Position numbers and translations under genes: made by a program
Shown: in pieces, positions 1 to 64,000 of the stretch
Layout: every line of letters starts with the position of its first letter
Position numbering within the stretch: position 1 is the first letter of the stretch
DNA from: Chelativorans alearensis
GTDB lineage: Bacteria > Pseudomonadota > Alphaproteobacteria > Rhizobiales > Rhizobiaceae
Length of the DNA: 64,000 bases
Assembly (NCBI RefSeq): GCF_010993735.1
Contig: NZ_WQNI01000010.1
Coordinates: forward strand, 124,001 to 188,000
Direction: 5' to 3'
The notes under the pieces: model-generated
Told to the model about the DNA's origin: nothing
Seen by the model: only the letters and a program-made list of their open reading frames with translations
Databases searched by the model: none

Positions 1-1333
1 GCTTGGCGCCGAGTGCCGATGAAGGCCCGAAACCCATCCCCGAATAGCCCCAGGTGTTGAGCATGGACTGCGGCCGGCGCGCCTGCCAGAACTGCATGTA
101 CCAATTGTGGTGCACGCCGGAGTCGAGCGTGATGATGGTGTCCTCGGGCAGCACTTTCAGGCTGTCGGCGACAATGCGTTCCGGCCGAATGGGGCTTGCA
201 TGCTCGGCAAATCCCGGCGCGACATATGCTTCCCACTCTGCGCGCCAGCCAGCAATCTCCGCGAGCCAGGGGGCGAGACGGTTGTCGCCGATCTCGCGGC
301 CCTCCAGTTCGCCCAGAACCTGCTCAAGGAACGCACGAGCGTCGGCCACAATCGGCAAGTCCGGCGTGTAGTTCCGGCCTAGTTCCGCGTGGTCGACGTC
401 TACATGGATGAGCTTGGTCTTCGGGAAGTTCCAAGAATAACCGGGCTTCCAGCTCGACGCCGACCGGTCATCGAAACGTGCGCCGATGGCCAGAACAAAA
501 TCGGCGTGACGGCCGGCCTGGTTCGCCTGATAGGCGCCGTTGCGGCCGATAAAGCCAAGCGAGAGCACATCTTTCATGTCGAAGCAGCCCATGCCGTTGG
601 GCGAGCTGATGACAGGGATCGAAAGCTTGTGGGCCAGTTGTGTGAGCTCGGCCGAGGCCTCGGAGAGGGCGATACCGTGGCCGATGAAGATCACCGGTCG
701 TTCCGCCGCGAGGAGCATGTCCATCACCCGCTTCACGTCCTCCAGGCTGGCGCCGCTGCGGCGCCGGCCGAAGGCATTGCCGCGCGGCTCGGTCGCGACC
801 TCGGCTTCTTCCTGGAAGAGGTTATAGGGGATGTCGAGATTGACCGGACCGGGCCGGCCCGTCGTCATCGCTGCCGCAGCCTGTCGCATGGCGAGCGGCA
901 GCATCTCGACACGGGAGGGTTGGAAACTCCGCTTGACCACCGGTTTGATAACACTGTTGAAATCGGCGTGATGATGAAGGTTCAGTTCCTGGAACGGTCC
1001 CCGGTTGAACTGGCTGGTGGGCACGTTCGCCGTGATGGAATAGACGGCGGAGCTGTCGGTCTGGGCTACCGCGAGAGCCATGATCTGGTTCGCCGATCCG
1101 GGGCCGGTTGAGGTCAGCGTGGCCGCCGGCTGGTGTGAGACGCGGAAGAAACCGTCGGCCATGTGAACGGCGGTCTGCTCGTGGCGCGGCGAGATCAGCG
1201 CAATGTCGTCCCGGCGTTCGTAAAGGCAATCCAGAAGCCCCACATTGCCATGCCCGCATATGCCGAAGACATGGGTGATTCCCTCCTTGATGAGAGATTC
1301 GGTGATGATCTCTCCGCCTTTTTTTCGTGTCAT
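1..1333 (-). CDS. ThDP-dependent acetolactate synthase-like enzyme, partial (C-terminus off the left edge)
   Basis: The visible 444 codons encode the N-terminal and central domains of a thiamine-diphosphate enzyme of the acetolactate synthase fold. The conserved glutamate that activates the cofactor is Glu52, in SPRHEQTAVHMADG. A GHGN motif near residue 27 recalls the IolD-like branch, so a role in 2-keto acid or cyclic dione cleavage is as likely as acetolactate synthesis. The ATG at 1333 is chosen because GGAG lies 9-12 nt upstream; an in-frame ATG at 1348 lacks a ribosome-binding site. It starts 35 bp after the SDR stop and is the last visible gene of the TTT-1 operon. No regulatory small subunit gene is nearby. 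The GDG cofactor motif should lie outside the window. Substrate unknown. Confidence 0.88.
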   Translation of the reverse strand, partial: MTRKKGGEIITESLIKEGITHVFGICGHGNVGLLDCLYERRDDIALISPRHEQTAVHMADGFFRVSHQPAATLTSTGPGSANQIMALAVAQTDSSAVYSITANVPTSQFNRGPFQELNLHHHADFNSVIKPVVKRSFQPSRVEMLPLAMRQAAAAMTTGRPGPVNLDIPYNLFQEEAEVATEPRGNAFGRRRSGASLEDVKRVMDMLLAAERPVIFIGHGIALSEASAELTQLAHKLSIPVISSPNGMGCFDMKDVLSLGFIGRNGAYQANQAGRHADFVLAIGARFDDRSASSWKPGYSWNFPKTKLIHVDVDHAELGRNYTPDLPIVADARAFLEQVLGELEGREIGDNRLAPWLAEIAGWRAEWEAYVAPGFAEHASPIRPERIVADSLKVLPEDTIITLDSGVHHNWYMQFWQARRPQSMLNTWGYSGMGFGPSSALGAK

Positions 1334-1368
1334 CTCGGTCAGCTCCATGCAGTGATTATCGCCAGGCG

Positions 1369-2100
1369 TCAGATCATGCCGCCGTTCGGCTGGACGATCT
1401 GGCCATGGACCCAAGACGCAGCATCGGAAGCGAGGAAGCCGACGACGGCGGCAACTTCCTCGGGACGTCCGACGCGGTTGAACGGGCTCATCGCCGCGGA
1501 CCGTTCCACAGCGGCGGTATCCTTGCCGGCGCGGAACAGGTCGGTGTCGACAGGACCGGGCGCGACGCCGTTCACGCGCACCTTGCGCGGCGCGAGTTCA
1601 CGGGCCATGGAGCGCAACAGGCTTTCGACGGCGGCCTTGGAGGCCGTATAGGGACCGACGCCGGGGATACCCATGCGCACCATGGATGTGGTGAGGCCGA
1701 TGATCGTGCCGCCGTCGCGGACATGGTTCGCTGCCGCGTGAAGAACGTTGAAGGCACCGACGATGTTGACTTCGACAAGGTTTGCAAACCGCTCATGCGG
1801 GAATGTGCCGACCGGTGCCGGGGGCACATTGATGCCGGCATTGGCGACGACGCACGCCGGCGCTCCGCCGAATTCGGCTTCGGCCTGTGTGAAAATGCGT
1901 TCGATTTCCTCGGGGCTACGAATATCGCACTCGTAGCAGGATGTCCTCGCCAGGGCTCCACCGGGAACCGGGTCGGGTTTGGCCGAAGTGTAGGTGAGCA
2001 CGACGTCGTAGCCGTCGCGGGCGAGCGCTTCGACGATGGCTGCGCCGATGCCGCGCGAGCCGCCGAACACGATTGCAGTCTTGGAATTCATTTCGTCCAT
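1369..2100 (-). CDS. Short-chain dehydrogenase/reductase (SDR)
   Basis: A classical SDR of about 243 residues, probably an NAD(P)-dependent alcohol or 3-oxoacyl reductase. The nucleotide-binding motif GGSRGIG is near the N-terminus, NAG follows in the middle, and the catalytic YTASK is preceded by a serine in TTSM. The C-terminal half carries the PG..T segment typical of the family. The frame stays open upstream to 2148, but that extension is low-complexity; ATG 2100 (or 2091) places the start just before TAIVFGG as in homologues. It lies in the same-strand run with a solute-binding protein upstream and the ThDP enzyme downstream. Substrate cannot be predicted. Confidence 0.88.
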   Translation of the reverse strand: MDEMNSKTAIVFGGSRGIGAAIVEALARDGYDVVLTYTSAKPDPVPGGALARTSCYECDIRSPEEIERIFTQAEAEFGGAPACVVANAGINVPPAPVGTFPHERFANLVEVNIVGAFNVLHAAANHVRDGGTIIGLTTSMVRMGIPGVGPYTASKAAVESLLRSMARELAPRKVRVNGVAPGPVDTDLFRAGKDTAAVERSAAMSPFNRVGRPEEVAAVVGFLASDAASWVHGQIVQPNGGMI

Positions 2101-2254
2101 TCCCGTTGCCTGTTTTTCTGTCAGAGTTTCGGTGCCGTCAGAGCCCACCGCGGACGGAGATGGCTGGATGCGATGCGGCCAATCGGGTCACGCGCTTAAA
2201 CCGAGTGGCGTGGGCAGCCCCCGATCCGAATGACCGGGGGCAAAGCAGAGCACT

Positions 2255-3238
2255 TCATTTATTCAATTCGGTGGGAATACCGAGATCGGCTATGATCCCG
2301 GCAAAGTTTTCTTTGACCTTTTTCAGATAGGCGGTGAGTTCGGTGTGGCCGCGATATTCCTTGGCCGCGATCAGCTTGGTGAGGGTTTCTCCGAACTCCG
2401 GTGTTTCCATTGCTCCATGGAAGGCATCGTCGAGCTTGGCTATGATCGGCTCCGGTGTGCCGGCAGGCGCAACGATGACGCTGACCGCATGGGCGTCGAA
2501 GTCGTAGCCGAGTTCAGGCAGCGTCGGTACATCCGGGAAAGCCGGCATGCGGGTGTCGGAAATCACCGCCAGCAGGCGCATGTTCCCAGCGCGGACGTCC
2601 TCTACCCACTGCGTCGAACCGACTGCGGCGTTAACATGGCCGCCTAGCACTGCGGCGAGGGTATCGCGCGCGCCAGGATAGGGGACGTGGGTCCAGTCGA
2701 GACCGGCTTCCTTGCCGACATACTGCATCGCCACGTGCATGGTCGAACCTGCGCCCGAAGTAGCGTAGGTGATTTTCCCCGGATTTGCCTTGGCATCCGC
2801 AATGAACTCTTCAAAAGTCTGCCACGGTGAGTCGGCCTTGACCACGACGCCCGTCACGCCCGACGAAAACTGCATCACAGGCGCAAAATCCTCCTGCGTG
2901 TAGTCCATCTTTCGCATGGTGAGCATGCGGCTCAGCGGCGTGTCGACGACCGAGGCGAGGGTGTAGCCATCGGGTGCCGCCTGAGCCAGAACGCCGAGCG
3001 AAACAGCGCCTGCTACGCCGGGCTTGTTGACGATATTGATCGGCTGGCCAAGCTTCTTCTCAACCAATTCGGAGAGGTGGCGCGTCATGACGTCCATGTT
3101 GTCGCCGGGGTTGTAGCCGACGAGAATCGTGATCGGCTTGGTGGGGAAGTCTTGTGCGGCTGCGCTGGGCGCGGCCCCGAGAATGGCACTGAGCGCGAGG
3201 CCAAAGACCGCGCCCAAAGCATTGAGCTTGAATTGCAT
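2255..3238 (-). CDS. TTT solute-binding protein (Bug/TctC family), set 1
   Basis: A 327-residue periplasmic binding protein of the Bug family. It has a Sec signal peptide ending near AAAQ (about residue 29), followed by DFPTKPITILVGYNPG, the usual first strand and ligand loop. The start is set at ATG 3238, which has GGAGGAGTT just upstream; the open frame continues 60 codons further without protein-like character. It is encoded downstream of tctB, tctA and a flavoenzyme, so it should deliver a carboxylate to TctAB-1. Bug proteins bind di- and tricarboxylates, aromatic acids and some neutral ligands, so the ligand is open; tcuAB across the divergent promoter makes tricarballylate or citrate a reasonable first guess. 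Confidence 0.93.
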   Translation of the reverse strand: MQFKLNALGAVFGLALSAILGAAPSAAAQDFPTKPITILVGYNPGDNMDVMTRHLSELVEKKLGQPINIVNKPGVAGAVSLGVLAQAAPDGYTLASVVDTPLSRMLTMRKMDYTQEDFAPVMQFSSGVTGVVVKADSPWQTFEEFIADAKANPGKITYATSGAGSTMHVAMQYVGKEAGLDWTHVPYPGARDTLAAVLGGHVNAAVGSTQWVEDVRAGNMRLLAVISDTRMPAFPDVPTLPELGYDFDAHAVSVIVAPAGTPEPIIAKLDDAFHGAMETPEFGETLTKLIAAKEYRGHTELTAYLKKVKENFAGIIADLGIPTELNK

Positions 3239-3351
3239 TTCAACTCCTCCTTCTGTCGATAGCCCACCAGCCGGAATTTCGGCTGAACAGGCGGTCCCCC
3301 TCCCAGGGGTTGTGTTCCGGCCGGGCCTGCTGGTCCGAACGGAGGGTCCCG

Positions 3352-5340
3352 TCAGATCGAACGTCCAACCTCGAAGCCGTCCCAGACGGCTTTCATGATG
3401 TTCCTCGGTCCGTCGCAATCACCGATCGAATAAACTTCGCCAGGAAAGCTCTGAACGAGTTGGACGTAGAGCTCTGGTTCGGCTTTGACGCCGACGGCCA
3501 TAACCACTGTGTCGCAATCGATCTCCTCGCGGGCGCCATCAGCGCGGCTGACCACCACCGACCCCACTCGCACCTCTTCGAGAGCTGTATCTGTGAGGAT
3601 CGGAACCTGATGGAATGCAAGCAGGTCGAGCAGCATGTTACGATTGGCGCGCGCCACGGGAATTGCCACCGGGCGCGACAGCCGTTCGACTATCCTGACG
3701 CGCTTGCCCTTCCTGGCGAGCCACAGGGCAAGTTCGCAGCCGTTCTCTCCAGCGCCCACGACGATGACGTTCTCGCCTGTCTCGTACCTGCCCAGCAGTA
3801 CGCCCGTGCTCGGCACGACATGCGGAAGGTCGGCGCCCGGAAGTTTTGGCATGATGTCCGTGGAGCCGCTGGCCACAACTATGACATCCGGCCTTTCGGC
3901 CTCCACGATCGCGGGTGTAACGGCGGTGCCGGCTCTGACGGGGATATCGAGATTGGAGAGCTGCCGCTGATACCAGGTATTGAGCCGCCCAACGTCTTTC
4001 TTGTCATCCGGAACCGACGCGTCGCGCAGATGGCCGCCGAGTTCGGTCTCCTTCTCGTAAAGAATGACTTCGTGCCCCCTCGCGGCAGCGACACGTGCGG
4101 CCTCCATGCCCGCGGCACCGCCGCCTGCAACAAGCACCTTCTTCTTGACGAGTGCCGGGGAGGGAGTGTGGGTGCGCTCGCGTCCGCACGCAGGGTTCAC
4201 GGTGCATGAGTTCAGATCGCGGCCATGGATGACCTCCGTGCAGGCCTGGTGACAGCCGATGCAGGGGCGGATGTCTTCCACATGGCCCGCGCGCACCTTG
4301 TTAGGCCAATAGGGATCTGCGAGCAGGCCCTTGCCGATTGCGACGATATCGGCCTCGCCGGATGCAATGGCGCGTTCCGCCATGTCCGGAACGTCGAGAC
4401 GACCGACGGTCATGACGGGTATCGTGACCACTTTCTTGACCATGGCCGACATGGACAGCATGCAGCCATGGTCCTGATAGATCGGCGGGTGGGTCCAATA
4501 GTGGCCCGCGAACGCGCCTGCATCGACGGCCAGCCCGTCGAAGCCGGCCTCCTCGAGAAGCCTTGCCATCTCAAGCCCCTCGTCGATGTCGCGACCCACT
4601 TCCGTGAATGTCTCACCCGGCAGGCCGGCATCGTGCAGAGACTTCATGTAGTGCTTGAGCCCATAGCGATAGGTGACGGGAAAATCCTCGCTGACGCGGC
4701 TCTTGATCTCGCGCAGGATTTCGAACGGAAAGGTCAGGCGGGCACACAGATCGCCGCCATATTTGTCGTCGCGCCTGTTCCAGAAGGAGCAGGTGAACTG
4801 GTCGAGTAGGAAGCCGCCATGACCGTGCAATTCGATGCCGTCGCAACCGGCGCGGGCAACGATCTCAGCGGCGCGGCCGTATGCTTTCACAAGCGCTTCG
4901 ACCTCCTCGGTTTTGAGCGCCCGGCAAGTGATCTTCGGGTCACCGAAGTTCGGCACGGCGGAAGGCGCGACGGGACCTCCCCTGATGGTGCCTGGGCGCG
5001 CCTGGCTGCCAAAGCCAGGAGAGAGCTGAACGAAAAACTTCGCGCCGAGCGAATGAACCGCCTCGGTCAGGTCCGCGATTGGACGAATGAACGCTGCCCG
5101 CACGGGACCGCGCTTGCGGCTGGAATGTTCGATCTCATCCTCGACCTTGAGCATGCCCGTGTGCAGCAGGCCGGCCCCACCCTTGGCGCGCTCTACGAAA
5201 TAGTCGACGTAGCGCTGGGTGGGCAGCCCCTCCTCATCCTGCAGGGCGGGGAAGCCCATGGGCGCCATGGCGATCCGGTTCTTGAGGCGGACCTTGCCAA
5301 TCGTAAGTGGTTCGAAAAGGTGAGGGTACTTTATCTGCAT
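3352..5340 (-). CDS. Old yellow enzyme-type FMN / 4Fe-4S / FAD oxidoreductase
   Basis: A 662-residue enzyme resembling 2,4-dienoyl-CoA reductase, trimethylamine dehydrogenase and bile-acid enoate reductases. The N-terminal ~350 residues form an OYE-like FMN barrel starting PHLFEPLTIG. A CIGCHQAC motif plus a further cysteine about 12 residues on (about residues 358-378) should bind a 4Fe-4S cluster. A GGGAAGMEAA dinucleotide motif near residue 405 and a second, VVGAGENGCE, near residue 527 mark the FAD/NAD(P)H half. ATG 5340 is chosen over an upstream in-frame ATG at 5430 because PHLFEPL follows closely as in homologues. The gene sits between tctA and the binding-protein gene. A reductase for an unsaturated imported acid is plausible; the substrate is unknown. 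Confidence 0.9.
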   Translation of the reverse strand: MQIKYPHLFEPLTIGKVRLKNRIAMAPMGFPALQDEEGLPTQRYVDYFVERAKGGAGLLHTGMLKVEDEIEHSSRKRGPVRAAFIRPIADLTEAVHSLGAKFFVQLSPGFGSQARPGTIRGGPVAPSAVPNFGDPKITCRALKTEEVEALVKAYGRAAEIVARAGCDGIELHGHGGFLLDQFTCSFWNRRDDKYGGDLCARLTFPFEILREIKSRVSEDFPVTYRYGLKHYMKSLHDAGLPGETFTEVGRDIDEGLEMARLLEEAGFDGLAVDAGAFAGHYWTHPPIYQDHGCMLSMSAMVKKVVTIPVMTVGRLDVPDMAERAIASGEADIVAIGKGLLADPYWPNKVRAGHVEDIRPCIGCHQACTEVIHGRDLNSCTVNPACGRERTHTPSPALVKKKVLVAGGGAAGMEAARVAAARGHEVILYEKETELGGHLRDASVPDDKKDVGRLNTWYQRQLSNLDIPVRAGTAVTPAIVEAERPDVIVVASGSTDIMPKLPGADLPHVVPSTGVLLGRYETGENVIVVGAGENGCELALWLARKGKRVRIVERLSRPVAIPVARANRNMLLDLLAFHQVPILTDTALEEVRVGSVVVSRADGAREEIDCDTVVMAVGVKAEPELYVQLVQSFPGEVYSIGDCDGPRNIMKAVWDGFEVGRSI

Positions 5341-5398
5341 ATGCAGTATTCCCTGATTTGAAGTTGGTGCATGGCGCATCGTTCCCTTGCAATTCTGG

Positions 5399-6913
5399 CT
5401 ACTCGGCCCCGCGAAACTGGCCCCGCGCACGGCGCCTAGCGCGCAGATACGGGAGTACGTTCGAGATCAGGATGAGGAGCACCAGGAGAAGGATGGCGCC
5501 GGAAATCGGCCGCGTGACGAAAATGGAGAAATCGCCGCGCGAGATCAGCAGAGACTGGCGCAGATTCTGTTCGAGGATCGGACCGAGCACGAAGGCCAGA
5601 ACGAGTGGCCCGGCATCGTAGTGGAATTTCCGCATCACATAGCCGACGCCCCCGAACACAAGCATCACAAGAACGTCAAATGTAGAGTTGTTCACCGAGT
5701 AGGCCCCGATGAGGCAGAACAGGAAAATGAGCTGGTAGAGCATCCAGCCGGGCGTCTTGAGGATTTGCACCCACACGCCGATAAGTGGCAGGTTCAGAAT
5801 GAGCAGCAGAACGTTCCCCACATACATGCTCATCACTAGGCCCCAGAAAATCTGGGGATGGTTGCTGATGAACATCGGCCCCGGCTGAACGCCCTGAATG
5901 ACCAGAGCCGCAAAGAGCATTGCCATGATCGGGCCGGTGGGCAGGCCGAGGGAAAGCAGGGGGACAAGACCTCCACTTGCCGCGGCATTATTGGCCGTTT
6001 CCGGACCGGCTACGCCTTCGATCGCGCCTTTGCCGAATTCTTCTGGGTGCTTGGAGATGCGGCGCTCGATGGCATAGGACGTGAAGGTCGCGAGCACGCC
6101 GCCCCCGCCGGGAAGAATGCCGATGAAAAAGCCGATAAGCGTGCCGCGCACGATCGGCCACTTTGCGCGCGCCCAATCGGCCATTGTCGGCCAGAGGTTT
6201 TTCACCCGAGTTTCCGTCGGGCGTACCTTCGTTTCCCGTCCTTCCAGATTCTCGAGAACCTCGGCCACGCCAAACAGGCCCATGACGACGGGAACGATGC
6301 CGATACCGTCGCTCAGTTCGTTGATGCCAAGTGTGAACCGGGGCAGCGCGGTGACGAGGTCAAGTCCCACCCCGCCCAGGATAAACCCAACGAACGCCAT
6401 CATCAGGGCTTTCAGCGTCGAGCCCTGGGAGAGGTGGGTAACAAGCACCAACCCAATGCAAATGATGGCGAAATATTCCGGTGGGCCGAATCTGAGCGCC
6501 ATCGAGGCGAGCGGCTGCGCGACGAGCATGAGGATTAGCACGCTGACCGTGCCGGCAATGAACGATCCCCAAGCGGCAATGCCCAATGCGGCGCCTGCGC
6601 GGCCCTTGCGCGCCAACTCATGGCCGTCGATGCAGGTGATGATCGAAGTCGCCTCGCCGGGGATGCGCACGAGGACGGAGGTGATCGTCCCGCCATATTG
6701 GGCGCCGTAATAGATGCCGGCGAGCATGATGATTGATGCCTCGGGCGACACATACATCGTGGCCGGCAGAAGCAATCCCATTGCACCAACAGGACCAATG
6801 CCGGGAATGACGCCGATCAGCGTGCCGATGACGACGCCAAGCGTGCAGAAAAGAAGGTTCTCCGGCCGGAAGGCAACGCCGAGCCCGAGGGCGATATTCG
6901 ATAAGATGTCCAT
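5399..6913 (-). CDS. tctA: TTT large permease subunit TctA, set 1
   Basis: 504 residues with about 10-12 hydrophobic segments. The diagnostic [17 protein letters not shown] occurs early, and the second-half repeat GILPGGGG matches it. The conserved [13 protein letters not shown] segment and the GLPTGP loop of TctA are also present. It should form the main membrane channel for the proton- or sodium-driven uptake of the ligand delivered by the binding protein at 2255. It begins 15 bp after tctB and ends 58 bp before the flavoenzyme. Confidence 0.95.
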
Positions 6914-6928
6914 CTGGCGCTGCCTCCG

Positions 6929-7384
6929 TCAAAAGCCCCAAGGACCGACCGGAAACTGGCTCTTCAGCAGAAACTGGAAGATCAATTGGGTCAGTGCGGT
7001 GCTGACAAAGGCGAGAAGGGTGATGAGAACGTAGCGTTTCGGCTGGACCAGCCAGAACAGCACGAACATGAGCGCAAATGTGCTGAGACCGTATCCAAGA
7101 AGCGGAAGAACAAGCGCGTAAAGGACGAGCGCGATGAAGCTCGGCAGTACCCTTGGAACCGCTGCGAGGGGACCTACCTCGTCATCCGTCGCTTCTACAC
7201 CCTGGAAGGTCGTGCGGACGATGTGCACCAGCGACAGGAAGCCGAGACAAAGCGCCGATACGAATGTCACGAATCCAGCACCGGGGTTTGCAGGAGTTCC
7301 CAGTCCAAGCCGCATCGACTCCGCCATCACCAGAGCGGCAAAAAACAGCCAGAACATCCCTCCGGCCTGCTCGTAGATTTTCAT
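6929..7384 (-). CDS. tctB: TTT small permease subunit TctB, set 1
   Basis: A 151-residue membrane protein with four predicted helices and the NPGAGFVTF segment typical of TctB (DUF1468). ATG 7384 has AAGGATC directly upstream; the open frame extends to 7444 without supporting features. It is the first gene of the minus-strand TTT-1 operon and is divergent from a GntR gene, so both are probably controlled from the 196-bp region 7385-7580. Confidence 0.92.
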   Translation of the reverse strand: MKIYEQAGGMFWLFFAALVMAESMRLGLGTPANPGAGFVTFVSALCLGFLSLVHIVRTTFQGVEATDDEVGPLAAVPRVLPSFIALVLYALVLPLLGYGLSTFALMFVLFWLVQPKRYVLITLLAFVSTALTQLIFQFLLKSQFPVGPWGF

Positions 7385-7509
7385 GATCCTTCCCCGATCG
7401 CGCGGCTGTCCATCAGCGACCACGCTGGATGTCGGCCAGGCCACTCCACTCCTAAAATTTCAATATTAGAAATAGATTCCGATAATGTGAGAAGTCAACT
7501 CGAAATTCC

Positions 7510-7535
7510 AGTTGTCTTTCTGCGGGACGACAACT
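7510..7535. promoter_or_regulatory. Inverted repeat in the tctB-1/GntR divergent promoter
   Basis: AGTTGTC at 7510-7516 and GACAACT at 7529-7535 form perfect 7-bp arms separated by 12 bp. The site lies 14 bp before the GTATCC/GTATAC element. It may be a second operator or a hairpin in a leader; only the symmetry is seen. Confidence 0.4.
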
Positions 7536-7548
7536 ATCGTCTCCAGAG

Positions 7549-7564
7549 GTATCCAATCGTATAC
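7549..7564. promoter_or_regulatory. Putative GntR operator GTATCC-N4-GTATAC
   Basis: GTATCC at 7549 and the palindrome GTATAC at 7559 are spaced 10 bp start to start, one helical turn. The element ends 16 bp before the GntR start codon. The same arrangement recurs at 41133-41148 beside the most similar GntR gene of the window. GT-N2-AC cores are common in FCD-family GntR operators, so autoregulation is a fair inference. Confidence 0.55.
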
Positions 7565-7580
7565 AAAAGCTGACGTTCTC

Positions 7581-8276
7581 ATGGCAAACCAGCAAGATGC
7601 GACTCACCACGGGCAAGCGGTCTATTTTCGCCTGCTGGACGAGATTCGCCGCGGCGACCTGTTGCCGGGCGCGCGACTGCGCGAGATGGAGCTGTCGGAG
7701 AGATTGGAGATCTCGCGCACACCCGTGCGTGAGGCGCTGCGGCGGCTTGAAGCGGATGGGCTCGTTGTCCATCAGCCGCGCCTTGGCGCCGTGGTGCGCA
7801 GGCTTGGCTATGCGGAGATCATGGAGCTTTACGGGATGCGCACTGTTCTCGAGGGAACGGCGGCGCGGCTTGCCGCGCGGGCGGCCTCGCAGGTGGAACT
7901 GGCCGAGCTGTGTGCCCTGAATGAAGAGTTTGCCGAGGTGCTCGACAACGAGGTGCAGGCGGCCGAGGTCAATCGCCAGTTCCACGCCACTCTGCTGGAT
8001 GCCGCCAAGAACCGATTCTTGCGCAAGTCCGTCAGCGCTCTGCAGAAGACAATGCTCATTCTCGGCCGCTCTACGCTTACCGATGCAGGGCGGGCGGAGG
8101 CAGCTTACCGTGAGCACCAGCGCATCCTGGACGCCATACATGCGCGCGACGGAGCGGCGGCGGAAGCGGAGATGCGCGCGCATATCGAGGCGGCACAGCT
8201 CGTGCGCCTCAAGGCCCTGCGGGCGCTTGATCGCGACGAAGAAGAATCGCTCTGGATCGATGGGGAGGGGCTATGA
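7581..8276 (+). CDS. GntR-family transcriptional regulator (FCD type), probable tcu/TTT-1 regulator
   Basis: A 231-residue regulator. An N-terminal winged HTH carries SRTPVREALRRLEADG (from about residue 45), followed by an all-helical FCD ligand domain whose histidines in NRQFHATLL, YREHQRIL and MRAHIEAA are the usual metal/acid ligands. ATG 7581 is preferred to an earlier in-frame ATG at 7512, which lies inside an inverted repeat. Its stop overlaps the tcuA start (ATGA). It is divergent from TTT-1 and probably senses the imported acid. The protein is clearly similar to the GntR at 41181 over its whole length. Confidence 0.92.
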   Translation: MANQQDATHHGQAVYFRLLDEIRRGDLLPGARLREMELSERLEISRTPVREALRRLEADGLVVHQPRLGAVVRRLGYAEIMELYGMRTVLEGTAARLAARAASQVELAELCALNEEFAEVLDNEVQAAEVNRQFHATLLDAAKNRFLRKSVSALQKTMLILGRSTLTDAGRAEAAYREHQRILDAIHARDGAAAEAEMRAHIEAAQLVRLKALRALDRDEEESLWIDGEGL

Positions 8277-9703
8277 ACCGGCTGGAGCCGCCGCGCCATT
8301 CATGGGATGTCGTCGTTGTGGGTGGAGGGAATGCAGCCCTTTGCGCTGCTCTCTGCGCTGCCGAAGAGGGCGCGCGCGTGCTCGTGCTCGAGGGGGCGCC
8401 CAAACCCTATCGTGGCGGGAATTCGCGCCATACCCGCAACTTCCGCTGCAAGCATGAAGGGCCTCTCTCTGTTCTCACCGGCACCTATGGCGAGGACGAA
8501 TATTTCCAAGACCTGATGCTGGTGACAAAGGGCAAGACCGATGAAGATCTGGCGCGCTTCACGATCCGCGCCTCCGAGGAATGCCTGCCCTGGATGGAAG
8601 CCCGCGGGGTTCGTTTCCAGCCCTCCCTGTCTGGCACACTGTCCTTGAGCCGGACCAACGCCTTTTTTCTCGGCGGAGGCAAGGCGCTTGTCAACGCCTA
8701 CTACAACGCCGCCGAAGATCTGGGGGTGTCCGTTCGTTATGAAGCCCAAGTCAGCCATATCGCCGTTGAGGCGGACAGGTTCAAGCATATCGAAGTGAGT
8801 TTCTCCGGCGGGCCGGTGGAGCGCATTTCGGCGCGTGCGGTGGTGCTCGCCTCCGGGGGCTTCCAGGCCGACCGGGAATGGCTGGTAAGCGCCTGGGGGC
8901 CGGCCGCCAGAAACTTTCTCATCCGCGGCACACCCTACAACCGCGGTGTGGTGCTGCGCGATATGCTGGATCAGGGATGTGAAAGCGTCGGCGATCCAAC
9001 GCAGTGCCATGCGGTGGCCATTGACGGCCGCGCACCCCAATACGACGGCGGGATCGTTACGCGCCTCGACTGCGTGCCATTTTCGGTCATGGTGAACCGG
9101 GATGCGGAGCGCTTCTATGACGAAGGCGAGGATGTCTGGCCCAAGCGCTACGCAATCTGGGGGCGCCTCGTCGCCGGACAGCCGGACCAGGTAGCCTACG
9201 CGATTATCGATTCCACATCCCTTGATCTCTTCATGCCATCGGTCTTTCGTCCGGTGGTGGGGCAGACCATCGAGGAACTGGGTGAAAAGCTCGGCCTCGA
9301 TCCTGCAAAGCTCGCCAAAACCGTCGGCGGTTTCAATGCCGCCTGCAAGCCTGGCGCCTTCACCCCGACGGAACTGGACGGGCTATCGACGGAAGGTCTT
9401 GATCCTCCCAAGACCAACTGGGCACGACCCGTCACGGAGCCGCCTTTCTATGGCTATCAACTGCGGCCAGGGGTCACCTTCACCTATCTCGGCCTCAAGG
9501 TTGACAAGACAGCGCGCGTTCAGACGCCCTCCGGCGCTCTCTCAAATGTCTGGGCGGCCGGCGAAATCATGGCCGGATCAATCCTTGGGCAGGGCTACCT
9601 TGCCGGGTTCGGCATGACGATCGGCACCGTCTTTGGCCGTATCGCGGGACATGAAGCGGCTCGCCACGCTCTCAATGATCGGGAAATTGCCGATGTTGCT
9701 TGA
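8273..9703 (+). CDS. tcuA: FAD-dependent tricarballylate dehydrogenase TcuA
   Basis: A 476-residue flavoprotein of the fumarate reductase/succinate dehydrogenase flavoprotein superfamily. GGGNAALCAAL (residues 17-27) binds FAD and is followed by the RGGNSRHTRNFRC segment characteristic of TcuA. The C-terminus has the AAGEIMAGSILGQGYLAG FAD-contact region. In Salmonella, TcuA oxidises tricarballylate to cis-aconitate and TcuB re-oxidises its FAD. Translationally coupled to the GntR gene upstream and to tcuB downstream. The Salmonella locus uses an MFS importer (TcuC) and a LysR regulator; here the neighbours are a TTT system and a GntR, so the true substrate could be a related tri- or dicarboxylate. 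Confidence 0.9.
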   Translation: MNRLEPPRHSWDVVVVGGGNAALCAALCAAEEGARVLVLEGAPKPYRGGNSRHTRNFRCKHEGPLSVLTGTYGEDEYFQDLMLVTKGKTDEDLARFTIRASEECLPWMEARGVRFQPSLSGTLSLSRTNAFFLGGGKALVNAYYNAAEDLGVSVRYEAQVSHIAVEADRFKHIEVSFSGGPVERISARAVVLASGGFQADREWLVSAWGPAARNFLIRGTPYNRGVVLRDMLDQGCESVGDPTQCHAVAIDGRAPQYDGGIVTRLDCVPFSVMVNRDAERFYDEGEDVWPKRYAIWGRLVAGQPDQVAYAIIDSTSLDLFMPSVFRPVVGQTIEELGEKLGLDPAKLAKTVGGFNAACKPGAFTPTELDGLSTEGLDPPKTNWARPVTEPPFYGYQLRPGVTFTYLGLKVDKTARVQTPSGALSNVWAAGEIMAGSILGQGYLAGFGMTIGTVFGRIAGHEAARHALNDREIADVA

Positions 9704-10778
9704 ACTCTCCCAGGACGATTCCGGCTCAACTGCCGAAGCCCGGCGGCAGATCGAGATATGCAACGCATGCCGCTATTGCGAAGGCTATTGTTCCGTGTTT
9801 CCGGCGATGACGCGCCAGAAGATGTTCTCCGACGGCGACATCACGCATCTGGCGAACCTCTGTCACAACTGCCGGGGCTGCTACTACGCCTGCCAGTACA
9901 CCGAGCCGCATGAATTCGCGCTGAACCTTCCCGCGGCGCTGGCCGAAGTCCGTCAGGAAAGCTGGGAGCGGCTGGTTTGGCCGGCGCCATTTTCGCGCTT
10001 GTTCCATACGCATGGCGTGGCAATTGCGGGGATGCTGGTCGCCGGCATCTCGGCCTTGTTTGCCTTGATTGCCGCCCTGCCGGAGAGTGCGGGCGACGGG
10101 TTCTACGCGCACCTGTCGCACAACGCGATGGTCGCGGTTTTCACCCCGGGATTCCTGCTGCCGCTTGTTGCCGTCGCCATCGGCCTGTACCGGTACTGGC
10201 GGGACGTCGGTGCGGGGCCTATCACGCTGCCCGACATCGGCAACGCCTTTGCCAGCGCTGCAACACTGCGGAACCTCGACGGCGGACAGGGGCAAGGCTG
10301 CAATTTCGAGCGCGAGGACCGCTACACCGACCTCAGGCGCTGGTTCCACCAGGCCGTGCTCTACGGCTTCCTTGCCTGCTTCGCGGCGACGTCGGTGGCG
10401 ACGCTCATGCACTACTTTCTTGACTGGCAGGCGCCCTACGGCCTGTTCACGCCGCCCAAGCTCTTGGGCGTGCCAGGCGGTATCGCGCTGGTGATTGGCA
10501 CCAGCGGACTTGTTTGGCTTAAGATGCGGGCTGATCCCAAGCTTGGCGCAAGCCGGGTTTGGGGAGGCGAGGTGGCATTCGTGCTGCTGCTCGGTCTCGT
10601 GGCGGCTTCCGGGCTGGCGCTATATGCAGCCACCGGCACCTTTGCGGTGTCCAGCCTTTTGGCGCTGCATCTGGGTTCGGTGCTGGCCTTGTTCCTGCTG
10701 CTACCCTACACGAAAATGGTTCATGGCTTTTTCCGCATCGCGGCGCTGCTTGCCGAGGAAGCAAAGCGGAAGGGATGA
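9693..10778 (+). CDS. tcuB: TcuB, membrane Fe-S/heme electron carrier for tricarballylate oxidation
   Basis: About 361 residues. Two cysteine clusters, CNACRYCEGYC (Cys23-Cys33) and CHNCRGCYYAC (Cys57-Cys67), can bind 4Fe-4S centres. A C-terminal membrane half has about six hydrophobic helices with histidines (for example LMHYF) suited to heme b, as in the TcuB/CitB family. The ATG at 9693 overlaps the end of tcuA and has GGGAA upstream. Open reading continues to a TTG at 9633 and ATGs at 9651 and 9675, but the chosen start gives the N-terminal spacing before the first cysteine expected from homologues. It passes electrons from TcuA to the quinone pool. Confidence 0.9.
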   Translation: MLLELSQDDSGSTAEARRQIEICNACRYCEGYCSVFPAMTRQKMFSDGDITHLANLCHNCRGCYYACQYTEPHEFALNLPAALAEVRQESWERLVWPAPFSRLFHTHGVAIAGMLVAGISALFALIAALPESAGDGFYAHLSHNAMVAVFTPGFLLPLVAVAIGLYRYWRDVGAGPITLPDIGNAFASAATLRNLDGGQGQGCNFEREDRYTDLRRWFHQAVLYGFLACFAATSVATLMHYFLDWQAPYGLFTPPKLLGVPGGIALVIGTSGLVWLKMRADPKLGASRVWGGEVAFVLLLGLVAASGLALYAATGTFAVSSLLALHLGSVLALFLLLPYTKMVHGFFRIAALLAEEAKRKG

Positions 10779-10914
10779 GTTCTGGGCGGCATGCGCCGCG
10801 GGTACCGCCATCTGGAGCCCTTCGCGTACCACGAAGATTTGCGGATAGACTGGCGCCGGGTGCGAAGCTAGGCTCCGAAAACTCCCATTCTCCAAAAGCT
10901 TCTCGGGGACTTCA

Positions 10915-11523
10915 ATGGATGACAAGGTCACGGCGGTGCTCGACGCCTACCACGAGCTGATCCAGGAGCAACGTCAGAGCCCGCAGCAGGCGCGGCCTGA
11001 GACGGGAGAGGATAGGCGGCTTCTTGCCGTGGGACCACAAACGGGGCGGCTGCTCAACGTTCTCGCCAGGAGCCAGAAAGCACCGAATATTCTGGAACTC
11101 GGCACGTCCTATGGTTACTCGGGCATCTGGCTGGCAGAAGCTGCGCGCGCGGCCGGAGGCCGGCTGATTACGATGGAGATGCATGACTATAAGTCAGCCT
11201 TCGCGCAGGACATGGCGGCCAAAGCGTGTCTTGCCGATTATGTCGACTTCAAAGTCGGCGATGCCGTTCAGTTGATCGATGACCTGGCAGTGGGGCTGGA
11301 TTTTGTGCTCGTCGATCTCTGGAAGGATCTGTATGTCCCTTGCCTCGAAGCCTTCTATCCAAAGCTGAACCCCGGCGCGATCATCGTCGCGGACAATATG
11401 CTGCGGCCCGGTGGTGAAAATGTCATGCACTACGGCAGGGTCGTGCGCAAAATGCCCGGCATTACGAGTGTGCTCCTGCCGGTCGGGTCGGGGATCGAGG
11501 TCAGCCGCTACCAGCCGGAATGA
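10915..11523 (+). CDS. SAM-dependent O-methyltransferase-like protein (COMT-type fold)
   Basis: A 202-residue Rossmann methyltransferase. ILELGTSYGYSGIWLA is SAM-binding motif I of the class I/COMT-like family; FVLVDLWKDLYVPCLE and ADNMLRPGG match the later acidic metal/catechol-site region. It may methylate a catechol or carboxylate, or be a family member of other function. It lies 136 bp after tcuB on the same strand and is convergent with the double-HTH LysR. A link to tricarballylate metabolism is not obvious. Spacer 10779-10914 shows no clear promoter or hairpin. Confidence 0.82.
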   Translation: MDDKVTAVLDAYHELIQEQRQSPQQARPETGEDRRLLAVGPQTGRLLNVLARSQKAPNILELGTSYGYSGIWLAEAARAAGGRLITMEMHDYKSAFAQDMAAKACLADYVDFKVGDAVQLIDDLAVGLDFVLVDLWKDLYVPCLEAFYPKLNPGAIIVADNMLRPGGENVMHYGRVVRKMPGITSVLLPVGSGIEVSRYQPE

Positions 11524-11605
11524 ATTTCATCGCCAGATGACTGACGGCCAGCGCTTACATGCCCCGCGCAGGGGGTAGATAATCAAAGCCCGAAGTCAGG
11601 CCATT

Positions 11606-12850
11606 TTATGTGGTGACAGGATCGCTTGGGTGCATCCTGAATACGTTTTCGATGCATATCCTTCTTAAAATGTTCAAAAAGAGCGATTGCGTTGCGGTCG
11701 GTGACCAGCCGCGCCTCGTTGTGATGCCGATGGGGCGGTCGGAGCCATCGAGCGTGAAGTCCAATGTCGTCAACACGCCTTCTTCCAGTTCCCTTGCGAT
11801 CTGGTGCCGGGAAATGATGGTGAGGCGGTCACCACCCAGCAGTAGTCCCCGGATTAATATCAGGGAGCTCGATTCCACGATCCTGCCCGGCGCCGGAACT
11901 TTCGCGTTCTGGAACAGCGCATCGAAATGTTGACGGGTCGGGATGTTCGACGACGGTGTCACCCAAGGGAATTGCGCGAGCATATCCACGCGGAGGCGCC
12001 TCCTGCCCGCAAGCGGATGACCGGCCCGTGCCGCTATGGCCAGCTTGTCGACAAACAATTCCTCCTGTACGACGTCGTCCACCGGAGGGGGATCCCGCAA
12101 CGCGCCGATGAGAACGTCCATCTCCCCATAGCGGAGCGCGTGCAACAAATCTTTATAGGCGCCATCACGTACCTTGATCCGGACTTCCGGACGCAACGCG
12201 CACAGATCGTTGATCGCCTTGGGAAGAATGAAGCTGCGCGCCAGGGGAAGCGTGCCGAGGACGATCCGTGCGGTGTCGTGCCCCAGCAGCATGGAGACTT
12301 CCTCCAGGCCCTGTTTGAGTTCGGCGAACGCCAGCAATACGCCCTGGCGCAGGGCGTCACCGGCGTGAGTAGGCTCGAAACCCTGGACAGACCTGGTAAA
12401 GAGCTGAAGTCCGGATATGCGCTCCATGTCGTTGATGGCTCTGTGCACTGAGGGGCGGGACACACCAAGGTTCCTGGCCGCCCAGGAGTAGTTTCCGGTT
12501 TCGCAAAGCGCCAGAAAACACCGGAGTTGAACCGTCGTCAGCAGATGATCGAAGTTCGCAAAGCCTGCCGATTTCAAGCGCCCGCCGCAACGCGCCGCGC
12601 GACGCGCGGAACGTGCCAGGATAAACAGCGCCCGATCCACCCGGGCACGCAGCAATTCACCCGCCTCAGTCGGGAACATGCCGGTGCTCTTCCGCAGAAA
12701 CAGCGGTGTGCCGACCGCTTCTTCAAGCTTGGCCAGAGCCTGGGTTATCGCTGGCTGCGAAAGAAAGACCTTCCCCGAGGCGGCCGAAATACTGCCGGTA
12801 GCGGCGACTTGGGCAAAGGCACGCAGGTGACGGAGATTCAAACGGGTCAC
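11606..12850 (-). CDS. LysR-type regulator with two N-terminal HTH domains
   Basis: 414 residues, about 110 longer than a normal LysR. The first winged HTH is residues 1-62 (LRHLRAFAQVAATGSISAAS...LSQPAITQAL, split here). A second, divergent one follows at about 105-170 (LRCFLALCETGNYSWAA, then GVSRPSVHRAINDME). The effector-binding domain occupies about 190-400. The start is GTG 12850 with a purine-rich AAGGAAGGGA upstream. Transcribed divergently from galB, which it probably controls with a ring-cleavage or 4-oxalomesaconate metabolite as effector (inference). A second protein with the same architecture is encoded at 54628-55896. Confidence 0.93.
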   Translation of the reverse strand: MTRLNLRHLRAFAQVAATGSISAASGKVFLSQPAITQALAKLEEAVGTPLFLRKSTGMFPTEAGELLRARVDRALFILARSARRAARCGGRLKSAGFANFDHLLTTVQLRCFLALCETGNYSWAARNLGVSRPSVHRAINDMERISGLQLFTRSVQGFEPTHAGDALRQGVLLAFAELKQGLEEVSMLLGHDTARIVLGTLPLARSFILPKAINDLCALRPEVRIKVRDGAYKDLLHALRYGEMDVLIGALRDPPPVDDVVQEELFVDKLAIAARAGHPLAGRRRLRVDMLAQFPWVTPSSNIPTRQHFDALFQNAKVPAPGRIVESSSLILIRGLLLGGDRLTIISRHQIARELEEGVLTTLDFTLDGSDRPIGITTRRGWSPTATQSLFLNILRRICIENVFRMHPSDPVTT

Positions 12851-12920
12851 AGGACAGTCCCTTCCTTATCGAGGCAAACATAGTGTAGCAAAAACTTATA
12901 GCCTTGGTCTTCCATTGAAA

Positions 12921-12932
12921 TGGCAATTGCCA
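12921..12932. promoter_or_regulatory. Perfect 12-bp palindrome in the lysR/galB divergent promoter
   Basis: TGGCAATTGCCA is an exact palindrome in the 130-bp region between the LysR start (12850) and the galB start (12981), 48 bp upstream of galB. A plausible regulator site; no textbook T-N11-A LysR box is obvious around it. Confidence 0.4.
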
Positions 12933-12980
12933 ACGATAGGGGAGAAAAGGCAGCGGTATTTTGTTGGAGGAGAGACCGTC

Positions 12981-13715
12981 TTGACTGCGAATAGAACGGC
13001 ATTGGTGATCAGCGCCCACGCGGCCGACTTCGTCTGGCGTTGCGGAGGTGCGATCGCATTGCACCAAAAGCTGGGCTACGACGTGACCGTGGCTTGTCTT
13101 TCCTTTGGAGAGCGCGGGGAAAGCGCCAAGCTGTGGAAGCAGGAAGGCACTACGCTGGAGAAGGTCAAGGCCGCGCGGCAAAAGGAGGCCGAGGCAGCAG
13201 CCAAGGCGCTTGACGTCCACGATATTCAATTCTTCGACTTGGGCGACTATCCGCTGGATCTCGGGGCGGAGGCACGCGAGCGCACGGTGGATCTCATTCG
13301 GGCCGTGCAGCCAGCCTTCATGATGAGCCATTCCATGTGGGATCCGTACAATACGGACCATATGAACACGACGAAATTCGTGCTCGAGTGCCGCATGGTC
13401 GCGCAGGCCTGGGGGCATAAACCGGGAGAGAAGGTGCTTGGCGCGCCGCAGCTCTATCTGTTCGAGCCACACCAGACCGAGCAGATGGGCTGGAAGCCGG
13501 ACGTGTTCCTGGACATCACCGAGGTGTGGGACAAGAAGCGCGCCGCAATCGAGTGCATGGAAGGCCAGGAGCACTTGTGGGCGTACTACACGAATGTAGC
13601 GGAGAATCGCGGCAACCATTTCCGCCGCAATTCCGGCGGGCAGGCGGGCGGGCGGGCGGCAAGATACGCCGAGGGCTTCCAGTCGGTGTTTCCGCGAACG
13701 GTGGATGAGCTCTGA
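12981..13715 (+). CDS. galB: 4-oxalomesaconate hydratase, PIG-L/LmbE type (GalB)
   Basis: A 244-residue PIG-L-family protein. [20 protein letters not shown] carries the metal-binding His/Asp of this family and closely resembles GalB of Pseudomonas putida; [14 protein letters not shown] is the second recognisable block. GalB hydrates 4-oxalomesaconate to 4-carboxy-4-hydroxy-2-oxoadipate using zinc. I choose TTG 12981 because GGAGGAGAG stands just upstream and the product begins six residues before ALVISAH; an alternative TTG at 12915 would add 22 residues. The stop overlaps galC by one base (TGATG). A glycine/arginine-rich stretch lies near the C-terminus. An unrelated enzyme for the same step is encoded at 38049. 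Confidence 0.9.
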
Positions 13716-14407
13716 TGGCCGGTTCCACAACGGAAGCGGGCGTCGTCGTCCAGCATATCGAGCGTGCCGAACAGGCTGTCATCGACGGCCTTGGCGAATG
13801 CGGGGTAGCGACGGTGCATGAGGCGCAGGGCCGGAAGGGCTTGCTGGCCGCCTATATGCGCCCGATTTATTCCGGCGCGCGGATCGCCGCGTCCGCGGTC
13901 ACCATCTCGGCGCCGCCCTGCGATAATTGGATGATCCATGTCGCCATCGAGCAGATCAGGGAAGGCGATATTCTGGTGCTCGCCCCCACTTCTCCGTCTG
14001 ATGCCGGCTATTTCGGCGACCTGCTCGCCACTTCGGCGAAGGCGCGTGGCTGCCGAGGTCTCGTGATCGACGCTGGTGTTCGCGATGTGCGCGACCTGAC
14101 GGAGATGCGGTTTCCTGTCTGGTCGAAAGCAGTCTTCGCGCAGGGCACGGTGAAGGAGACGCTCGGGTCTGTCAACGTTCCGGTGGTTTGCGCGAGTGAG
14201 CTTGTCAATCCGGGCGATGTCATCGTCGCCGACGACGATGGCGTTTGCGTCGTGCGGCGCGAGGAAGCACAAGTGGTGCTGGAAAAAGCGCGCGCCCGAG
14301 AGGCCAACGAGGCGGAGAAGCGCGCGCGTTTCGAGAAAGGCGAGCTCGGCCTCGATATTTACGGAATGCGCGGGCGCCTCGCCGAAAAGGGCCTGAAATA
14401 TGTCTGA
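13715..14407 (+). CDS. galC: 4-carboxy-4-hydroxy-2-oxoadipate aldolase (GalC/LigK, RraA fold)
   Basis: 230 residues of the RraA-like class II aldolase family. The metal/substrate block [14 protein letters not shown] contains the conserved Arg-Asp pair, and the preceding [15 protein letters not shown] is typical. GalC/LigK cleaves 4-carboxy-4-hydroxy-2-oxoadipate into pyruvate and oxaloacetate, the last step of protocatechuate 4,5-cleavage and gallate degradation. It overlaps galB by one base and galD by eight, so the proteins are translationally coupled. Confidence 0.93.
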
Positions 14408-15491
14408 TGGCATTCGAGCCATGTGGATGCGCGGTGGCACGTCGAAAGGCGGCTATTTCCTTGCCGACGACCTTCCATCCGACACTGCCGAGCGCGACGC
14501 CCTGCTGCTTTCGATCATGGGATCGCCGGATTCCCGCCAGATCGACGGCATGGGCGGGGCGGATCCGTTGACCTCCAAGGTCGCCGTCATCGCCAGGTCG
14601 GACCGCCCGGGGGTCGATATCGATTATCTGTTCCTGCAGGTCTTTGTGGATCAGGCGGTGGTGTCGGCCTCGCAGACCTGCGGAAACATTCTGGCCGGCG
14701 TCGGTCCGTTCGCCATCGAGCGCGGCTTGGTGGCGGCGCGGGAGGGCGAGACGCCGGTCACCATATATAATGAAAACAGCGGTCAGGTAGCGGTCGCGCG
14801 GGTTGCGACGCCCGGCGGGCGCGTGTGTTACGAAGGTGTGGCGCATATCGACGGCGTGCCGGGCCAGGCCGCGCCAATTCCCATCGAATTCAAGGATACG
14901 GCGGGCTCCAGTTGCGGCGCGCTGCTGCCGACCGGACATGCCGCCGACACGGTGGAAGGCGTTAAGGTCACCATGATCGACAACGGCATGCCGTGCGTCA
15001 TCCTGGCGGCGCGGGACATGGGTATTTCCGGACGTGAAACGCCGGCCGAACTGGAAGCCAATTCTGCCTTGCGCGAAAGGCTTGAGGCGATCCGGCTTGC
15101 CTGCGGCCCTATGATGAATCTCGGCGACGTGACCGAGCAATCCGTGCCGAAAATGACGATGGTTAGCGAGGCGCAATCGGGCGGTGCCATTTCCACGCGA
15201 ACCTTCATCCCGCATCGCTGTCACAAGGCGATCGGCGTGCTGGGCGCGGTCAGCGTCGCCACGGCCTGCCTGACCGAGGGCTCCGTCGCTTTCGACATGG
15301 CTGCGCGTGGAGAAGGCGGCGAGCGCAGCCTTTCCATTGAGCATCCGACCGGCGAAATGACGGTCATTGCATCGCTGGACGAAGCGGGCTCCATTCAATC
15401 CGCCGCCATATTGCGCACTGCGCGCAAGCTGATGGACGGCGTTGTCTTCCCCGCGCCACAGGTGCCTGTGCTGACAAGGGCTGCCGAATGA
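14400..15491 (+). CDS. galD: 4-oxalomesaconate tautomerase (GalD/LigU, PrpF family)
   Basis: A 363-residue protein of the PrpF/DapF-like isomerase family. [13 protein letters not shown] is the signature N-terminus and [16 protein letters not shown] the central substrate loop with the conserved cysteine. GalD converts enol/keto tautomers of 4-oxalomesaconate so that the hydratase can act; LigU is an allylic isomerase acting at the same point. The start lies inside galC and the stop overlaps ligI (ATGA). Methylaconitate isomerase (PrpF) is the alternative name for this family, but the operon strongly favours GalD. Confidence 0.92.
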
Positions 15492-16372
15492 CATCCGCAT
15501 ATCTGCCATTCCATCCAAATCCTTCGAGCCCGCGCTTTCAGGTTCCTGCGGGAGCCGTGGATGCCCATTGCCACGTCTTCGGTCCGGCGGTGAAATTCCC
15601 CTTCGCGCCCGAGCGAAAATACACGCCGGTCGACGCGCCGAAGGAGAAGCTGTTCGCGCTGCGCGACCATCTGGGCCTGAGCCGCAGCGTCATCGTGCAG
15701 GCGACCTGTCATGGACGCGACAATGCCGCGCTCGTGGGCGCCTTGCGGAACTCCAACGGCACGGCGCGCGGCATTGCGGTTGTCGGAGCGGGGGTGGAAG
15801 ATGATGAACTCGTCCTTCTGCATGATGCAGGCGTGCGCGGCGTGCGCTTCAACTTCCTGAAGCGGCTTGTCGACGACACCCCCCTTGAAACCTTTACCGA
15901 AATAGCCGCGCGCATTTCCCGCCTCGGCTGGCATCTTGTCGTGTATTTCGAGGCTGAGGAACTCGACCGGTTGAAATCCTTCCTTGGGGCGTTGCCCGGT
16001 ATGGTGGTCATCGACCATATGGGCAGGCCCGATGTATCCGCGGGGGTGGATAGCGCGGAATTCCGCCAGTTCATCCGGTTCCTCGACGAACACCCGAACA
16101 TGCATATCAAGGTTTCCTGCCCCGAACGGCTGACCAGGGCAGGGCCACCGTATGACGATGTCGTCCCCTTCGCCAGAACGCTCGTCGAGCGGTTTCCGGA
16201 TCGCGTATTGTGGGGCACGGACTGGCCACATCCAAATATGAAATCCCACATGCCGGACGACGGAAGCCTGGTCGATTTCATCCCGCGTATCGCCGTCACC
16301 GAGGCGTTGCAGCGCAAGCTTCTGGTGGACAACCCGATGCGCCTCTACTGGCCTGAGGAAGCGGGAAGATGA
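15488..16372 (+). CDS. ligI: 2-pyrone-4,6-dicarboxylate hydrolase (LigI)
   Basis: A 294-residue amidohydrolase. VDAHCHVFGP supplies His27 and His29, and WGTDWPHPN (about residue 245) the catalytic Asp, the pattern of LigI, which works without a metal. It opens the pyrone lactone to 4-carboxy-2-hydroxymuconate (4-oxalomesaconate). Placed between galD and a TRAP transporter with ATGA overlaps on both sides, so its product should be handed to GalD, GalB and GalC. Confidence 0.93.
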   Translation: MTSAYLPFHPNPSSPRFQVPAGAVDAHCHVFGPAVKFPFAPERKYTPVDAPKEKLFALRDHLGLSRSVIVQATCHGRDNAALVGALRNSNGTARGIAVVGAGVEDDELVLLHDAGVRGVRFNFLKRLVDDTPLETFTEIAARISRLGWHLVVYFEAEELDRLKSFLGALPGMVVIDHMGRPDVSAGVDSAEFRQFIRFLDEHPNMHIKVSCPERLTRAGPPYDDVVPFARTLVERFPDRVLWGTDWPHPNMKSHMPDDGSLVDFIPRIAVTEALQRKLLVDNPMRLYWPEEAGR

Positions 16373-18321
16373 AGCAGGAGCAGAAGCTGAACCCGGCCGT
16401 CAACCGTCTCATTGCACTGTTCGCCGGGCTGATGTGCGCGGCTTGTGTTCTGTGGAATCTCGAGGTTCCAACCCGTATCGGCATATCAGTTCTCTCCCAG
16501 CAATATATGGCCCTTCAGCTCGCCATGGCGTTGGCGATCACCTATCTGCGTTTTGGCTTGCGGGGAGAAGCGAAGAAGCGGGTCGGCATTCTCGACGGCG
16601 CGATAGCGGCGGTCGTGCTCGCCGTCCTTCTCTACGCCGCCTGGGATTACTCATGGCTCCTGAAGGAGCAAGCCTACAGGCCCTGGCAGATAACGCTTGT
16701 CGGCGCCGTGGTCACAGTCACGGTCATGGAAGGCATCCGCAGGCGCGCAGGGTGGATGCTTTTTTCAATCGTTGCCGTTTTTCTCGTCTATGCACTGGTG
16801 GCCGATCAAGTTCCGGGCCGGCTCATTGGCAAGGAACTCAGCCCGATACGTCTCGTCCAGTATGTGGGGTTCGACCCGAACGCGGTGTTCTCCATGCCCC
16901 TCGCGGTGGGCACGATCATCGTTCTTCTGTTCGTTCTCTTCGGTCAGCTTCTATTTGCCGCTGGAGGGGGCGCTTTCTTCACGGACCTCGCCATGGCTGC
17001 GACAGGCAAGTCTCGCGGGGGCAGCGCCAAGATTTCCGTGGTGGGTTCCGCTCTTTTCGGTTCCATTTCCGGCAGCGCGGTCTCCAATGTTGTCACGACC
17101 GGCATCATAACCATCCCCCTCATGCAACGGGGCGGCTACTCAAAACGTGATGCTGGCGCCATCGAGGCGGTCGCCTCAACAGGAGGCCAACTGACACCGC
17201 CGATCATGGGGGCGGCGGCTTTCCTGATGGCCGAGTTTCTCGACATTCCCTACATGGCCGTCGCGGCCGCGGCGCTGTTGCCCGCCTTACTCTACTATCT
17301 CAGTGTTTTCGTTCAGGTTGATCTCATTGCCGGACGCGACAACATCACCGCCAGCGAGACGGACGGATTGACCGTGGGGCAGGTGCTTGCGGAGGGATGG
17401 CATTTCATCGTGCCCTTTGCCATCCTCCTCGGAGGACTTTTCTGGTGGCGGCTGGACCCGCAGGACGCAGCCATTCTGTCTTCGGTTGCGATCATCCTCG
17501 TGGGTTTTCTGCGCGGTTATCGCGGTCAGCGCCTGTCGCTGCGCTCGCTCGGCAAGGTCACGGTTGATGCCGCGACGAGCATGGTAGATCTCATCCTTGT
17601 CGTGGCGGCGGCTGGGTTTGTGATCGGCATTCTCAACATCACCGGCCTCGGCTTTGCCCTGACCCTGGTGCTGATCGACGCCGTTGGCTCGAACGTTATC
17701 GCCCTGCTACTGATCTCGGCGGTCATCTGCACCATTCTAGGTATGGGCATGCCAACCTCCGGCGTTTATGTGCTGCTTGCTGCGCTTGTCGGGCCGTCGC
17801 TGGTGCACGCTGGCATCCAGCCAATCGCGGCACATCTCTTCATCCTCTATTTCGGCATGATGTCGATGATTACGCCGCCCGTTGCGCTTGCGGCCTTCGC
17901 CGCTGCAACGATCACCAAGGACAACCCTCTTTCGACGGGGTTGGCCTCAATGCGCGTGGGATGGGCGGCATTCATAATCCCGTTCATCTTCGTCGCGTCG
18001 CCAGCCATTCTTCTGAACGGCAGCTGGCTGGAGATACTGTCGGCCGTGGTCCTGTCTCTCATCGGGATTACTGCGGTGACCGCAGGTATCGTCGGCTATT
18101 GGGGCCGGAAGCTCCGGATGGCCGCTCGTATCACGCTCGTTGGACTAGGTACGCTGGCACTGCCGTTGGGGTTCCTCTCAATTCCCGATATTGCGCATTG
18201 GATCGCTGCTTTGAGCGCGGTCGCCATTGCGTTGTTTCTGTCGGTTTCCGCCAGGGCGGAGTTGGTGTCCGAAAAGCAGCTCGTTGAAGGCAAACAGTCC
18301 ATAACAGGGAGGACATTATGA
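16369..18321 (+). CDS. TRAP transporter fused permease (DctQ-DctM), TAXI type
   Basis: A 650-residue fused TRAP permease: an N-terminal ~4-helix DctQ-like part (about residues 15-140), then the 12-helix DctM-like part containing GSALFGSISGSAVSNVVTTG and STGGQLTPPIMGAAAFLMAE, both characteristic of the TAXI-linked fused family. It would import an organic acid with the sodium gradient. The start overlaps ligI and the stop overlaps the binding-protein gene, an arrangement that ties the cargo to the PDC/4-oxalomesaconate pathway. Confidence 0.95.
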   Translation: MKQEQKLNPAVNRLIALFAGLMCAACVLWNLEVPTRIGISVLSQQYMALQLAMALAITYLRFGLRGEAKKRVGILDGAIAAVVLAVLLYAAWDYSWLLKEQAYRPWQITLVGAVVTVTVMEGIRRRAGWMLFSIVAVFLVYALVADQVPGRLIGKELSPIRLVQYVGFDPNAVFSMPLAVGTIIVLLFVLFGQLLFAAGGGAFFTDLAMAATGKSRGGSAKISVVGSALFGSISGSAVSNVVTTGIITIPLMQRGGYSKRDAGAIEAVASTGGQLTPPIMGAAAFLMAEFLDIPYMAVAAAALLPALLYYLSVFVQVDLIAGRDNITASETDGLTVGQVLAEGWHFIVPFAILLGGLFWWRLDPQDAAILSSVAIILVGFLRGYRGQRLSLRSLGKVTVDAATSMVDLILVVAAAGFVIGILNITGLGFALTLVLIDAVGSNVIALLLISAVICTILGMGMPTSGVYVLLAALVGPSLVHAGIQPIAAHLFILYFGMMSMITPPVALAAFAAATITKDNPLSTGLASMRVGWAAFIIPFIFVASPAILLNGSWLEILSAVVLSLIGITAVTAGIVGYWGRKLRMAARITLVGLGTLALPLGFLSIPDIAHWIAALSAVAIALFLSVSARAELVSEKQLVEGKQSITGRTL

Positions 18322-19292
18322 AACATGTGAAAACTCTGCTCGCGGGGGTCGCTTTTGCCGCTTACGGTATGATTGCGACAGCCACGGCCCAGGTCGTGAC
18401 CGTCGCAACGGGAGCACAAGGGTCTCTCGCCTATAATTCAGGCCAGGCGGTTGCCAAGGTTGCCAACGACGCTGGCATTACGGCGCGAACACAGCCCCTC
18501 GTCGGATACCTTCCGCTAATCAGCAATGGCGAAGTCGATTTTGGTTTCTCGAACGGCGTTGAAGCCGCCTTTGCTTACACGGGTACCGGCAATTACGATC
18601 GCGCAAGTCCCAACCTCATGTTGGTCGGCACTATGTTTCCGCTGACAACCGGTCTGATGGCGCCATGCGATCTCGGGCTCAAGACCATCGCCGATGTCAA
18701 GGCGAAGGCGGGGGAGCTGCGCATCGCTTCAGAATATACGTCGTCGACCATCATTCCCTATTACATCGAGGGCGGCCTCGCCAATGGCGGCCTCAAATAC
18801 GAAGACTTCCAGAACGTTCCGGTTTCGAGCTTTGTGGCCGGCATCAACGCGCTGGGGGACGGGCTGGTGGATATCGCGCTTGTCAGCGTGAACGCCGGAG
18901 CGGGGCAGCAGGCTGCAGTGAAGCTCCAGGACCGTGGCGGCCTCTGCTATATCTCGCTCGACAATTCCGAGGAGCGCACGAAGGCGTTCAAGGATTTCCT
19001 GCCTGCCGGCAATATCGTTTCGCTGCCCCAAAACCCCGATGTGAACGGTCTGCAGGGTTACGACGCGAACATCATGCAGATCCCCTGGATAATGCTCGCC
19101 AACAACGATGTCGACGAGGACCTCGTCTATCGCATGACCAAGGCCGTCGCCGAGGGCAAGAAGGCGCTCACGGAGTCGTTCGGCGCTTTCGCCGGCGCCA
19201 ATACCGAGGCAATGGCTCCGGCGAGCAAAGTTCCCTACCATCCGGGCGCCCTGCGCTATTTTGAGGAGGCCGGCATCAAGGTCGGCGATTGA
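18318..19292 (+). CDS. TAXI-family TRAP solute-binding protein
   Basis: 324 residues with a Sec signal peptide (cleavage near ATAQ, about residue 25). VTVATGAQGSLAYNSGQAVA follows, the TAXI-family equivalent of the TAXIGT opening block. TAXI receptors work with fused DctQM permeases such as the one directly upstream. The ligand is unknown; the operon suggests a pyrone or aromatic polycarboxylate rather than glutamate. Confidence 0.93.
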   Translation: MKHVKTLLAGVAFAAYGMIATATAQVVTVATGAQGSLAYNSGQAVAKVANDAGITARTQPLVGYLPLISNGEVDFGFSNGVEAAFAYTGTGNYDRASPNLMLVGTMFPLTTGLMAPCDLGLKTIADVKAKAGELRIASEYTSSTIIPYYIEGGLANGGLKYEDFQNVPVSSFVAGINALGDGLVDIALVSVNAGAGQQAAVKLQDRGGLCYISLDNSEERTKAFKDFLPAGNIVSLPQNPDVNGLQGYDANIMQIPWIMLANNDVDEDLVYRMTKAVAEGKKALTESFGAFAGANTEAMAPASKVPYHPGALRYFEEAGIKVGD

Positions 19293-19375
19293 GACGATAT
19301 CGGAAACGGCGCCGGTCGAGGGCTGGCGCCGAAAACGGCGATCGTGCCGTCAACAGTGATGAAGGGATTACAGGA

Positions 19376-20032
19376 ATGATGACACAACTGACCGCGTCGG
19401 ATGGGCATAAGCTCGACTGCTGGATGGTACCGGCCCAAGGAACCCGGCGTGGCGGTATCGTGATTCTGCAGGAGATTTTCGGCGTCACAGACCAATTGAA
19501 AGGCGTTGCGGCCCGCTATGCGAAGCTGGGCTATGATGTCGCCATTCCGGCGCTGTTCGATCGCGGGGAGAGAGGCGCAGTCATTCCTTTCGACCAGGGC
19601 CCGCGTGGACGCGATCTGATGCTCGCCGCCAATCTAGAGGAGACCATGCGCGACGTCGAGGCGGTCGTCCAGGCGCTGGCTGCAACGGGTGGCAAGGTCG
19701 GCGTCATCGGCTTCTGCTGGGGTGGAGGTCTTGCCCTGCGCGCGGCACAAAAACTTGATATTGCTGCGGCCGTTGCCTTCTACGGCACGCGGCTACCGCA
19801 ATATCTCGACAGCCCGTTGAAGGCGCCACTGGTCGGTCATTTCGGCACGAAGGACGATCACATTCCGCCGGAAATGCTGGATCAGGCCAAGGCCTATCTG
19901 CCGGACATGATCGTCCATATGTACGAGGCCGGGCACGCCTTTGCCAACGACGCGCGGCCCAGCTACGTCGCCGAGGCTGCCGAGCTCGCGCATCAGCGCA
20001 CGGCCGGGTTCCTCGAAAAACATCTTGCCTGA
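19376..20032 (+). CDS. Dienelactone hydrolase family protein
   Basis: A 218-residue alpha/beta hydrolase. GFCWGGGLALRAA carries the nucleophile Cys, GTKDDHI the acid, and YEAGHAF the histidine, so the Cys-Asp-His triad of dienelactone hydrolases is complete. ATG 19376 follows AAGGGATTACAGG; the open frame upstream to 19289 overlaps the TAXI gene and looks non-coding. It lies 83 bp after the TRAP operon. Not a standard enzyme of the gallate/protocatechuate 4,5 route; it may hydrolyse a related lactone. Confidence 0.9.
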   Translation: MMTQLTASDGHKLDCWMVPAQGTRRGGIVILQEIFGVTDQLKGVAARYAKLGYDVAIPALFDRGERGAVIPFDQGPRGRDLMLAANLEETMRDVEAVVQALAATGGKVGVIGFCWGGGLALRAAQKLDIAAAVAFYGTRLPQYLDSPLKAPLVGHFGTKDDHIPPEMLDQAKAYLPDMIVHMYEAGHAFANDARPSYVAEAAELAHQRTAGFLEKHLA

Positions 20033-20096
20033 AGGGTGCAATGCGCTCCCGCCCTATCCGGGCGGGACACCTTCCTAAGCGGAGGGGATCAGCCGG

Positions 20097-21032
20097 ATGC
20101 GTGTAGATTATCTAGGCCTTGAGGCATTCATTGCCGTTGCCGAACTGGGTAGCTTCTCACGAGCCGCCCAAAGGCTCAATCTAACTCAGACTGCGTTGAG
20201 CCATCGTATCCGCAAGATCGAGGCGGACCTGGGTACGCGCCTGCTGGTGCGTACCTCGCGTGATGTCTCGCTGACCATCGCGGGACAAAATCTCCTTCCG
20301 CAGGTGCGCGAGCAAATGGATGCGCTGGCGGAGCTTTATAGCGCCGTTCATGATAGCGGGCGCGAATCGCGGCGCAGGCTGGTCTTCGCTTGCCTTCCCA
20401 CGGTCTCGATCTTCCACCTTCCGGAATTGATCAGGGATTTTTCCAACGCGAACCAAGATCTCGAAGTGGTCCTGCTTGATCAACCTGCGGGCAGAATCGT
20501 CAAGCTCGTGCAGGAAGGCCAAGCAGAATTCGGTATCACAATAAAGGGCGCAAATCCCTGGGACCTTGAAGTCGAGCACCTGTGCACGGAGCCTTACGTT
20601 CTACTCGTATCGAAGCACCACCGGTTGGCTGGCTGCAAGAGCGTGGCAAGAAGCGACCTGCTTGGAGAGCGCCTCGTTCGTATCCGAACGCAATCCACCA
20701 ACCGGCAGGTCATTGAAGACTCCCTTGGCACTCTGAGTAAACAACTCGACTGGCGCTTCGAGGTGCAAAACGTGACCACCGCCATGAGCCTTGTCGCTCA
20801 TGACGCCGCCATCACGGTCTTGCCGCAACTCACCATGCGCCTCGTGCCGAACGAGTTCGTCGGGCTGCCTTTTTCTGATGCAGGTCTCTCGCGCAACATC
20901 GTTGCTGTCCAGCGTCGCGGGGTTCCGCTGTCGCCGCCTGCCAGCATCATGCTTTCGATGATCCGTGACCGCTTGGCCGGATTGGAGCGGAACACGGACT
21001 GTCTCCGGAGTTCAGGGCGCCGGATCATGTGA
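20097..21032 (+). CDS. LysR-type transcriptional regulator
   Basis: A 311-residue LysR of normal architecture. The N-terminal HTH is VDYLGLEAFIAVAELGSFSRAA followed by LTQTALSHRIRKIEADLG; the effector domain runs from about residue 92. It lies 64 bp after the dienelactone hydrolase gene and faces the ThDP gene with only 23 bp between stops. It may regulate the upstream TRAP/gal genes or the minus-strand TTT-2 operon; the sequence does not decide. Confidence 0.92.
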   Translation: MRVDYLGLEAFIAVAELGSFSRAAQRLNLTQTALSHRIRKIEADLGTRLLVRTSRDVSLTIAGQNLLPQVREQMDALAELYSAVHDSGRESRRRLVFACLPTVSIFHLPELIRDFSNANQDLEVVLLDQPAGRIVKLVQEGQAEFGITIKGANPWDLEVEHLCTEPYVLLVSKHHRLAGCKSVARSDLLGERLVRIRTQSTNRQVIEDSLGTLSKQLDWRFEVQNVTTAMSLVAHDAAITVLPQLTMRLVPNEFVGLPFSDAGLSRNIVAVQRRGVPLSPPASIMLSMIRDRLAGLERNTDCLRSSGRRIM

Positions 21033-21055
21033 CCCTGTGTCCCGCGGAGCGTTTT

Positions 21056-22714
21056 TCAGTGCGCTTTCTTTGCAGGGTGGCCGCGGCGAATGACTGGCGA
21101 GAGGATTTTGTCTGAAACGGGGAAGTCCCAGATCGCTGCCCCTCCCGTTTGCCGGAACTTGGTCATCAATTCCGGCAAGTCGGCAAGATCTTCTATTTTC
21201 TCTCCGCCGATGCCGAAGCCGCGCGCGATTGCGGAGAAATCCGGCCGGCCGAACACCGCACCTTCATCCGACAATCCCTCCGCGCGCAGCTTGTGTATCT
21301 CTGACCCATAGGCACCATCATTGAGCACGCAGATGAGTATCTTCATGCCGTGCCGGCGAATGGTCTCGATTTCCTGAACATGCATCATAAGGCTGCCATC
21401 GCCATCAAAGAGGACCACGGTCCGGTCCGGGCAGGCTGCCGCCACGCCCATGGCGAAGGAGATGCCGTTGCCGATCGCGCCAAACTCTCGGATTGTCAGA
21501 AATCGCTCCTGGGGACGGGAGGGCATCTGTGCAAAATAGTAGGAGCAGTGGCCGGACGAGTTGACCATCTCCCACTCTGGCGGGAGGCTTTTTTCCAATG
21601 CTGCGACGACATCGCGCGGATCGTGCAGACCGGGTTCGGCAGGGTAGGGGTGCGGATCGAAGGGGGTCTCCCGCACAAGGCGTATCGTCTCCTCATTCCG
21701 CCAGGTCGCCGGGCGCGGCGCGACCACCGCTGCGAGCGCTTCGACACCGAGACGGGCGTCGGCGCGGACATGGCTTTGCGCGGCAACCAGTCCCTGGCTG
21801 ACAGCAACAGGTTCTACGTCGATTTGCAGAACATGTGCCTGACCGAAAAGCTTGCCGCCATCCGCATTGTGATGGGCGAGGATGGTGCCGACGGCAATGA
21901 CGAGATCGGCCTGAGTGAACAACTCGCGGCCCGCCGTGGAGGAAAAACCGCCAGCGATGCCGATGGAGTAGGGATCGTCATGGAACAGACCACGTGCCGG
22001 CAATGTGGTTGCGAGCAGCGCATCGCACTGCTCAGCCAGGCGGCGGCAGGCGGGTCCTGCGCCTGCTTTCACGGCCCCCATTCCCGCCATTACCACGATG
22101 CGCTGCGCTTTCCTTATACGCTCGGCGGCGCGAGCAATGTCGTCGAGATGTGGCGGCATCGCCCCCACCTGCGGCAAGAGATCGGTTGAAGGCGAGGGCA
22201 GCGGCGCTTCCTCCGGCCACACGCGTTCCTGAAGATCGAAAGGCACCCCGAGCACAACAGGCTTCGAGGTCATGCGGGCCTCCAGAAATGCATTCCGAAT
22301 GGCATCGGCCATAAGTGGCACATGATGCAACGGACGATAGGTCGCGCCAGCCGCCGCGATGAACGGCGCCTGGTCGATTGCCTGGTTGTACCATCCCGAC
22401 TTCAGTGGAGCCTCGCCGGCAAAAATCACGAGCGGAAGATTAGCCCGCACGGCTGCAGGCAGCGCGGTCAGTATCTGGGTGAGGCCGGGCCCGCACGTGA
22501 CCGTCGCGATACCAGGCTCCCCGGTCTTGCGCGCATAGGCCATGGCCGCGGCCACGGCGCAATGTTCGTGCCGCACATAGACCATGCGCGTACCCAGCCC
22601 GGCAAGCGCGGTCGCCCAGTTCATGTTGGCGTCGCCCAACAATGCAAAGCAGGTTTCGACACCTTCCTGCCGGAACGCTTCGGCCAGAATTTCGTAGGTC
22701 TTGCGTTTGCTCAT
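21056..22714 (-). CDS. ThDP-dependent acetolactate synthase-like enzyme
   Basis: 552 residues, full length. The catalytic Glu50 is in YVRHEHCAVAAAMAY. The ThDP/Mg2+ motif is FDGDGSLMMHVQEIET ending in the Asn of VLNDGAYGSE. The family covers acetolactate synthase, benzoylformate decarboxylase and sulfopyruvate or phosphonopyruvate decarboxylases; no small regulatory subunit is adjacent, so a catabolic 2-keto acid decarboxylase or carboligase is more likely than branched-chain biosynthesis. Last gene of the TTT-2 operon, 58 bp after the fused permease. Confidence 0.9.
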   Translation of the reverse strand: MSKRKTYEILAEAFRQEGVETCFALLGDANMNWATALAGLGTRMVYVRHEHCAVAAAMAYARKTGEPGIATVTCGPGLTQILTALPAAVRANLPLVIFAGEAPLKSGWYNQAIDQAPFIAAAGATYRPLHHVPLMADAIRNAFLEARMTSKPVVLGVPFDLQERVWPEEAPLPSPSTDLLPQVGAMPPHLDDIARAAERIRKAQRIVVMAGMGAVKAGAGPACRRLAEQCDALLATTLPARGLFHDDPYSIGIAGGFSSTAGRELFTQADLVIAVGTILAHHNADGGKLFGQAHVLQIDVEPVAVSQGLVAAQSHVRADARLGVEALAAVVAPRPATWRNEETIRLVRETPFDPHPYPAEPGLHDPRDVVAALEKSLPPEWEMVNSSGHCSYYFAQMPSRPQERFLTIREFGAIGNGISFAMGVAAACPDRTVVLFDGDGSLMMHVQEIETIRRHGMKILICVLNDGAYGSEIHKLRAEGLSDEGAVFGRPDFSAIARGFGIGGEKIEDLADLPELMTKFRQTGGAAIWDFPVSDKILSPVIRRGHPAKKAH

Positions 22715-22772
22715 TTCATGATCGCTGATACATCAGCCGCCAGAGATCTTTGCGAGCGCCAGGCCAGTTCCA

Positions 22773-24785
22773 TCATCGGAACGGCCATGGGAGTTCGGTA
22801 AAGGACTGCAGGAGACCGGGTGGGAAATCGCGGCCTAACAGACCGGCCAGGAAAATAATGAAGGCGATCCCTGCCAGTGAGTATGCCAGATTGTGCAGCC
22901 AGCTCACACCGCCGCGAACATAGAAGAAGGCGGGCAGGAACAGGATCAGAGCTATCACGAAGCCAAAGATGCCAGACAGGAGCAGGAGCCCCAGGAACCA
23001 GGCCAGCGTACTCCATAGGCCATGTGCGGCCATTCCGTCCGCGCCTTGTTCGTGATCGATGAACACATCATCATGCTCAGGTTTGGCGCGCATTCGGATC
23101 AAAAGCGCAATGCTGGCCAAAAGGGTAGCGATGCCGACCGAAAGAGGAAAAATTTTATCGCTCAACCGCGTGATCGTCCATGCATTGATGACGGCGAAAG
23201 CAAGATAGAGGGTGATTGCAAGAAGAAAGATGACCGGCGCGCGCTTTGTGCCTGTCGGCGTATCCTGGCTTTCACGTATGCTCTTCGCTTGGCGGATGCC
23301 GAGGAAGATCGACACGACGGTCAGGACCAGAAGCACCATGGTGATCGGTGAGAAGATATACTCAAGACCGACCTCGATACCGCGATGAAAACGCACGCGG
23401 GCGACCTGAACTACTTGGTTAGTGAAATTCTCCGCCTGATACGACAGGACAAACCCTATAAGGAAGGCCGGCCGCGAATAATCGAAGCGGCGCAAGAAGA
23501 TGCCGAGTATGCCGATCCCTACCAGGGCAACGAGGTCCCAAAGCGTCTGCTGCGACTGGAATGCCGCGAATGCAATGACCAGCAGCAGGAATGGCGCAAT
23601 CAGAGTGAAGCGGATCGTCGTTATCTGGGCGATCGGCCGCGACAGCGCGATGCACAGAACCGTTCCCATTACATTGGCCAGGGCCAGCGACCACACGATG
23701 GTGTGAGTGATGCCGATGTCCTGGCGAACCATATGCGGTCCGGGTGACAGGCCGAGCAGCGCGATGCCACCAAGGAATACAGCCATCGATCCCGAGCCGG
23801 GAATACCGAACATGAGGGTGGGGATGAGCCCGCCCCCCTCCTTGGCGTTGTTGGAGGATTCGGGCGCGATAACGCCTCGTATGTCTCCCTTGCCGAAACT
23901 CTCGCGGTTCTTTGCCGTCTGGACCGCATGGCCGTAAGCGATCCAATCGACGACCGATCCACCGAGGCCGGGAATAATCCCGATGATCACGCCGATAATG
24001 GCGGTGCGGAAGGACAGCCATTTGTTGCCCCACCAGTCGCGCAGTCCCTGCGTCCAGCCGGGGCCCAACTTGCCCGACTGTGCGATGGGACTGTCATGGC
24101 GCAAGAGTGAGACGATTTCCGGAATTGCGTAGATGCCGAGGCCGACAATGACAAGCTTCAGGCCGTCGACCAGATAGGCAAGATCGTATGTCGCCATACG
24201 CAGGCTACCGCCCGGTCCCGCCGCGCCAATGGTACCGGCCATCAGGCCAAGACCGCCGGCAATCACGCCCTTGAGAGGAACCCGACCGGCGAGAATGGCG
24301 ACGATCGACATGCCGAGAAATGTCATCATCATCATCTCCGGCAATCCGAAGGAAAGGATCACCGGACGGATGATGATGACGGAAACTGTCAAAATCGCCG
24401 CACCGACGAGCCCGCCGAACAACGACGAGACGAAAGCCGCAGAGAGTGCGCGCGCGGCTTGCCCCTTGCGTGCAAGGGGGAAGCCGTCGAGCACGGTCGC
24501 TTGGCTGGCGGAGGAGCCGGGAATGCCCATCAGGACCGAAGAGAACGTGTCGGATGTCGGGATCACGGCGATCAGGCCGACCATGAGCGCCAATCCCGAA
24601 ACCGGATCCATGCCATAGACGAAAGGCAGTACCAGCGACAAGCCGGCAATGCCGCCGAGACCGGGTAGAACGCCGACGGAAAGCCCCAGCAGGACACCAG
24701 TCAAAAGATAAAGAAGTTGCTGCGGTTGCAGGATGATCTGCATTGCCTCGCCGAAAGCAGGCAAGGCGGTCGAAATAAACTCCAT
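22773..24785 (-). CDS. TctA-TctB fusion permease of a TTT system, set 2
   Basis: 670 residues. About 1-500 is TctA, with GLSVGVLPGLGGIAGLSLVL, the repeat GIIPGLGGSVVDW and PESSNNAKEGGGLIP. The remaining ~165 residues from about position 508 (KRAPVIFLLAITLYLAFAV) have four hydrophobic helices and match a TctB subunit. No separate tctB is found next to this set, so the fusion supplies both membrane subunits. ATG 24785 is preferred; an in-frame ATG at 24806 would add seven residues. The binding-protein gene lies immediately upstream. Confidence 0.92.
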   Translation of the reverse strand: MEFISTALPAFGEAMQIILQPQQLLYLLTGVLLGLSVGVLPGLGGIAGLSLVLPFVYGMDPVSGLALMVGLIAVIPTSDTFSSVLMGIPGSSASQATVLDGFPLARKGQAARALSAAFVSSLFGGLVGAAILTVSVIIIRPVILSFGLPEMMMMTFLGMSIVAILAGRVPLKGVIAGGLGLMAGTIGAAGPGGSLRMATYDLAYLVDGLKLVIVGLGIYAIPEIVSLLRHDSPIAQSGKLGPGWTQGLRDWWGNKWLSFRTAIIGVIIGIIPGLGGSVVDWIAYGHAVQTAKNRESFGKGDIRGVIAPESSNNAKEGGGLIPTLMFGIPGSGSMAVFLGGIALLGLSPGPHMVRQDIGITHTIVWSLALANVMGTVLCIALSRPIAQITTIRFTLIAPFLLLVIAFAAFQSQQTLWDLVALVGIGILGIFLRRFDYSRPAFLIGFVLSYQAENFTNQVVQVARVRFHRGIEVGLEYIFSPITMVLLVLTVVSIFLGIRQAKSIRESQDTPTGTKRAPVIFLLAITLYLAFAVINAWTITRLSDKIFPLSVGIATLLASIALLIRMRAKPEHDDVFIDHEQGADGMAAHGLWSTLAWFLGLLLLSGIFGFVIALILFLPAFFYVRGGVSWLHNLAYSLAGIAFIIFLAGLLGRDFPPGLLQSFTELPWPFR

Positions 24786-24855
24786 GAGGGCGGGGCTCCA
24801 GAGCATCGTGGCCGAAAACGTGCCCGCACCCTGGATGTCCGGGGTGCGGGAGCGG

Positions 24856-25953
24856 CTACTTCAATTCGACGCCGTAGTCGTCTTTGAGCCAATCGAGAAC
24901 GAATTGCTTGGCCTCCGGTGAAACGTTGATCGCCGATTCATAGGCCTTGATCGCTGCCTTGCCCGTCATTTGCGGGTAGACGCCGAGATCGACCTCGGCA
25001 GCCTTCATGAAATCAGGGCGCGCAACGATTTCCTTGAATGCTTTTTCGTACATGTCGACGGTCTCCTGGGAGGCGGTTCCGGGCAGGAAAACCATCTTCT
25101 GAGCGGCGAATCCGGCCGTAAAGAACACTTTCCAAGCGTCCCATGCCGGACCAGATGTCTCACATCCGGCGGTGGCCTCGCAGACTTCCTTGAAGCTGGG
25201 AAGATCCGGGAAGGTCGGGTCGCGTACGATATTTCCCTCGTCATCGAGGAATCCGTATGCGAAAGCCGGGACCGCGAGCCCTTGCTCGACAAGGGGCACG
25301 ACACTTTTCAGATAGGCCGGGGTTGTCTGATAGTCGATATTGGCCTCGCCGCGCTCGAACATCAGGCGGCCGTTGCCGCGTCCTTCGATTCCGGTAACGG
25401 CGTCGACATCGAGGCCCAGCATTTTGAATGTCAGCAGCGGAACCAGATCAAGGGTCGTTACGCTTGGCGTTCCGAAAAGGTAGAGTTCATCCTGGAGATC
25501 ATCAAAATCGCCGTCGAAGCGCTCGCCAAGATCGGGGGGCAGATACACAACGCCGCCTGTTCCCGAGGCAAGCACGATCTTCCAGTCGCGATACTCATAG
25601 CGTACCCGCGGATCGCCGAGCAGATAGGGAAACTGGGTTGAACCCGATGTTCCGAAGATGAGCGTGCCATCGTTGGTCGTCTGCTCCTGGAACCAATTCG
25701 CCCCAGCGGTCGAGCCCGCGCCAGGACGGTATTTGACGACGACGACGGGGTTACCTGGAAGGTGCTCGCTCAAAAGAGGCGCGAAGAAGTTCGCCCATCT
25801 GGCCGATCCCCCAGACTCGGCAAAGGGAATGACGAATTCCGCTGTCTTTTCGGCAAGGTCCTGGGCGAGGGTCGGAGTCGTGCTGATTCCACTCGCCAGA
25901 AATGCAACGGCAATTCTGCCAAGAGCCGACCGGCTCCCTTTCAAAAGGTTCAT
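24856..25953 (-). CDS. TTT solute-binding protein, set 2
   Basis: A 365-residue exported protein, longer than the usual ~325 of the family. Signal peptide ends near TLAQ (about residue 31). The ligand loop reads VIPFAESGGSARWANFFAP in place of the usual PGG..D pattern, and the chain contains an unusual pair of cysteines in CEATAGC. ATG 25953 follows GGGAGGATTAGTC. It pairs with the fused permease 70 bp downstream. The divergent branch within the family suggests a ligand unlike those of sets 1, 3 and 4. Confidence 0.9.
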   Translation of the reverse strand: MNLLKGSRSALGRIAVAFLASGISTTPTLAQDLAEKTAEFVIPFAESGGSARWANFFAPLLSEHLPGNPVVVVKYRPGAGSTAGANWFQEQTTNDGTLIFGTSGSTQFPYLLGDPRVRYEYRDWKIVLASGTGGVVYLPPDLGERFDGDFDDLQDELYLFGTPSVTTLDLVPLLTFKMLGLDVDAVTGIEGRGNGRLMFERGEANIDYQTTPAYLKSVVPLVEQGLAVPAFAYGFLDDEGNIVRDPTFPDLPSFKEVCEATAGCETSGPAWDAWKVFFTAGFAAQKMVFLPGTASQETVDMYEKAFKEIVARPDFMKAAEVDLGVYPQMTGKAAIKAYESAINVSPEAKQFVLDWLKDDYGVELK

Positions 25954-26197
25954 GACTAATCCTCCCTGTGCCTACCTCCCCCCAGTGGAGGCGAGCGTTC
26001 ACGGCTGGGAAATCGAGCGGCTATCGATCAATGTTATTGACCAGATCTCGTCTTAATCCCCGCGCAATTCAGGTTTGCATACGCACATCCATTAGGAAAA
26101 TTATATGATCTCATTGTTCTATGAATTTCATTCATCGTTATATTGCTGGCGACGCTGCCCGTTGATCAGCGGCCGGCATCACATCCGTCTGCATCTC

Positions 26198-27484
26198 TCA
26201 GAGGCGATCGAGCAGCGCTGCGATATCGAGCAGGTACATTTGCCGGGAGCCTTCATGCACCGAATCGATGCAGACGGCTCGGATGTCCCGGCTCCAGCGC
26301 GGGTGCAGGTCGCAGCGGTTGTGCTTGCCCAGATCCGCGGGGGTGTAGAAGGTACCCAGATCGTAGCGCACCTCCTTCTCGCAGTCGAAAAGGAACAGCG
26401 TGCGTTCGTGGGTCCTGGCGTCGGGATATGTGTCGGACAGCATCCAACGCCCGTTTCGGCCATAAGTCATGTGCCCGTTTTCCGTGAGGATGCCGTTTCC
26501 CACAACGTGCACGTCGCCCGTCCGGTCGTTGTAGAGCAGGTAGTGTATCTCTCCTTCATGCGGCCCCCAGACGATGACTTCGTCGTCGGATTTCCAGAGG
26601 GGATGGGAAATCTGCCATTCGGATTTCTCGTAGTCGAAGGTGCCGTGGGCACTCGGGTCGAAATCCTTCTCGAGCTGGGGCAGGGGATGGTCCGCATCTT
26701 CCAAAAGACGCAGGCCGGTGCCGTCGCCATTGATGGTGAACAGCCGATGCAGGTAGCAGAACTCGTCGTCCGGCCGCTCCGTCCAGCGATGGATGAACAG
26801 GAAGCGGGTGCCGGAGGGATTCACCTCCATATGGGTGATCCAGTGCATCGCCTTGTCCATGGAAGGCACATGGTCGAATTCGAAGAGGCGGCGCAGGGAA
26901 CAGATGAGTTCCGTTTTGCCGGTTTCAATGTCCATGCGCCAGATGCCGTCATCGTCGGGAGCGAGCGGCAATTCGGGTTCGGCGTGCGTGGCCGGATAGC
27001 CGATGGTGCGGTGCGTCTTGATGAAACGCGAATAGTTGATCGTCAGGGCAAAGCGACCATCGGGCGCCATGACGTAGATGGGTGCGGGAAGTTCGCGACC
27101 TTCGCCTGTTGCGGGATCCACCACCCGGGAACGGAAGTCGGGATAGATGTTGTCCGGTCCCGGCGCTGTCGTTGCGCGGGTATTGTAGATGACCTGGTCC
27201 GTATCGCCCAGCCACTGCAATTGACAGCCCATCTGCCAGTTCCAGGCGGTGGTTTCGCCAAGCTTGTGCCAGCGGTCGCCGTCGGTGAGATCGAAGAAGC
27301 CGACCTCCGCCACTTCACGGCCTGTCAGGTCGCCGGTGAAAAGCGGCGTGCGGTTGGCCAGAAGCCGGGCGTCGCCGGGACCGAAATTGGTCTTGTTGTA
27401 GTAGCCGAAAAAGCTGTGGGGGTTGCCGTCGCCCACGCGGCGGATCGGCACCTCGTTGGACACGTCGATGATCTTGTCGGTCAT
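26198..27484 (-). CDS. Beta-propeller protein (TolB/oligogalacturonate-lyase-like), unknown function
   Basis: A 428-residue protein without a signal peptide. It shows repeated blades such as YVMAPDGRFALTINY, MEVNPSGTRFLFIH and YGRNGRWMLSDTY, and ends HPRWSRDIRAVCIDSVHEG, a pattern of TolB-like/WD40-like propellers and of cytosolic oligogalacturonate lyase. Many His, Asp and Trp residues line the repeats. It could be a lyase or hydrolase, but I cannot assign a reaction. Encoded 29 bp after the aminotransferase in the same operon. Region 25954-26197 upstream of the binding protein is relatively AT-rich near 26090-26140 and probably holds its promoter. Confidence 0.85.
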   Translation of the reverse strand: MTDKIIDVSNEVPIRRVGDGNPHSFFGYYNKTNFGPGDARLLANRTPLFTGDLTGREVAEVGFFDLTDGDRWHKLGETTAWNWQMGCQLQWLGDTDQVIYNTRATTAPGPDNIYPDFRSRVVDPATGEGRELPAPIYVMAPDGRFALTINYSRFIKTHRTIGYPATHAEPELPLAPDDDGIWRMDIETGKTELICSLRRLFEFDHVPSMDKAMHWITHMEVNPSGTRFLFIHRWTERPDDEFCYLHRLFTINGDGTGLRLLEDADHPLPQLEKDFDPSAHGTFDYEKSEWQISHPLWKSDDEVIVWGPHEGEIHYLLYNDRTGDVHVVGNGILTENGHMTYGRNGRWMLSDTYPDARTHERTLFLFDCEKEVRYDLGTFYTPADLGKHNRCDLHPRWSRDIRAVCIDSVHEGSRQMYLLDIAALLDRL

Positions 27485-27513
27485 TTGGCTGTTCCTGTGT
27501 GGAGACGCGGCGC

Positions 27514-28704
27514 TCAGGCGAGAGCGGCGAGGAAGTCGTGCATCCGCGTCATGGCGGTTTCGATGATGTCTTCCGAGGTAGCGAAGGACATGCGGAAGAA
27601 GCCCGGTTGCAAGAAAGCCGCACCGGGAATCGCCGCGATTTCCGCATGTTCAAGCAGCGCTTCGCAGAAGCTGACATCGTCGGTGACGGTCATGCCGCCG
27701 ATGGACTTGCCGTAGGTGGCCCGAATGTCCGCGAATATGTAGAAGGCACCTTGCGGCGGGATATAGCGCAGGTAGGGCATCCGGCCGAGCCGCGCTGTGA
27801 TCAGATTCTTTCGCCTCTGATACTGCGCAGTCATGGCATCGATCTGCTCCTGCCCGTTCCGCAATCCGCCAAGTGCGGCCCATTGCGCAATGGAACCCGG
27901 GCCGGAGGTATTGTGCCCTTGGAGCATTGTCATCCGCTTGATGAGTTCCACAGGTCCAAGGGCGAAGCCGATGCGCCAGCCGGTCATGGCAAGGCTTTTC
28001 GATGCGCCGTTGATGTGCAGCATCCGGTCCCGCGCCGCGGGGCAGAGATTCAGTGGATTGCGGTATGTGAGCCCGTCGAACACGATCCGTTCATAGATTT
28101 CGTCATTGATGATCGTCAGGTCGTGTTCGATCGCGAGCTCGCAAAGACCAATCACGAGGTCGTCACTATAAATGCGGCCGGAAGGATTGTTTGGTGCGTT
28201 GAGCATGATCATCCGCGTGCGGTCGGTGATCGCCGCGCGGATGTCGTCAAGCGAGAAGTCGAGCGTCTGTGGGTCGGTTTCGATGATCACCGGTTTGGCG
28301 TCGCAAAAGCGAACCTGCTCGACATAGCTCACAAAGGCCGGGGCGATTATGATCGCCTCGTCACCGGGGTTGAGCAGCGCGGCGCAGGCTTCGAAGAGCA
28401 AGGGCTTGCCCCCTGCGCCGATCATCACCTCCCGCGCCTCGTAATCCAGGTCGAACCGGGTTTTGTAATAGTGCGCAACCGCCTCCCGCAGTTCCAGCAG
28501 GCCTGCGGCGGGAGTATAGAAGGTGTGGCCCGCGTCCAGCGCCTGGCGGGCGGCTTCCATCACTGCGGATGGCGAAACGAAGTCAGGCTCGCCGGTGGAA
28601 AGCGAAATGATGTTGCGGCCCTGCCGTCGCAGGTCAGCGGCTTTCTCGGAAACCACACGGGTGGCGGCAGGCTGCAGGCGGGTCAGCCGGTCTGAAATTC
28701 GCAC
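27514..28704 (-). CDS. PLP-dependent class I aminotransferase
   Basis: 396 residues of the aspartate aminotransferase Ib-like group. The PLP lysine lies in GASKSLAMTGWRIGF; LNAPNNPSGRIYS carries the cofactor-contact Asn and INDEIYERIVF the Asp/Tyr. The C-terminal arginine for the alpha-carboxylate is in FFRMSFATS. Start is GTG 28704 with AGGAGAGGAC upstream. The preceding SDR ends 25 bp away and the propeller gene follows, so it probably acts in the same catabolic unit, converting an amino acid into a 2-oxo acid. Exact substrate unknown. Confidence 0.93.
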   Translation of the reverse strand: MRISDRLTRLQPAATRVVSEKAADLRRQGRNIISLSTGEPDFVSPSAVMEAARQALDAGHTFYTPAAGLLELREAVAHYYKTRFDLDYEAREVMIGAGGKPLLFEACAALLNPGDEAIIIAPAFVSYVEQVRFCDAKPVIIETDPQTLDFSLDDIRAAITDRTRMIMLNAPNNPSGRIYSDDLVIGLCELAIEHDLTIINDEIYERIVFDGLTYRNPLNLCPAARDRMLHINGASKSLAMTGWRIGFALGPVELIKRMTMLQGHNTSGPGSIAQWAALGGLRNGQEQIDAMTAQYQRRKNLITARLGRMPYLRYIPPQGAFYIFADIRATYGKSIGGMTVTDDVSFCEALLEHAEIAAIPGAAFLQPGFFRMSFATSEDIIETAMTRMHDFLAALA

Positions 28705-28729
28705 GATGCTCAGTCCTCTCCTGCCCGCG

Positions 28730-29470
28730 TCACGTGGCCTGACCGCCGTTGACGCCGATCATTTGGCCGTTGACGAACCGGCTGGCGGGTGAAGCGAGGA
28801 AGGTGACTGCCGCGGCCACGTCTTCCGGAGTGCCCATGAATCCCACGGGAATCGGGGCCAGCTTCTTCGGGTCCGTCCCGTCCCGCCCCTCGGTCAGGGT
28901 CTGGCCCGGGGAAACCGCGTTGGCAGTGATGCCGTGCGGCCCGAACTCCGTGGCGAGCGCCTTGGTCAGACCCCAGATCCCGTGCTTTGCCGCAGAGATC
29001 GGCGCACCTTCGAAGTAGCCCTTGATCGCCTTCATTCCGGTCATGCTGATGATCCGGCCCCAGCCCTTGTCCACCATGCCGGGCAGGAAGGCCTGCGTGG
29101 TCCGGAAGGCGGCGGTAAGGCTTGTGTCGACGACGGAATGCCAATCGCTCTCGTCCATTTCCAGGAACGGCTTGTGCGGCCGGATGGCTGCATTGTTCAC
29201 GAGGATGTCGATCGTGCCGAACCGGTCGAGCGCTGCTTTCGACATGGCCGCGATATCCTCCGCTCGGCCCATGTCGCCCATGACGATCAGGCTTTCGGTG
29301 CCCTGTGCGTGAACCAGTCCGGCAGTATCGTCACAGGCTTGGCGGTTGCTCGTGCCGTTGATCACCACATTGGCCCCGAGGCCTGCAAGCTGCACGGCGA
29401 CGGCGCGCCCGATGTTTCTTCCCGATCCGGAGATGAAGGCGGTTTTGCCAGCGAGCGGTCTGTCGGTCAT
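28730..29470 (-). CDS. SDR-family protein lacking the catalytic tyrosine
   Basis: A 246-residue SDR with SGSGRNIGRAVAVQL for cofactor binding and NNAAIRPHKPF in the middle. At the active site the usual Tyr-x-x-x-Lys reads Ile158-Ser-Ala-Ala-Lys162 (codon ATC for the Tyr position); Tyr152 is six residues earlier. It may therefore be non-canonical or not an oxidoreductase. ATG 29470 follows AGGACGTGGC; the frame stays open to 29536. First gene of the minus-strand run with the aminotransferase and propeller, divergent from GntR at 29689, with a putative operator between. Confidence 0.9.
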   Translation of the reverse strand: MTDRPLAGKTAFISGSGRNIGRAVAVQLAGLGANVVINGTSNRQACDDTAGLVHAQGTESLIVMGDMGRAEDIAAMSKAALDRFGTIDILVNNAAIRPHKPFLEMDESDWHSVVDTSLTAAFRTTQAFLPGMVDKGWGRIISMTGMKAIKGYFEGAPISAAKHGIWGLTKALATEFGPHGITANAVSPGQTLTEGRDGTDPKKLAPIPVGFMGTPEDVAAAVTFLASPASRFVNGQMIGVNGGQAT

Positions 29471-29630
29471 GCCACGTCCTATTCTGTTGTTTCTGGCCAG
29501 CCACGTTCCGCACGCGCAGCCGTGGCGCGCGCACACGCCGCCCTCACGCCGCGCAATCCGGCGCGGTGACTGCAGATATCCGGGACGTGAAAGGTCCTCC
29601 TAGCCCTGGAAGATGGAGTGGAGCGGAAGG

Positions 29631-29660
29631 ATTGTCAACAGAGTGAAAACTGTTGACAAT
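29631..29660. promoter_or_regulatory. Putative GntR operator: ATTGTCAACAG-N8-CTGTTGACAAT
   Basis: An exact 11-bp inverted repeat with an 8-bp spacer in the divergent SDR/GntR promoter. Each arm contains TTGACA on the outward-reading strand (29653-29658 plus, 29638-29633 minus), so the site would cover the -35 boxes of both promoters. Weak -10 candidates lie 17 bp further (plus 29676-29681; minus 29615-29610, CATCTT). The core TGTCAACAG/CTGTTGACA recurs at 35372-35399. Confidence 0.7.
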
Positions 29661-29688
29661 TTGAAAACGAGGCGTTCTTTTAGCGGGC

Positions 29689-30363
29689 ATGGAAATCTCG
29701 AACGACACCCAGGCCTTGGTTTCTGCACGCCGCGAGAGGTCGCTGACCACCATTGTGCGTGACAGGCTCGAACAGATGATCCTCCAGGGCGAACTGGGGG
29801 CGGGCACGCGCCTCAACGAGCAGGCGCTGTCAAAGGTGCTTGGCGTCAGTCGCGGTCCAATCCGCGAGGCCGCGCGTCTGCTGGAGCGCGAGGGACTCGT
29901 CGCTTCGGTTGCCAACCAGGGCGCCTTCGTGCGGCAGCTTTCGATCGAGGAGGCGCTCGAGCTTTACGACCTGCGCGCGGCCATTGCGGGCTATGCGTGT
30001 GCCCAGCTCGCCGAACGGGCGAGCGCTGTGGAAAAGCGTGAGATGCGCGAGATGGTGGAAGAGATGGACCGCTGCATCACCGCAGAGGAGGAGGCTCGTT
30101 ACTTCGAACTCAATCTCGTCTTTCACGACCGCATCGCGGAACTGTCGGGGGGCAAGCGCACCCTGGAGCTGTATACCTCATTGGGAAAGGAAGTGCGGCT
30201 CCTGCGGCGGCGGGTATTGCGAGGAACGGAGTCGATGCGCTTCTCGAACGAGGAGCACAAGCAGATCGTCGGAGCGATCCAAGACGGCGATGCGGCGGCT
30301 GCCCGTAAGGCGGCCGAACAGCACCACATAAATGGGAAACGGCGCTGGCTCGATACGCTCTAG
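29689..30363 (+). CDS. GntR-family transcriptional regulator (FCD type)
   Basis: A 224-residue FCD-type GntR. HTH recognition region VSRGPIREAARLLEREG, then the helical FCD domain with FELNLVFHDRIAEL, FSNEEHKQIV and AEQHHINGK as probable metal/acid-binding histidine segments. It begins 28 bp after the operator-like palindrome and precedes TTT set 3, so it probably represses both its own transporter operon and the divergent SDR operon. Its recognition helix is identical (SRGPIREA) to that of the GntR at 34631. Confidence 0.93.
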   Translation: MEISNDTQALVSARRERSLTTIVRDRLEQMILQGELGAGTRLNEQALSKVLGVSRGPIREAARLLEREGLVASVANQGAFVRQLSIEEALELYDLRAAIAGYACAQLAERASAVEKREMREMVEEMDRCITAEEEARYFELNLVFHDRIAELSGGKRTLELYTSLGKEVRLLRRRVLRGTESMRFSNEEHKQIVGAIQDGDAAAARKAAEQHHINGKRRWLDTL

Positions 30364-30452
30364 GCCTGTTGTCGAACCATCGTGCGCCCGGTTTCAGCCG
30401 GGTGGACGAATTGGAAGGCGGGGAGAGGACCGCGCACAAATGGGAGGAAAGC

Positions 30453-31439
30453 ATGAAAGTTATCAGCACGCTTGTTGGAACGGGCCTGCGTGGGACCGGA
30501 TTGGCCGCCGGTTGCGTTCTCGGTCTCATCGCCGGCAGTCAGGCGCTGGCGCAGGATTATCCTAGCAAGGATCTCGATTGGACGATCGCTTTCGGGCCGG
30601 GCGGCGGAAACGATATTATGGCCCGCACCCTGATCGATATCATCCAGAAATACGACCTGTATGGGCAGGATATCAGGGCGGAGAACCGGGCCGGCGGCAG
30701 CGGCGCGGTCGGCTGGGGCTATGTATATTCCAAGGCCGGCAGTGGGTACGATATTACCACCACCTCGGGCAGTCTCATAACCACGCCGCTGCAGGCCGAC
30801 ACCCCGTGGAAGGCTTCCGATTTTGTACCGCTGGCATTGCTGGCGACCGATGATCTCGCCATCATGGTGAGCGGCAATTCCGAATGGGACACCATTGAGG
30901 AGTTTATCGAATCCGCAAAGGAGAAGCCGCCGACACTGGCCGGCACTGGCACCGTGAACGTGGACTTCATCGTGCCTACGCTTTTCGCGGAAAAGGCTGG
31001 TTTCGAGTTCGAATACGTGTCGTTCAACTCGATGGCCGACATGCAGACCGCGCTGCTGTCGGGAGCCGTCGACGCCATGGTCGGCAATCCGGGTGAAATC
31101 GTCGGTCTCGTGGAGTCCGGAGACATGAAGGCGTTGATCTACAGCGGCGAGACTACCCCGCCGGCGCTCGGCGATGTCCCAACCATGGATGAGAAGGGCT
31201 GGGGCGTCGGGGTGTCCATGCCGCGCGGCCTGATCCTGGCACCCGACGCGCCGCAGGAGGCCGTCGACTTCTGGCGCGCTACGGTCGAGAAGATCGTGGA
31301 GACCCCGGAATGGGATAAGTACATCGAAACGAATCTCCTGACCGAGAACATCAAGTACGGCGATGACTTCGCGACCTTCCTGAAGAATGCACAGGACGGG
31401 TTCGAAAAGGTGTTGCGCGCGCAGGGCGCGATCAAGTGA
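30453..31439 (+). CDS. TTT solute-binding protein, set 3
   Basis: 328 residues. Signal peptide ending QALAQ (about residue 33), then DYPSKDLDWTIAFGPGGGND, the family opening block with the PGGGND ligand loop. ATG 30453 has GGGAGGAAAGC upstream; the open frame begins earlier at 30369 without support. A strong hairpin lies between this gene and tctB. Probably binds a carboxylate handled by the Ldh2-family dehydrogenase, PrpD-like and LigJ enzymes downstream. Confidence 0.94.
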   Translation: MKVISTLVGTGLRGTGLAAGCVLGLIAGSQALAQDYPSKDLDWTIAFGPGGGNDIMARTLIDIIQKYDLYGQDIRAENRAGGSGAVGWGYVYSKAGSGYDITTTSGSLITTPLQADTPWKASDFVPLALLATDDLAIMVSGNSEWDTIEEFIESAKEKPPTLAGTGTVNVDFIVPTLFAEKAGFEFEYVSFNSMADMQTALLSGAVDAMVGNPGEIVGLVESGDMKALIYSGETTPPALGDVPTMDEKGWGVGVSMPRGLILAPDAPQEAVDFWRATVEKIVETPEWDKYIETNLLTENIKYGDDFATFLKNAQDGFEKVLRAQGAIK

Positions 31440-31458
31440 AGCAGACCTGACAGGGCGC

Positions 31459-31479
31459 GCCGGCCGGGGTTCGGCCGGC
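31459..31479 (+). other. Intercistronic hairpin between binding protein and tctB (set 3)
   Basis: GCCGGCCG (31459-31466) and CGGCCGGC (31472-31479) pair perfectly around a 5-nt loop, 20 bp after the binding-protein stop. No U-run follows, so it is more likely an mRNA-stabilising or partial-attenuation element that keeps the binding protein in excess over the permeases than a full terminator. Confidence 0.6.
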
Positions 31480-31502
31480 AGCCCGGCCCCGTGGAGCCTG
31501 AC

Positions 31503-31955
31503 ATGCGTATGATTTTCTTTGTCGTGATCCTCGCTACGGGGCTCATGTATTCCTACCTGGCTTTCACAGATCTGGACTTTCTGACGACGACCGGACGGCT
31601 GGGGCCAGGATTCTTTCCTCGGGTCATTGGAACCTTGATGGTGGTCTTCACCATCTGGAGCATGATCGCCGAATTGCGGCCGAGTGCCGCCGAGGGGCGC
31701 TCCGACGTCGGCGGCTACGCCGGCCAGGTGGCGCTGATCATGAGCTTGGGCGTGGCCTACGTTCTGTCGCTGGGCTTGGTCGGCGGCATTCCTGCCACGG
31801 TGATCTTCCTCTTTGTCACCCTGTCGGTGCTGAACCGGGACCGCCTTCTACAGAATGGGCTGGTCGCGTTGCTGGTGCCCGGCGCGATCTATGTGCTCTT
31901 CGACAGGTTGCTGAACGCAGCGATACCCGAGGGCGTACTGCCGCTTCCCTTCTGA
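31503..31955 (+). CDS. tctB: TTT small permease subunit TctB, set 3
   Basis: 150 residues, four hydrophobic helices, with RLGPGFFPRVIG near residue 38 as in TctB/DUF1468. ATG 31503 has GTGGAG at a good distance. It lies 63 bp after the binding protein and 48 bp before tctA. Confidence 0.92.
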   Translation: MRMIFFVVILATGLMYSYLAFTDLDFLTTTGRLGPGFFPRVIGTLMVVFTIWSMIAELRPSAAEGRSDVGGYAGQVALIMSLGVAYVLSLGLVGGIPATVIFLFVTLSVLNRDRLLQNGLVALLVPGAIYVLFDRLLNAAIPEGVLPLPF

Positions 31956-32003
31956 AACGCTCCGCGCGCCGGTGCATAACCCGATATACTGGAGCCTTCC
32001 TTC

Positions 32004-33551
32004 ATGGACGTTTTCGCTGACCTCTGGATGGGATTGTCCGTTGCGATCAGCCCCATCAATCTGGTGTATCTGCTGATCGGTGCGATGGTGGGCATGATCG
32101 TCGGGGTCATTCCCGGCTTTGGCCCCTCGGCGGGACTGGCCATCCTCCTGCCCGTCACCTTCGGGATGGACCCGATCGGCGCCGTGATGATGCTCGCCGC
32201 GATCTACTACGGGGCGATGTATGGCGGGACGATCACGTCGATCCTGTTGAATACACCGGGCGAATCCGCGACTGTCGCCAGTACGTTCGACGGCTATCCG
32301 CTGGCCCAGAAGGGGCGGGCGGGTCCCGCGCTGGTGATGCAGGCGGTGGCCTCGTTCACCGGGGGCACCGTGGGCGTCATCCTGATTACCGTCCTGGCCC
32401 CGGCCTTTTCTCACGTCGCCCGCAATTTCGGCCCGCCGGAATATTTCCTGCTGGCGCTTCTGGGGATGCTGACCCTGATCGTGATGATCGGGGAGAATTG
32501 GAAGCTCGGCGTGCTCTCCGCCCTCATCGGTTTCGCGCTAGGCACCGTCGGCGTGGACCTCGAAACGGGTCAGAGCCGCTACACATTCGGTTCCGCGGAA
32601 CTGATCGGTGGGATTCACTTCATTCCGATCGCCATTGGCCTCTTCGGTCTGGGCGAGCTCTACTTTGCCTTCTATCAGGGCCTTCATCGCATCGGTTCCG
32701 GCTCCATTGCGCAATACGACCGGAAAAAGGGCTTCTGGCCAGATATGGCCGACTGGGTAGACACGAAGTTTACGCTGGTGCGCGGGTCGATCCTTGGCTT
32801 CGTGGTGGGCGTGATCCCCGGCGCGGGGGCAACCATCGCCTCGCTCATGGCCTATTCCTTCGAGCGCTCCTTCTCCAAGCGTCCGAAAAACTTCGGCAAG
32901 GGCGAGATGGCGGGCCTGGTGGCGCCGGAAGCCGCGAACAACGCCGCTTCCTCCGGTGCGATGATCCCGCTTTTGACGTTGGGAATTCCCGGCTCGGCCT
33001 CCACCGCGGTTCTCCTGGCGGCCTTTCTTCTTTGGGGGATGCGTCCGGGGCCGCTCTTCATGACGCAGAATCCGGAATTCGCCTGGGGTCTGATCGCCTC
33101 GATGTATCTCGGCAACATGGCACTCCTGGCGCTCAATATCTTCGCAATCCCGCTCTTCGTGCAGATCATCCGCGTACCATACCGGATCCTCGCGCCCATC
33201 GTGTTGGTCATCTGCACGCTCGGGACGTTCAGTGTCTCCAGCTCGATGATCGAGGTCTACCTGATGTTCACCGCCGGGATCGTCGGCTTCTTCATGCGGC
33301 TTTATGGCTTCTCTCCCGCCGCGCTGGTTCTGGGGCTGGTTCTGGGGCCGCTTGCTGAGGAGGCGCTGCGCCAGACGCTGACCATATCGCGCGGATCCTT
33401 CTGGATCTTCCTTGAACGCAATGGGTCGATCGGAATCATCGTGACCACTGCGGTCCTGCTTCTCGTCCTGCCACTCATGCAACGCATTGGACGCAGAGCA
33501 GGCGCCTTGAAGCAGGCTACTGTCAGTGAGGTTGAAGATGCCGGGGTCTGA
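32004..33551 (+). CDS. tctA: TTT large permease subunit TctA, set 3
   Basis: 515 residues with GVIPGFGPSAGLAILLP in the first half, GVIPGAGATIASLMAYSFE in the second, and PEAANNAASSGAMIPLLTLG, all canonical TctA elements. Its last codons overlap the start of the Ldh2-family dehydrogenase gene by 14 bp, coupling transport with an enzyme. Confidence 0.95.
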   Translation: MDVFADLWMGLSVAISPINLVYLLIGAMVGMIVGVIPGFGPSAGLAILLPVTFGMDPIGAVMMLAAIYYGAMYGGTITSILLNTPGESATVASTFDGYPLAQKGRAGPALVMQAVASFTGGTVGVILITVLAPAFSHVARNFGPPEYFLLALLGMLTLIVMIGENWKLGVLSALIGFALGTVGVDLETGQSRYTFGSAELIGGIHFIPIAIGLFGLGELYFAFYQGLHRIGSGSIAQYDRKKGFWPDMADWVDTKFTLVRGSILGFVVGVIPGAGATIASLMAYSFERSFSKRPKNFGKGEMAGLVAPEAANNAASSGAMIPLLTLGIPGSASTAVLLAAFLLWGMRPGPLFMTQNPEFAWGLIASMYLGNMALLALNIFAIPLFVQIIRVPYRILAPIVLVICTLGTFSVSSSMIEVYLMFTAGIVGFFMRLYGFSPAALVLGLVLGPLAEEALRQTLTISRGSFWIFLERNGSIGIIVTTAVLLLVLPLMQRIGRRAGALKQATVSEVEDAGV

Positions 33552-34599
33552 GGCACGGATCGCTCAAGGTGCGCTGGAGGGCTTGGCCGCCCGCGCCTTC
33601 TTCGCTCTCGGCGTGCCCGAAGCGGAGGCGGGGCAGGCGGCCGAGGTCCTCGTGCTGGCGGAGATGATGGGGATCTCCACACACGGTATCGCCCGCGCCG
33701 CCACCTATGGGAAGCGGCTCGCATCCGGCGGGATCGATGCCGGGGCCCGGATCGAAAGCACGCGGATCGCTCCGGCGCTTGTCCAACTGGACGGTGGCAA
33801 CGGCCTGGGACCGGCGGTTGGAGCGCGAGCACTCTCCACCGCAATGGAATCGGCGTGGGAGACTGGGGTAGGCGTGACGCTTTGCAGGGGGGCCAATCAT
33901 TTCGGTGCTGTAGCGCCATATTGCTGGCAGGCCTGCGAGGCGGGCTTTGCTGCGATGGTCATGTCAAATACGACACCGCTGATCGCGCCTACCGGCGGGC
34001 GGACTCCCGCCGTGGGGAACAATCCGATCGGCTTCGGCTTTCCGGGGCCTGAGGGGCGGCACGTCATCGTCGATATGGCAATCTCGGTCGCTGCCCGCTC
34101 CCATATTCGCCGTGCTGCGGAAGCAGGAGAGCCGATACCGGATGGCTGGGCCACGGATTCCGAGGGCCAGCCGACGCGGGATGCGGCGGCGGCGATGCGC
34201 GGGATGCTCATGGGGATCGGAGGGCACAAGGGCTACGGTCTTGCGCTCGCTGTCGACATGCTGGCTGGGGTTCTGTCCGGGGCGGCTTTTCTTACGGACG
34301 TAGCCGATCTGTCTCGTGAGCCGGGGGCCTCACAAAACCTTGGGCACGCCTTTATCCTGATCGACGTATCGCGCTTGCTAAATGCGGCGGAGCTTGCCGA
34401 GCGGATGGACCGGGCGAGGGCTATGCTTACCTCTATAATGCCCGTCGATCCGGACAGTCCCGTGCGTCTTCCCGGCGACCGGGCATTGGCGCGGATGCGT
34501 CGAGCGCAAACCGAGGGCATCGCGGTGCCAGGTCGGGTTCTTGACGACTTGCGAGCGCTCGCAAATGGCAAGGAGGAGGTGCCGAGACCGCTGGATTGA
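33538..34599 (+). CDS. Ldh2/malate-lactate dehydrogenase family NAD(P)-dependent oxidoreductase
   Basis: 353 residues of the family that includes malate, sulfolactate, ureidoglycolate and piperideine-2-carboxylate dehydrogenases. STHGIARAATYGKRL carries the conserved His; CRGANHFGAVAPYCWQA and NNPIGFGFPG form the NAD(P) and substrate sites; GIGGHKGYGLALAVDML closes the fold. ATG 33538 is preceded by GTGAGG; a GTG at 33526 is in frame. It overlaps tctA-3, so it probably oxidises or reduces the imported 2-hydroxy/2-oxo acid. Confidence 0.92.
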   Translation: MPGSEARIAQGALEGLAARAFFALGVPEAEAGQAAEVLVLAEMMGISTHGIARAATYGKRLASGGIDAGARIESTRIAPALVQLDGGNGLGPAVGARALSTAMESAWETGVGVTLCRGANHFGAVAPYCWQACEAGFAAMVMSNTTPLIAPTGGRTPAVGNNPIGFGFPGPEGRHVIVDMAISVAARSHIRRAAEAGEPIPDGWATDSEGQPTRDAAAAMRGMLMGIGGHKGYGLALAVDMLAGVLSGAAFLTDVADLSREPGASQNLGHAFILIDVSRLLNAAELAERMDRARAMLTSIMPVDPDSPVRLPGDRALARMRRAQTEGIAVPGRVLDDLRALANGKEEVPRPLD

Positions 34600-34612
34600 C
34601 CTTCTCGGAAGT

Positions 34613-34626
34613 CCGGTTAAAACCGG
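34613..34626. repeat. Inverted repeat before the GntR start at 34631
   Basis: CCGGTT-AA-AACCGG is a perfect 14-bp dyad ending 4 bp before the start codon and covering the ribosome-binding region. It might be an operator or sequester translation initiation; only the symmetry is seen. Confidence 0.35.
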
Positions 34627-34630
34627 TGCG

Positions 34631-35314
34631 ATGAGGCAGCCCAATGATCCTTACGCTGGACTATCCAGCGACACGATACGCCCGATCCAGACCCTGAGCC
34701 GGATTGCTTTGGAGGCGATCGAGCGCCTCATTGCCGATGGATCGCTTAAATCCGGTGATCGGGTCAACGAAAGTCAGCTCGCGGAGATCCTCGGCATCAG
34801 CCGAGGCCCCATCCGAGAAGCCGTTCACAGTCTGGAACAGATGGGGCTTCTTGTCAGCGTCACCAACAAGGGCATGTTCGTCCGGGCGCTCAGCCTGGAA
34901 GAGGCGCAGCACCTGTATGAACTCCGCTCGGCCCTCGCTGGGCTGGCCGGTCGGCTGATCGCCGTCCGTGGGACCGAGGAGGATATCTCTGCCCTTGTCG
35001 CTCTCGTCGACGAGATGGATGTCGCGGTGTCGAAGGACGACGCCGAAACCTACTTCCGGCTGAACCTTGATTTTCACGAAAAGCTGATCGGCGCGGCCGG
35101 TAATCCAGCTCTTCAGGCAACCTACCAGCGTATTGTGAAACAGCTTTTGCTGATGCGGCGCCGTGGACTGGTGCAGGCCCACAACATCCGTATTTCGAAT
35201 GAAGAGCATCGCGTGATCGTCAATGCACTGCGCGCCCGCAACGCCGATGCAGCCGAAACGGCCATGCGCGTCCACGTGGAGAACGGTTTCAAGCGGATTG
35301 CCGACGCAGGCTGA
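34631..35314 (+). CDS. GntR-family transcriptional regulator (FCD type)
   Basis: 227 residues. HTH segment GISRGPIREAVHSLEQMG, FCD domain with YFRLNLDFHEKLIG, ISNEEHRVIV and AMRVHVENG. Similar to the GntR at 29689 and sharing the same recognition core SRGPIREA. ATG 34631 begins MRQPNDPYAG; the frame is open back to 34541 inside the Ldh2 gene. Located 31 bp after Ldh2 and 58 bp before the 28-bp palindrome at 35372, which probably is a target for it or for its paralogue. Confidence 0.92.
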   Translation: MRQPNDPYAGLSSDTIRPIQTLSRIALEAIERLIADGSLKSGDRVNESQLAEILGISRGPIREAVHSLEQMGLLVSVTNKGMFVRALSLEEAQHLYELRSALAGLAGRLIAVRGTEEDISALVALVDEMDVAVSKDDAETYFRLNLDFHEKLIGAAGNPALQATYQRIVKQLLLMRRRGLVQAHNIRISNEEHRVIVNALRARNADAAETAMRVHVENGFKRIADAG

Positions 35315-35371
35315 TTGCTGCAAGGCGCTGCCGTGGAAGGCGTTGTGATTTACCTGTACGGACCAGTTTGT

Positions 35372-35399
35372 AACTGTCAACAGTTAACTGTTGACAGTT
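35372..35399. promoter_or_regulatory. Putative GntR operator: perfect 28-bp palindrome
   Basis: AACTGTCAACAGTT is followed directly by its exact reverse complement. The right arm includes a consensus TTGACA (35391-35396); 17 bp downstream CATTGT (35414-35419) is a weak -10 candidate. It lies 120 bp upstream of the AbrB-type gene, giving a promoter in which an occupied palindrome would block the -35 box. Core shared with 29631-29660. Confidence 0.72.
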
Positions 35400-35519
35400 C
35401 GGTTTGGGCTCATCATTGTGAAGTCCTAATGGACCTCCCTACATGATGCTGCCTCTAGTACCAGTTCCTGCCTGTCGCCTCTTCGCGCCAATGCCTTGGT
35501 GCCGCATGGAGCGGCGCCG

Positions 35520-36593
35520 ATGATTGCCGCCTTGCGCGACAAGCCGGGGACGCACGGTTTCGCCGTCATCCTGGTGCCAGCTGCAATCGGCGGAGCGATC
35601 TGGTCCGCATCGGGTTTGCCTCTGGGTTGGCTGATGGGGGCCGCGCTCGTCACCGGGGCCTATGCGATGACCGGCCGCCCGGTCGCTGTTCCGAAACTGC
35701 CGCATCGTGCAGGGCTGGTCATGATCGGCTCGGGTGTCGGGCTGGTCCTGACGCCGGAAATCGCAGCCCGCATGACGATGTGGGCGCCAATGATGTTGCT
35801 GGCCGCAGGGCTGGGCATTGCGATGGCTGCGCTCTGCGCGCCGCTGCTGGCTCGGGCGGGCCGGGTAAGCGTTGCCACGGCCTATTTCTCTTTGCTGCCT
35901 GGCGGCATCATTGAAATGGCGCGTGTGGGGGAAGACTTTGGCGCCGACCGCACGACCATCGCCGCACTGCATACGGTGCGCGTGGGGCTGGTGGTGGGAT
36001 TGCTGCCGCTGATGCTACTCGGTTTCCTGCCCCATGACGACCAGGCGGCCATTGCTGGAACGCCGACCGCCGGCGCGCTGCAGATGGCTGGGGCGTTGGC
36101 TGTCGGAGCCCTCGGCGGCTGGGTCAGCTCGAAAATCGGTCTGCCTGCAGCCTGGCTTTTGGGGGCTGTAGTTGCCGTCGGCGCGGTCGCCGCAACCGGA
36201 GCCATCGGCGGGCAGCTACACCCGGTGCTGGTCATACTGGCACAGATCATCGTTGGGTTGACGCTTGGTGCGCGCTTCGAGCGCCGGCGGCTGGCTTCGA
36301 TTCCGCGAGCGATGGCGGCCGGACTGGCCACACTGGCGCTCATCATGGTCGCGATGGCGGCCTTTGCAGCGCTGGCAGGACTTCTGATGCCGCAAGATCT
36401 GCCTTCATTGATCCTTGCCTTTTCCATCGGCGGCATGGCCGAAATGGTGCTGACCGCCAAGGTGCTGCACCAGGATATTGCCCTCGTTGCCGCTTTTCAG
36501 ACGGTGCGCGGGGTGACCGTCAACGCGGTGGCCGGGGCAGTCTGGCAACGGCTCGACCGCAAGTTTTTCAAGACCGACATGAGAGGAGAGTGA
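35520..36593 (+). CDS. AbrB-family membrane protein (COG3180), possible transporter
   Basis: A 357-residue polytopic membrane protein with about 10 helices and an internal duplication: GLPLGWLMGAALVTG and SLLPGGIIEMARVG in the first half are echoed by GLPAAWLLGAVVAVG and FSIGGMAEMVLTAKV in the second. This matches the AbrB-type (once called ammonia monooxygenase-like) membrane family, some members of which are associated with organic acid operons. Start ATG 35520 has GGAGC upstream; a TTG at 35496 is an alternative. Ends 4 bp before the PrpD-like gene. A second family member is at 40034. Confidence 0.85.
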   Translation: MIAALRDKPGTHGFAVILVPAAIGGAIWSASGLPLGWLMGAALVTGAYAMTGRPVAVPKLPHRAGLVMIGSGVGLVLTPEIAARMTMWAPMMLLAAGLGIAMAALCAPLLARAGRVSVATAYFSLLPGGIIEMARVGEDFGADRTTIAALHTVRVGLVVGLLPLMLLGFLPHDDQAAIAGTPTAGALQMAGALAVGALGGWVSSKIGLPAAWLLGAVVAVGAVAATGAIGGQLHPVLVILAQIIVGLTLGARFERRRLASIPRAMAAGLATLALIMVAMAAFAALAGLLMPQDLPSLILAFSIGGMAEMVLTAKVLHQDIALVAAFQTVRGVTVNAVAGAVWQRLDRKFFKTDMRGE

Positions 36594-36597
36594 ACCG

Positions 36598-38052
36598 GTG
36601 TCTGCCCAGAACAACGTCTATGCTGAAATGCCGGGGAATACGCACATCACGGAGGATGCCGCCCGCTTCATTGAAACGGTAACTTTCCACGACATTCCCG
36701 AGGAAGCGATCCGCATCGGCAAGCGCTGCATGATCGATGCCTTCGGGCTCTACGTCGCCGGGTCGGAAGAACAGTCGGTCCGGATACTTGCCGACGAGGC
36801 GCGGGAATTCGGCGGGCGCGAGGATGCCCGACTTCTCGGCGACGCGCGAAGGGTTCCCGCGCCCATGGCCGCACGGGTTCTCGGAACCGCGGGCCACGCC
36901 CATGACTGGGACGACAGCCAGGTGAGCCACGATCCCGCTCACATCTATGGGCTTTTGACCCATCCTACGATCCCGCCGCTTACAGCAGCGCTGGTCATGG
37001 CGCAGAAGATGAAGCCCGTTTCGGGCCGCGACTTCATGCTGGCCTTCCTCACTGGGTTCGAGGTCGAGTGCAAGATATCCGAATGGATGCTGCCGAGACA
37101 CTACATGCAGGGAATGCATTCCAGCGGCACCGTGGGCCATTTTGGCGCCTACGCGGCGGCGGCCAAGCTGTTGGGGCTGACTGGGGATAAGCTGCGCGCT
37201 GGCCTGGGGATCGCGGCGAGTTTCGCCGCCGGCATCCGCTGCAACTTCGGCACCATGACGAAACCGCTTCACGTCGGCCGCGCGGCCGAAAATGGTGTGA
37301 CCGCCGCGCTGCTGGCGGCGCGAGGCTACACCGCGGATCCGGAGGCGCTCGATGGTCCATGGGGTTTCATGGCCGTGCAGGGCGGCGGCGTCAGCCCCAA
37401 GAAGCTCTCGCAGGGCTTCGGCAAGACTTGGACCATCGTGGAGCCGGGCGTATCGATCAAACCCTATCCCTGTGGCGTGCTGACCCATCCGACAATCGAC
37501 CTGATGCTGCGGCTGGTGACGGAGGCCGACCTCGCCCCTGAGGATATCGAAGCCGTGATCGTCCATGCCGGGACCAACATCCTGAAGCCCATCCGCTACC
37601 CCATCGCGAAAAACCACCTGCAAGCCAAATTCTCGCTTCCCGCCGCGCTCGCGATGATCGCCCTGGAGCGGAAAGCGGGAAAACGCGAGTTCTCCGATGC
37701 ATTCGTCGGCAGCGCGGCGATGCAGGACATGCAGCGCCGCATCTCCACCGAGTTCGATCCGGAAATCGAGGCCAAGGGTTTCGACAAGATGCGCTCGCGC
37801 ATCACGGTCCGCATGAAATCGGGCGGCGAGGTAGCAGGCTGGGCCGACGAGCGTTACCGTGGCGGACCGGAGAACCCGCTAACAGACGAGGAAGTCGAGG
37901 CCAAGCTGCGCTCCTGCTGCGAAGGCGTGCTTGACGAGATGGGTCAGGACAAGCTGATCGCGCGGACCTGGGCCGTGCTCGACATGGACGACGCCGGCGC
38001 GATCGCCGACCTGCTCCAAGCCTGGTCAACCAGCCCCGGGGAGAGAGCATGA
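36598..38052 (+). CDS. MmgE/PrpD family protein
   Basis: 484 residues of the family containing 2-methylcitrate dehydratase and cis-aconitate decarboxylase. AARFIETVTFHDIPEEAI and DAFGLYVAGSEE form the N-terminal helices; GHAHDWDDSQ, GFEVECKISEWM and FGTMTKPLHVGRAAENG are conserved active-site blocks; the C-terminal KPYPCGVLTHPTID follows. GTG 36598 has GAGAGGAGAG upstream. Stop overlaps ligJ (ATGA). It probably dehydrates or isomerises a branched tricarboxylate related to the LigJ product. Confidence 0.92.
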   Translation: MSAQNNVYAEMPGNTHITEDAARFIETVTFHDIPEEAIRIGKRCMIDAFGLYVAGSEEQSVRILADEAREFGGREDARLLGDARRVPAPMAARVLGTAGHAHDWDDSQVSHDPAHIYGLLTHPTIPPLTAALVMAQKMKPVSGRDFMLAFLTGFEVECKISEWMLPRHYMQGMHSSGTVGHFGAYAAAAKLLGLTGDKLRAGLGIAASFAAGIRCNFGTMTKPLHVGRAAENGVTAALLAARGYTADPEALDGPWGFMAVQGGGVSPKKLSQGFGKTWTIVEPGVSIKPYPCGVLTHPTIDLMLRLVTEADLAPEDIEAVIVHAGTNILKPIRYPIAKNHLQAKFSLPAALAMIALERKAGKREFSDAFVGSAAMQDMQRRISTEFDPEIEAKGFDKMRSRITVRMKSGGEVAGWADERYRGGPENPLTDEEVEAKLRSCCEGVLDEMGQDKLIARTWAVLDMDDAGAIADLLQAWSTSPGERA

Positions 38053-39062
38053 TTATCGATTGTCATGGACACTACACCACCGCGCCAGGCCAGCTTGTCG
38101 CCTGGCGCAACGCTCAGATCGATGCGAAAGGGGACCGGTCGCGCATGGCTGAGCCCGATGGACCGGTGATCTCCGACGACGAGATACGCGAAAGCCTGCT
38201 CCGGGCGCAAATCCGCACCCAGCGGGAAAGGAGCATCGACCTCACGCTCTTTTCTCCACGCGCGGCGGCCATGGGGCAGCACATCGGCGATGAAGCTATG
38301 TCGCAGCAGTGGAGCCGGATCTGCAACGACCTGATCCGACGGGTCTGCGACCTCTTTCCGGATCATTTCGCGCCGGTCTGCCAACTGCCCCAGTCGCCCG
38401 GCTGCAAGCCGGAAGGCGTCGTGCCGGAACTGCTTCGCTGCGTGGAGGAGATGGAGTTCGTCGGGTGCAATCTGAACCCTGACCCCGCAGGCGGCTATTG
38501 GACCGACCCGCCGATGACCGACCCGTGGTGGTTCCCACTTTACGAAGTGCTGGAGGATCTCGACGTGCCCGCCATGATCCACGTCAGCGGGTCCTGCAAC
38601 CCGAATTTCCAGTATAGCGGCGCGCACTACATCAACGCCGACACCTCGGTTTTCATGCAGATCCTCGACAGCGATCTGTTCGATCGCTTTCCTCGGCTGA
38701 AGTTCATCATCCCGCACGGTGGTGGGGCGGTGCCTTTCCACTGGGGGCGCTACCGCGGCCTCGCGATGGACCGCGGCCGCAAGGAGCCGGCTCAGATGAT
38801 GGGGCAGAACATGTTCTTCGATACGTGCGTCTACCACCAGCCGGGCATCGACCTGATGACCGAGATCGTGCCGGTGGAAAACGTGCTCTTCGCTTCTGAA
38901 ACATATGGGGCCGTGCGGGCGGTCGATCCGGAAACCGGCCACCAGTTCGATGACACGAAACGCTATATCGAGGCGAGCCCGCACCTTACCGATGCGGACC
39001 GCGCGAAGATCTTCGAAGGCAACGCCCGGCGGGTCTTCACCCGGCTGAAACTGCCTGCCTGA
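38049..39062 (+). CDS. ligJ: 4-oxalomesaconate hydratase, amidohydrolase type (LigJ)
   Basis: A 337-residue amidohydrolase starting MIIDCHGHYTTAPGQL (His6, His8 metal ligands). NLNPDPAGGYWTDPP, IIPHGGGAVPFHWGR (His near residue 223) and FFDTCVYHQPGIDLM match Sphingobium LigJ block by block as I recall that sequence. LigJ adds water to 4-carboxy-2-hydroxymuconate/4-oxalomesaconate, the same step as GalB at 12981 but with an unrelated fold. Translationally coupled to the PrpD-like gene; its stop faces the next gene with only 3 bp between. Confidence 0.92.
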   Translation: MIIDCHGHYTTAPGQLVAWRNAQIDAKGDRSRMAEPDGPVISDDEIRESLLRAQIRTQRERSIDLTLFSPRAAAMGQHIGDEAMSQQWSRICNDLIRRVCDLFPDHFAPVCQLPQSPGCKPEGVVPELLRCVEEMEFVGCNLNPDPAGGYWTDPPMTDPWWFPLYEVLEDLDVPAMIHVSGSCNPNFQYSGAHYINADTSVFMQILDSDLFDRFPRLKFIIPHGGGAVPFHWGRYRGLAMDRGRKEPAQMMGQNMFFDTCVYHQPGIDLMTEIVPVENVLFASETYGAVRAVDPETGHQFDDTKRYIEASPHLTDADRAKIFEGNARRVFTRLKLPA

Positions 39063-39065
39063 CCT

Positions 39066-40037
39066 TCAGCTCAGCGCTTCGGGGTTGATCAGGTTGATCG
39101 GCGCGCCTTTGCAAAAGGCGTCCACCTGCCGATAGATGTCGCTGAACTGCATATCGAGTTCGTCCTGCGTGACGAACCCGATATGCGGTGTGGGGATGAT
39201 CCTGGGATGAGCGATCTGCGGGTCTTTGGGGTCTGTTAGCGGTTCACCGCGGAATACATCGACAGCGGCGCGGCCCGGCCGTCCCGCATCGAGAGCGGCG
39301 ACCAGCGCGCCATTCTCCACCAGACCCGCTCGCGCCGTATTGATGAAAAGCGCGTCGGGCCGCATCCGGGCGAGGTCGGCGCGCGTCACGATCCCGCGTG
39401 TTTCCGGGGTCAGCCGCAGGTGGACCGATACGATGTCCGGCTCGGCGAAGAAGGCCTCCCGGCTATTGGCCACGGTCTCGCCATCCGTGCTTGCGCGAGC
39501 ACGACCGTCCTCGGACGCCCACCACACGACCTCCATTCCGAACGAGCGGGCAAAGCCCGCCACGGCGCGCGCGATCCGTCCGTACCCATATAGCCCCAGG
39601 GTCCGACCGCGCAGGCTGCGCCCGACACCCGCCTGCCAGTGGCCGGCGCGAACGGAGGCGATCTGCTCCGGCAGGTTCCGCATTGCCGCGAGCATCAGGG
39701 CAAAGGTCAGTTCCGCCGCGCCGAAGGAGAAGCTGCCCGAATGCAGGTTGGTGCAAAAGGCGATTCCGCGTTTGGTCAGCGCTGGCACATCGACATGCGG
39801 ATAAGTGCCCCGCATTGACACGAGCCGCAGGTTCGGGAGCTTTTCGACAAGGCTTTCGGTGATCGCTGTCCGGTCGCGAAACAGCACTAAGGCCTCCGCG
39901 TCATCGAGGCGGGGGGCCAGCGTCTCCTCGTCAGGGGCGCGGTCTGTCCAGACCGTTACATCGTGGTCGGAGAGCATGCCGAAACTGGGGAGATGGCGCA
40001 ATGTGTCATGATAGTCGTCAAGGATATGAACCTTCAT
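39066..40037 (-). CDS. D-2-hydroxyacid dehydrogenase family protein
   Basis: 323 residues. NAD-binding motif LGLYGYGRIARAVAGFA, then catalytic Arg in NTARAGLV, Glu in the VFRGEPL segment and His in PTPHIGFVT, the complete triad of the 2-hydroxyacid dehydrogenase family. FCTNLHSGSFSFGAAELTFA is the interdomain region. It overlaps the AbrB gene by 4 bp (ATGA on the minus strand). Likely interconverts a 2-oxo acid and its D-2-hydroxy form in this cluster. Confidence 0.93.
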   Translation of the reverse strand: MKVHILDDYHDTLRHLPSFGMLSDHDVTVWTDRAPDEETLAPRLDDAEALVLFRDRTAITESLVEKLPNLRLVSMRGTYPHVDVPALTKRGIAFCTNLHSGSFSFGAAELTFALMLAAMRNLPEQIASVRAGHWQAGVGRSLRGRTLGLYGYGRIARAVAGFARSFGMEVVWWASEDGRARASTDGETVANSREAFFAEPDIVSVHLRLTPETRGIVTRADLARMRPDALFINTARAGLVENGALVAALDAGRPGRAAVDVFRGEPLTDPKDPQIAHPRIIPTPHIGFVTQDELDMQFSDIYRQVDAFCKGAPINLINPEALS

Positions 40038-41131
40038 TTGCCGCCTCCCGGTTCAGTGGCTGTTCTTTTTGACAGTCCGATCATTGCGCCTACCAAGGGC
40101 GCGCCGGCGATAATCAGAATCACGCGCAGCAGATGATGGACCACGACAAAGCCAAGATCCGCCCCGGCAACGATGGCCAACACCGTCATTTCGGCCTGGC
40201 CGCCCGGCGCGAAGGCGAGAAAGCCGTCCAGCGGATTGGCAAAGCCCAGATGCACCACGATCCCGGTTACGATGAGTGCCAGAACGGCCAGGATCACGAC
40301 ATAGAAGGCGCCCGCAAGCACATCGCGGCGGATTTCATATAATGTAATCCCAACATAGCCAACCCCAACCCCAACGCCGATGAAGAACTGCGCGGCCTGA
40401 ATCGCCAGGGCTGGCGGCCGCGCGTGAATCAGTCCGGTCAGCGACAGTACGCCGGCGAGGATAAGAGGCCCTATGATCGTCGCACCGAAAAGCCCGATCC
40501 GCTCGCCGCCCTTCCAGCCGATAATTGCTGCGGCCGCCATGAGCGCCAATTCGACGATGGGAATGTCCGCGACCGGGGCCCCCGTCGGCCTGGTCAACGG
40601 AACATTGAACCACATAGAGATGACTATAGGCGCGATCGTCACGATCAACAGGATCCGGGTCGCGTGAATGAGCGAGAGTGCTCGCAGGTTCGCGCCGGCC
40701 TCCTGTCCAAAAACGAGCATGTCCTGCAACCCGCCCGGCATTGCGGAATAGTAGGAGGTGGCGAAATCGTATTTCAGCAGGCGGTGAAAATAGGGGACGC
40801 CAACCGCGCCCATCACCGCGACATAGAGTGGGACAAATGCGATGGAGCCCAACATCTGCGGCAGACGGACCATGAGTTCGGGCGTTAAGGACGCTCCGAC
40901 AGCCACGCCCAGCACCGTCCGCGCCAATTTGGATGCAACCGGCAGGCTCGCAAGCGGCAGGCGCACCAATGCCGCAAGGAGGCAGGCTGTCATGGTGCCG
41001 AAAAGAAAGGGCAGGGGGAGTTCAAACACCCAGAAAAGCGCCGCGCCGGCTGCGGCGATCGCCAGTGTCAACAACCGGTGAACGTGGCTTGCTCGCGAAG
41101 TGCTCTGGGAAATGTCCGGTTCTTGACGCAT
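40034..41131 (-). CDS. AbrB-family membrane protein (COG3180), second copy
   Basis: 365 residues, about 10 hydrophobic helices. The duplicated signature is SAMPGGLQDMLVFGQEAG in the first half and LAFAPGGQAEMTVLA in the second; N-terminal FELPLPFLFGTMTACLLAAL matches the opening of the paralogue at 35520. Its ATG follows AGGATACA; that AGGATAC is the complement of the GTATCC half of the operator-like element. Coupled to the D-2-hydroxyacid dehydrogenase, so possibly an exporter or importer of the same acid. Confidence 0.85.
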   Translation of the reverse strand: MRQEPDISQSTSRASHVHRLLTLAIAAAGAALFWVFELPLPFLFGTMTACLLAALVRLPLASLPVASKLARTVLGVAVGASLTPELMVRLPQMLGSIAFVPLYVAVMGAVGVPYFHRLLKYDFATSYYSAMPGGLQDMLVFGQEAGANLRALSLIHATRILLIVTIAPIVISMWFNVPLTRPTGAPVADIPIVELALMAAAAIIGWKGGERIGLFGATIIGPLILAGVLSLTGLIHARPPALAIQAAQFFIGVGVGVGYVGITLYEIRRDVLAGAFYVVILAVLALIVTGIVVHLGFANPLDGFLAFAPGGQAEMTVLAIVAGADLGFVVVHHLLRVILIIAGAPLVGAMIGLSKRTATEPGGGK

Positions 41132-41132
41132 T

Positions 41133-41148
41133 GTATCCTCATGTATAC
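41133..41148. promoter_or_regulatory. Putative GntR operator GTATCC-N4-GTATAC (second copy)
   Basis: Same bipartite element and spacing as 7549-7564. It occupies nearly half of the 34-49 bp between the divergent start codons of the AbrB gene (41131) and GntR (41166 or 41181). Its GTATCC half doubles as the AbrB Shine-Dalgarno on the other strand, so a bound regulator could block both genes. Confidence 0.55.
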
Positions 41149-41180
41149 TTCTGAATTCAAATGGGATGCAAGCGGTAACG

Positions 41181-41882
41181 ATGAGCCCAGCCGACGGAAA
41201 AACGGGAGAAGGCGAGAAGCTGCAGGGACAAGGCGCCTACGCGCAGCTTCTCGGGGATATTCGCAGCGGGCGCCTTCTTCCGGGCGCTCGACTCCGTGAG
41301 ATCGAAATCGCAACGCGGCTCGGCATTAGTCGCACACCGGTGCGAGAGGCTATCCGCCGGTTGGAGGCCGATGGGCTGGTCTCCTACCTGCCGCGTATTG
41401 GCGCCGTGGTGCGGCAGCTCAGCTACCCCGAGGTCATGGAGCTTTATGAAATGCGCTGGGTGCTCGAAGGCACGGCGGCACGACTGGCCGCCCGTAGCGC
41501 CTCCGGGGTGGAAATCGAGGAATTGGCCGAGATCAACGCGGAGATGATCCGCGAAGGGCAGACACCGCAGGAATTGGTCACGCTCAATCGCCAGTTCCAC
41601 AACACCCTGATTGCTGCGGCCCGCAACCGCTATCTGGTTCGGTCGGTTCGCGCGATCGAAACGACGCTGCTGATCCTTGGTCCCACAACCATGGAGGACC
41701 CGGCTCGCGTCAGCGCAGCGGTCGAAGAGCACCAAGCTGTAGTCAATGCGCTGCGTGGCAGGGACGAGGCTGCCGCCGAGGCAATGATGCGCGCCCACAT
41801 TGAAAGCGCGCAGCGCACCAGGTTGCGGCAACTCAGGAGCCACGGGCAATTGATGGAGGGCGAGGGGCCCGACCAGGCATGA
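41181..41882 (+). CDS. GntR-family transcriptional regulator (FCD type)
   Basis: 233 residues from ATG 41181 (an in-frame ATG at 41166 adds five). HTH segment ISRTPVREAIRRLEADG and FCD domain with NRQFHNTLI, VEEHQAVVN and MRAHIESAQ. Closest relative in the window is the tcu-linked GntR at 7581 (shared LLPGARLRE, VREA.RRLEADGLV, MELYEMR/MELYGMR, VLEGTAARLAAR). Divergent from the AbrB/D-2-hydroxyacid dehydrogenase pair and 42 bp upstream of the DUF1932-type dehydrogenase. Confidence 0.92.
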   Translation: MSPADGKTGEGEKLQGQGAYAQLLGDIRSGRLLPGARLREIEIATRLGISRTPVREAIRRLEADGLVSYLPRIGAVVRQLSYPEVMELYEMRWVLEGTAARLAARSASGVEIEELAEINAEMIREGQTPQELVTLNRQFHNTLIAAARNRYLVRSVRAIETTLLILGPTTMEDPARVSAAVEEHQAVVNALRGRDEAAAEAMMRAHIESAQRTRLRQLRSHGQLMEGEGPDQA

Positions 41883-41924
41883 TAACCGCGCCACGCCTCG
41901 CGCTCAGGAAACGAGGAGGACAAG

Positions 41925-42797
41925 ATGAGGATCGCATTTATCGGTTTTGGCGAGGCTGCCCGCGCGTTTTGCGATACGCTGCGGTCTGCGGGTCACGCCG
42001 TGGACTTTTCCGCCTATGACATCGTCGACGCCGCCGAGATGCAGGAGGCAATGACCATGCGCGACGTTCGCCCCGCAAGCTCGGTGGGGGACGCTGTCAG
42101 CGATGCCGACTGGATCATCAGTGCGGTGACTGCTGACCAGAGCCTTGCGGCTGCCGTCTCGGTCGCGCCTTATCTCGTGCAAGGGCAAGTCTTCATCGAC
42201 ATCAATTCAGTTTCGCCAGATCGCAAAGCCGAGACAGCGGAACGGATCGAGGCGCAGAGCGCGTCCTATCTCGACATGGCCGTCATGGCGCCGGTCCATC
42301 CCGAGGGCCATGCCACGCCCACGCTGATCGCCGGCACACGTGCCGCCACGATGGAGCCGGAACTGTCTGGTCTTGGCTTTGCCTTTGATATCGTCGGCGA
42401 CCGGGCCGGGCAGGCCACGGCCGTGAAGATGGTGCGTTCACTCTTCGTCAAAGGACTGGAGGCCATCACCGTCGAATGTGCGCTCGCGGCCGCCGCGTCC
42501 GGTGTCTACGACAGGGTCATCGGTTCATTGGAACGCAGCTATCCACAGTTCGACTGGACAGAGCATATCGCCTACGTATGCGAACGGACCTTGAACCACG
42601 GCAAGCGCCGGGCAGCGGAAATGCGCGAAAGCGCCGCTACTTTGGATTCACTCGGCCTGCGCGGGGGGCTGGCGCGAGAGATCGCCGAGATTCAGGACAG
42701 GATGGGTGCGCTGCCAGCCACTCGCCTGCCCGAGGCAGACATCCGCGCCGCGCTGCGCGACACGGCCGCCGCGCGAGGGGCCAGGCTCAAAAGCTGA
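41925..42797 (+). CDS. NAD(P)-binding 6-phosphogluconate dehydrogenase-like protein (DUF1932)
   Basis: 290 residues. Rossmann motif IAFIGFGEAARAF at the N-terminus, FIDINSVSPDRKAE and MAVMAPVHPEGHATPTLIA typical of the beta-hydroxyacid dehydrogenase superfamily, with the probable catalytic Lys in QATAVKMVRSLFVKGLEA. The C-terminal ~100 residues resemble the DUF1932 helical domain. Probably oxidises or reduces a 3-hydroxy acid or hydroxyacid intermediate; substrate unknown. Preceded by GAGGAGGACAAG. Confidence 0.88.
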   Translation: MRIAFIGFGEAARAFCDTLRSAGHAVDFSAYDIVDAAEMQEAMTMRDVRPASSVGDAVSDADWIISAVTADQSLAAAVSVAPYLVQGQVFIDINSVSPDRKAETAERIEAQSASYLDMAVMAPVHPEGHATPTLIAGTRAATMEPELSGLGFAFDIVGDRAGQATAVKMVRSLFVKGLEAITVECALAAAASGVYDRVIGSLERSYPQFDWTEHIAYVCERTLNHGKRRAAEMRESAATLDSLGLRGGLAREIAEIQDRMGALPATRLPEADIRAALRDTAAARGARLKS

Positions 42798-42876
42798 AGG
42801 AGGGCTGTCTTTTCGCGACTGGCGCCTGACGTGGACAGAATTGCTTGGTTGGGCGTGGCATTGCAGGGAGGCAATC

Positions 42877-43803
42877 ATGGAACTGCGCCATCTGAGATAT
42901 TTTGTTGCAGTCGCCGAAGAAGGCAGCATTACGCGCGCGGCGGAGCGTCTTGGAATTCAGCAACCGCCGCTTGGTCAACAATTGAAGGCCTTGGAGGCCG
43001 AGCTTGGCGTTCAGCTCTTTGATCGGGCACCCAAGCGTATTGCCCTCAATGCTGCCGGTCGGGTTTTCCTTGATGAGGCACGGGCGATCCTCTCCCGGAC
43101 ACAGGAGGCGGTGGACCACATTCGCCGCTTCAACATGGGCGAGAGCGGAACGTTGTCAGTGGGCTTCACCAGTTCCGCTTCGTTGCATGCATTGACTCCG
43201 AGGCTGTTGGGCGCATTCCGGCAACTCTTCCCCCTGGTGCAGATTGCGGTTGAGGAGAGCGAGACTTATGAGTTGGTTCTCGCCTTGCAGAACGGCAGGA
43301 TCGATGTCGCCTTTTTGCATGTTGCAACAGATGATTTCAAAAATCTGACGAGCCAGTCCCTCGGGCAGGAAGGAATGATCGTTGCGATGCCCATCGGTCA
43401 TCCTCTGGCGCGATCGGGCGAAGGTCCGCTCGATATCCGGGCGTTGGCAGGCGAGAGGATTGTCGTCTACCGGCGGCCTGATGGTCCCGGGATATTTGAC
43501 GGCATCCTGAAATGTCTCGACCAGGCGGAGATCCGCATTTCCATTTCGGATCAGGTCAGTCGGATGATCGCGGCGATCAACCTCGTCTCTGCCGGGCGCG
43601 GATTGACAATTGTTCCCGCCTCGATGGGAATCCTGCATCGCGCTTCGGTCCACTATCGTCCCTTGATAGGCGATGTCATTCCGCCCCTGCCACTCTATAT
43701 CGCCTTTCGCACGAATGAGCGGCTCGCCGTGGTAAGGAAATTTGTCGAGGTCACCTCCGACATGACCAAGGATGCAGCGGGCAGGAAAATGTCCGCCGAA
43801 TGA
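42877..43803 (+). CDS. LysR-type transcriptional regulator
   Basis: 308 residues of BenM/CatM-like form: MELRHLRYFVAVAEEGSITRAA, then QQPPLGQQLKALEAELG in the HTH and GFTSSASLHALTPRLL at the start of the effector domain. ATG 42877 has GGGAGG; the frame remains open back to 42706. The BenM-type subgroup often responds to aromatic acids or muconates, in keeping with the flavin monooxygenase gene 145 bp downstream. Confidence 0.93.
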   Translation: MELRHLRYFVAVAEEGSITRAAERLGIQQPPLGQQLKALEAELGVQLFDRAPKRIALNAAGRVFLDEARAILSRTQEAVDHIRRFNMGESGTLSVGFTSSASLHALTPRLLGAFRQLFPLVQIAVEESETYELVLALQNGRIDVAFLHVATDDFKNLTSQSLGQEGMIVAMPIGHPLARSGEGPLDIRALAGERIVVYRRPDGPGIFDGILKCLDQAEIRISISDQVSRMIAAINLVSAGRGLTIVPASMGILHRASVHYRPLIGDVIPPLPLYIAFRTNERLAVVRKFVEVTSDMTKDAAGRKMSAE

Positions 43804-43844
43804 GGGCCGGTCGTCTCAGGAAAGATTTCGGCTCGCCCAAACCG

Positions 43845-43902
43845 TAATTGAAACCTATAAAGTTCTAACATAGTATATTATAAATATTTTACATACATAT
43901 TC
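43845..43902 (+). promoter_or_regulatory. AT-rich promoter-like region upstream of the NicC-like gene
   Basis: This stretch is strongly A+T-rich (TATAAAG, TAGTATATTATAAATAT) within a GC-rich window and ends 46 bp before the monooxygenase start. It is a likely promoter/activator region for the monooxygenase-hydrolase-TTT-4 genes under the LysR encoded just upstream. I cannot place exact -35/-10 boxes. Confidence 0.45.
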
Positions 43903-43948
43903 AGCCCAACTACCTTCCAGGGATAAATCGTCAAACTCTGGGGATTCG

Positions 43949-45118
43949 ATGAGCAAGAAGAAGCTATCCATCGCAGTAGTTGGTGCCGGCATGGGAGGGC
44001 TGGCGGTCGCCGCCACGCTTCGTCAGGTTGGCGTCGAGGTGAACGTCTACGAACAGGCCGAGCAGTTCCTGCGTGTCGGAGCCGGCATCCAGATGCTGCC
44101 TAACTCATCGCGTGTTTTGCGCGGGATCGGGGTCGAGGAGCGGCTCCGCAAAGTATCTTTCGAGCCTTATTCCCATTTGAACAGGGTTTGGGATACGGGC
44201 GAGATCAAGCGCGAGCTGCCGATGCCCGAAAATCTTTACGGGGCGCCCTTCCTCTGCACGCACCGCGCTGACCTGCATGAGGCGCTTTATTCCGTCCTGC
44301 CACCAGAGATAGTGCATCTGGGCAAGAAGCTCGTCGGGCTGGACACGGTAGGTGATGGCGTCGAGCTCGGCTTCGCCGATGGCACGAAAGTTCGTGCCGA
44401 TGCCGTGATCGGGGCGGATGGAGTCCATTCGCTCGTGCGCGACATCATCGTCGGTCCCGACGCGCCCTTGCACAAGGGGCGCATCGCCTATCGCGCTGTT
44501 TTGGAGGCCAGCCTGATGAACGGCGAGATCGCACCATCGCGCACGAAATGGTGGGGCCCAGACCGGCATATCGTTATCTACTACACCACACCGAACCGCA
44601 GCCATCTCTATTTTGTCACAAGCGTACCGGAAGACGCAAAATGGATGACCAAGGAATCCTGGTCGGCCAAAGGGGATGTCGAAGAGCTGCGCGCCGCTTA
44701 TGCAGGATTCCATCCAGAAGTGCAGATGGTGCTAAATGCCTGCCCCGATTGCCACAAATGGGCCATTCTGGAGCGTGAACCCTTGCCGCATTGGAGCGAC
44801 GGTCGTGTGGTGCTGCTGGGTGATGCCTGTCATCCGATGACCCCCTATATGGCCCAGGGGGCAGCAACCTCGATAGAGGACGCGGCAATCCTCGCCCGCT
44901 GCATTTCCGCGGTTGAAGGTGACGATATAGAGCGCGCCTTCCGCAATTATGAGGCAAATCGCAAGCCCCGCACATCGCGAATCCAGGCCATTTCGAGTGC
45001 GAATACCTGGATGTCCGGCGGCAATGACGATCCGACCTGGCTCTATGGCTACGATGCCTGGAACGTGCCGCTGGTCGACGCTTCCGAAGCAACAATGGCA
45101 GAAGTGGCAAGTGTATGA
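43949..45118 (+). CDS. NicC-like FAD-dependent monooxygenase
   Basis: 389 residues, group A flavin hydroxylase. FAD motif VVGAGMGGLAVA, the DG motif VIGADGVHSLVRD and the GD motif LLGDACHPMTPYMAQGA are intact. Sequence resembles 6-hydroxynicotinate 3-monooxygenase NicC (KWWGPDRHIVIYYTT and WLYGYD near the end). Aligned from memory, NicC His211 and Tyr215 are kept (His207, Tyr211) but His47 is Gln48 and Cys202 is Arg198, so another hydroxy-aromatic or N-heteroaromatic acid is likely the substrate. Followed after 46 bp by an alpha/beta hydrolase. Confidence 0.9.
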   Translation: MSKKKLSIAVVGAGMGGLAVAATLRQVGVEVNVYEQAEQFLRVGAGIQMLPNSSRVLRGIGVEERLRKVSFEPYSHLNRVWDTGEIKRELPMPENLYGAPFLCTHRADLHEALYSVLPPEIVHLGKKLVGLDTVGDGVELGFADGTKVRADAVIGADGVHSLVRDIIVGPDAPLHKGRIAYRAVLEASLMNGEIAPSRTKWWGPDRHIVIYYTTPNRSHLYFVTSVPEDAKWMTKESWSAKGDVEELRAAYAGFHPEVQMVLNACPDCHKWAILEREPLPHWSDGRVVLLGDACHPMTPYMAQGAATSIEDAAILARCISAVEGDDIERAFRNYEANRKPRTSRIQAISSANTWMSGGNDDPTWLYGYDAWNVPLVDASEATMAEVASV

Positions 45119-45164
45119 GACGAGTAGGCGCACGAGCCCGCTTCGCAAAGCCGGGAGGTGAACA

Positions 45165-45983
45165 GTGAATGCAGAAATCACAACGGCAAACCTGCGTGAC
45201 GGTGCGAAGGTTACCTACCGCCGCTGGGGCGCTGGCAATTCAGGTGGGCGAATTCTGCTCGTTCATCCATTGGCACTGGACGGTAGCCTTTGGAAGCCGG
45301 TGGCGGCGCGGCTGGCGGCGGCGCGGATGGATATCATCGCGCCGGATTGCCGCGGACATGGCCGGTCCGAGCGGAGCCCTGGCCCTTACAGCGTCGAGCA
45401 ATTCGCCGACGATCTGACCGATCTCATGGATCATGCCGGCTGGGCCAACGCCATAGTAGCCGGGTGCTCCATGGGGGGCTGCGTGGCGCAGGCCTTTGCC
45501 GGGGCCTATCCGCAGCGATTGCAAGGCCTGGTCCTCGTTGACACGACCAGCTGGTATGGGCCGAACGCCCAAGCCTCATGGGCCAAGCGCGCCACAAAGG
45601 CACGGACGGAAGGGCTGGCTTCGATGAGCGGCTTTCAGACAACACGCTGGTTCAGCGAGGCTTATCGAGCCGACCATCCCAAACGCGTGGCTGAGGTGGT
45701 CGACATCTTCATTGCCAATAAGCTGGAGTGCTATGCCGCGTCTTGTGCCATGCTCGGAGCGGCCGATCTTCGATCGGTCCTTTCCAGGATCAGGGTACCA
45801 GTCCAGGTCGTCGTCGGCGAAGATGACTACGCCACCCCGGTTGCAGCTTCGGAGTATCTGGCGCGGGAAATTCCCGGCGCGAGGTTGATCATTCTGCCGC
45901 ATGCTCGGCATCTGACCTTGGTGGAGCGGCCGGACAACATCGCTGCGGCGATTGCGGAGGTGACTGAAGCGAGCGTTTCATAG
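45165..45983 (+). CDS. Alpha/beta hydrolase (PcaD/NicD-like)
   Basis: 272 residues. Nucleophile Ser in AGCSMGGCVAQ, acid Asp in VVGEDDYATPV and His in LPHARHLTLVERP; oxyanion region LVHPLALDGSLW. The sequence is in the 3-oxoadipate enol-lactonase-like group. Next to a NicC-like gene, an N-formylmaleamate deformylase (NicD) role is also conceivable, but no 2,5-dihydroxypyridine dioxygenase is present. Start is GTG 45165 with GGGAGGTGAAC upstream. Spacer 45984-46245 holds no convincing gene. Confidence 0.88.
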   Translation: MNAEITTANLRDGAKVTYRRWGAGNSGGRILLVHPLALDGSLWKPVAARLAAARMDIIAPDCRGHGRSERSPGPYSVEQFADDLTDLMDHAGWANAIVAGCSMGGCVAQAFAGAYPQRLQGLVLVDTTSWYGPNAQASWAKRATKARTEGLASMSGFQTTRWFSEAYRADHPKRVAEVVDIFIANKLECYAASCAMLGAADLRSVLSRIRVPVQVVVGEDDYATPVAASEYLAREIPGARLIILPHARHLTLVERPDNIAAAIAEVTEASVS

Positions 45984-46245
45984 AGCGAAAAGGCTTTCGG
46001 CCGAACTGGGTGGGGACTGCAGTACAGGTGAGGAGATGATGGCTTTGACCGAAGGGCACAGTTTGCCCTGACCCATTCTCCGGTCATCGGGGCCATCAGG
46101 GCTATAGGGGTGGGTATCCGCAGCCGGTGTTCCAGACCGGCGGATCCGAACAAAACAAAGCCGTGCCCTTTTGAACGCTCGTCCAAATCCTGGAGGCCAA
46201 GTTCGCGCAAAGTTCAGTGTCATGAATACGAAAAGGGAGGAAAAC

Positions 46246-47220
46246 ATGTTCAAAAAGCAAATTATCCGGCTTGCGAGAATTGCCGTTGCCATGGGGGCCA
46301 TGATTGGCGGTCCTGCCGCCGCACAGGAATATCCTGTAAAGCCCATCCAGATGATCGTGCCATTTGGCCAGGGCGGTGCAACTGATCAGGTTGCGCGATT
46401 GATGGCCGCGCCGCTTGAAGAAGCGCTTGGTCAACCGGTTGTCATCATAAACCAACCCGGCGCCGGCGGCGCGATCGGCCTGTCAAATCTTACCAAGGCA
46501 CGACCCGACGGCTATACGGTTGCGATCGGCTCGGACTCGACTCTTGGCGCACGACCTTTGATGTCTGAAACCGGGTATGATGCCGACAGCTTCACGATGA
46601 TCGCGCGGCTCGTCCAGATCCCTTCCGGGGTGGCCGTGCGCGCGGACAGCCCCTATGAGACGCTGAATGATCTCGTCCAGGCCCTCAAGACCGGGCGCCT
46701 CGCCTATTCGGGCTCGGGCGTTGCCTCCGGACCGCACCTTGCAATGGCGGTCTTCCTCGCACAGCAAAGGGTACAGGCGACATTCGTCAACTCCGACTCC
46801 AACCAGGACGGTTTGGTCAAGCTGCTCTCTGGTGAGGTCGATTTCCTGACAGGTGGCGGGTCGAACTTTCCTGCGCTCTTTGGCGAGGATGGTCAAAGTG
46901 ACATCCGCGTCCTTGGCCTTGCCGCCGAGGAGCGCTGGCCCTTTATGCCGGACGTGCCGACCTATCGCGAGCAAGGCTTCGATTATGTGAATTCGCAGTG
47001 GTTCGGCCTAGTGGCCCCTGCGGGTGCTCCGCAGGAGATCGTTGATGAGCTCTCCAGCAAGATCAAGGCTATGGTCGAAACCCCCGAGTTCTCGCAGCGG
47101 CTCGAAGGGTTCTTTTTCAACGCCGCCTATCTCGGCCCAACGGAGATGGACGCGCTGGTGAAGGAAGACATGCAGAATGTGCGTCCCGTCCTTGCGGAGA
47201 TTGGGCTGTTAAAAAACTGA
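46246..47220 (+). CDS. TTT solute-binding protein, set 4
   Basis: 324 residues. Signal peptide ending PAAAQ (about residue 26), then EYPVKPIQMIVPFGQGGATD, the archetypal Bug opening. NQPGAGGAIGLSNLTKARPDG follows. ATG 46246 has AAGGGAGGAAAAC upstream. Linked to the monooxygenase/hydrolase pair, so an aromatic or heteroaromatic acid is a likely ligand. Confidence 0.94.
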   Translation: MFKKQIIRLARIAVAMGAMIGGPAAAQEYPVKPIQMIVPFGQGGATDQVARLMAAPLEEALGQPVVIINQPGAGGAIGLSNLTKARPDGYTVAIGSDSTLGARPLMSETGYDADSFTMIARLVQIPSGVAVRADSPYETLNDLVQALKTGRLAYSGSGVASGPHLAMAVFLAQQRVQATFVNSDSNQDGLVKLLSGEVDFLTGGGSNFPALFGEDGQSDIRVLGLAAEERWPFMPDVPTYREQGFDYVNSQWFGLVAPAGAPQEIVDELSSKIKAMVETPEFSQRLEGFFFNAAYLGPTEMDALVKEDMQNVRPVLAEIGLLKN

Positions 47221-47260
47221 CCCCGTTCCCGCACGCTGCTCGCGTCTCAAAGAGGCCGTC

Positions 47261-47698
47261 ATGAATATACTGCATAAGGATACCGTTTCGGGGGCTGCCC
47301 TTCTCGCGCTTGCAGCGCTGGTGGTGTCCATGTCGCTTGACATGGGCACCGGTGCGGGAGGCGAGACTCTGACGCCGAGTTTCGTGCCGCTAATCTGTGC
47401 CGCGGGCCTCGTGGTCAGCGGCGCGTTCCTCTTGCTGCGCGGGTTGCGCGCGGAAGGGGGGATGCCCGCCATATTGGACCGCCGAATCGCGATAGTGATG
47501 ATCGCCTTGGTCTTCTACCTCTGGTTCTTTCACGCGATCGATGTCCGCTTCGGCGTCTGGGCTTTCACCCTCGCCACCATGCTCGCCTTCGGCATACGTG
47601 CCCCGCTGATGCTGATCCTCTATCCGGTCGCGCTCTCAGCTATCCTGTATCTGTCCTTCAGCTGGGGTTTTAGGGTGGTACTTCCGACATGGATCTGA
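47261..47698 (+). CDS. tctB: TTT small permease subunit TctB, set 4
   Basis: 145 residues with four hydrophobic helices and the TLTPSFVPLICAAGLV segment equivalent to the TctB first loop. 40 bp after the binding-protein gene; its last 10 bp overlap tctA. Confidence 0.9.
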   Translation: MNILHKDTVSGAALLALAALVVSMSLDMGTGAGGETLTPSFVPLICAAGLVVSGAFLLLRGLRAEGGMPAILDRRIAIVMIALVFYLWFFHAIDVRFGVWAFTLATMLAFGIRAPLMLILYPVALSAILYLSFSWGFRVVLPTWI

Positions 47699-49203
47699 TT
47701 GCGTTTTCCGATATCCTGCAGGGCGCGGTGCAGGTCGCCAATCCTTGGATTGTCTTCTTCTTGATCGTCGGCGTGGTCATCGGGATGATATTTGGGGCAG
47801 CGCCCGGGCTGACCGCACCGGCCGCCATCGCACTGTTCCTGCCAGTGACCTATGCTATGGGGCCGACTTCCTCAATGGCGCTCTTGATGGGCATCTACTG
47901 CGCAGGTTATTTCGCGGGCTCAATCCCCGCGATCCTCATCAATACGCCTGGTGCGCCAAGTTCAGCGGCCACCGCGTTGGATGGCTTCGCCATGGCCCGT
48001 GCCGGCGAGGGAGACAGGGCGCTCTCGACGGCCATATGGGGATCGCTCATCGGTGGTCTGTTCTCGCTCCTCCTGCTGATGACGATCGCACCGCTATTGG
48101 CGCGGTTCGCCCTGACGTTTACCTCGGTTGAATATTTTTCCTTCGCGCTCATAGGAATTGTCTGTGTTGCGGGGATATCGCGGGGTTCCTTAACCAAGGG
48201 ATTTGCTGCGGCGCTTTTCGGTATTCTCGTCAGCACGGTCGGGATCGATCCAGTGAGCGGCGTCGGGCGCTTCATGTTCGGCGAGCCGAACCTGATGGGC
48301 GGCATCCCACAGACCACCGCGCTGATCGGCCTGTTTGCAATCTCGCAAATGTTGCTACTTTCCAAAAAGGACACTCAGGATCAAATTGTGCTTCCGACGC
48401 AGAAAGCCGCGTCTCAGTTGGCGGTGCTCCGTGATCTGTGGCGGTACCGCTGGGTGACCTTCAAATCCGCCGTAATCGGCAGCCTGATCGGCGTACTGCC
48501 CGGGACCGGACCGGCCATCGCCTCATGGATCAGCTATAGCGATGCGCTGCGTGCCGCAAAGCCTGATGACAAATTCGGGCAGGGTGAGGTCAAAGGGGTG
48601 ATCGCTTGCGAGGTCTCGAACAACGCAGTCACCGGTGGGGCCATGGTCCCCCTGCTTACGCTCGGTATTCCTGGCGATCCGGTGACAGCGATCCTGATTG
48701 GCGCTCTCATGATCCAGGGGGTTCACGTCGGGCCTTTTCTTATTCAGCAAAACGGCTCTCTTTTTGTCTCTATCCTACTGCTCCTTTTTCTATCGAATAT
48801 ACTCATGGTCGCGGTCGGGCTGAGCGCCCGGAAGGTCGCGGCGAAGGTTCTGCAGATTCCTCCGGGTATTCTTGTCCCAACAATCTGCATGATGGCGGCG
48901 ATTGGCGTCTTTTCGATCAGCAACAATGCCTTTGACGTGCGGCTGGTGCTGATCTTCGGTTTGATCGGCTACCTGATGGTGCGTCTGGAGTTTCCCACCG
49001 CGCCTGCCGTGCTGGGAATCGTGCTGGGGCCGATTCTTGAGAAGAACCTGCGCAACGCCCTGACGGTCAGCGACATGGATTTTTCCGTCTTCATCACCCG
49101 GCCCGTCAGTGCGGCTGCTTTGATCGCGACCGCTTGCCTGCTCTATGTTTGGCTAGGGCCGCGCAAACGATCTGAGGTACACCCGCAACCTGAAAAGCTT
49201 TGA
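47689..49203 (+). CDS. tctA: TTT large permease subunit TctA, set 4
   Basis: 504 residues. GMIFGAAPGLTAPAAIALFLP and GVLPGTGPAIASWISY are the two half-repeats; CEVSNNAVTGGAMVPLLTLG is the conserved central loop. The first repeat has AAPG where other sets have VIPG or VLPG. Set 4 ends here, 266 bp before the first carboxylesterase. Confidence 0.95.
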   Translation: MDLIAFSDILQGAVQVANPWIVFFLIVGVVIGMIFGAAPGLTAPAAIALFLPVTYAMGPTSSMALLMGIYCAGYFAGSIPAILINTPGAPSSAATALDGFAMARAGEGDRALSTAIWGSLIGGLFSLLLLMTIAPLLARFALTFTSVEYFSFALIGIVCVAGISRGSLTKGFAAALFGILVSTVGIDPVSGVGRFMFGEPNLMGGIPQTTALIGLFAISQMLLLSKKDTQDQIVLPTQKAASQLAVLRDLWRYRWVTFKSAVIGSLIGVLPGTGPAIASWISYSDALRAAKPDDKFGQGEVKGVIACEVSNNAVTGGAMVPLLTLGIPGDPVTAILIGALMIQGVHVGPFLIQQNGSLFVSILLLLFLSNILMVAVGLSARKVAAKVLQIPPGILVPTICMMAAIGVFSISNNAFDVRLVLIFGLIGYLMVRLEFPTAPAVLGIVLGPILEKNLRNALTVSDMDFSVFITRPVSAAALIATACLLYVWLGPRKRSEVHPQPEKL

Positions 49204-49251
49204 TGAATTACGCATCTTTTGACCTGCTGCCGGTTTTTCGGACATGCAATT

Positions 49252-49266
49252 AAGCTAGCATAGCTT
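49252..49266. repeat. Inverted repeat upstream of the esterase cluster
   Basis: AAGCTA-GCA-TAGCTT, perfect 6-bp arms, in the 266-bp region 49204-49469 between tctA-4 and the first esterase. The rest of the region shows only a strong GGAGGAGGAGGAACG ribosome-binding site before 49470. It may be an operator. Confidence 0.3.
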
Positions 49267-49469
49267 GCTCCTTGCGGGCTGTCCGATCGGTTTCCAGCGG
49301 AAAGCAAGGCGGCTTTTTGATAGCGCTTACTGCAAACTCGATAACCCTCAAAGTTTACGGCCAACTATCCTCCTGTAATCCGCAGGTACTCTCGTGCCAG
49401 CGGAAGCCGGGTTTTCGACTTTCCTCAGGCCCGGCCATTTCGAAGTGACAGTTGGAGGAGGAGGAACGA

Positions 49470-51134
49470 ATGTCCAACTCGAGACGGCTCACGCTGTCGG
49501 GCCTTGCGCGGTCCGCAGGCCTGGCCGCAATTCCCATGATGGCGATGATCGGCGCGACGTTCATGCCAGCGGTCGGAACTCAGGCATCGGAATATGTCAC
49601 AGCCACGGACCGCGCGCTGGTTGCTACGGACTCCGGCAAGCTGCTGGGTGCCGAGCGCAACGACGTCTTGCAGTATCTTGGCGTGCAGTACGCCACTGCC
49701 GAGCGGTTCATGGTGCCGCAAAAGGTGGAGTCCTGGGAAGGTATCCGCCCGGCCGTGACCTATGGCAACAACTGTCTCATTCCGCCGATGAGCGAGGTCG
49801 CCAACGATGAACTTTTCAATCCGCATCGTTATCTTCCTATGAGCGAGAACTGCCAGTTCCTCAACATCTGGACACCTGGGGTGAACGACGGAGGCAATCG
49901 GCCCGTGATGGTCTGGCTGCACGGCGGCGGCTTCACTAATGGATCGGCGATCGAGCAGGTGGCCTATGACGGCGAAAATCTTGCAAGAAAGGGAGATGTC
50001 GTCGTCGTAACGCTGAACCACCGGCTGAACATTCTGGGCTTTCTCGATCTTTCGGCATACGGGCCGGACTATGCAGATACGCCCAATCTAGGCCTGATGG
50101 ACATCGTGGCTGCCCTTGAATGGGTGCGTGACAATATCGAGGCGTTTGGCGGCGATCCGGACAACGTCACGATCTTCGGGCAGTCCGGCGGCGGCGGCAA
50201 GGTGCGTGCGCTGATGCGCATGCCGGCGGCGGACGGCCTGTTCCACAAGGCTATCGTCCAGAGCGGCGCCACCAATGCGGTAGGCATGCCGAAGGAAGCG
50301 GCGAGCCGTGTGGCCGAACTCACGCTTGGGAATCTGGGCCTAACCGCGGAGACGGCTGACAAGATTCGCGAGGTTTCATACGAAGACCTGCTCGCTGCGG
50401 GGAGCCAGGCTTTCGAGACGCTGTCACAGGAAGGTACTTTTCCCGGCGTCACAGGTTGGCGGGCCGTCATCGACGGTGCCCAGGTCCTGCAGGACGAGAA
50501 CGGCGGCGACGGCTGGGTCGACCAGGGGCGCGACATCCCACTTCTGATCGGCAACGTGCTGAACGAAAGCGAGACGGTCATCCGTAACAAACCCGCCGAC
50601 CTTCTGGCGGACAACAAGAACCAATGGGCCGAGGAATATGCCCGGGAGAAGCTGACCGAGCGATTTGGCGACAAGGCTGATGCTGTGACGGAGGCCTTCT
50701 TAGCCGCATACCCGGACAAGAAGCTGGCCGATGCCTACTTTGTCGATCTGCGCTCGCGCCCAGGCACCCTGCGCAACGCCAAGATGAAGGCGGAACAGGG
50801 CGGCGCACCGGTCTACACCTACATGTTCAGCTGGGAATCTCCGGTGCTGGAGGGGATAGGCATGGCCTGGCATTGCGCGGAAATCCCGCATGTCTTCGCG
50901 AACGCTGAACTCGTCAATACGGCCACCGGCGGGGGACCGGATGCAATTGCCATGTCCGAGCGGGTGAGCAATGCCTGGATCGCCTTCGCCCGTACGGGCA
51001 ACCCCAACCATGGGGGCCTGCCCGAGTGGCCTGCCTACACGGTCGAGGACGGAGCGACGATGATCTTCGACAATGAGAGCGAGGTCCGCTTCCATCACGA
51101 TACCCCGCTGCTCGAAGCCGCGGGCGTGATCTGA
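49470..51134 (+). CDS. Exported type-B carboxylesterase 1
   Basis: 554 residues. The leader has SRRLTLSGLARSAG followed by a hydrophobic stretch and VGTQASE, suggesting a Tat-like or Sec export signal. The oxyanion loop is WLHGGGF, the nucleophile Ser239 in FGQSGGGGKV, the acid Glu366 in NVLNESE and the base His468 in WHCAEIPHVF: a complete triad of the carboxylesterase/cholinesterase family. ATG 49470 with an unusually long GGAGGAGGAGGAA site. Probably releases an acid from an ester in the periplasm; substrate unknown. Confidence 0.93.
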   Translation: MSNSRRLTLSGLARSAGLAAIPMMAMIGATFMPAVGTQASEYVTATDRALVATDSGKLLGAERNDVLQYLGVQYATAERFMVPQKVESWEGIRPAVTYGNNCLIPPMSEVANDELFNPHRYLPMSENCQFLNIWTPGVNDGGNRPVMVWLHGGGFTNGSAIEQVAYDGENLARKGDVVVVTLNHRLNILGFLDLSAYGPDYADTPNLGLMDIVAALEWVRDNIEAFGGDPDNVTIFGQSGGGGKVRALMRMPAADGLFHKAIVQSGATNAVGMPKEAASRVAELTLGNLGLTAETADKIREVSYEDLLAAGSQAFETLSQEGTFPGVTGWRAVIDGAQVLQDENGGDGWVDQGRDIPLLIGNVLNESETVIRNKPADLLADNKNQWAEEYAREKLTERFGDKADAVTEAFLAAYPDKKLADAYFVDLRSRPGTLRNAKMKAEQGGAPVYTYMFSWESPVLEGIGMAWHCAEIPHVFANAELVNTATGGGPDAIAMSERVSNAWIAFARTGNPNHGGLPEWPAYTVEDGATMIFDNESEVRFHHDTPLLEAAGVI

Positions 51135-51294
51135 TCCTGTCTTCCAACCAAGCAACGAAGTGTGCCGGCGGCATTACGCCGGCGCACTGAACGAGGAACA
51201 GCCGAAATTTGCTGGCCGGACATCGTCTTGGTCGGTGGAGGAGCGGCCCAGCCTTTCCGCCCGATGGGGTGGGATATCAAAGGAGGAGGAGAAA

Positions 51295-52968
51295 ATGGTA
51301 ACTAGCAAGGCATCGACCTGCCGGTCATTGGCGTGGAGTCTGTTGGCCGGCTGTCTGCTTTTGAGCACTGCCGTACCAGCCGCTCTTGCTGACCCGGTTG
51401 ATGTGGTCGAGATCGCTGGCGGCAAAGTGAAGGGCGTCGAAACGGATGTGCCGGGCATCCAACTCTTCAAGGGCATTCCCTTCGCCGCCCAAACATCCGG
51501 GGCGAACCGCTGGAAGCCTCCGCAACCCGTCGAGCCCTGGGAAGGGGTCACGGTTGCAGACAGATGGCCCGATCAGGTGGTTCAGGACATCAACCTCAAT
51601 CCGGTTGGAAAGTTCTGGGGCGACGAGTTCTATTACGATCGTGAGTTCCTACCCCCGGCCAGCGAAGACAGTCTGAAGCTCAATCTCTATACCCCCGCCG
51701 CAAGCACAGACGACAACCTGCCCGTCTATGTCTGGATTCACGGCGGTGGCAACGATCACGGCTATGCCTCGGAAATCGAATTCTGGGCATCGAAACTGGC
51801 CGAAAAGGGGGTCATCGTTGTTCAGACGCAATACCGCGTTGGTCCGCTTGGTTTCCTTGCGCTTGACGAACTGAGCAAGGAAAGCCCGAACGGCGCGTCC
51901 GGTAACTACGCCCTGCTCGACCTCGTTGCGACACTTCAATGGGTGCAAGACAACATCCAAGGCTTCGGCGGCGACCCGAACCGCGTGACGATAGGAGGCC
52001 AGTCGGCGGGCGGGCGAAACAGCATCACCTTGCTCAAGAGCCCGCTGGCGAAGGGACTGTTCCACCGTGCCGTCATTCAAAGCGGCTTCGGTGGCATTCT
52101 GCCTTTGGACTTCAAGACGCTGGAACAGGCAGAAGCCGACAACGCCGCGGCGCTGGAGGAGATATTCGGGAAGCCGATGAGCCTTGGGGATCTCCGAGCG
52201 TTACCGACAACCGAGTTTACTCAGAAGATGGTGGGAGATGATATCCTCTACAAAGCACTCGACCGGGCGATCGGTGAATACATCATCGACGGCTACTCGC
52301 TGACGCAGGAGTCGATCGACCTGCTGCGTCCGGGCGCGCTCGACGGCATCGATATCATGATCGGCGGAACTTCCGACGAACGCACCTCGCAACGAGGCGG
52401 TCCGGACCGCACCTTCACGGACGACGAATTCGATGCTGCGATGACGAAGATTTACGGCAACGACGCCTACGCGGAGATATATGAGCCGTCTGATCCGCGG
52501 GAGGCATATCGGATGTCGCTCAGGGCCGACACCGACTTCGAGTTCCAGAAGGCGCTCATTTCAGCCCAGTACGCGAAGGCACACAACGACAGCAATGTCT
52601 TCGCCTACTATTTCAACCAGGTGCCGCCTGGCCGGGACTCCGAATTCTACGGCGCATACCACTCGGCGGACCTGTGGTACTTCTTCAACTCACTGCGGGA
52701 GTGGCCCGGTCAGCGGCACTGGACCGACGCGGATTACCGTATGGCCGACACCATCTCGTCCTATCTGGCGAACTTCATCAAGACAGGCGATCCGAACGGC
52801 GAAAACCTGCCGGAGTGGCCCCAGCCGATGGATGGGCCGGCCTTCATGCGGTTCGCCGACGGCTATGCCCAAGCCGTGGAATCAACGCCGTATCCGAGCC
52901 GTGATGCTCTGAACCGCAAAGCAGTGTTCGACCGGTTCGAGGTAAGCGAAGGCGACCTTTCCCAGTAA
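51295..52968 (+). CDS. Exported type-B carboxylesterase 2
   Basis: 557 residues. Signal peptide through about AALADP (residue 37). WIHGGGNDHG oxyanion loop, Ser237 in GGQSAGGRNS, Glu362 in GGTSDERTS, His456 in GAYHSADLWYFF. ATG 51295 has AAAGGAGGAGGAG directly upstream, so the longer open frame from 51160 is not used. Only moderately similar to its neighbours, so the array is not a recent tandem duplication. Confidence 0.93.
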   Translation: MVTSKASTCRSLAWSLLAGCLLLSTAVPAALADPVDVVEIAGGKVKGVETDVPGIQLFKGIPFAAQTSGANRWKPPQPVEPWEGVTVADRWPDQVVQDINLNPVGKFWGDEFYYDREFLPPASEDSLKLNLYTPAASTDDNLPVYVWIHGGGNDHGYASEIEFWASKLAEKGVIVVQTQYRVGPLGFLALDELSKESPNGASGNYALLDLVATLQWVQDNIQGFGGDPNRVTIGGQSAGGRNSITLLKSPLAKGLFHRAVIQSGFGGILPLDFKTLEQAEADNAAALEEIFGKPMSLGDLRALPTTEFTQKMVGDDILYKALDRAIGEYIIDGYSLTQESIDLLRPGALDGIDIMIGGTSDERTSQRGGPDRTFTDDEFDAAMTKIYGNDAYAEIYEPSDPREAYRMSLRADTDFEFQKALISAQYAKAHNDSNVFAYYFNQVPPGRDSEFYGAYHSADLWYFFNSLREWPGQRHWTDADYRMADTISSYLANFIKTGDPNGENLPEWPQPMDGPAFMRFADGYAQAVESTPYPSRDALNRKAVFDRFEVSEGDLSQ

Positions 52969-52982
52969 ATACGGCGCATTGT

Positions 52983-53011
52983 GAGGATGAGGGTTCAACG
53001 CCCTCGTCCTC
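52983..53011 (+). other. Intercistronic hairpin between esterases 2 and 3
   Basis: GAGGATGAGGG (52983-52993) pairs with CCCTCGTCCTC (53001-53011) with a single G-U wobble around a 7-nt loop. No U-run follows; the AAGGAGAAG ribosome-binding site of esterase 3 starts 10 bp later. Probably tunes mRNA stability or attenuates read-through. Confidence 0.55.
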
Positions 53012-53033
53012 CAAGCCTGCAAGGAGAAGACAT

Positions 53034-54608
53034 ATGAGTTTTCGACCGACCCTATACCAGCTCAGTCGGCAACTGGGTTTCGCTGTCGCGGCAGGCCTGT
53101 TGGCCGCCACGCCAGCGGGTGCTCAGACGGTGACCGCGCCCGCCGGCGACATCCATGGGACCAGCAGCGGCGAACTTCATGTCTACCAGGGTATTCCATA
53201 TGCCGAGGCTCCCGTAGGCGATCTCCGTTGGGGCCCTCCGCAGCCGAAAGCTCCGTTCACCGAGCCATTCGAGGCGACGGGTTCGGGCAATGAATGCGTG
53301 CAGTTTGCGACCTTCTGGCGTCCGGACCGTCCTGCAAGTTGGACCGAGGACTGCCTGTCGCTCACCGTTTATGTGCCGGCCGATCGGGGAGACAGTCTGC
53401 CGGTCTTCGTCGGTTTCCACGGAGGAGGCTCCGTCAACGGCTCCAAGACCGACTGGGATCCGCGCGAGCTGGCGCAGGCCGGATCTGTAGTCGTTACGGC
53501 GAACTATCGCCTGGGGGCGATGGGGTACCTGGCGCTCGAATCGTTGAATGCCGAATCGAAGGACGGCCTGAGCAGCGGCAATTACGGCGATCTGGACAAG
53601 GTTCAGGTGCTGCGCTGGGTCAAGGAGAATATCTCGGCTTTCAGAGGGAATCCTGACTGCGTGACCATAGCGGGCCAATCGGCCGGCGCGCGCGGTGTGT
53701 GTTTCCTTCTCGCCTCGCCCGAGGCAGCAGGCTTGTTCCACGGCGCGGTGATGGAGAGTGGGCGCGAATGCCCGAGCACCTCAAACGCGGACCAGGTCGA
53801 GGCGGGCAGCAAATTTGTCGAGTCGATCGGCTGCGCGGATGCCGAGAACACACTCGCTTGCCTTCGCTCCAAGTCGCCAGCCGAGGTGTTGAACGCGCAG
53901 GCGGATTCGGGGCTTGGTTTCCCGACGACCCATGGCGGTTATGCGTTACCGAAGCCGCCGCTGGAAGCTTTCCGGTCAGGCGAATTCAACCGCGTCCCCG
54001 TCATCATCGGCAACACCCGCAACGAGACGCGCGTCTTCATCTATGAGGGCAACGACCTGCAGAAGCAGCCGGTTACGCGCGCGAAGTATGAATCGACGGT
54101 GCGGGAGCGCATGGGCGACAAGGCCGAAGTCGTTCTTGCGGCGTATAAGGAGGCGGAGGAAACCGCCCCTGGCATGGCGCTGGGCGATTTCGACACGGAT
54201 CAGCGATATATCTGCGGCACTCACAAGGCGATTGACGCCCTGGGCAAATGGACACCGACCTATGCCTACGAGTTCGCTGATGAGACCGCGCCGATCCGCT
54301 CCTATGCAAGCGTGCCATCGTCCTTCGATCTTGGTGTTCCGCACAGTGCCGAGCTGCCTTATCTTTGGGGTGAGGACACGGTCCCGAACGGGCTTACCAC
54401 TGAGCAGCGGAAACTGGCCGAACTGATGCGTGCTTCTTGGATCGGCCTAACGAATCCTCAGGGCATGGCCGTATCCGGCCAGGCCGTATGGCCGGTCTAT
54501 ACGCCGGACAGCCGGCAACGCATTGTCTTTTCCGCAGGTGGCGAGACCAGCATTGTCCCCGAGGACCAGTACCTCGCGGATCATAACTGCGATCTCTTCG
54601 TCAGGTAA
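53034..54608 (+). CDS. Exported type-B carboxylesterase 3
   Basis: 524 residues. Sec signal peptide to PAGAQ (about residue 31). FHGGGSVNGS oxyanion loop, Ser216 in AGQSAGARGV, Glu331 in GNTRNETRVF, His437 in VPHSAELPYLWG. Several cysteines in the exported domain could form disulfides. Last gene of the plus-strand esterase array; it faces the double-HTH LysR with 19 bp between stops. Confidence 0.93.
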   Translation: MSFRPTLYQLSRQLGFAVAAGLLAATPAGAQTVTAPAGDIHGTSSGELHVYQGIPYAEAPVGDLRWGPPQPKAPFTEPFEATGSGNECVQFATFWRPDRPASWTEDCLSLTVYVPADRGDSLPVFVGFHGGGSVNGSKTDWDPRELAQAGSVVVTANYRLGAMGYLALESLNAESKDGLSSGNYGDLDKVQVLRWVKENISAFRGNPDCVTIAGQSAGARGVCFLLASPEAAGLFHGAVMESGRECPSTSNADQVEAGSKFVESIGCADAENTLACLRSKSPAEVLNAQADSGLGFPTTHGGYALPKPPLEAFRSGEFNRVPVIIGNTRNETRVFIYEGNDLQKQPVTRAKYESTVRERMGDKAEVVLAAYKEAEETAPGMALGDFDTDQRYICGTHKAIDALGKWTPTYAYEFADETAPIRSYASVPSSFDLGVPHSAELPYLWGEDTVPNGLTTEQRKLAELMRASWIGLTNPQGMAVSGQAVWPVYTPDSRQRIVFSAGGETSIVPEDQYLADHNCDLFVR

Positions 54609-54645
54609 AAAACGAGCTGCGGCCTTTTTACAACGGTCGCAGCTC
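54607..54645 (-). terminator. Rho-independent terminator for the minus-strand LysR/TTT-5 operon
   Basis: GAGCTGCGGCC (54614-54624) and GGTCGCAGCTC (54635-54645) form an 11-bp stem with one mismatch and a 10-nt loop. On the minus strand the stem is followed by TTTTTT (complement of the A-run 54607-54612). The hairpin overlaps the LysR stop codon and can also slow plus-strand transcription from esterase 3. Confidence 0.75.
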
Positions 54646-55896
54646 CGGCAACGGAGAGCTGATTTCGTGGAACTTGGCCGCGCGGCGTCTCAGGCGCGCG
54701 GCGAGTTCGGAATGAAGCGGGGGCGGACGAAAACTCTGCCGTCGATAGAGATAGATCGAGCGCGCAGCAATCGGCAGCGGATAGGGCAGGACGGAAAGAT
54801 ACTCGTCCTGACCGTTCGAGACGATGTCGTGCCACGAAGAGATCATCAGCCGGTCGCTGGAACGAAGGATGGCGAAGGACGTCATCGCCGACTGGGTCTC
54901 GATCACCGAATGGCTTGGAAGGCTGACACCTTCGAAGATCCGCTCGCAGGCTCGGCGCAGCGGAGTACCTTCGATCGGCAGCAGCCAATCGTGCCTCAGG
55001 AGGTCGGCGATCGTAACCTTGTCCACGCGGGTCAACGGATGGCCAGCCCGGCATGCGATGGCATAATTTGCGCTGAACAGCTCGTCTCCCACAATGCCAT
55101 GCGCTGCCATGTCGTCGCGCTTTGCACAAATCAGGTAGTCGAGCTCACCATTGCAGAGCTTCGCGAAAGCCACATCGAAGGAGTCGTCAACAAGTCGGAC
55201 ACGGACCGTGGGGCGATGCGACAGGTAGCATGACAGTGTCTTGGGGATCAGTGCCGTGCGCGCCAGGCCAAGGCAGCCCAGGGCGATGGTGCTGACATGG
55301 CTCTCGTCCAATGAAGCCAACTCGTCGACGGCATAGTCGAGCTCCTTGGCCGCAAGGCTGAGGCCCATGGCAAATGCCTCTCCGGTTCGGTTCAGGACAA
55401 GGCGCTCCGCGTTCCGCACGAGCAGATCGCATCCCAGGCACCGGCCCACTTCACGCAACCGCCGCAACAGAGAGGCCTGAGAAATTCCAAGCTTTTGCGC
55501 TGCCGCATCGACGTCGCCGAGGCGGGCAAATGCTGCGACGGCAAGGATGTGGAGCCAAGAGATAGAAGCGACTATACGACCTAGATCCGCCTCGGCGCGT
55601 TTCCCGAGCGGGCGGAGCGCCGCAACCACTGTATCGTTGAGAAGCTCGAAAAAAGCCACCATGCGGGCATGGACGACTTCCCCTTCCGGCGTCAGGCGGC
55701 TGCCGCGCGCATCACGCTCCATCAATCGGACGCGGAACATCTCCTCGACCTGGCGCAACGCATAGGTCATGGTCGATTGCGACATGTGGACTTCGTCGCC
55801 CGCCTGATTCAGGCTGCCCAACCGGCCGGCTGCCTCGAAGGCGCGGAAATGCCGGATGCTGATATGTTTTGTGCGCTCGAGAACCGATAGCGTCAC
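54628..55896 (-). CDS. LysR-type regulator with two N-terminal HTH domains (second)
   Basis: About 422 residues. The first HTH is ISIRHFRAFEAAGRLGSLN then MSQSTMTYALRQVEEMF; a second degenerate one follows at about 95-150 (ILAVAAFARLGDVDAAA, then GISQASLLRRLREVGRCLG); the effector domain completes the protein. Start is uncertain: GTG 55896 is used here, a TTG at 55959 is the longest option. Same layout as the LysR at 11606, though the sequences differ widely. Last gene of the TTT-5 operon, 69 bp after esterase 4, so probably its own regulator. Confidence 0.9.
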   Translation of the reverse strand: MTLSVLERTKHISIRHFRAFEAAGRLGSLNQAGDEVHMSQSTMTYALRQVEEMFRVRLMERDARGSRLTPEGEVVHARMVAFFELLNDTVVAALRPLGKRAEADLGRIVASISWLHILAVAAFARLGDVDAAAQKLGISQASLLRRLREVGRCLGCDLLVRNAERLVLNRTGEAFAMGLSLAAKELDYAVDELASLDESHVSTIALGCLGLARTALIPKTLSCYLSHRPTVRVRLVDDSFDVAFAKLCNGELDYLICAKRDDMAAHGIVGDELFSANYAIACRAGHPLTRVDKVTIADLLRHDWLLPIEGTPLRRACERIFEGVSLPSHSVIETQSAMTSFAILRSSDRLMISSWHDIVSNGQDEYLSVLPYPLPIAARSIYLYRRQSFRPPPLHSELAARLRRRAAKFHEISSPLPELRPL

Positions 55897-55965
55897 CGGC
55901 GGAACCAACCCCGAATTTCTTCCTGGATAAGCATCATAGCATATCGGAAGGAATTCCAATCGGTC

Positions 55966-57552
55966 TCAGGCAGGACCGGCCAAATTCCGCTCGTCTTGGT
56001 CCGAACCGAAATCCAGGGTGCAATCAGTGTCGAGGATCATCGTCTCGCATCCGGCCGCGGAAACGGGCAGCCATTCGGGCAGGCCGGAGTGGTTCGGATC
56101 GCCGCTGCGGGCAAATCCAATCCATGCGTCCGCGACGCGGGCTGCCAGCCCGATCGCCTCCGGGCTGCCGGTGGTCCACTCGACACAGCGGTGGGCGTTG
56201 GCGAAGACAAAGGGCAATTCTGCATTGTGGAATACACCCGGCCGTCCACCGAGTGCCGGCGTGCGCCAGCGGAACCAGTAGAGATAGGCAGGCGCCTGGC
56301 CTTGGCATGCCTTGCGTCGGGCCTGGATGACCGCACATTCCCGAACGGTAGCGCCATAGGCGCGGGATCGAAGCTCGAACGGCGTAATGTCGGGATACTT
56401 GGAGCGGAACAGAGCTAGCACAGCAGGGCCTTGCTCGCCGAAGGTGCGGGAAAACTCTTCTGCCACGGCACGATCAGTAAGTCCTTCGGGATCGGGAACG
56501 CCGATCCCGCTTGAGAACTCGTGAAGCGTCGTGCCGACAAGCAGCGGCACCTCCGCGCTGAACTCGGGCGCCTCGGGATCGAATGCATGACCAGGAAGGT
56601 TGATGCCGTCGACCACGGGCTCCCACCGGACACGGCGGTTTCGGCGGGCCGGGTTCTCAGGAATCGCGACACGCTGCATCACTGTCATTCCGAAGCGCAT
56701 CAAGCGCTCCGACTGCATTTCCAGCAACCGTCGTTCGGCATCTACCCCACCGATTTCGGCACGAATGGCCGCGCGGACACGGTCCGCCTGCTCGGCCCCG
56801 CACTGACGCAGCGCGATATTACTCTGGACGATTGCGCGGTGGAACAGGCCGCGTGCTGCGGGCATTCCCATCAGCGTCGTTACCTTCGCGCCGCCGCCGG
56901 ACTGCCCGAAGATCGTCACGCAGCCCGGATCGCCGCCGAACGCCTCGATATTGTCGCGAACCCATTCAAGCGCCAGGACGATGTCGAGCATCCCGGCATT
57001 GCCCGTGCTGGCGTAATTTTCTCCCAAGGGGAGGGCCGGCATGTAGCCAAAGATATTGAGCCGGTGATTGACGCTGACGACGATCACCTCGCCGCGTCGG
57101 CTGAGTTCCTCTCCATGGGTCGCCGGGAGTTCCCCACTCGAGCCGAAAGAGAAATGGCCGCCGTGAAGCCAGACCATAACCGGAAGCCGGGCTTTGCGGT
57201 CGAGTGTCGGCGTCCAGATGTTGAGGTTGAGACAGTCCTCGCTCTGCACGCCATCACGCCATTGCAGAAGGAAGCCTTCCTCCTGGTACGCGCGAGTCAT
57301 ATTCTCGGGCCCGGCACGGGGCGGTTGCGGGGATACGGGCCCGAACGTCAGGCAGGGCCGCGCACCAACCCAGGACGCCGGCGGCCGTGGAGGGAGAAAC
57401 CTGTTTACGCCTCCAGTATCGGCGCCATAGGGGATTCCGAGGAAGGTATAGACATCCTCGGCAATGAATCCCGATACGCGGCCCGACCGTGTCTCGGCCT
57501 CGGCTACGCCGGGGCCGGAAAAAATGCGCCTCTGGGTTGCCACCGTTCTCAC
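55966..57552 (-). CDS. Type-B carboxylesterase 4, probably cytoplasmic
   Basis: 528 residues from GTG 57552, which overlaps the upstream stop (GTGA) and follows GAGGG. Oxyanion loop WLHGGHF, Ser218 in FGQSGGGAKV, Glu345 in TTLHEFSS, His442 in VFHNAELPFVF: complete triad. Unlike the three plus-strand esterases it has no signal peptide, so it should act on an imported ester. Most similar by eye to esterase 1 (shared RRGEVIVVSVNHRLNI-like and WVRDNIEAFGGDP blocks). Confidence 0.92.
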   Translation of the reverse strand: MRTVATQRRIFSGPGVAEAETRSGRVSGFIAEDVYTFLGIPYGADTGGVNRFLPPRPPASWVGARPCLTFGPVSPQPPRAGPENMTRAYQEEGFLLQWRDGVQSEDCLNLNIWTPTLDRKARLPVMVWLHGGHFSFGSSGELPATHGEELSRRGEVIVVSVNHRLNIFGYMPALPLGENYASTGNAGMLDIVLALEWVRDNIEAFGGDPGCVTIFGQSGGGAKVTTLMGMPAARGLFHRAIVQSNIALRQCGAEQADRVRAAIRAEIGGVDAERRLLEMQSERLMRFGMTVMQRVAIPENPARRNRRVRWEPVVDGINLPGHAFDPEAPEFSAEVPLLVGTTLHEFSSGIGVPDPEGLTDRAVAEEFSRTFGEQGPAVLALFRSKYPDITPFELRSRAYGATVRECAVIQARRKACQGQAPAYLYWFRWRTPALGGRPGVFHNAELPFVFANAHRCVEWTTGSPEAIGLAARVADAWIGFARSGDPNHSGLPEWLPVSAAGCETMILDTDCTLDFGSDQDERNLAGPA

Positions 57553-58799
57553 CCGCCCTCGAATTGAAGAATGTCGAGGCCGCGATTGCGGTCGCACAAA
57601 TAAACGATGCCCGAAGCGTCGGCGCAAACGTCGTTGCTCATCGGTGCCGGATAGCCGTCCGGCGGCTGTGGAAGAAAGTGGCCGGTTTCACGCGGGTGCG
57701 CCGGTTTCGACGTGTCGACGGCGCGCAGCCCCCCGCTGAACCAGGTCACGAACAGCGTGTCGCTGTGCATGGTTTCGTTGTACTGATGCGCGCCGAAGGT
57801 AAGGCCGGAAAGGGCATGGGGGCTCGCGCGCTCCTGAAGATGAAACACCGAGATCGGCCGTATGTCCGCCGGGTCCTCCACATCGAGGAACCACAGTCCC
57901 GCATGGGGTTCTCCGGGGGCAAAATCATGTTCTTCGTCAACCGCCACCGCGACCTGGCGTCCATTGTGCCGTGCCCGGATCGGCATAACGGTGTGCGTGG
58001 GAGACGGAAAGGGCGGATGGTAATTGTAACTCCCTAGTGTCCGCGGGCGCGTGATGTCGGAGCAGTCGATCACATACACGCCGGCCTTCATGCAGGCGGC
58101 CCAGAGCCGATTCCCGGATCGCAACGCGTGGTGCAAGCGGTGGCCGTATCCTTGCCAGGAAGGCGTCTCGCCGCCCGCGACGTGCTGGCCCGGCATCCAC
58201 CATCGGCTGACCTCCTTCGGCCGGGACGGATCGGCAAGATCGTAGATGACGAGGATGTTGCCGATATATCCTTCCATTTCGGTTGAGAGGTAAAGATATC
58301 TCTCGTCCACATCGAAGCGGTGGGCACCGAACCCATGCGTGCGTATATACGCGATCTCGCGTGGACGTGCCTTGTCCGAGATGTCGTAGATTTTGCAGCC
58401 GCCGAGATCGTAGGGCCGGGATGTGTAGAAGCGTGCGCTGGCGACTATCTTAGCGGGCAGCCCGGTGCGCACTGCGATCTCGGCGTCCGTCGCATTCGGA
58501 TCAGCTTCGATCGCCGTGCCCGCCTGCCGCGTCTGGTGGCGGGCAGCCTGTTCGACGTTGACGAACATTAGATCACCGATCACCCGCACCTTGTGGGTGT
58601 GTGACAGATCATCGGGCAGCATGATCGTGTGGACAAGTTTCGGCCGCCTTGGATCCCGGACATCGATGATGCTGGTCCCGTGCGGAGCATTCATGTGGCC
58701 GACAAAAGCGTAGCCGTTCCCAACCGTCACCTGCCCGCCGCCCGGGATATCCAGCCTGGCCAAATGCTTGAAGTTCTTAGATTGTGTTTGGTTTGGCAT
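57549..58799 (-). CDS. LVIVD/YncE-like beta-propeller protein
   Basis: 416 residues with repeats of the type IIDVRDPRRPKLV, IYDISDKARPREI, IYDLADPSRPKEV, VIDCSDITRPRTL and AVDTSKPAHPRET, about 50 residues apart, the hallmark of LVIVD-repeat propellers. Conserved His residues occur in SHTHKV, GAHRFD and GAHQYNETMH. No signal peptide, so cytoplasmic. Enzymatic or scaffold function unknown; coupled to esterase 4 and 6 bp after tctA-5. Confidence 0.9.
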   Translation of the reverse strand: MPNQTQSKNFKHLARLDIPGGGQVTVGNGYAFVGHMNAPHGTSIIDVRDPRRPKLVHTIMLPDDLSHTHKVRVIGDLMFVNVEQAARHQTRQAGTAIEADPNATDAEIAVRTGLPAKIVASARFYTSRPYDLGGCKIYDISDKARPREIAYIRTHGFGAHRFDVDERYLYLSTEMEGYIGNILVIYDLADPSRPKEVSRWWMPGQHVAGGETPSWQGYGHRLHHALRSGNRLWAACMKAGVYVIDCSDITRPRTLGSYNYHPPFPSPTHTVMPIRARHNGRQVAVAVDEEHDFAPGEPHAGLWFLDVEDPADIRPISVFHLQERASPHALSGLTFGAHQYNETMHSDTLFVTWFSGGLRAVDTSKPAHPRETGHFLPQPPDGYPAPMSNDVCADASGIVYLCDRNRGLDILQFEGG

Positions 58800-58805
58800 G
58801 ATAGC

Positions 58806-60347
58806 TCAATAGGGATTGATAGTTTCCTTGGCGGCAGGCCCGTCGCGAAGTGCCCGCCGCATCTTCCGCCCCTTCCACCACTGCAGCGCGAGGGACAGCG
58901 CAAGCAGCCCCCACAGCGTGTTGCCTATGGACGATGAGAACAGAATTTGGAGATCGCCCTGACCCAACCGGAGCGAGCGCAGGAGGTATTGCTCGAAAAG
59001 CGGTCCCAGGAGGACGCCGATCAGTACGGCAATGACATTGTAGCCGGTGCGGCGGCAGATGTAGCCGATGACGCCGAAGACGAGCGCGACATAAATGTCG
59101 AAGACGTAGCCCCGGTTGGCGAGGGAGGCGACGACGGTCAGCGACAGGATCAGCGGAACGAGCACGCGCGTCGGTACGAGAACGATGGTGCCCACATAGC
59201 GCGCGAGCGGCAGCACAAGGAAGACCATCACGATGTAGGCCGCGAGCATCGAAAAGAAGATGCCGTAGGCCGTTTCGGGACGGTCCGTGAAAAGGCGCGG
59301 GCCCAGAAGGACCCCGTTGTACTGGAGCACCACAGCCATGACCGCAGCGGTCGTGCCGCCGGGCACACCGATCGCGAGCAACGGGACCAGCGTCCCCGAG
59401 GTCACGCCGTTATTCGAGCTTTCGGCCGCGATCAGGCCCGTCGGGCTGCCGCGGCCGAAACTTTGCGGATCGCTTGAGAACAGACGCGCCTGCGCGTAGG
59501 CGACGAACGAGGCGATCGAGGCTCCAGCGCCCGGAACGATGCCGATCAAGAGGCCGATGAAGGAGGTCCACGCCAGAATCCACCATTGCCGGATACATTG
59601 ACGAATTCCCTCGAATGTCCCGGTCCACCCCGAAACCTTCTGACGAGCCTCCTGCGAACTCAAGGCAACCGACTCCCGCTCGAACATCACCATAGCTTCG
59701 GAGATGGCGAGGAGGCCGATAAGCGCAGGGACCAGCGGCACGCCCTCGTACAACTCGATGAACCCGAACGTGGCACGGGGTGTGCCGTAGATGAAGTCCG
59801 TTCCGACCACTCCCATAAGCAGGCCGAAGAAGCCGGCGATCAGCCCCTTCACGAGGTCGTCGGTGGCGATCATTGCGATCAGGCAAAGGCCAAAGACCAT
59901 GATCACAACCATGTCTACGCTGTGCAGGTAAAGGCCCATCCTGGAGAGAAGGGGCAGAAACGCGATGGCCAGGATGGTGGTGAAGAGGCCGCCGACAACC
60001 GAGGCGAATGCCGAGATCGCGAGAGCCTCTTGTGAGCGTCCCTGCTTCGTCATGGCGAAGCCGTCCAGGCAGGTTGCCGCGTGTCCTCCCGTGCCGGGCA
60101 TGTTGATCAAAATTGCCGGAATGCCGGCACCCATATGCGATGCGCAGTAGACCGAGACCATGAATGCCATGGAGGTGTCGATATCCATGACCAAGGTGAG
60201 GGGCAGCAGGATAAGCAGTGTGTTTTGGGCGCTGAACCCCGGAATGGCGCCGACGAGAATGCCCAGGACAACTGCAGGAATGATGATCCAAAGGTGGGTG
60301 AAGGATGCAATAAACAGCGTCCCGTAGTTCTCCCAGCCTGACAACAT
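58806..60347 (-). CDS. tctA: TTT large permease subunit TctA, set 5
   Basis: 513 residues. GAIPGFSAQNTLLILLP in the first half, GIVPGAGASIASFVAY in the second, and AESSNNGVTSGTLVPLLAIG in the conserved loop. The ATG overlaps the tctB stop by one base (TGATG); a GTG three bases earlier is an alternative. Divergent first repeat (FSAQN in place of the usual PGxG context). Confidence 0.95.
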   Translation of the reverse strand: MLSGWENYGTLFIASFTHLWIIIPAVVLGILVGAIPGFSAQNTLLILLPLTLVMDIDTSMAFMVSVYCASHMGAGIPAILINMPGTGGHAATCLDGFAMTKQGRSQEALAISAFASVVGGLFTTILAIAFLPLLSRMGLYLHSVDMVVIMVFGLCLIAMIATDDLVKGLIAGFFGLLMGVVGTDFIYGTPRATFGFIELYEGVPLVPALIGLLAISEAMVMFERESVALSSQEARQKVSGWTGTFEGIRQCIRQWWILAWTSFIGLLIGIVPGAGASIASFVAYAQARLFSSDPQSFGRGSPTGLIAAESSNNGVTSGTLVPLLAIGVPGGTTAAVMAVVLQYNGVLLGPRLFTDRPETAYGIFFSMLAAYIVMVFLVLPLARYVGTIVLVPTRVLVPLILSLTVVASLANRGYVFDIYVALVFGVIGYICRRTGYNVIAVLIGVLLGPLFEQYLLRSLRLGQGDLQILFSSSIGNTLWGLLALSLALQWWKGRKMRRALRDGPAAKETINPY

Positions 60348-60880
60348 CACATGCCTCCGCCAGTCAGCAGAGGTGCAAGCATGTTTTCAACCGGGCCGTA
60401 GGGCATTCTCTTGTCGAGGACTGCGATAAACAGAATGTAGACCAGCGCAGACGTACCGGCTGGAAGAAGCGCCAGGACGGCGGGGCTGCGAACGTCGAGA
60501 ATCCGGAGGCTGGCAAGCAGAGCCAGGAATAGCGACAGGGTGACGCCGAGCCACCCGATCAGCACCGCGAAACCGGTAAACACAGCGAAGAGGAGGAGGC
60601 GCTGCCGCTGATCAGGCGACCAGGCGATGATAGTCCCGAGGCGCATCGAAGCCTTTCCCTCGGCGACCGCAATCACCGTGGAGGCGATCTTGAGCACGAT
60701 AAGGCCCAGAAGGGGAACGCCGATGAGAATCCCGTTGATGCGGGCTTCCCACTTCAGGCCCCACGTGTCCCAAAAGAAATAGAGCGCGAAAAGCCCCGCA
60801 AAGATAGGGATCAGCAGATCGGCACCCGACGCCTGTCTCCGGGCGCTGGGGCTCGTCTCGCGCGATTGACGGTTATCCAT
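60347..60880 (-). CDS. tctB: TTT small permease subunit TctB, set 5
   Basis: 177 residues, a longer hydrophilic N-terminus than the other TctB proteins, then four hydrophobic helices (LLIPIFAGLFALYFFWD, LLGLIVLKIAS, LLLFAVFTGFAVLIGWLG, LALLPAGTSALVYILF). 27 bp after the binding protein. Confidence 0.9.
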   Translation of the reverse strand: MDNRQSRETSPSARRQASGADLLIPIFAGLFALYFFWDTWGLKWEARINGILIGVPLLGLIVLKIASTVIAVAEGKASMRLGTIIAWSPDQRQRLLLFAVFTGFAVLIGWLGVTLSLFLALLASLRILDVRSPAVLALLPAGTSALVYILFIAVLDKRMPYGPVENMLAPLLTGGGM

Positions 60881-60907
60881 ATGCGATCTCGGCCATCAGC
60901 TGGCCAC

Positions 60908-61921
60908 CTAACCGGCGGTCAGCTGATCTCCATACTTCGTGGCCAGTTCCACCATGCTCTGCGCAAGCGCCATGCAAGTGGACTGATCGCGAAAACGGAC
61001 ACCGTCCCAAGGCGTCACTCCGCTCTGAACGATCTCTTCCTTGAACCTGGGATCGTCGAATACGGCCGCCGAGGTATCCTGGAGCACCTTGTAGTCGTCC
61101 GGGTTGGCATCAGCCCAGCTGCGGTGAACCGCCCAGGAGCGGGTCGAGTAAAGGCTGGGAATATCGGTCCCAAAAACTTCGTTGATCAGCGGCACGTCAC
61201 CGCGCGTCTCGGCCAGCACGAACTCTTCGCGGTCGAAGACACCCAGGATACGCGCCCCCTCTATATACCCTGCAGTGCCACCGCCGCCGCATTCAGCCTC
61301 CCCATTCAACACCGCCACCACCTGGGGATTGCCCCCGCCATAGGGGACGATGTTGAACTGCGCCCCTGTGGCTTCGGCCAAGGCCAGAAGCCCGATCGTG
61401 CCCGGGTGCGGCAACCGGCTGACGGCGATGCTCACCGGCCGCTTCATGGCCGTCTCGACAACCTCTTCCACCGACGTGAACGGGCTTTCACCCGAAACCC
61501 ATATGCCGCAGGGGTCCGTATCGATCCCGCAGAAGTAATAAATGTCCTCGGGGAATCTGAAATCGGGCTTCTGCAGCGCGTACATGATCATCTCCGCGCT
61601 CACATTGCCGAAGAGCAAATTGCTGCCGTCCATTTCACGTTGCTTGAAGTACAGTTCATAGCCCACTTGCCCGGCCGCGCCAGGGCTGAACTGACGCTCG
61701 AAATCTTGTCCGATCTTGTCCTTCCAGCTATTGATGAAGGCGCGGGACAGGCCATCCGCCCCTCCGCCCTCTCGGGTGGGAACGATGACGTCGAATGTCC
61801 TGCTGGGATAGTTGGCTGCGATAACTTGGCCGGCCGCGCCACCGATCGCCGATGCGGCAACAACGCTCCCAGCGATCTTGAAGAAGCCCCTGCGATTCAT
61901 GAAAGCAGCTTCATCTGGCAT
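60908..61921 (-). CDS. TTT solute-binding protein with Tat-type signal, set 5
   Basis: 337 residues. The leader MPDEAAFMNRRGFFKIAG has twin arginines Arg10-Arg11 followed by GFFK, then a mildly hydrophobic stretch to VIAAN, fitting a Tat signal; the four other binding proteins have Sec leaders. NYPSRTFDVIVPTREGGGAD is the family opening. ATG 61921 has GGAGGATTCAAG; ATG at Met8 is an alternative. Unusual cysteines in CGIDTDPCG and AECGGGG might bind a metal or form a disulfide. Confidence 0.9.
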   Translation of the reverse strand: MPDEAAFMNRRGFFKIAGSVVAASAIGGAAGQVIAANYPSRTFDVIVPTREGGGADGLSRAFINSWKDKIGQDFERQFSPGAAGQVGYELYFKQREMDGSNLLFGNVSAEMIMYALQKPDFRFPEDIYYFCGIDTDPCGIWVSGESPFTSVEEVVETAMKRPVSIAVSRLPHPGTIGLLALAEATGAQFNIVPYGGGNPQVVAVLNGEAECGGGGTAGYIEGARILGVFDREEFVLAETRGDVPLINEVFGTDIPSLYSTRSWAVHRSWADANPDDYKVLQDTSAAVFDDPRFKEEIVQSGVTPWDGVRFRDQSTCMALAQSMVELATKYGDQLTAG

Positions 61922-62070
61922 CTTGAATCCTCCCTTCGTGCTCTTTTTTGCACCTCGCAACGATATGGTGCACGAGCGTCTCACGGTTATCGATTCTCTG
62001 GCCGCGGCACTGGAATTCGTTCCTCCGTGAGGCAATCGCAATCGACGTATTTTCTATGTAGGCGCAAGCC

Positions 62071-63459
62071 ATGTCCGCCGTTGCGCGGGCAGATTCCACG
62101 GCGAACTGGGAAATGCCGGGCGGCGGCATTCAGAAGCCCGAAGACCTTCTGGCCAGCGCCATTGAGCTTGAGACGATGGTGGAGACTGGCGATCCGACCA
62201 AGGCTGGGAATCGCAAGGTCGCGGCGGAATTCTCGCGCCCGTTTCTCGCCCATGCCTTGATTGGAACATGCTGTGCCCTGGCGCTGTGGCAGGACGGCAC
62301 CCTGACCGTGTGGAACCATGCTCAGGGACCCTACCAGTTGCGCGCGGGTCTGGCGCAAGCTCTGAATCTCGACGAAACGGCCATCGAAGTGATTCATAAA
62401 CCAGCAGCCGGCTGCTACGGCCATAACGGTGCGGATGACGTAGCTTTCGAGGCCGCCTTGCTGGCCCGGGCGTGCTCTGGTCGCCCGGTGCGGCTTGCTT
62501 GGCGAAGAGTGGATGAACTGACTCGCGGAGCGCTGGCCCCCGCGATGACGAGCTGGGCCGAAGTCACGCTTTCAGAGGACGGGGAGATCGCGGCGATGTC
62601 GCTTGATATTCTCAGCGCACCACACCAGCGCCGGTCCGGCCCCGGCAAACCGAATTTTGCCTCCGGTCCTCTTCTGGCTGATGCCGTGGCGCTTGCCCCG
62701 GCGACGGAGCCTCTGCCCGCGAATGGCGGCGGTGCCGACCGCAACGCGGTGCAGCTTTATAGGACCGGCGCTCTCAAAGTCACGCGGCGGATCGCATATG
62801 ATGTCCCGCTGCGCACCTCTGCCATGCGGGCCCTGGGGGCCTATGCAAATATCGCTGCGATCGAGTTGGCAATGGAGGCCGCGGCCGACGAACTCGGCGA
62901 GGACCCGATAGGATTCCGCCTGCGCCACCTCGACGATGCGCGCGCTCGATGCGTTATCGAAAAGGCCTGCGAGATCTCGGCCTTTACCACCGACACCGAT
63001 GGCGAAACTGCCATGGGCCTTGGCTTTGCCCGGTACAAGAACAAGGCAGGCTACTGTGCCGTGGTGGTGAAAGTCAGCGCGGGTGAGATGTTGGCCGTGC
63101 CCCGGCTATGGGCGGCGGCGGATGTGGGCGAGGTCATCGACCGTGAGGGCGTTCTGGGGCAGGTCGAAGGCGGCGCCATTCAGGCGTTGAGCTGGAGCCT
63201 AAAAGAGGAAGTGCCGATCGTCGGCGGCGCGCCGGACGTCCCGGATTGGGAGCATTATCCGATCCTGCGCTTTTCCGAGATTCCCGAGATTGAGGTGGTG
63301 TTGACCGGCGATCCTCGCGACCCGCCGCTCGGCGCGGGGGAAATCGCGCAGGGGCCGGTTGCCGGGGCGCTGGCTGCGGCGGTGCGGCGGCTCTTCGGGC
63401 TCGACAGTCTGCGGGTGCCGCTGACGCCGGAGGGGCTGGCTGGGCAAATGTTCGGATGA
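62071..63459 (+). CDS. Molybdenum hydroxylase-like protein, N-terminally truncated (xanthine dehydrogenase family)
   Basis: 462 residues, against about 700 or more for the family. AEFSRPFLAHALIGTCCALA, HNGADDVAFEAALLARA and the C-terminal PPLGAGEIAQGPVAGALAAA (with the catalytic-type Glu) match molybdopterin-binding subunits such as NicB/isoquinoline oxidoreductases. The N-terminal hammerhead domain and the beginning of the cofactor domain are missing, and a TAG sits in frame at 62059 just before the ATG. No 2Fe-2S or FAD subunit gene is nearby. Either a degenerate remnant or an unusual short member; the frame itself is intact. Confidence 0.78.
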   Translation: MSAVARADSTANWEMPGGGIQKPEDLLASAIELETMVETGDPTKAGNRKVAAEFSRPFLAHALIGTCCALALWQDGTLTVWNHAQGPYQLRAGLAQALNLDETAIEVIHKPAAGCYGHNGADDVAFEAALLARACSGRPVRLAWRRVDELTRGALAPAMTSWAEVTLSEDGEIAAMSLDILSAPHQRRSGPGKPNFASGPLLADAVALAPATEPLPANGGGADRNAVQLYRTGALKVTRRIAYDVPLRTSAMRALGAYANIAAIELAMEAAADELGEDPIGFRLRHLDDARARCVIEKACEISAFTTDTDGETAMGLGFARYKNKAGYCAVVVKVSAGEMLAVPRLWAAADVGEVIDREGVLGQVEGGAIQALSWSLKEEVPIVGGAPDVPDWEHYPILRFSEIPEIEVVLTGDPRDPPLGAGEIAQGPVAGALAAAVRRLFGLDSLRVPLTPEGLAGQMFG

Positions 63460-63502
63460 TGCGACGGATCAGACCGGTATCGGCGCTGCGAGGGGTGCAC
63501 TC

Positions 63503-64000
63503 ATGAGTGGCTCGCGATCCGGATCGCCCGTTGCTGCCGTTGGCTTCGCTTTGGCGGCACAAATCGCGACGATGCTGCCCGTCTTTCTGCTGGGCACACT
63601 GTTTCCGCTTCTGAGGGCCGATCTGGGCATGAGCGAGGCAAGCCTTGGTTATAGCTTCGCCGTCTTCTTCGCCGCCTCGGCGCTCGGTTCGGGAGCGCTG
63701 GCGAGCCATTCCGACCGGTTCGGACCATGGCCCGTGGCGCGCGCTGCCCAGGTGGTAACCGCCGTGCTTTGCCTGATCGTGCCTTTCGTGCCGTCTGTCG
63801 TGCTTTTTCTGCCCATCATGGTGCTGGCGGGGCTGGCCAACGGCAGCATCCAGCCCGCGACCAACGTCGCGTTGTCGCGGGCGGTGTCGCCCGGGCGGCA
63901 GGGCTTTGCCTTCGGGCTCAAGCAGGCGTCGGTGCCGTTGGCTTCGCTTCTGGCGGGCCTCGCCGTTCCGATGATCGCGCTTAGCGGCGGGTGGCGGACT
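63503..64000 (+). CDS. MFS transporter, partial (C-terminus off the right edge)
   Basis: The visible 166 codons begin MSGSRSGSPVAAVGFALAAQ and contain about five hydrophobic helices. ASHSDRFGPWPVA between helices 2 and 3 corresponds to the MFS loop-2 motif, and NGSIQPATNVALSRAV with GLKQASVPLASLLAGLA fits helices 4-5 of the superfamily. Probably an organic acid or drug/proton antiporter; the rest is outside the window. 43 bp after the truncated molybdenum-hydroxylase gene. Confidence 0.82.
   Translation, partial: MSGSRSGSPVAAVGFALAAQIATMLPVFLLGTLFPLLRADLGMSEASLGYSFAVFFAASALGSGALASHSDRFGPWPVARAAQVVTAVLCLIVPFVPSVVLFLPIMVLAGLANGSIQPATNVALSRAVSPGRQGFAFGLKQASVPLASLLAGLAVPMIALSGGWRT

Follow-up and report, generated by a model that had tools for sequence, protein, structure and literature searches.

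Two palindromes beside a pair of GntR genes in Chelativorans alearensis are candidate inverted operator pairs of a local regulon

In the window (the whole 64,000-nucleotide stretch of DNA that was analysed), two palindromes, sites 1 and 2, flank a segment encoding two GntR regulators, GntR1 and GntR2. Judged from the sequence, these palindromes are very probably inverted pairs of operators for dimers of GntR1 and/or GntR2, which would control the local cluster, likely by repression. The original prediction had proposed a local regulon in which one or both proteins repress a divergent SDR operon, tripartite tricarboxylate transporter (TTT) genes and an AbrB-PrpD-ligJ operon. A local regulon acting through one or both regulators is the best-supported reading because the sites have no counterpart elsewhere in the genome, adjoin its only two SRGP[IV]REA regulators and recur next to related regulators and the same kinds of target in other genomes, and because the operator core covaries with the recognition helix. 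This local regulon would be a further example of a known FadR-subfamily GntR switch. The candidate operators and the genes, the latter presumably transcribed as the operons discussed here, are as follows.

26198-27484, gene without a Pfam match, after the aminotransferase gene in the divergent run
27514-28704, aminotransferase gene, next after the SDR gene in the divergent run
28730..29470, minus strand, SDR dehydrogenase gene that opens the divergent run
29630..29643, minus strand, operator 1L, core TTGTCAACAG at 29632-29641; its TTGACA faces the SDR operon
29648..29661, plus strand, operator 1R, core CTGTTGACAA at 29650-29659; its TTGACA faces gntR1
29689..30363, plus strand, gntR1, GntR/FCD regulator with SRGPIREA (PF00392, PF07729)
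30453..31439, plus strand, tctC, TTT solute-binding protein (PF03401), 89 bp from gntR1
31503..31955, plus strand, tctB (PF07331)
32004..33551, plus strand, tctA (PF01970)
33538..34599, plus strand, Ldh_2 family (malate/L-lactate dehydrogenase) protein (PF02615), overlapping tctA and stopping 31 bp short of gntR2
34631..35314, plus strand, gntR2, GntR/FCD regulator with SRGPIREA (PF00392, PF07729)
35372..35385, minus strand, operator 2L, core CTGTCAACAG at 35374-35383
35386..35399, plus strand, operator 2R, core CTGTTGACAG at 35388-35397; its TTGACA (35391-35396) points towards abrB
35520..36593, plus strand, AbrB-family membrane protein (PF05145, TIGR03082), first gene past site 2
36598..38052, plus strand, MmgE/PrpD family protein (PF03972, PF19305)
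38049..39062, plus strand, Amidohydro_2 family protein (PF04909), the putative ligJ of the original prediction

Site 1 (29631-29660) reads ATTGTCAACAG-AGTGAAAA-CTGTTGACAAT, with exact 11-bp arms around an 8-bp spacer, and site 2 (35372-35399) is the exact 28-bp palindrome AACTGTCAACAGTTAACTGTTGACAGTT; the two share a 9-bp core, and TTGACA lies, oriented outwards, in every arm, so that the letters bear out the palindromes as first described. Site 2 is the longest spacer-free palindrome in the 64-kb window (the runner-up has 16 bp), and base composition predicts 4.8e-4 palindromes of that length per 64 kb. The arm is itself a near-palindromic 14-bp operator, AAYTGTCAACARTT, and each palindrome therefore consists of two inverted operators, which lie 18 bp (site 1) or 14 bp (site 2) apart from centre to centre and have the core CA/TG in all four copies. 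These four copies near the regulator genes have the FadR-subfamily operator form (T/C)TGT-N2-ACA(A/G), which is also found beside relatives of GntR1 and GntR2.

Both regulators read SRGPIREA, as had been claimed for the two proteins encoded between the palindromes, and both carry the domains of the FadR (FCD) subfamily above cut-off, namely the GntR wHTH PF00392 and FCD PF07729. They share about 40% identity, and in a tree of 46 of 94 proteins GntR2 clusters with L091 and L097, apart from GntR1. The best NCBIfam model is TIGR03338 phnR_burk, with scores of 194.5 bits (GntR1) and 208.3 bits (GntR2) that fall below the curated cut-off of 271.5, indicating that neither protein is that equivalog. 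The best solved match to GntR1 (E 2.5e-22) and GntR2 (E 6.4e-25) is PDB 7xp0, which we take to be PmiR.

The sites are rare. TGTCAACAG occurs four times in the window, always at the two sites (shuffles gave a mean of 0.33, and four was reached in 0 of 100), and 15 times on both strands of the whole 5.70-Mb genome. The genome-wide search suggested with the original prediction found the paired motif confined to sites 1 and 2, both as the paired pattern (gap 3-10) and as paired octamers (gap 2-20). The 14-mer AWYTGTYRACARWT is present without mismatch at three genome places, all at the two sites; with one mismatch it has five places, no excess over the mirrored control (13). The octamer TGTCAACA exceeds its mirrored control in the genome (49 versus 18). 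No wider regulon emerged when these 49 places were scored with their flanks against AAYTGTCAACARTT: only three reached 14/14, all of them at the two sites, with operator 1L at 11/14 and the best places elsewhere at 12/14. We discounted a further site near gntR3 (41066), given that it falls inside the coding start of a second abrB gene and that the gntR3 helix is SRTP. Among the 47 FCD-type GntR proteins of the genome, SRGP[IV]REA is found in GntR1 and GntR2 only, the nearest other helices being SQGPVREA, SRGQVREA and SRGDLRKA.

Four of 394 family genomes contain the paired pattern: this one, two with orthologous loci carrying both sites, and a fourth in which no match to the 21 window proteins lies nearby and an integrase-like ORF was recognized by eye. 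A scan of genome contigs returned the two orthologous loci only, and these carry little weight because their GntR proteins are 92-97% identical to those of the window. Unrelated pairs in G022, G768, G757, G641 and G142, where 0 of 21 window proteins were matched within 2-3 kb, and a mirrored control of octamer pairs (gap 2-20) present in 4 of 397 genomes would fit an origin by chance or in a repeat element unconnected with GntR. We consider such an origin extremely improbable, however, given the uniqueness in the genome, the enrichment beside relatives and the covariation with the helix.

Single operator copies adjoin GntR1- and GntR2-like genes in other genera and families, with PrpD, TTT, AbrB, SDR or Ldh2 as neighbours. 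Among the matches listed, TGTCAACA/TGTTGACA was found near the matched regulator gene (from 300 bp before to 350 bp after it) in 21 of 28 non-orthologous homolog loci, compared with a mean of 0.46 loci and a maximum of 3 in 300 runs of a resampled control. The seven listed loci whose flanks contain no octamer comprise four with SRGPL, two with SRAP (with CG) and one with GRAA. A PrpD gene lies inside the 1.5 kb examined at 20 of the 28 listed loci, and TTT, SDR, AbrB or Ldh2 genes were found in wider stretches. At two GntR2 loci (L019 and L020), an additional TGTCGACA lies within ldh2.

Since single arms recur beside related regulators, the whole palindrome was set back as the operator unit. 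It is nevertheless conceivable, although unlikely, that each 28-30-bp palindrome is one operator for a larger complex (a dimer of dimers) with spacing as part of the signal. Inverted pairs are present at both sites, and NanR binds a triple repeat as three dimers according to the available text of PMC8012715. In the GntR1 line the N8 spacing has persisted: TGTCAACAG of operator 1L is unchanged in both orthologous loci, as it is in a GntR1 relative from another family (53% identical, beside tctCBA), which retains TGTCAACAG-N8-CTGTTGACA despite a diverged spacer and flanks. Against this, most site-bearing homolog loci have a single decamer, N4 at site 2 places the operators in a different helical phase, and 22, 30 or 63 bp separate the members of other pairs; a fixed pair spacing was ruled out as a general rule, with 14, 18, 22, 30 and 63 bp seen across loci.

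The local-regulon reading is strengthened by the covariation of core and helix. Loci were sampled by likeness to GntR1 (60 regulators among the matches listed, some listed places being left out, and the best loci of a further 48 matches, 14 of which were left out). In a first set, SRGP[IV]REA, in which the x of S-R-x-P is Gly followed by Ile or Val, pairs with the core CA/TG in 27 of 27 listed loci, and in 21 of 21 once the window's own and orthologous loci are removed. The SRAP helix pairs with CG in 9 of 9 listed loci; for SRTP, any upstream TGTNNACA was found in 10 of 37 listed loci, with the core AT in 7 of the 10. This listing covers the upstream side alone, and downstream sites were added from separate looks. 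For a permutation test, 40 clusters were reduced by 10 without an SRxP helix and 15 without a site (13 T, 1 G, 1 S), a site being [CT]TGTNNACA[AG] within 300 bp on the upstream or 320 bp on the downstream side, a rule that excludes weaker matches at SRTP loci (CA in L142 and L147, GT in L136, AT in L173). Helix and core agreed in 13 of the 15 site-bearing clusters permuted, which was matched by 1 of 200,000 permutations. A second set comprised 16 loci; dropping the window's own (L233) left 11 SRGP[IV], two SRGPL and two GRSSV loci. CA/TG was found in 10 of the 11 SRGP[IV] loci, the remaining one having no site; four of the 11 proteins are 66-72% identical to a first-set protein, and six of the other seven have CA/TG. 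Two second-set SRGP[IV] proteins are 67-69% identical to SRAP proteins with the core CG.

The pairing is not one-to-one, given that the cores seen with SRGPL proteins vary (CA/TG, TT, CT, GA, CG or none), one SRGPIRDA protein has TA, and the non-SRxP helices SRARVRSA and SRSVVREA are also found with CA/TG. Whether residue 39 of the helix (the x) is a one-residue core switch is evenly balanced; Ala would then specify a symmetric CG, Thr AT, and Gly with Ile or Val the asymmetric CA/TG, so that a homodimer would sit on a directional operator and symmetry would be restored by the inverted pairs of the window. SRGPIREA alone is weak evidence for a regulon and is strong only together with the covariation.

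The arms had also been described as covering a consensus -35 box, which holds for the letters TTGACA but finds weak support as promoter function. At 17 nt past TTGACA lie CATCTT towards SDR and CATTGT towards abrB (CATCTT and CATTAT in both orthologous loci), that is, -10 matches of 3/6 towards SDR in the three genomes and towards abrB in the window, and, in both orthologs, of 4/6 towards abrB. Matches as good as these arise in 15-43% of shuffles. With a simple promoter scan, site 2 gave no candidate, and the sole reading at site 1 came from the arms, which form TTGTCA-N17-GACAAT on either strand. Despite these hexamers and the TTGACA in all arms, we regard it as very unlikely that the motif is a promoter feature with two outward -35 boxes and no regulator site, since the -10 matches fall within the shuffle range and since, next to SRAP or SRTP regulators, the core is CG or AT and TTGACA is absent. 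Occlusion of a -35 box by bound regulator is no more than plausible, because the -10 matches do not exceed those of shuffles and TTGACA comes with the operator in related loci.

We propose that each palindrome acts as an inverted pair of one 14-bp operator type, AAYTGTCAACARTT, which would be a FadR-subfamily GntR site with two bases separating GT and AC, and that GntR1 and/or GntR2 dimers occupy these operators. Site 1 separates the divergent SDR run from gntR1-tctCBA-ldh2-gntR2, a position from which both regulators are probably autoregulated; site 2 separates gntR2 from abrB-prpD-amidohydrolase. A bound dimer covering the promoter region would likely repress, and the ligand that brings about release may be a small (tri)carboxylate, or a related acid, that the cluster imports or processes. 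It is possible, if on the less probable side, that there are instead two separate switches with look-alike operators, GntR1 acting on site 1 alone and GntR2 on site 2 alone. The regulators lie on different branches of the tree and differ after the helix-2 Glu (Gln versus Ser) and at one wing residue (Gln versus Lys); the GntR2 relatives L091 and L097 have an operator downstream of the gene, like site 2 (L097 also upstream), and the GntR1 relative has its N8 pair upstream, like site 1. However, the helix and the 9-bp core are identical, no sequence feature separates the sites, and an equivalent GntR pair is known from the available text of PMC2230225, in which mutants and gel shifts demonstrated the equivalence of GntR1 and GntR2 of C. 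glutamicum. That pair resembles ours in having two GntR regulators with common targets in one genome, but its targets are gluconate genes and ptsG, unlike those of the window.

FCD GntR sites in the available text of PMC4494728 are likewise TGT-NN-ACA palindromes in A/T-rich context beside the regulator gene, with double sites in divergent regions and a correlation between helix position 39 and the central bases. There, Asn, and as a trend Thr, goes with A/T, and Gly or Ala is not named, whereas the window has an asymmetric CA/TG core and Gly at position 39 (numbering derived from their Table 1); their arrangement is a site plus a weak half-site, and the window has two full sites in inverted orientation at each palindrome. 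P. aeruginosa PrpR (PA0797; PmiR), a GntR/FCD repressor of prp, has a predicted motif ATTGTCGACAAT ahead of its own gene, and EMSA showed it binding upstream of prpR, according to the available text (PMC9765439, PMC13086498). Its operon differs from that of the window, in which an MmgE/PrpD family gene is present, and its effector is 2-methylisocitrate; its core is CG, whereas all four window copies have CA/TG. The structure 7xp0 reads SRGPLREA yet goes with this CG core, an exception in the SRGPL group to a plain Gly-to-CA rule. A literature text search for GntR with TTGTCAACA or TGTTGACA, from which motifs in figures and supplements escape, returned a pneumococcal two-component study and primer letters in the text available, and a search for ATTGTATACAAT gave no match.

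From these results a testable local circuit can be drawn for two regulators that had no known role, with four exact predicted operators and a prediction of three target units. It would link a TTT transporter with an AbrB-PrpD-amidohydrolase pathway under one control. The 67-69% identical proteins that differ in Ala/Gly along with CG/TG offer a direct test of site choice by FCD GntR proteins. If the residue-39 rule is true, the operators of many uncharacterised FCD GntR proteins would be predictable from protein sequence.

Both palindromes, 29631-29660 and 35372-35399, are present letter for letter as originally described, and the genome motif search proposed with that description recovered the paired pattern in the C. 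alearensis genome at these two sites only. No other palindrome without a spacer in the window is as long as site 2 (28 bp; runner-up 16 bp), base composition leading us to expect 4.8e-4 palindromes of 28 bp per 64 kb and 0.043 per genome. The four copies of TGTCAACAG in the window all lie at sites 1 and 2 (0 of 100 shuffles reached four), and the whole 5.70-Mb genome holds 15. An arm such as AACTGTCAACAGTT approximates its own reverse complement, the asymmetry being confined to the central CA/TG; because each arm is near-self-complementary, we read each palindrome as two inverted operators.

Features of the regulatory segment
29631-29660: site 1, putative operators 1L and 1R, centres 18 bp apart, within the 218 bp separating gntR1 from the leftward SDR gene
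29689-30363, + strand: gntR1, GntR/FCD regulator gene
34631-35314, + strand: gntR2, GntR/FCD regulator gene
35372-35399: site 2, putative operators 2L and 2R, centres 14 bp apart, within the 205 bp separating gntR2 from abrB-prpD-amidohydrolase

The rightward genes gntR1-tctC-tctB-tctA-ldh2-gntR2 are spaced by 89, 63 and 48 bp, an overlap and 31 bp, and may form one unit because these gaps are short; abrB, prpD and the amidohydrolase gene are joined by a 4-bp gap and then an overlap. TTGACA, a candidate -35 box, forms part of every operator with a TG core. The -10 hexamers 16-18 nt past TTGACA showed no excess over shuffles, the sequences kept in three genomes 17 nt on being CATCTT (SDR direction) and CATTRT (abrB direction), and the sole matches in a promoter scan were the site-1 arms themselves (TTGTCA-N17-GACAAT, both strands).

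Three further window features were seen: an exact 16-bp palindrome, TTGCGAGCGCTCGCAA, close to the ldh2 3' end and shortly ahead of gntR2 (34549-34564); CTTGTCGACAAAC, of the CG-type GntR operator form, at 12046-12053; and, in the divergent SDR-aminotransferase run, a 428-aa protein (26198-27484) with no Pfam match at E 0.001 and 94-95% identity in both orthologous loci.

Nitratireductor luteus and Chelativorans salis, placed in the same genus, have this cluster too, sites 1 and 2 included, and all eight TGTCAACAG copies there are intact, in genomes too near to prove much. More telling is a locus from another family of the order (L246), in which a GntR1 relative (53% identical) lies ahead of tctC, tctB and tctA, with TGTCAACAG-N8-CTGTTGACA intact upstream and the spacer and flanks diverged. 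Paired octamers with gaps of 2-20 occurred in 6 of 397 genomes of the order, our own included (mirrored control, 4 genomes); in the four besides our own and that of L246, the 2-3 kb around the pair gave no match to 21 window proteins. In C. salis, abrB after site 2 (L031:7157-7709) is missing ~165 residues from its interior, judged by the tblastn match, with a frame change there and the operator and neighbouring genes intact; the gap may reflect gene decay or a problem of assembly.

Beside related regulators, 28 non-orthologous homolog loci contained 25 copies of the octamer, where the own-genome rate predicts 0.86, and 21 of these loci had it in the regulator-gene flanks (resampled mean 0.46 loci, maximum 3, 300 runs). 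Twelve loci of more distant GntRs had one copy between them, adjoining an SRGPVREA protein. A PrpD gene, either following the regulator gene or transcribed divergently, lay in the fetched stretch of 20 of the 28, and TTT, SDR, AbrB and Ldh2 genes were seen in wider stretches. Two same-genus genomes also hold a related cluster (PrpD, AbrB, SDR, TctA) with two octamers upstream of prpD, in a region divergent from transporter genes (a TctC-like ORF, by eye, in one genome); its regulator has SRGPLREA (one genome tallied). In the PrpD-linked SRGPI clade (L092-L112), many operators downstream of the regulator gene are followed by an extra half-site, e.g. TGTTGACAATTAACAG, with ACA again 7 nt on, which the window sites lack; these half-sites resemble the additional boxes of Suvorova et al. 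(PMC4494728).

Among 47 FCD-type GntRs in the genome, SRGP[IV]REA occurs in GntR1 and GntR2 only, by HTH profile reading. One other has SRAPVREA (G000:C2:22268-22987, outside the window; L152, L202), and ATTTGTCGACAATC upstream is predicted to be its own operator. Across 94 loci sampled by likeness to GntR1, and among the matches listed, SRGP[IV]REA went with a CA/TG core in 27 of 27 (six being the window's own and orthologous), SRAP with CG in all nine, and SRTP with any upstream TGTNNACA in 10 of 37 (AT 7, CA 2, GT 1). SRGPL cores were mixed, one SRGPIRDA protein had TA, and CA/TG also accompanied the non-SRxP helices SRARVRSA and SRSVVREA. When the proteins were clustered at 60% identity, the pairing held in 13 of the 15 SRxP clusters that have a site, a result attained once in 200,000 permutations of the labels. 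A tree built from 46 of the proteins, with weak support at several deep forks and long branches coming together, places SRAP in two separate positions with CG at each, one inside the GntR1/2 group. A second, order-level search added 15 loci: ten of 11 with SRGP[IV] had CA/TG and one had no site; four of the 11 are close to the first set, two of these being 67-69% identical to CG-core SRAP proteins.

The helix of PDB chain 7xp0, which we take to be P. aeruginosa PrpR (PmiR), is SRGPLREA. PMC9765439 gives ATTGTCGACAAT as the predicted PrpR motif, and glycine alone is therefore insufficient to fix the core. Suvorova et al. 2015 (PMC4494728) report a correlation between the central bases and position 39, residue x of SRxP on our reading of their Table 1, and describe several groups in which GT and AC are two bases apart; the helix/core pattern observed here fits and extends this work.

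GntR1 and GntR2 are not sisters in the 46-protein tree. The sites, neighbours, conservation and covariation were observed directly, while binding, sign of control and inducer are judged from the family. GntR1 and GntR2 dimers, sharing the four operators or dividing them, would most likely occupy these and repress the SDR, gntR1-TTT-ldh2-gntR2 and abrB-prpD-amidohydrolase units, with release by an acid that is a substrate or an intermediate. The finding is genuine and was well interpreted, and the kind of switch is ordinary; the helix/core pairing is what specialists would take from it.
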